This document shows, in pieces, positions 1-8,109 of a stretch of 8,109 bases of DNA (the first letter of the stretch is position 1; every line of letters starts with the position of its first letter). Under the pieces are notes generated by a model. The model had not been told where the DNA came from, ran no database searches, and was given only the letters and a program-made list of their open reading frames with translations. This DNA is from Peptostreptococcaceae bacterium (GTDB lineage: Bacteria; Bacillota_A; Clostridia; Peptostreptococcales; Acidaminobacteraceae). Position numbers and translations under genes: made by a program. The stretch is taken from NCBI GenBank assembly GCA_013619035.1, contig JABXKX010000018.1, positions 1 through 8,109 of the forward strand, given 5' to 3'.

Positions 1-1091
1 TCACCATATTTTTCAACTTCATTTAATCCAAATTCAATCGCTTTTGAATATCTTTTTGCTTTGAAATAATTGGTGACCACGTTAATTGATGGCTGTAATT
101 CATCTGTTTGCTCGGCTGCTTTTAAAAAGTATGGTATTGCTTCTAAATAATAACCTTGATCATCGTAAATCAAACCTATAGTATTATTACATTTATAATT
201 ATCCGGTTCTATAGATTCTAAAATATCCGCATGTTTTAAAGCGAGCTCATATTGAAAACTGTTCTTAAGAGCATGGGTTAATAAATAGTGAGTTTCAAAA
301 TCATCATACCTTTTTATGATGCTCAAAAGATATTCTGCACTTTTATCATATCTCTCATTATTATAGTAATACCAAGCAGTGTTTAAATGAACATCCTCTT
401 CAAATGAAAATTTTCTGCCAATCTCGGTGTAATACTCCAGTACTTCTGATTCACTTTTAGCGACTTCAAGAACTTTTCCTTTATAGTCATATATATCATA
501 ATCATAGGGATACATCTCTATGGCTCTATCGGCATATAACAAAGCGTCATCATAATCACCATGCATCATTAAAGCATCAACAACACTTAAGTAAGCATCA
601 TAATCTTTTTTAAGTTCAATTGCTGATTTTAAAGCTTTTACAGATAGGTCGTATTCTCCTATTTCATAGTAAACTTGTCCAAGACCATAATATGAATAAT
701 ACTCTTCATCGTTTAGGTCCAAAGAAAGTTCATAATACTCTATTGCATCATCATAGTCATTCAAACCTAATGAGGCATTACCTGCATTAACATACTCGAT
801 GGACTCTTTTTTACCAATATCTATAGCTTCTAAGATATATTTCTTACTCAACTCATATTCACCGAGTTGGTTATAAGCCATACTGATATTATTCAGTACA
901 ACATCATCTCCATCAGCGTACTCTTTCGCTTCCAAAAACACTTCAAGTGCACCTTCAACATCATCATTATTCAACATTTGATTGCCTTCATCCATTTTAG
1001 CAAAATATAACTTTGAGTCTTCTTTAAGCAAAGATACATCACACCCTACTAAAAGTAATACAAGGCACAAAAACATCACTATTTTTTTCAT
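1..1091 (-). CDS. TPR-repeat lipoprotein, 3' end outside the window
   Basis: The gene reads from an ATG at 1091 leftward off the window edge: 363 codons are visible with no stop, so the C-terminus is missing. The N-terminus MKKIVMFLCLVLLLVGC is a lipoprotein signal peptide with the lipid-attached Cys at residue 17, so the product should be anchored on the outer face of the membrane. From about residue 65 the protein is a run of roughly nine tetratricopeptide repeats of 33-34 residues, recognisable by motifs such as AYNQLGEYELSKKY and VYYEIGEYDLSVKAL. TPR solenoids bind other proteins or peptides; the partner here is unknown. The protein is rich in Tyr, Asp and Glu. A GGAG at 1096-1099 supports the start, and a promoter lies just upstream. 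It sits 203 bp beyond the end of the hydrolase operon, behind a probable terminator, so I take it as a separate transcript. The assignment as a TPR lipoprotein is firm; the function is not known. Confidence 0.9.
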   Translation of the reverse strand, partial: MKKIVMFLCLVLLLVGCDVSLLKEDSKLYFAKMDEGNQMLNNDDVEGALEVFLEAKEYADGDDVVLNNISMAYNQLGEYELSKKYILEAIDIGKKESIEYVNAGNASLGLNDYDDAIEYYELSLDLNDEEYYSYYGLGQVYYEIGEYDLSVKALKSAIELKKDYDAYLSVVDALMMHGDYDDALLYADRAIEMYPYDYDIYDYKGKVLEVAKSESEVLEYYTEIGRKFSFEEDVHLNTAWYYYNNERYDKSAEYLLSIIKRYDDFETHYLLTHALKNSFQYELALKHADILESIEPDNYKCNNTIGLIYDDQGYYLEAIPYFLKAAEQTDELQPSINVVTNYFKAKRYSKAIEFGLNEVEKYG

Positions 1092-1120
1092 AACACTCCA
1101 ATCTATTATATGTCATCAAG

Positions 1121-1150
1121 ATTAAATGACTACTTATATTTTTAAGTCAA
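1121..1150 (-). promoter_or_regulatory. Candidate sigma-A promoter of the TPR lipoprotein gene
   Basis: Read on the minus strand, TTGACT (1150-1145) and TTTAAT (1126-1121) each match five of six bases of the -35 and -10 consensus, with an 18-bp spacer. The predicted start near 1114 gives a leader of about 23 nt that keeps the GGAG ribosome binding site. This is consensus matching by eye only. Confidence 0.5.
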
Positions 1151-1187
1151 ATTAATATCTACTGTCTTATCATTTTATAATAATTTT

Positions 1188-1220
1188 CCGACAGAAAATA
1201 GTCTTTCTGATGATTTTCGG
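1188..1220. repeat. Interrupted inverted repeat upstream of the TPR gene promoter
   Basis: CAGAAA (1192-1197) and TTTCTG (1204-1209) form a perfect 6-bp dyad around a 6-bp loop. Outer arms CCGA (1188-1191) and TCGG (1217-1220) add four pairs with a 7-base bulge on one side. There is no T-tract after it in either direction, so it is not an obvious terminator. It lies about 38 bp upstream of the -35 element of the TPR gene and could be a protein-binding site. Directly adjoining it is a perfect 12-bp palindrome, GCAAAATTTTGC, at 1220-1231. Confidence 0.4.
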
Positions 1221-1231
1221 CAAAATTTTGC

Positions 1232-1308
1232 AAAAAAATAACCCTATAAAATGGAATTTGCTAAATCTAGAGGATATACTCTTTTTTTAACGGTCTATCT
1301 TATAGGGT
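1232..1308 (-). terminator. Probable terminator closing the hydrolase operon
   Basis: On the minus strand, ACCCTATAA (1308-1300) pairs perfectly with TTATAGGGT (1249-1241), and the second arm is followed by TATTTTTTT (1240-1232). The U-tract and position suit an intrinsic terminator. The loop is unusually long, 50 nt, and contains a small AGAG/CTCT hairpin. The first arm lies inside the last codons of the upstream hydrolase gene, so the stop codon falls in the loop just after it. The stem is A+T-rich apart from three G-C pairs, so strength is uncertain. Confidence 0.5.
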
Positions 1309-2047
1309 CCAGTTTATATGATGGTGTGTCTTCAATTAACTCATATGCTTCTAATACGAAGTATATCACTCTTAATTGTTCTGAGATTCTTTTTTCAAAC
1401 GATTGTTCGACATCTGTTTCAAATGTAATGATAGGGATGTCTTCTTGTGATAATGTTGTATTGAGTGTCCCTTCTTTTTCATCATAAAAATAAACATAGG
1501 GTTCATCTAATTTGTCATTTAGAAAGACCAATAGTTCTTCAACTAATGTCACCAGACTAAGATCCGTGTAGATTATAGAGTGACCAATAGCATAGATTTC
1601 CCCAGAGTTATAATTCTTTGATTCATGAAGATCAAGTACAATATCAGGTTGAAAGTCAGTTATATTCTCATGTATTTCATAAGCAAGTTCTTCAACAACC
1701 ATACCTTTTTTTCTTCCAGGAAATGCTCGATTAAGATCTCCTAACGAAGGAAGAGTCCTTGATTTTTCTTTTACGGCCAATTGATTGGCTTCTGGCAATA
1801 GAATCAAAGTACCCTTTTTAAGTTGAATCTCTTGAAGTCTTTTTAGCGCTTCAATACCTGCAGGTTCATTACCATGTATCCCTGCAACAATATAAACTGT
1901 AGGTCCTTTTAAAATAGACTTGATAACGATACCCTCTGTTGCAGTTTGTTCACCTTCACAGATGGTAAATTGAGTTGTATGTTGTTTAGGGTAAAATAAA
2001 AAAAGAACAATGACAATCAGTAGTAATACTCTCAATACTAATTTCAT
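1295..2047 (-). CDS. Membrane-anchored zinc hydrolase, succinylglutamate desuccinylase/aspartoacylase family (short form)
   Basis: This 250-residue protein has the signature of the AstE/aspartoacylase branch of zinc carboxypeptidase-like (M14) enzymes, which hydrolyse the amide bond of N-acyl amino acids. The motif HGNEPAG gives zinc ligands H58 and E61, DLHES gives H141, and DLNRAFPG (104-111) matches the family's conserved substrate-binding stretch. E210 in ITFET is the likely catalytic base by position. Residues 4-19 form one very hydrophobic helix after a short basic N-terminus, with no lipobox, so I infer a membrane anchor with the catalytic domain outside. Classical AstE is cytoplasmic, so this placement is unusual. 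AAGGAGA stands just before the ATG, and the gap to the upstream paralogue is only 13 nt, so the two are surely cotranscribed. It is shorter than its neighbour, mainly between the zinc-ligand motifs. The family is confident; the substrate is unknown. Confidence 0.85.
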   Translation of the reverse strand: MKLVLRVLLLIVIVLFLFYPKQHTTQFTICEGEQTATEGIVIKSILKGPTVYIVAGIHGNEPAGIEALKRLQEIQLKKGTLILLPEANQLAVKEKSRTLPSLGDLNRAFPGRKKGMVVEELAYEIHENITDFQPDIVLDLHESKNYNSGEIYAIGHSIIYTDLSLVTLVEELLVFLNDKLDEPYVYFYDEKEGTLNTTLSQEDIPIITFETDVEQSFEKRISEQLRVIYFVLEAYELIEDTPSYKLDPIR

Positions 2048-2060
2048 TGTTCTCTCCTTT

Positions 2061-3185
2061 CTAGTCTACTGGTAGTAAGTATTTACCAACACCATTTTCA
2101 ACTAACTCTTCATAACTTGGTAATCCTGTAACAATCATAGCCTTTGATTCATCATAAACAGACATAGACTCCATAAAGCTTGTAACACCTTTTATATGTC
2201 TAGCAACACGCTGTTCTATTGGATGACCACTTTCGTCAAACGGCACAAATAATCTTCCTAATTCAAAAGCTTTCTCATAAAGATGATCTTGACCTTCAGT
2301 CACTAACTCTGCATTAGTCGCCCCTCTAAGTCTACCTTGAGACGGATTAGCCGTTTCCATTAAAACTGCAAAAGTATCTGTAGCATCACCAAGTTCTCTA
2401 TGAGTTAATCCTCTTAAATTAACCGGTGACGGTTCAAGACCAATATCAATACCATCTAATTGCATATTGATTGCTACATCAGCTGCTATAGGCATTGCAT
2501 CTTCATGAGCTACAATCGCATTGATGACTGGATACTCTGGAGATGCTTCATGTAAATCTATCGTCATATCAATCTTATTGGTATTGATAAGTGTTGTAAT
2601 ACCATAACATACTTGTTCTGTTTGAGTACCATCAGGTCTACCTGGATAACCTCTGTTTAGATTACGAGTTTCACTACCTGATAATTGCTGACCAGAAGCT
2701 GCATGGATATACACATCAGGGTCTGGCCACTGATCAACTGGATTAGTCGCTCTTGAACCGTATCTAAACCATCTCTCACCAGATTCTGTTTCTATCGTAA
2801 ACTTTTGTGGTGAAGCTTCCTGTGCATCATTATGAGTAAAGGCACTATTGTTTGCACGTGGTATCACATATAACGTACCCTTCTCTATTACTGCATTTTC
2901 TATCAGTACAATAGAAGCAAGATATGCAGCTGATTCATTTGGATGTGTACCGCCAAGTACCAAAGTTGAACCACCAGGTTCAGATCCTTCTAAAACATAT
3001 ATTTCGGTATCTCCAGAAGAATCCTTTAAACCTGGGAAGTAATCACTTAACATCTCAATACGTGTGACACCAGGACCTTTAACAATCGGTTCCTCTTCAT
3101 ACATTTTTAAAAACGATTGACCAGAAACAAAAGCAATGATCAATGCTAATACTAAAAATATGGTTGCTGTTATTCGTTTATTCAT
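2061..3185 (-). CDS. Membrane-anchored zinc hydrolase, succinylglutamate desuccinylase/aspartoacylase family (long form)
   Basis: This 374-residue protein belongs to the same zinc-hydrolase family as the next gene. GGTHPNESAA supplies zinc ligands H81 and E84, IDLHEASPE supplies H212, RNLNRGYPGRPDG (174-186) is the conserved substrate-binding segment, and E277 in LMETA is the likely catalytic Glu. There are 127 residues between E84 and H212, against 79 in the neighbour, so it carries an insert of about 48 residues (roughly 115-165) that probably shapes the pocket. Residues 5-22 form a hydrophobic signal or anchor helix without a lipobox, implying an extracytoplasmic enzyme. An in-frame GTG at 3197 would add four residues, but it overlaps the ribosome binding site GGAGG at 3191-3195, so I start at the ATG at 3185. 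It lies 11 nt after the small membrane-protein gene. The substrate is unknown; N-acyl amino acids or gamma-linked peptides are possible. Confidence 0.87.
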   Translation of the reverse strand: MNKRITATIFLVLALIIAFVSGQSFLKMYEEEPIVKGPGVTRIEMLSDYFPGLKDSSGDTEIYVLEGSEPGGSTLVLGGTHPNESAAYLASIVLIENAVIEKGTLYVIPRANNSAFTHNDAQEASPQKFTIETESGERWFRYGSRATNPVDQWPDPDVYIHAASGQQLSGSETRNLNRGYPGRPDGTQTEQVCYGITTLINTNKIDMTIDLHEASPEYPVINAIVAHEDAMPIAADVAINMQLDGIDIGLEPSPVNLRGLTHRELGDATDTFAVLMETANPSQGRLRGATNAELVTEGQDHLYEKAFELGRLFVPFDESGHPIEQRVARHIKGVTSFMESMSVYDESKAMIVTGLPSYEELVENGVGKYLLPVD

Positions 3186-3190
3186 TTTCA

Positions 3191-3195
3191 CCTCC
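3191..3195 (-). promoter_or_regulatory. Ribosome binding site that fixes the start of the long zinc hydrolase
   Basis: GGAGG on the minus strand stands 5 nt before the ATG at 3185. The upstream in-frame GTG (3197-3195) runs into it and therefore cannot be the start served by this site. The site follows directly on the TAG stop of the 47-residue gene, which suggests translational coupling. Confidence 0.8.
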
Positions 3196-3196
3196 A

Positions 3197-3340
3197 CTAC
3201 TTAATCATAAGAACTCTAAGTAGCAATGGAATAATTACAATTGCAGCATTTGCTTGATTTTTCATCTTATCTTCATCAAATAAATTCCAAACAACAAGTA
3301 GCAAAACAATTAAAACAATTATTCTATATATTAATGTCAT
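3197..3340 (-). CDS. 47-residue two-helix membrane protein
   Basis: A short reading frame starts at ATG 3340, behind a good ribosome binding site (GGAAGGTG, six bases before the start), and ends at TAG 3197-3199. It fills the space between permease and hydrolase exactly, with gaps of 15 and 11 nt. The product begins MTLIYRIIVLIVLLLVVW, a membrane helix at about residues 3-20. It continues with a short charged loop DEDKMKNQ (22-29) and a second hydrophobic segment at about 30-45 that ends in Arg and Lys. I do not recognise a family. Its position directly after the permease gene, its membrane nature and the tight operon spacing suggest a small accessory subunit or stabiliser of the permease, perhaps in place of the usual four-helix TRAP DctQ subunit. 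That role is inference. That it is a translated gene is likely from the ribosome binding site and spacing. Confidence 0.7.
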   Translation of the reverse strand: MTLIYRIIVLIVLLLVVWNLFDEDKMKNQANAAIVIIPLLLRVLMIK

Positions 3341-3355
3341 TCTATTCACCTTCCA

Positions 3356-4630
3356 TTAAAAAATCAAACTTGCTAACGGGTTAGAAAAAACAATGAATAG
3401 TATACCAGAAGCAATTATTACAACTGCTGGTACCACTGTTTTCTTTAAAACATCGCCATAATTTTCAACTCCGACAACTTGTGCCGCAAACATTCCAGCA
3501 AGTGCTGTTGGTGGCATCAAGTCACCGATACTTGCAATTAAAGAGAGTGCAGCCGCTGTAATAATTTGATCTTGGCTTAATAAAGCCAATACAAATGGCA
3601 CACCTAATACCGAGGCAGATCCATATGATGATATGGCACCAAATAAAGGTATTGTAATAGCTATACCAACATATAATAAGACGGTTGGTAAACTGAGACT
3701 GTTCACAACAATAAATCCTCTAACACCCGTTAAGGTCATGACTTGAATGAACATACCAACACCAATTAATATGCCCATAACTGGTAATGCACTATTTACA
3801 GCTTCCTTTGTTGTTTTTAATAAATTAAATTTCTCACCTGTAAACACTCCAACAATACTACCCATTAGAAAAATAAGTGGCAAACCAAGATTCGGTAAGT
3901 ATTCTGGTAACATTTTTGTTGATACCATTAATACAATTACAACCAAAATCGGAATATAGATTGTCCAACTATATTTTTTATCTAAATCAATATCTAATTT
4001 CCCTTTTAATTCTTCATAATTAAGATTTTTAACGTACTTATATCCTAAAAATAATACACTGAATATCGCTACTGGTACTGACATCAGCAATAAAGGTATT
4101 TCAAAACCAACATAAGGCATATCAATACCACCACCAATAATCATAACCGGTACGTTAACCGGTGGTGCTATCATACCCATCATACCGCCTATAGCAATAA
4201 TCGCTGCAGTATTAACAACTGGTATACCCATCATAATTAATACAGGAGCAACTAAACTACCTGCTGTTAAAACAGCTGCTGTAGATGATCCTGTAATCAT
4301 ACCGGGAAACATAACAATAATCATCAACAATACCAATAGAAGTGCTGGTTGTTTATGAAATTTATTAATAAACACGGTATTCAATGCATTAAGCGCACCA
4401 GACTTTTCAACGATTTTCATGAAAATCATCGCTGTTGATATAACTAAAATTGTATCTATATAGCCAAAAGTACCTTCAACTAAATGTCGAATCGGTACAC
4501 CCTCACCAGCGATAAGCGTCCCTGAAATCGCTGCTAGAACCATTGCTATACCAACAGGTAATTTAAATTTGAAGCAACCCACCATAAATACAAGGACCAG
4601 TGCAACAAATATAATCAATTCTATTTGCAA
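3356..4630 (-). CDS. TRAP large-subunit (DctM)-like permease, ion-transporter superfamily
   Basis: This 424-residue polytopic membrane protein has the length and architecture of TRAP large permeases, secondary transporters that use ion gradients to import organic acids. The two inverted halves each carry the expected loop motifs. The first half has PGMITGSSTAA (109-119) and MIAPPVNVPV (153-162). The second has GAISSYGSASVLGVPF (331-346) and IGDLMPPTALAGM (368-380). A hydrophilic linker at about 201-220 separates the halves. The start is TTG at 4630, placed 7 nt after a perfect AGGAGG; no suitable in-frame ATG lies nearby. The gene follows an intrinsic terminator with almost no room for a promoter, so expression should depend on read-through. 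No DctP-type binding protein or four-helix DctQ gene is in the window. A stand-alone carboxylate transporter of the same superfamily is the alternative. The class is confident; the substrate is not. Confidence 0.82.
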   Translation of the reverse strand: MQIELIIFVALVLVFMVGCFKFKLPVGIAMVLAAISGTLIAGEGVPIRHLVEGTFGYIDTILVISTAMIFMKIVEKSGALNALNTVFINKFHKQPALLLVLLMIIVMFPGMITGSSTAAVLTAGSLVAPVLIMMGIPVVNTAAIIAIGGMMGMIAPPVNVPVMIIGGGIDMPYVGFEIPLLLMSVPVAIFSVLFLGYKYVKNLNYEELKGKLDIDLDKKYSWTIYIPILVVIVLMVSTKMLPEYLPNLGLPLIFLMGSIVGVFTGEKFNLLKTTKEAVNSALPVMGILIGVGMFIQVMTLTGVRGFIVVNSLSLPTVLLYVGIAITIPLFGAISSYGSASVLGVPFVLALLSQDQIITAAALSLIASIGDLMPPTALAGMFAAQVVGVENYGDVLKKTVVPAVVIIASGILFIVFSNPLASLIF

Positions 4631-4637
4631 GGTTTTT

Positions 4638-4643
4638 CCTCCT
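4638..4643 (-). promoter_or_regulatory. Ribosome binding site that supports the TTG start of the permease
   Basis: A perfect AGGAGG on the minus strand lies 7 nt upstream of TTG 4630. An ATG at 4646-4644 overlaps this site and is out of frame with the permease, so it is not a competing start. Confidence 0.8.
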
Positions 4644-4650
4644 CATTTTC

Positions 4651-4684
4651 AAAAAAATAGCAAGGAATAACAAGATTCCTTGCT
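4651..4684 (-). terminator. Intrinsic terminator inside the operon
   Basis: On the minus strand, AGCAAGGAAT (4684-4675) and ATTCCTTGCT (4668-4659) make a perfect 10-bp stem with a 6-nt loop, followed by ATTTTTTT (4658-4651). It lies between the stop of the small lipoprotein gene and the permease start. On the plus strand the same hairpin is followed by TTTTT, so it could also work in that direction. Partial termination would give more of the two surface lipoproteins than of the membrane genes, a common arrangement in transporter operons. Confidence 0.85.
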
Positions 4685-4693
4685 TTTTGTTAA

Positions 4694-5305
4694 TTACTTA
4701 AATGCCTTTTGAAGTGCTTCTAATGATCCTGCAATACTCTCTACTGATTCAAATGGAATATTGTTTTCTGAAGCTAAATCAGTTAACAAATTATCATAAT
4801 TTCCACTTTCAACATAAACAAGATAGTCTACAGAACCTACTGTTGCGTTTACAAATTTATCTGAAAGTTCACCTCTTCTACCTTCACCACCAACATGCAT
4901 ACCAATGATTGTCATACCATCTTCTTTTGCTTTAGCGATTAAAGTCGTCACACGTTCAATTTCTTCATCCGTATCAATACCTGCAGCGCCAAGTCCTTTT
5001 GAACTACCACCAATAGCAATAATCAATGTTTTGGCATCTCCGATATTCTCTGCATTTAAAACCGTATCAATAGTATATGGGATATCAGTTTTTTTAATTA
5101 ATGATTCAATCATTTTAACATCTGCCGATTGTCCTGCTGATGTTAAAATTAACGGTTGGTCTGCTATAGGAGCATCTAATGTCACTTGCTCAACTGTCAT
5201 ATCAGCTTCAGTACTAACATTTTCATTTGTAGCGGTATCATTACCACATCCTACGGCCAACAATGATATTACCAATATTAATACTACACCTAATTTATTC
5301 TTCAC
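4694..5305 (-). CDS. Small putative lipoprotein, possibly DUF6305-type
   Basis: The product is 203 residues if translation starts at GTG 5305. That start is chosen because AGGAGG (5312-5317) lies 6 nt upstream and because the protein then begins MKNKLGVVLILVISLLAVGC, a lipoprotein signal with Cys20. A longer frame from 5359 would bury the signal peptide behind 18 residues that overlap the previous gene. The mature part opens with PLILTSAGQSADV (51-63), then strand-like TLIIAIGGSSKGLGAAGID (93-111) and IIGMHVGGEGRRGELSDKF (133-151). The alternating strands and helices suggest a Rossmann-like alpha/beta domain. From memory it resembles proteins labelled DUF6305, a name I could not confirm here; no biochemical role is known to me. 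It is coupled to the transferase gene by a 10-nt gap and precedes the permease, the usual place of a binding protein, so solute binding is one possibility. Confidence 0.8.
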   Translation of the reverse strand: MKNKLGVVLILVISLLAVGCGNDTATNENVSTEADMTVEQVTLDAPIADQPLILTSAGQSADVKMIESLIKKTDIPYTIDTVLNAENIGDAKTLIIAIGGSSKGLGAAGIDTDEEIERVTTLIAKAKEDGMTIIGMHVGGEGRRGELSDKFVNATVGSVDYLVYVESGNYDNLLTDLASENNIPFESVESIAGSLEALQKAFK

Positions 5306-5311
5306 TTTGTA

Positions 5312-5317
5312 CCTCCT
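5312..5317 (-). promoter_or_regulatory. Ribosome binding site that decides a GTG start
   Basis: AGGAGG on the minus strand overlaps the TAG stop codon of the gamma-glutamyltransferase gene and stands 6 nt before GTG 5305. It therefore fixes the start of the small lipoprotein and implies coupled translation of the two genes. Confidence 0.8.
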
Positions 5318-7130
5318 AGTTACCCACTGCTTGTCCATCTCTTCTTGGATCACCAACACCTGTGATCACGCCATCTTCAATCATAATACAGTTTGCAGAT
5401 CCTAAAGAAGGATAATATGCCTCTTTTACTGAAACTGTGTGTCCTAGAGCTTCTAGTCCAGTAACTGTTTCTTCTGAAATTCTACTTTCCAGTTCAATAT
5501 CCGTACCTAAAATACCATAGAATCTCGGTGCATTAATTGCATCTACCATTGACATATCATAATCAATTGCATTACTGATAACTTCAGCTACAGCAATGAT
5601 AATCTTAGAACCACCTGGAGATCCAACGACCATAAATGGTTCACCATCTTTCAGTACAAGTGTAGGACTCATACTACTAAGTGGTCTTTTTCCTGATTCA
5701 ATACTGTTTACAGCATCTGGTGATAAATCAAAGTCCATCATATGGTTGTTCATGATAATTCCAGTTCCTGGTACAGTCACTGTTGATCCAAAGAAGAAGT
5801 TAACCGACTTCGTCATAGAAACAATGTTACCTGCTTCATCTAAAACAGATAAGTGAGTTGTACTTTCACTTTCATATGGCCATACATCTGGTTGATCTAA
5901 TTCAGTAATCACTGAATCCATTGAAATTTTCTCTGCTAATGCAGCAGCATAATCTTCCGATGACAATCCGCTTAATGGTACATCTGCAAAAGCGGTATCT
6001 GCCATATATTTTGCTCTATCTGCATAGACAAATTTCATCGCTTCTGTCCATAAATGAATCGCTTCTGTTGAACCATGTTCATATGAACTCATATCAAAGT
6101 TTTCTAATATGTTTAATAATTCAATGATATGTGTTCCTCCAGAACTAGATGGTGGTACTGAAACGATTTCATACCCTCTGTAGTTACCTACAACTGGTTC
6201 TCTCACTTCAACTTTATAATTTGCTAAATCCTCTAATGTTAATACACCACCTAATGATTGAACATTTTCAACCATCATTTCAGCAATTGGTCCTTTGTAT
6301 ATTGCGTCTGATCCTTCAGCAGCAATTGCTTTTAACGTTTTAACTAAATCTGGATTATAAATCGTATCACCAATCTCAAACGGTAATCCTTCTTCATTCA
6401 ACCAAATTGATTTTGATCCTTCATTTAATTCTAAGAACGGGTACATATCACTTATGATACCAGCTAAATTAGCTGTTACTTCAATACCATTGTTATCTAA
6501 TTCTTCAATAACTGGTGCTAAAACTTCAGCCATTGTCATCGTACCATACATCTCAAGTGCTGTTTCAAATCCCATTACTTCCCCAGGTACGCCAATAGCG
6601 AATGGCGAAAATGCTGCACCATAGAAATTAAAGCCTTCACTGCTCATAAACTGACCAAACATTTCTGTAGTCGCATTTGCTGGAGCAACTTCTCTAAAGT
6701 CAATTACAACTGTTTCTCCAGTTTCAGCAATGTAGATTGTCATAAATCCACCACCACCAACACCGGATGCATTGGGTTCAAAACAACCTACTGCAAATCC
6801 AGTAGCAATCGCTGCATCAACAGCATTTCCACCTTGTGCTAAAATCTTAGCGCCAATTTCTGATGCGATTGGTTTTCCCGATACAACCATACCGGTTTCA
6901 CTCGTTGCAGAACGTGCGATTGCAGGGTTTTCAACTGCTACCTCTTCGGTTTCTGTTGTTTCTGTTGTTTCCGTTTCTGTAACTTCAGTAGTTTCTTCGA
7001 CTGCAGTATTGTTTTCAGCCACTTGATTTGTTACGTTTTCATTGTTTGCTTCATTATTCGAGCATCCAATCATAACAAAAGACAAGATTAAAACTACGAT
7101 CATAACCATGGATAATTTTTTAAATCTCAT
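5316..7130 (-). CDS. ggt: Gamma-glutamyltransferase, lipoprotein form
   Basis: This 604-residue protein is a gamma-glutamyltransferase, which cleaves gamma-glutamyl amides such as glutathione and transfers the glutamyl group to water or an amino acid. The signal peptide ends at MIGC with Cys23, so it is a surface lipoprotein. A Thr/Glu-rich tether follows at about 40-68. The proenzyme should cut itself before Thr424 in TTHLSV, leaving a 181-residue small subunit of normal size. R146 in DFREVAP, N444, D466, S485-S486 in KRPLSSMSPT and GSPGG (503-507) match known substrate-binding residues. Only 13 residues separate DF (466-467) from KRPLSS, so the lid loop of the E. coli enzyme is absent, as in the Bacillus subtilis type. 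H463 replaces the Gln of the E. coli enzyme. AGGAGG precedes the ATG. It is the first gene after the response regulator and likely its target. The family is certain; the physiological substrate is not. Confidence 0.95.
   Translation of the reverse strand: MRFKKLSMVMIVVLILSFVMIGCSNNEANNENVTNQVAENNTAVEETTEVTETETTETTETEEVAVENPAIARSATSETGMVVSGKPIASEIGAKILAQGGNAVDAAIATGFAVGCFEPNASGVGGGGFMTIYIAETGETVVIDFREVAPANATTEMFGQFMSSEGFNFYGAAFSPFAIGVPGEVMGFETALEMYGTMTMAEVLAPVIEELDNNGIEVTANLAGIISDMYPFLELNEGSKSIWLNEEGLPFEIGDTIYNPDLVKTLKAIAAEGSDAIYKGPIAEMMVENVQSLGGVLTLEDLANYKVEVREPVVGNYRGYEIVSVPPSSSGGTHIIELLNILENFDMSSYEHGSTEAIHLWTEAMKFVYADRAKYMADTAFADVPLSGLSSEDYAAALAEKISMDSVITELDQPDVWPYESESTTHLSVLDEAGNIVSMTKSVNFFFGSTVTVPGTGIIMNNHMMDFDLSPDAVNSIESGKRPLSSMSPTLVLKDGEPFMVVGSPGGSKIIIAVAEVISNAIDYDMSMVDAINAPRFYGILGTDIELESRISEETVTGLEALGHTVSVKEAYYPSLGSANCIMIEDGVITGVGDPRRDGQAVGN
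6949..6975 (-). repeat. In-frame 9-bp tandem repeat encoding the Thr/Glu linker
   Basis: Three 9-bp units (plus strand GTTTCTGTT, the third with one change) lie head to tail in the transferase gene and encode alternating Thr-Thr-Glu in the tether after the lipid anchor. Unit gain or loss would keep the frame and change only linker length. Confidence 0.65.
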
Positions 7131-7143
7131 TTTCCCCTCCTAA

Positions 7144-7172
7144 TAATATATAATCTTACGAATTACATATTA
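7144..7172 (-). promoter_or_regulatory. 29-bp dyad in the leader of the transferase operon
   Basis: On the minus strand, TAATATGTAATT (7172-7161) can pair with GATTATATATTA (7155-7144) over 12 positions, two of them G-U wobbles, around a 5-nt loop. The dyad ends 3 nt before the AGGAGG of the gamma-glutamyltransferase gene and begins immediately after the candidate -10 box. It could be a DNA operator at the transcription start, or a hairpin next to the ribosome binding site in transcripts coming from the regulator gene. It is A+T-rich, so chance is not excluded. Confidence 0.4.
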
Positions 7173-7201
7173 AGTATAGAAAGAATCGACCATCAATTAC
7201 T
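7173..7201 (-). promoter_or_regulatory. Candidate weak promoter of the transferase operon
   Basis: TATACT (7178-7173) matches five of six bases of the -10 consensus. At a 17-bp spacing the -35 position (7201-7196) has only a poor match, as expected for an activator-dependent promoter. The start would fall near 7166, giving a leader of about 36 nt. Four 9-bp repeats lie immediately upstream, where an activator would bind. This is inference from position and consensus. Confidence 0.35.
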
Positions 7202-7204
7202 ATT

Positions 7205-7240
7205 ATTTCTCTTATTTCTCTTACTTCTCTTATTTCTCTT
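7205..7240 (-). repeat. Four tandem 9-bp repeats, possible regulator-binding array
   Basis: Four head-to-tail copies of AAGAGAAAT on the minus strand (plus strand ATTTCTCTT; one copy has a single change) fill most of the gap after the response-regulator stop codon. Relative to the candidate start near 7166 they cover about -39 to -74. They may be binding sites for the adjacent response regulator, or simply a slippage-prone purine tract. The 9-bp period is shorter than a DNA helical turn, which weakens the case for stacked binding on one face. Confidence 0.65.
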
Positions 7241-7242
7241 CA

Positions 7243-7848
7243 TTAACCTAACCATTTATAATATTGCTTAGGACGTCCAATTTTCCCATAGGATTGATCC
7301 AGTTCAACTAAGTTTTCTTTTACGAGATAATGAAGATATCGATGAACGGTTTGATAAGCGAGACCTGTTTGTTGAGAGATTTTATTAATTGTCATATCCA
7401 ACTCATTTTTCATCATATACTCTTCAATGATTCTTAATGTCGATTGACTGATACCTTTAGCATATTTATACGTTTTCCTAGTTTTTTTTGTTTTGGATAA
7501 ATGAACTGATAACCTCGCTAATAAGTCTGGTGCTTTTATCGGCTTTAAGGCAAAATCACTGGCACCAATTGCTATGAATTCATCTGCTACACTTTGATTT
7601 TCTTCTACGGTTAAGACAATTATAGGAACATCTTTTGATAAACTTCTAATCTTCTTAACACCAGCCATTCCGTTAACAACAGGCATATGATAGTCAATAA
7701 TCACTAAGTCAATTTCCTCGTTTTCAAAGATTTCAAAACCTTTCTGAACAGAAGTCGCCAAAAAAGCATGCCATTTTTTATAAGTTAAGATTTCATTCAG
7801 CGCGTAAAGTATATCTTCGTTGTCATCTATTACTAGTATTTTTTTCAT
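7243..7848 (-). CDS. Response regulator, CitB/DcuR-like output domain
   Basis: This 201-residue protein has an N-terminal receiver domain (about 1-118) and a C-terminal winged helix. The receiver has the acidic pair D8-D9, phospho-acceptor D52 in IIDYHMP, T80 and K102 in LKP. The output domain at about 135-201 contains a helix-turn-helix in TINKISQQTGLAYQTVHRYL and ends in GKIGRPKQYYKWLG. A Gly-Arg-Pro tail of this kind is typical of the CitB/DcuR/DctR group, whose members control di- and tricarboxylate uptake and use. Its ATG lies inside the end of the kinase gene, with GGAGCGAG upstream, so the two are translationally linked. The next gene downstream is the lipoprotein transferase, separated by 112 bp with repeats and a candidate promoter, so control of that operon is the natural inference. 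It is somewhat shorter than typical CitB proteins. Confidence 0.9.
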   Translation of the reverse strand: MKKILVIDDNEDILYALNEILTYKKWHAFLATSVQKGFEIFENEEIDLVIIDYHMPVVNGMAGVKKIRSLSKDVPIIVLTVEENQSVADEFIAIGASDFALKPIKAPDLLARLSVHLSKTKKTRKTYKYAKGISQSTLRIIEEYMMKNELDMTINKISQQTGLAYQTVHRYLHYLVKENLVELDQSYGKIGRPKQYYKWLG

Positions 7849-8109
7849 ATTTTACTCGCTCCTTGTCTAAAGTTAGTATCACTCTCGTGCCAGCATTTAC
7901 TTTCGAATCGATTTTAAAGGTGCCATGATGATTATTTATAACGGTTTCTACATATCTTAATCCAATGCCTGAAGAACCACTGGTACTAAAACCAGGTTCT
8001 CTTATTTTTTCTAATAGTTCCGGTTCGATACCTTTTCCATTATCATTAATTTCAAAACAGATATAATCTGTATTCTCAAATATCGAAATAACAATACGTC
8101 CGTCAACAC
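7823..8109 (-). CDS. Sensor histidine kinase, C-terminal end only
   Basis: The last 94 residues of a histidine kinase are visible; its 5' part lies beyond the right edge. The fragment is the end of the ATP-binding domain. FEINDNGKGIEPELL (18-32) contains the N/G1-type nucleotide-binding motif, and EPGFSTSGSSGIGLRYV (36-52) contains the GF segment and the GIGL G2 box, followed by the usual GTRVILTL terminal strand. The frame ends at TGA 7823-7825, inside the response-regulator gene, so the two genes overlap by 26 nt. Together they form a two-component pair in which this protein should phosphorylate D52 of the regulator. The sensing domain is not in the window, so the signal cannot be read here; the partner's CitB-like type suggests a carboxylate or related metabolite. 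Confidence 0.9.
   Translation of the reverse strand, partial: VDGRIVISIFENTDYICFEINDNGKGIEPELLEKIREPGFSTSGSSGIGLRYVETVINNHHGTFKIDSKVNAGTRVILTLDKERVKYEKNTSNR

What the first reader, a model, noticed from the sequence alone, without database searches (positions are those of the whole stretch)
1295..7130. Uncharacterised surface hydrolase-plus-permease operon
Seen: a lipoprotein gamma-glutamyltransferase, a small lipoprotein, a TRAP-like permease, a 47-residue membrane protein and two membrane-anchored aspartoacylase-family enzymes lie in one direction. Gaps are 10-15 nt except for one 63-bp gap that holds a terminator. Known: the transferase cleaves gamma-glutamyl bonds, the aspartoacylase family cleaves N-acyl amino acid amides, and TRAP-like permeases import organic acids. 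Inferred: three outside-facing hydrolases break down one class of amide or gamma-linked compound and the permease imports the product. I do not recall this combination as a described system.
Basis: partly seen in the sequence, partly recalled or inferred. Interest (0 to 1): 0.72.

Follow-up and report, generated by a model that had tools for sequence, protein, structure and literature searches.

The report
Polyglutamate-processing and permease gene module
A set of genes for surface enzymes and a membrane transporter is kept together across several bacterial phyla and tends to travel with the genes that make the slimy polymer poly-gamma-glutamate, so it probably trims that polymer at the cell surface and takes the pieces back in.

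Summary
In detail: six co-directional genes lie where stated, and one 63-nt gap holds a terminator-like hairpin. It is no local accident. GGT, DUF6305 lipoprotein, DctM-like permease, 47-residue membrane protein and AstL hydrolase recur in 63 of 78 fetched loci from several phyla. The missing clue lies outside the window: relatives carry PgsB, PgsC and TIGR04332, the poly-gamma-glutamate (PGA) genes, beside the module. In 60 sampled Fusobacteriota the same 13 genomes hold DUF6305 and PgsB, and none of the 13 holds PgsA. GGT lacks the lid loop, as PGA-cleaving Bacillus GGT does; AstL's model is closest to Csd4, a D-Glu-mDAP carboxypeptidase, though by sequence it matches AstE/DoeB enzymes. Best reading: the surface trimming and recycling arm of a PgsA-less PGA system under two-component control. 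Inferred only: PGA genes in this organism, import by the permease, the role of DUF6305, which also occurs without PgsB (20 of 40 genomes in one sample). No description was found in the papers listed. New variant of a known kind.

The parts
7823..8107 (-). C-terminal end of a histidine kinase (ATPase part), cut by the window edge; same family as the kinase found in relatives of this locus
   Evidence: Open frame; 90.8 bits to a profile of 35 kinases from relatives' loci (profile built) and 49% identity over 91 residues to that of L001
7243..7848 (-). Response regulator with receiver domain and winged-helix-like C-terminus
   Evidence: PF00072 84 bits; 281 bits to the profile of 37 regulators from relatives' loci
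5316..7130 (-). Gamma-glutamyltransferase lipoprotein, lid-loop-negative, nucleophile T424
   Evidence: PF01019/TIGR00066; alignment to E. coli and B. licheniformis GGT; T424 in 83 of 83, 16 residues between D433eq and PLSS in 81 of 83 aligned GGTs
4694..5305 (-). DUF6305 lipoprotein, Rossmann-like alpha/beta domain; proposed sensor or ligand-binding partner
   Evidence: PF19823 169 bits; model pLDDT 85; no clear structural relative
4659..4684 (-). Terminator-like hairpin with T-run between DUF6305 and permease genes
   Evidence: 10 pairs, 4 G-C
3356..4630 (-). DctM-like permease, 13 hydrophobic segments by a simple window
   Evidence: PF06808 44 bits; only PDB sequence match at E <= 1 is a TRAP DctMQ protein, E 4.8e-4; hydrophobicity
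3197..3340 (-). 47-residue membrane protein, two hydrophobic segments, conserved C-terminus IPLLLRxLMIK
   Evidence: Recognised in 68 of 78 loci; 64 relatives aligned, 25 rows printed with the window's
2061..3197 (-). AstL: membrane-anchored zinc hydrolase, AstE/AspA-like by sequence, Csd4-like by model (probable start ATG at 3185)
1295..2047 (-). AstS: second, smaller membrane-anchored hydrolase of the same superfamily
   Evidence: PF24827 81 bits, PF17033 30 bits; H58, E61, H141 in 26 of 26, E210 in 25 of 26

Best explanation
The module is the surface trimming and recycling arm of a poly-gamma-glutamate (PGA) system of the PgsB-PgsC-TIGR04332 type, which lacks PgsA. Shown by sequence: the five core genes are conserved together across phyla, and they tend to travel with PgsB, PgsC, TIGR04332 and a kinase/regulator pair. 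Inferred: PgsB-PgsC-TIGR04332 make and extrude PGA; the lid-less GGT lipoprotein works on the polymer from its amino end; the membrane-anchored zinc enzymes AstL and AstS cut gamma-glutamyl bonds from the carboxyl end; the permease, with the 47-residue protein as a small partner, takes up glutamate or short gamma-glutamyl oligomers; DUF6305 reports ligand to the kinase (or hands it to the permease). PgsB-PgsC-TIGR04332 probably lie just beyond the window's right edge or elsewhere in this genome.
Against: No PgsB or PgsC in the window, and no genome is held for it. DUF6305 also occurs without PgsB: 20 of 40 DUF6305 genomes in the Bacillota-type sample; in 18 of 20 such regions read (one of them from a genome with PgsB) it sits beside a kinase and regulator, with an oligopeptide ABC transporter in L089. 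Spirochaete genomes with PgsB and TIGR04332 but no DUF6305 exist (6 of 119 sampled). One module locus (L104, genome G493) has a C69 peptidase where GGT usually sits, and no PgsB at E <= 1e-25. By sequence AstL and AstS match AstE/DoeB-type chains better than Csd4, and Foldseek's first row for AstL is an aspartoacylase-family protein. The AstL model is weak at residues 157-177. The window GGT has H where most have E or Q at the alpha-amino contact (H in 13 of 83) and lacks the insert that precedes the nucleophile in B. licheniformis GGT, so its preference may differ. Direction of transport is untested. The co-occurrence counts ignore shared ancestry.
Confidence: 0.62

Rival explanations
1. Assembly rather than recycling (overlaps with the best reading): the module helps export, length control and anchoring of PGA. 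GGT acts like CapD and joins PGA to the wall, AstL sets chain ends, and permease plus small protein form part of the export machine in place of PgsA.
For: Hydrolase and synthetase genes abut in the same direction. PgsA (PF09587) is absent from all 13 module-bearing Fusobacteriota genomes; in the 19 TIGR04332-bearing Bacillota-type genomes with both PgsB and DUF6305 it is absent (6), on another contig, or over 1.8 Mb from PgsB, whereas 4 of 6 genomes with PgsB only have it within about 1 kb of PgsB, so something may replace PgsA. CapD is a GGT-family anchoring enzyme (PMC8062742, PMC4497714, passages).
Against: TIGR04332 alone already accompanies PgsB in 6 Spirochaetota genomes without DUF6305, so the module seems not to be needed for synthesis there. 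The permease belongs to a superfamily known mostly for uptake of organic acids (recalled).
Confidence: 0.22
2. General scavenging: the enzymes break down external gamma-glutamyl or N-acyl amino acid compounds (glutathione, gamma-glutamyl peptides), and the permease imports the product.
For: Family annotations; AstL and AstS match AstE/DoeB-type chains best by sequence; DUF6305 with kinase and regulator in PgsB-less genomes, beside a peptide ABC transporter in L089, suggests a nutrient theme.
Against: Linkage with PgsB, PgsC and TIGR04332; GGT without lid loop in 81 of 83; AstL model closest to Csd4.
Confidence: 0.12
3. Peptidoglycan recycling: AstL and AstS cut D-Glu-mDAP bonds of muropeptides, GGT works on the freed gamma-D-glutamyl peptides, and the permease imports products.
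For: Csd4 is the nearest fold for AstL and its substrate is a PG tripeptide.
Against: Does not explain co-occurrence with PgsB and TIGR04332; PG is near universal (recalled), DUF6305 is not (13 of 60 Fusobacteriota).
Confidence: 0.06

Closest known systems
pgs/cap poly-gamma-glutamate operons of Bacillus (PgsB-C-A-E, CapB-C-A-D-E)
   Same: In relatives: PgsB and PgsC by NCBIfam, and a GGT-family enzyme linked to them, as capD is to the cap genes (PMC4497714, passage)
   Different: No PgsA (PF09587) found next to PgsB; TIGR04332, DUF6305, a DctM-like permease, a 47-aa protein, AstE/AspA-like hydrolases and often a kinase/regulator pair are there instead
Bacillus subtilis/licheniformis GGT
   Same: Lid-loop-negative GGT with most of the same active-site residues
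   Different: Lipoprotein, gene-linked to PGA genes in relatives (the B. subtilis gene is unlinked to pgs; PMC4497714, passage); lacks the insert before the nucleophile; H in place of E/Q at one contact
Helicobacter Csd4 (Peptidase_M99)
   Different: About 15% identity; membrane-anchored; sits in a PGA-linked gene set
DoeB / AstE / AspA deacylases (PF24827)
   Same: Best sequence matches of AstL and AstS
   Different: Outside-facing and membrane-anchored by their N-termini; AstL is under the family's cut-off
TRAP transporters (DctP-DctQ-DctM)
   Same: Permease over the DctM cut-off of Pfam
   Different: No DctP or DctQ among the seven window proteins scanned; a DUF6305 lipoprotein and a 47-aa two-segment protein flank the permease instead
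PghP/PghL PGA hydrolases (PF05908, family name from PMC4497714)
   Same: Zinc carboxypeptidase-like fold acting on gamma bonds (PMC6506827, passages)
   Different: PF05908 was not among the Pfam hits of AstL or AstS; PghP is phage-derived (PMC4497714, passage)

Membership tests
Poly-gamma-glutamate (pgs/cap) locus | PgsB ligase (TIGR04012) | tested here: inconclusive
   Not in the window, whose right edge cuts the kinase gene; in 30 of 44 genomes of DUF6305 loci over cut-off, 13 of 13 DUF6305-bearing Fusobacteriota
Poly-gamma-glutamate (pgs/cap) locus | PgsC membrane protein (TIGR04011) | tested here: inconclusive
   Not in the window; over the cut-off in L001 and L009, the two scanned; PgsC-like in 41 of 78 loci by my own profile
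Poly-gamma-glutamate (pgs/cap) locus | PgsA/CapA (PF09587) with PgsB | tested here: not met
   In relatives: 0 of 13 PgsB-bearing Fusobacteriota genomes; not on PgsB's contig, or over 1.8 Mb away, in 19 of 19 module-type genomes of the Bacillota-type sample (fragmented assemblies weaken this). Hence called a variant, not a canonical pgs/cap locus
Gamma-glutamyltransferase | Catalytic threonine and gamma-glutamyl pocket residues | tested here: met
   T424 in 83 of 83, R114 equivalent 82 of 83, SS pair 81 of 83, G of GG 82 of 83; H at the Q430 position in the window
AstE/AspA (PF24827), AstS | Curated profile score | tested here: met
   81.3 bits, cut-off 25
AstE/AspA (PF24827), AstL | Curated profile score | tested here: not met
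   22.9 bits, cut-off 25; 20 of 20 aligned members match at E <= 0.01, so 'AstE/AspA-like' only
Csd4 / Peptidase M99, AstL | Fold and zinc ligands | tested here: met
Csd4 / Peptidase M99 | Cleavage of a gamma-D-Glu bond | not testable with these tools
   Needs purified enzyme
TRAP transporter | DctM permease | tested here: met
   PF06808 44 bits, cut-off 23.8
TRAP transporter | DctQ and DctP partners | tested here: not met
   Seven window proteins scanned hit neither family; the two cut frames at the window's ends and the relatives' neighbours were not scanned for them
Two-component system | Kinase and regulator, adjacent | tested here: met
   the kinase is cut by the window edge

The most novel reading that the evidence does not exclude
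A PgsA-independent PGA machine that makes, trims and re-imports its own polymer, with a new three-part transporter in which a DctM-type permease works with a 47-residue membrane subunit (in place of DctQ) and a DUF6305 lipoprotein (in place of DctP, and also the sensing partner of the kinase), spread through fusobacteria, clostridia, spirochaetes and other bacteria.
Probability: 0.25. Interest if true: 0.78.

Novelty: new variant of a known kind. Interest (0 to 1): 0.6.

Why it matters
PGA is a protective, immune-masking and industrially used polymer studied mainly in Bacillus (recalled). How other bacteria handle it is open: a 2013 review notes that the F. nucleatum pgs operon has no pgdS counterpart and that the localisation of its PGA needs study (PMC3815933, section 11 read). 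This module offers candidates for the missing release, trimming and uptake steps and gives DUF6305, a name found in no paper of the searched library, a testable role.

Tried and rejected

Limits of the counts. The 78 loci are what was kept as the best 80 of 168 confirmed places, so they lean towards close relatives. Of the 15 loci without all five core genes, 6 are cut by contig ends (L012, L018, L040, L043, L047, L063), in 5 my gene caller lost a gene that one search shows (L019, L028, L036, L062, L077), and 4 differ (L017, L044, L048, L052; L017 has DUF6305-kinase-regulator). One search was given 45 of the 78 loci (44 genomes), mainly those without PgsB in the fetched stretch; of the other 33, 32 had it in the stretch. 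One search fetched 20 regions: 19 of the 20 DUF6305-only genomes plus G301, which has PgsB (G272 left out). GGT alignment: 82 GGTs of 450-760 residues plus the window. Phylum names of the samples are inferred from record titles; the tool tells none. Searches used stricter E limits than 47-50. Candela 2009 itself was not read.

Searches for a description in print: (0 papers); several lists were capped (for example 20 of 363, 25 of 51, 15 of 22). None of the listed titles or abstract starts shows this gene set. PMC13082233 (passages) describes a CapB-CapC-CapA operon in Cloacimonadota; PMC11006615 (passages) says nothing of PGA. Subscription papers are mostly not in that library.
Full report
What is there. 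The minus strand carries, in reading order, the end of a histidine kinase (8107-7823), a response regulator (7848-7243), a GGT lipoprotein (7130-5316), a DUF6305 lipoprotein (5305-4694), a DctM-like permease (4630-3356), a 47-residue membrane protein (3340-3197), two AstE/AspA-like hydrolases called AstL (3185-2061) and AstS (2047-1295), and a cut lipoprotein-like frame (1091-3). Gaps inside the six-gene set are 10, 63, 15, 11 and 13 nt (read); the long one holds a 10-pair hairpin with a T-run.

It is conserved. An alignment of DUF6305 proteins found 168 confirmed places in genome contigs, and 78 distinct loci were kept. In the 78 loci my profiles recognise GGT in 75, DUF6305 in 76, permease in 75, the small protein in 68 and AstL in 70; 63 hold all five. 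Of the other 15, 6 are cut by contig ends, 5 lost a gene to my gene caller and 4 differ. Record titles name clostridia, fusobacteria, spirochaetes, Holophagaceae and a SAR324 bacterium. Permease to small protein and small protein to AstL are tight (median 15 and 13 nt). In two metagenome proteins AstL and AstS are one chain (P0079, P0096; read by eye).

What it travels with. Clustering the neighbours gave recurrent partners. In the two loci scanned, NCBIfam names three of them PgsB (TIGR04012), PgsC (TIGR04011) and 'poly-gamma-glutamate system protein' (TIGR04332) (in L001 PgsB is a little under its cut-off); the others are a histidine kinase and a regulator. One order, seen in L001, L013, L060, L071 and L078, is PgsB-PgsC-TIGR04332-kinase-regulator-GGT-DUF6305-permease-small-AstL; elsewhere PgsB-PgsC-TIGR04332 follow AstL or AstS. 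L001 is the first hit of the scan (AstL of that MAG 73% identical to the window's; DUF6305 54%), it also has AstS, and the window's kinase fragment is 49% identical to its kinase. So PgsB-PgsC-TIGR04332 may lie just beyond the window; I could not look, since no genome is held.

How strict is the link. Of 44 genomes holding 45 of the DUF6305 loci, 30 have PgsB over the curated cut-off, 7 more have partial or sub-cut-off matches (E <= 3.2e-27), and 7 have no convincing match, all MAGs by title. In 60 Fusobacteriota genomes DUF6305 and PgsB are over cut-off in the same 13, 12 of them within 4.5 kb. In 120 Spirochaetota DUF6305 is clear only in the centre genome (one further hit is marginal), while 6 others have PgsB without it. 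In 299 genomes of a Bacillota-type phylum DUF6305 occurs in 40, PgsB in 26, both in 20 (hypergeometric 3e-15, ancestry ignored). TIGR04332 is in 19 of the 20 with both, in 1 of 6 with PgsB only, in 1 of 20 with DUF6305 only, and in 6 of 6 of the Spirochaetota with PgsB only. The phylum names are inferred from record titles.

No PgsA. PF09587 is in none of the 13 PgsB-bearing Fusobacteriota genomes, though 18 of the other 47 have it. In the 19 TIGR04332-bearing genomes of the Bacillota-type sample that hold PgsB and DUF6305, it is absent in 6, and in 13 it is on another contig or over 1.8 Mb from PgsB; of the 6 genomes with PgsB only, 4 have it within about 1 kb. These loci thus look like a PgsA-less PGA variant; fragmented assemblies weaken the second count.

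A second home for DUF6305. Of 20 regions fetched (19 DUF6305-only genomes and G301), 18 have DUF6305 directly beside a kinase and regulator of the same families. In L089 Pfam shows an oligopeptide ABC transporter next to them, and a like ORF pattern is seen by eye in others. L017 of the first set has the same arrangement. So DUF6305 goes with a kinase/regulator pair in both homes, which makes a sensing role likely; this is inference.

Mechanism. I commit to PGA trimming and recycling by a surface GGT and Csd4-like carboxypeptidases, with uptake by the permease and control by the kinase/regulator with DUF6305 (0.62). The tight junction of hydrolase and synthetase genes (AstS-PgsB median 4 nt, n 10) also fits a part in PGA assembly or anchoring (0.22); these two overlap, so the odds are not exclusive. 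Scavenging of other gamma-glutamyl or N-acyl compounds (0.12) and PG recycling (0.06) are less likely.

Known or new. PgsB-PgsC-TIGR04332 linkage is implied by NCBI's family name. F. nucleatum is cited as a PGA maker whose pgs operon lacks pgdS (PMC3815933, sections 10 and 11 read); I saw an AstL relative of it but not its other genes. None of the titles or abstract starts listed describes GGT, DUF6305, permease, small protein and AstL as one system; several lists were capped. I rate it a new variant of a known kind.

Noticed in passing
window 3-1091, minus strand: Lipoprotein-like frame with TPR-like repeats (by eye, no profile run), cut by the window's left edge, about 200 bp after AstS.
   Followed up: no
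window 7200-7240: Pyrimidine-rich near-tandem repeat (units like CTTATTTCT) between the response regulator's end and the GGT start; may be regulatory.
   Followed up: no
window 4659-4684; L002, L021, L022, L032, L033, L046, L058: A hairpin plus T-run between DUF6305 and permease genes recurs: 13 of 39 gaps of 30 nt or more (70 gaps in all) by a loose scan without shuffled control. Could set DUF6305/GGT above permease levels.
   Followed up: partly
L064 5499-7262, L065 4230-5996, L066 380-2236, L069 9815-11509: Three DUF6305 domains in tandem in one protein.
   Followed up: partly
L089-L100, L102, L103, L105-L108: DUF6305 beside a kinase and regulator in 18 of 20 regions read, 17 of them from genomes without PgsB at E <= 1e-25, in L089 with an oligopeptide ABC transporter: a second conserved arrangement.
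   Followed up: partly
L104 1184-2764: Peptidase C69 where GGT usually sits, before DUF6305, permease, small protein and AstL.
   Followed up: partly
L063 1693-3429: DUF6305 and permease in one reading frame, but without the start of the permease: probably a deletion in the contig.
   Followed up: yes
P0079, P0096: AstL and AstS in one 652-residue chain (by eye).
   Followed up: no
G142, G144, G199, G204, G209, G214: Spirochaetota with PgsB and TIGR04332 but without DUF6305: a third arrangement.
   Followed up: no
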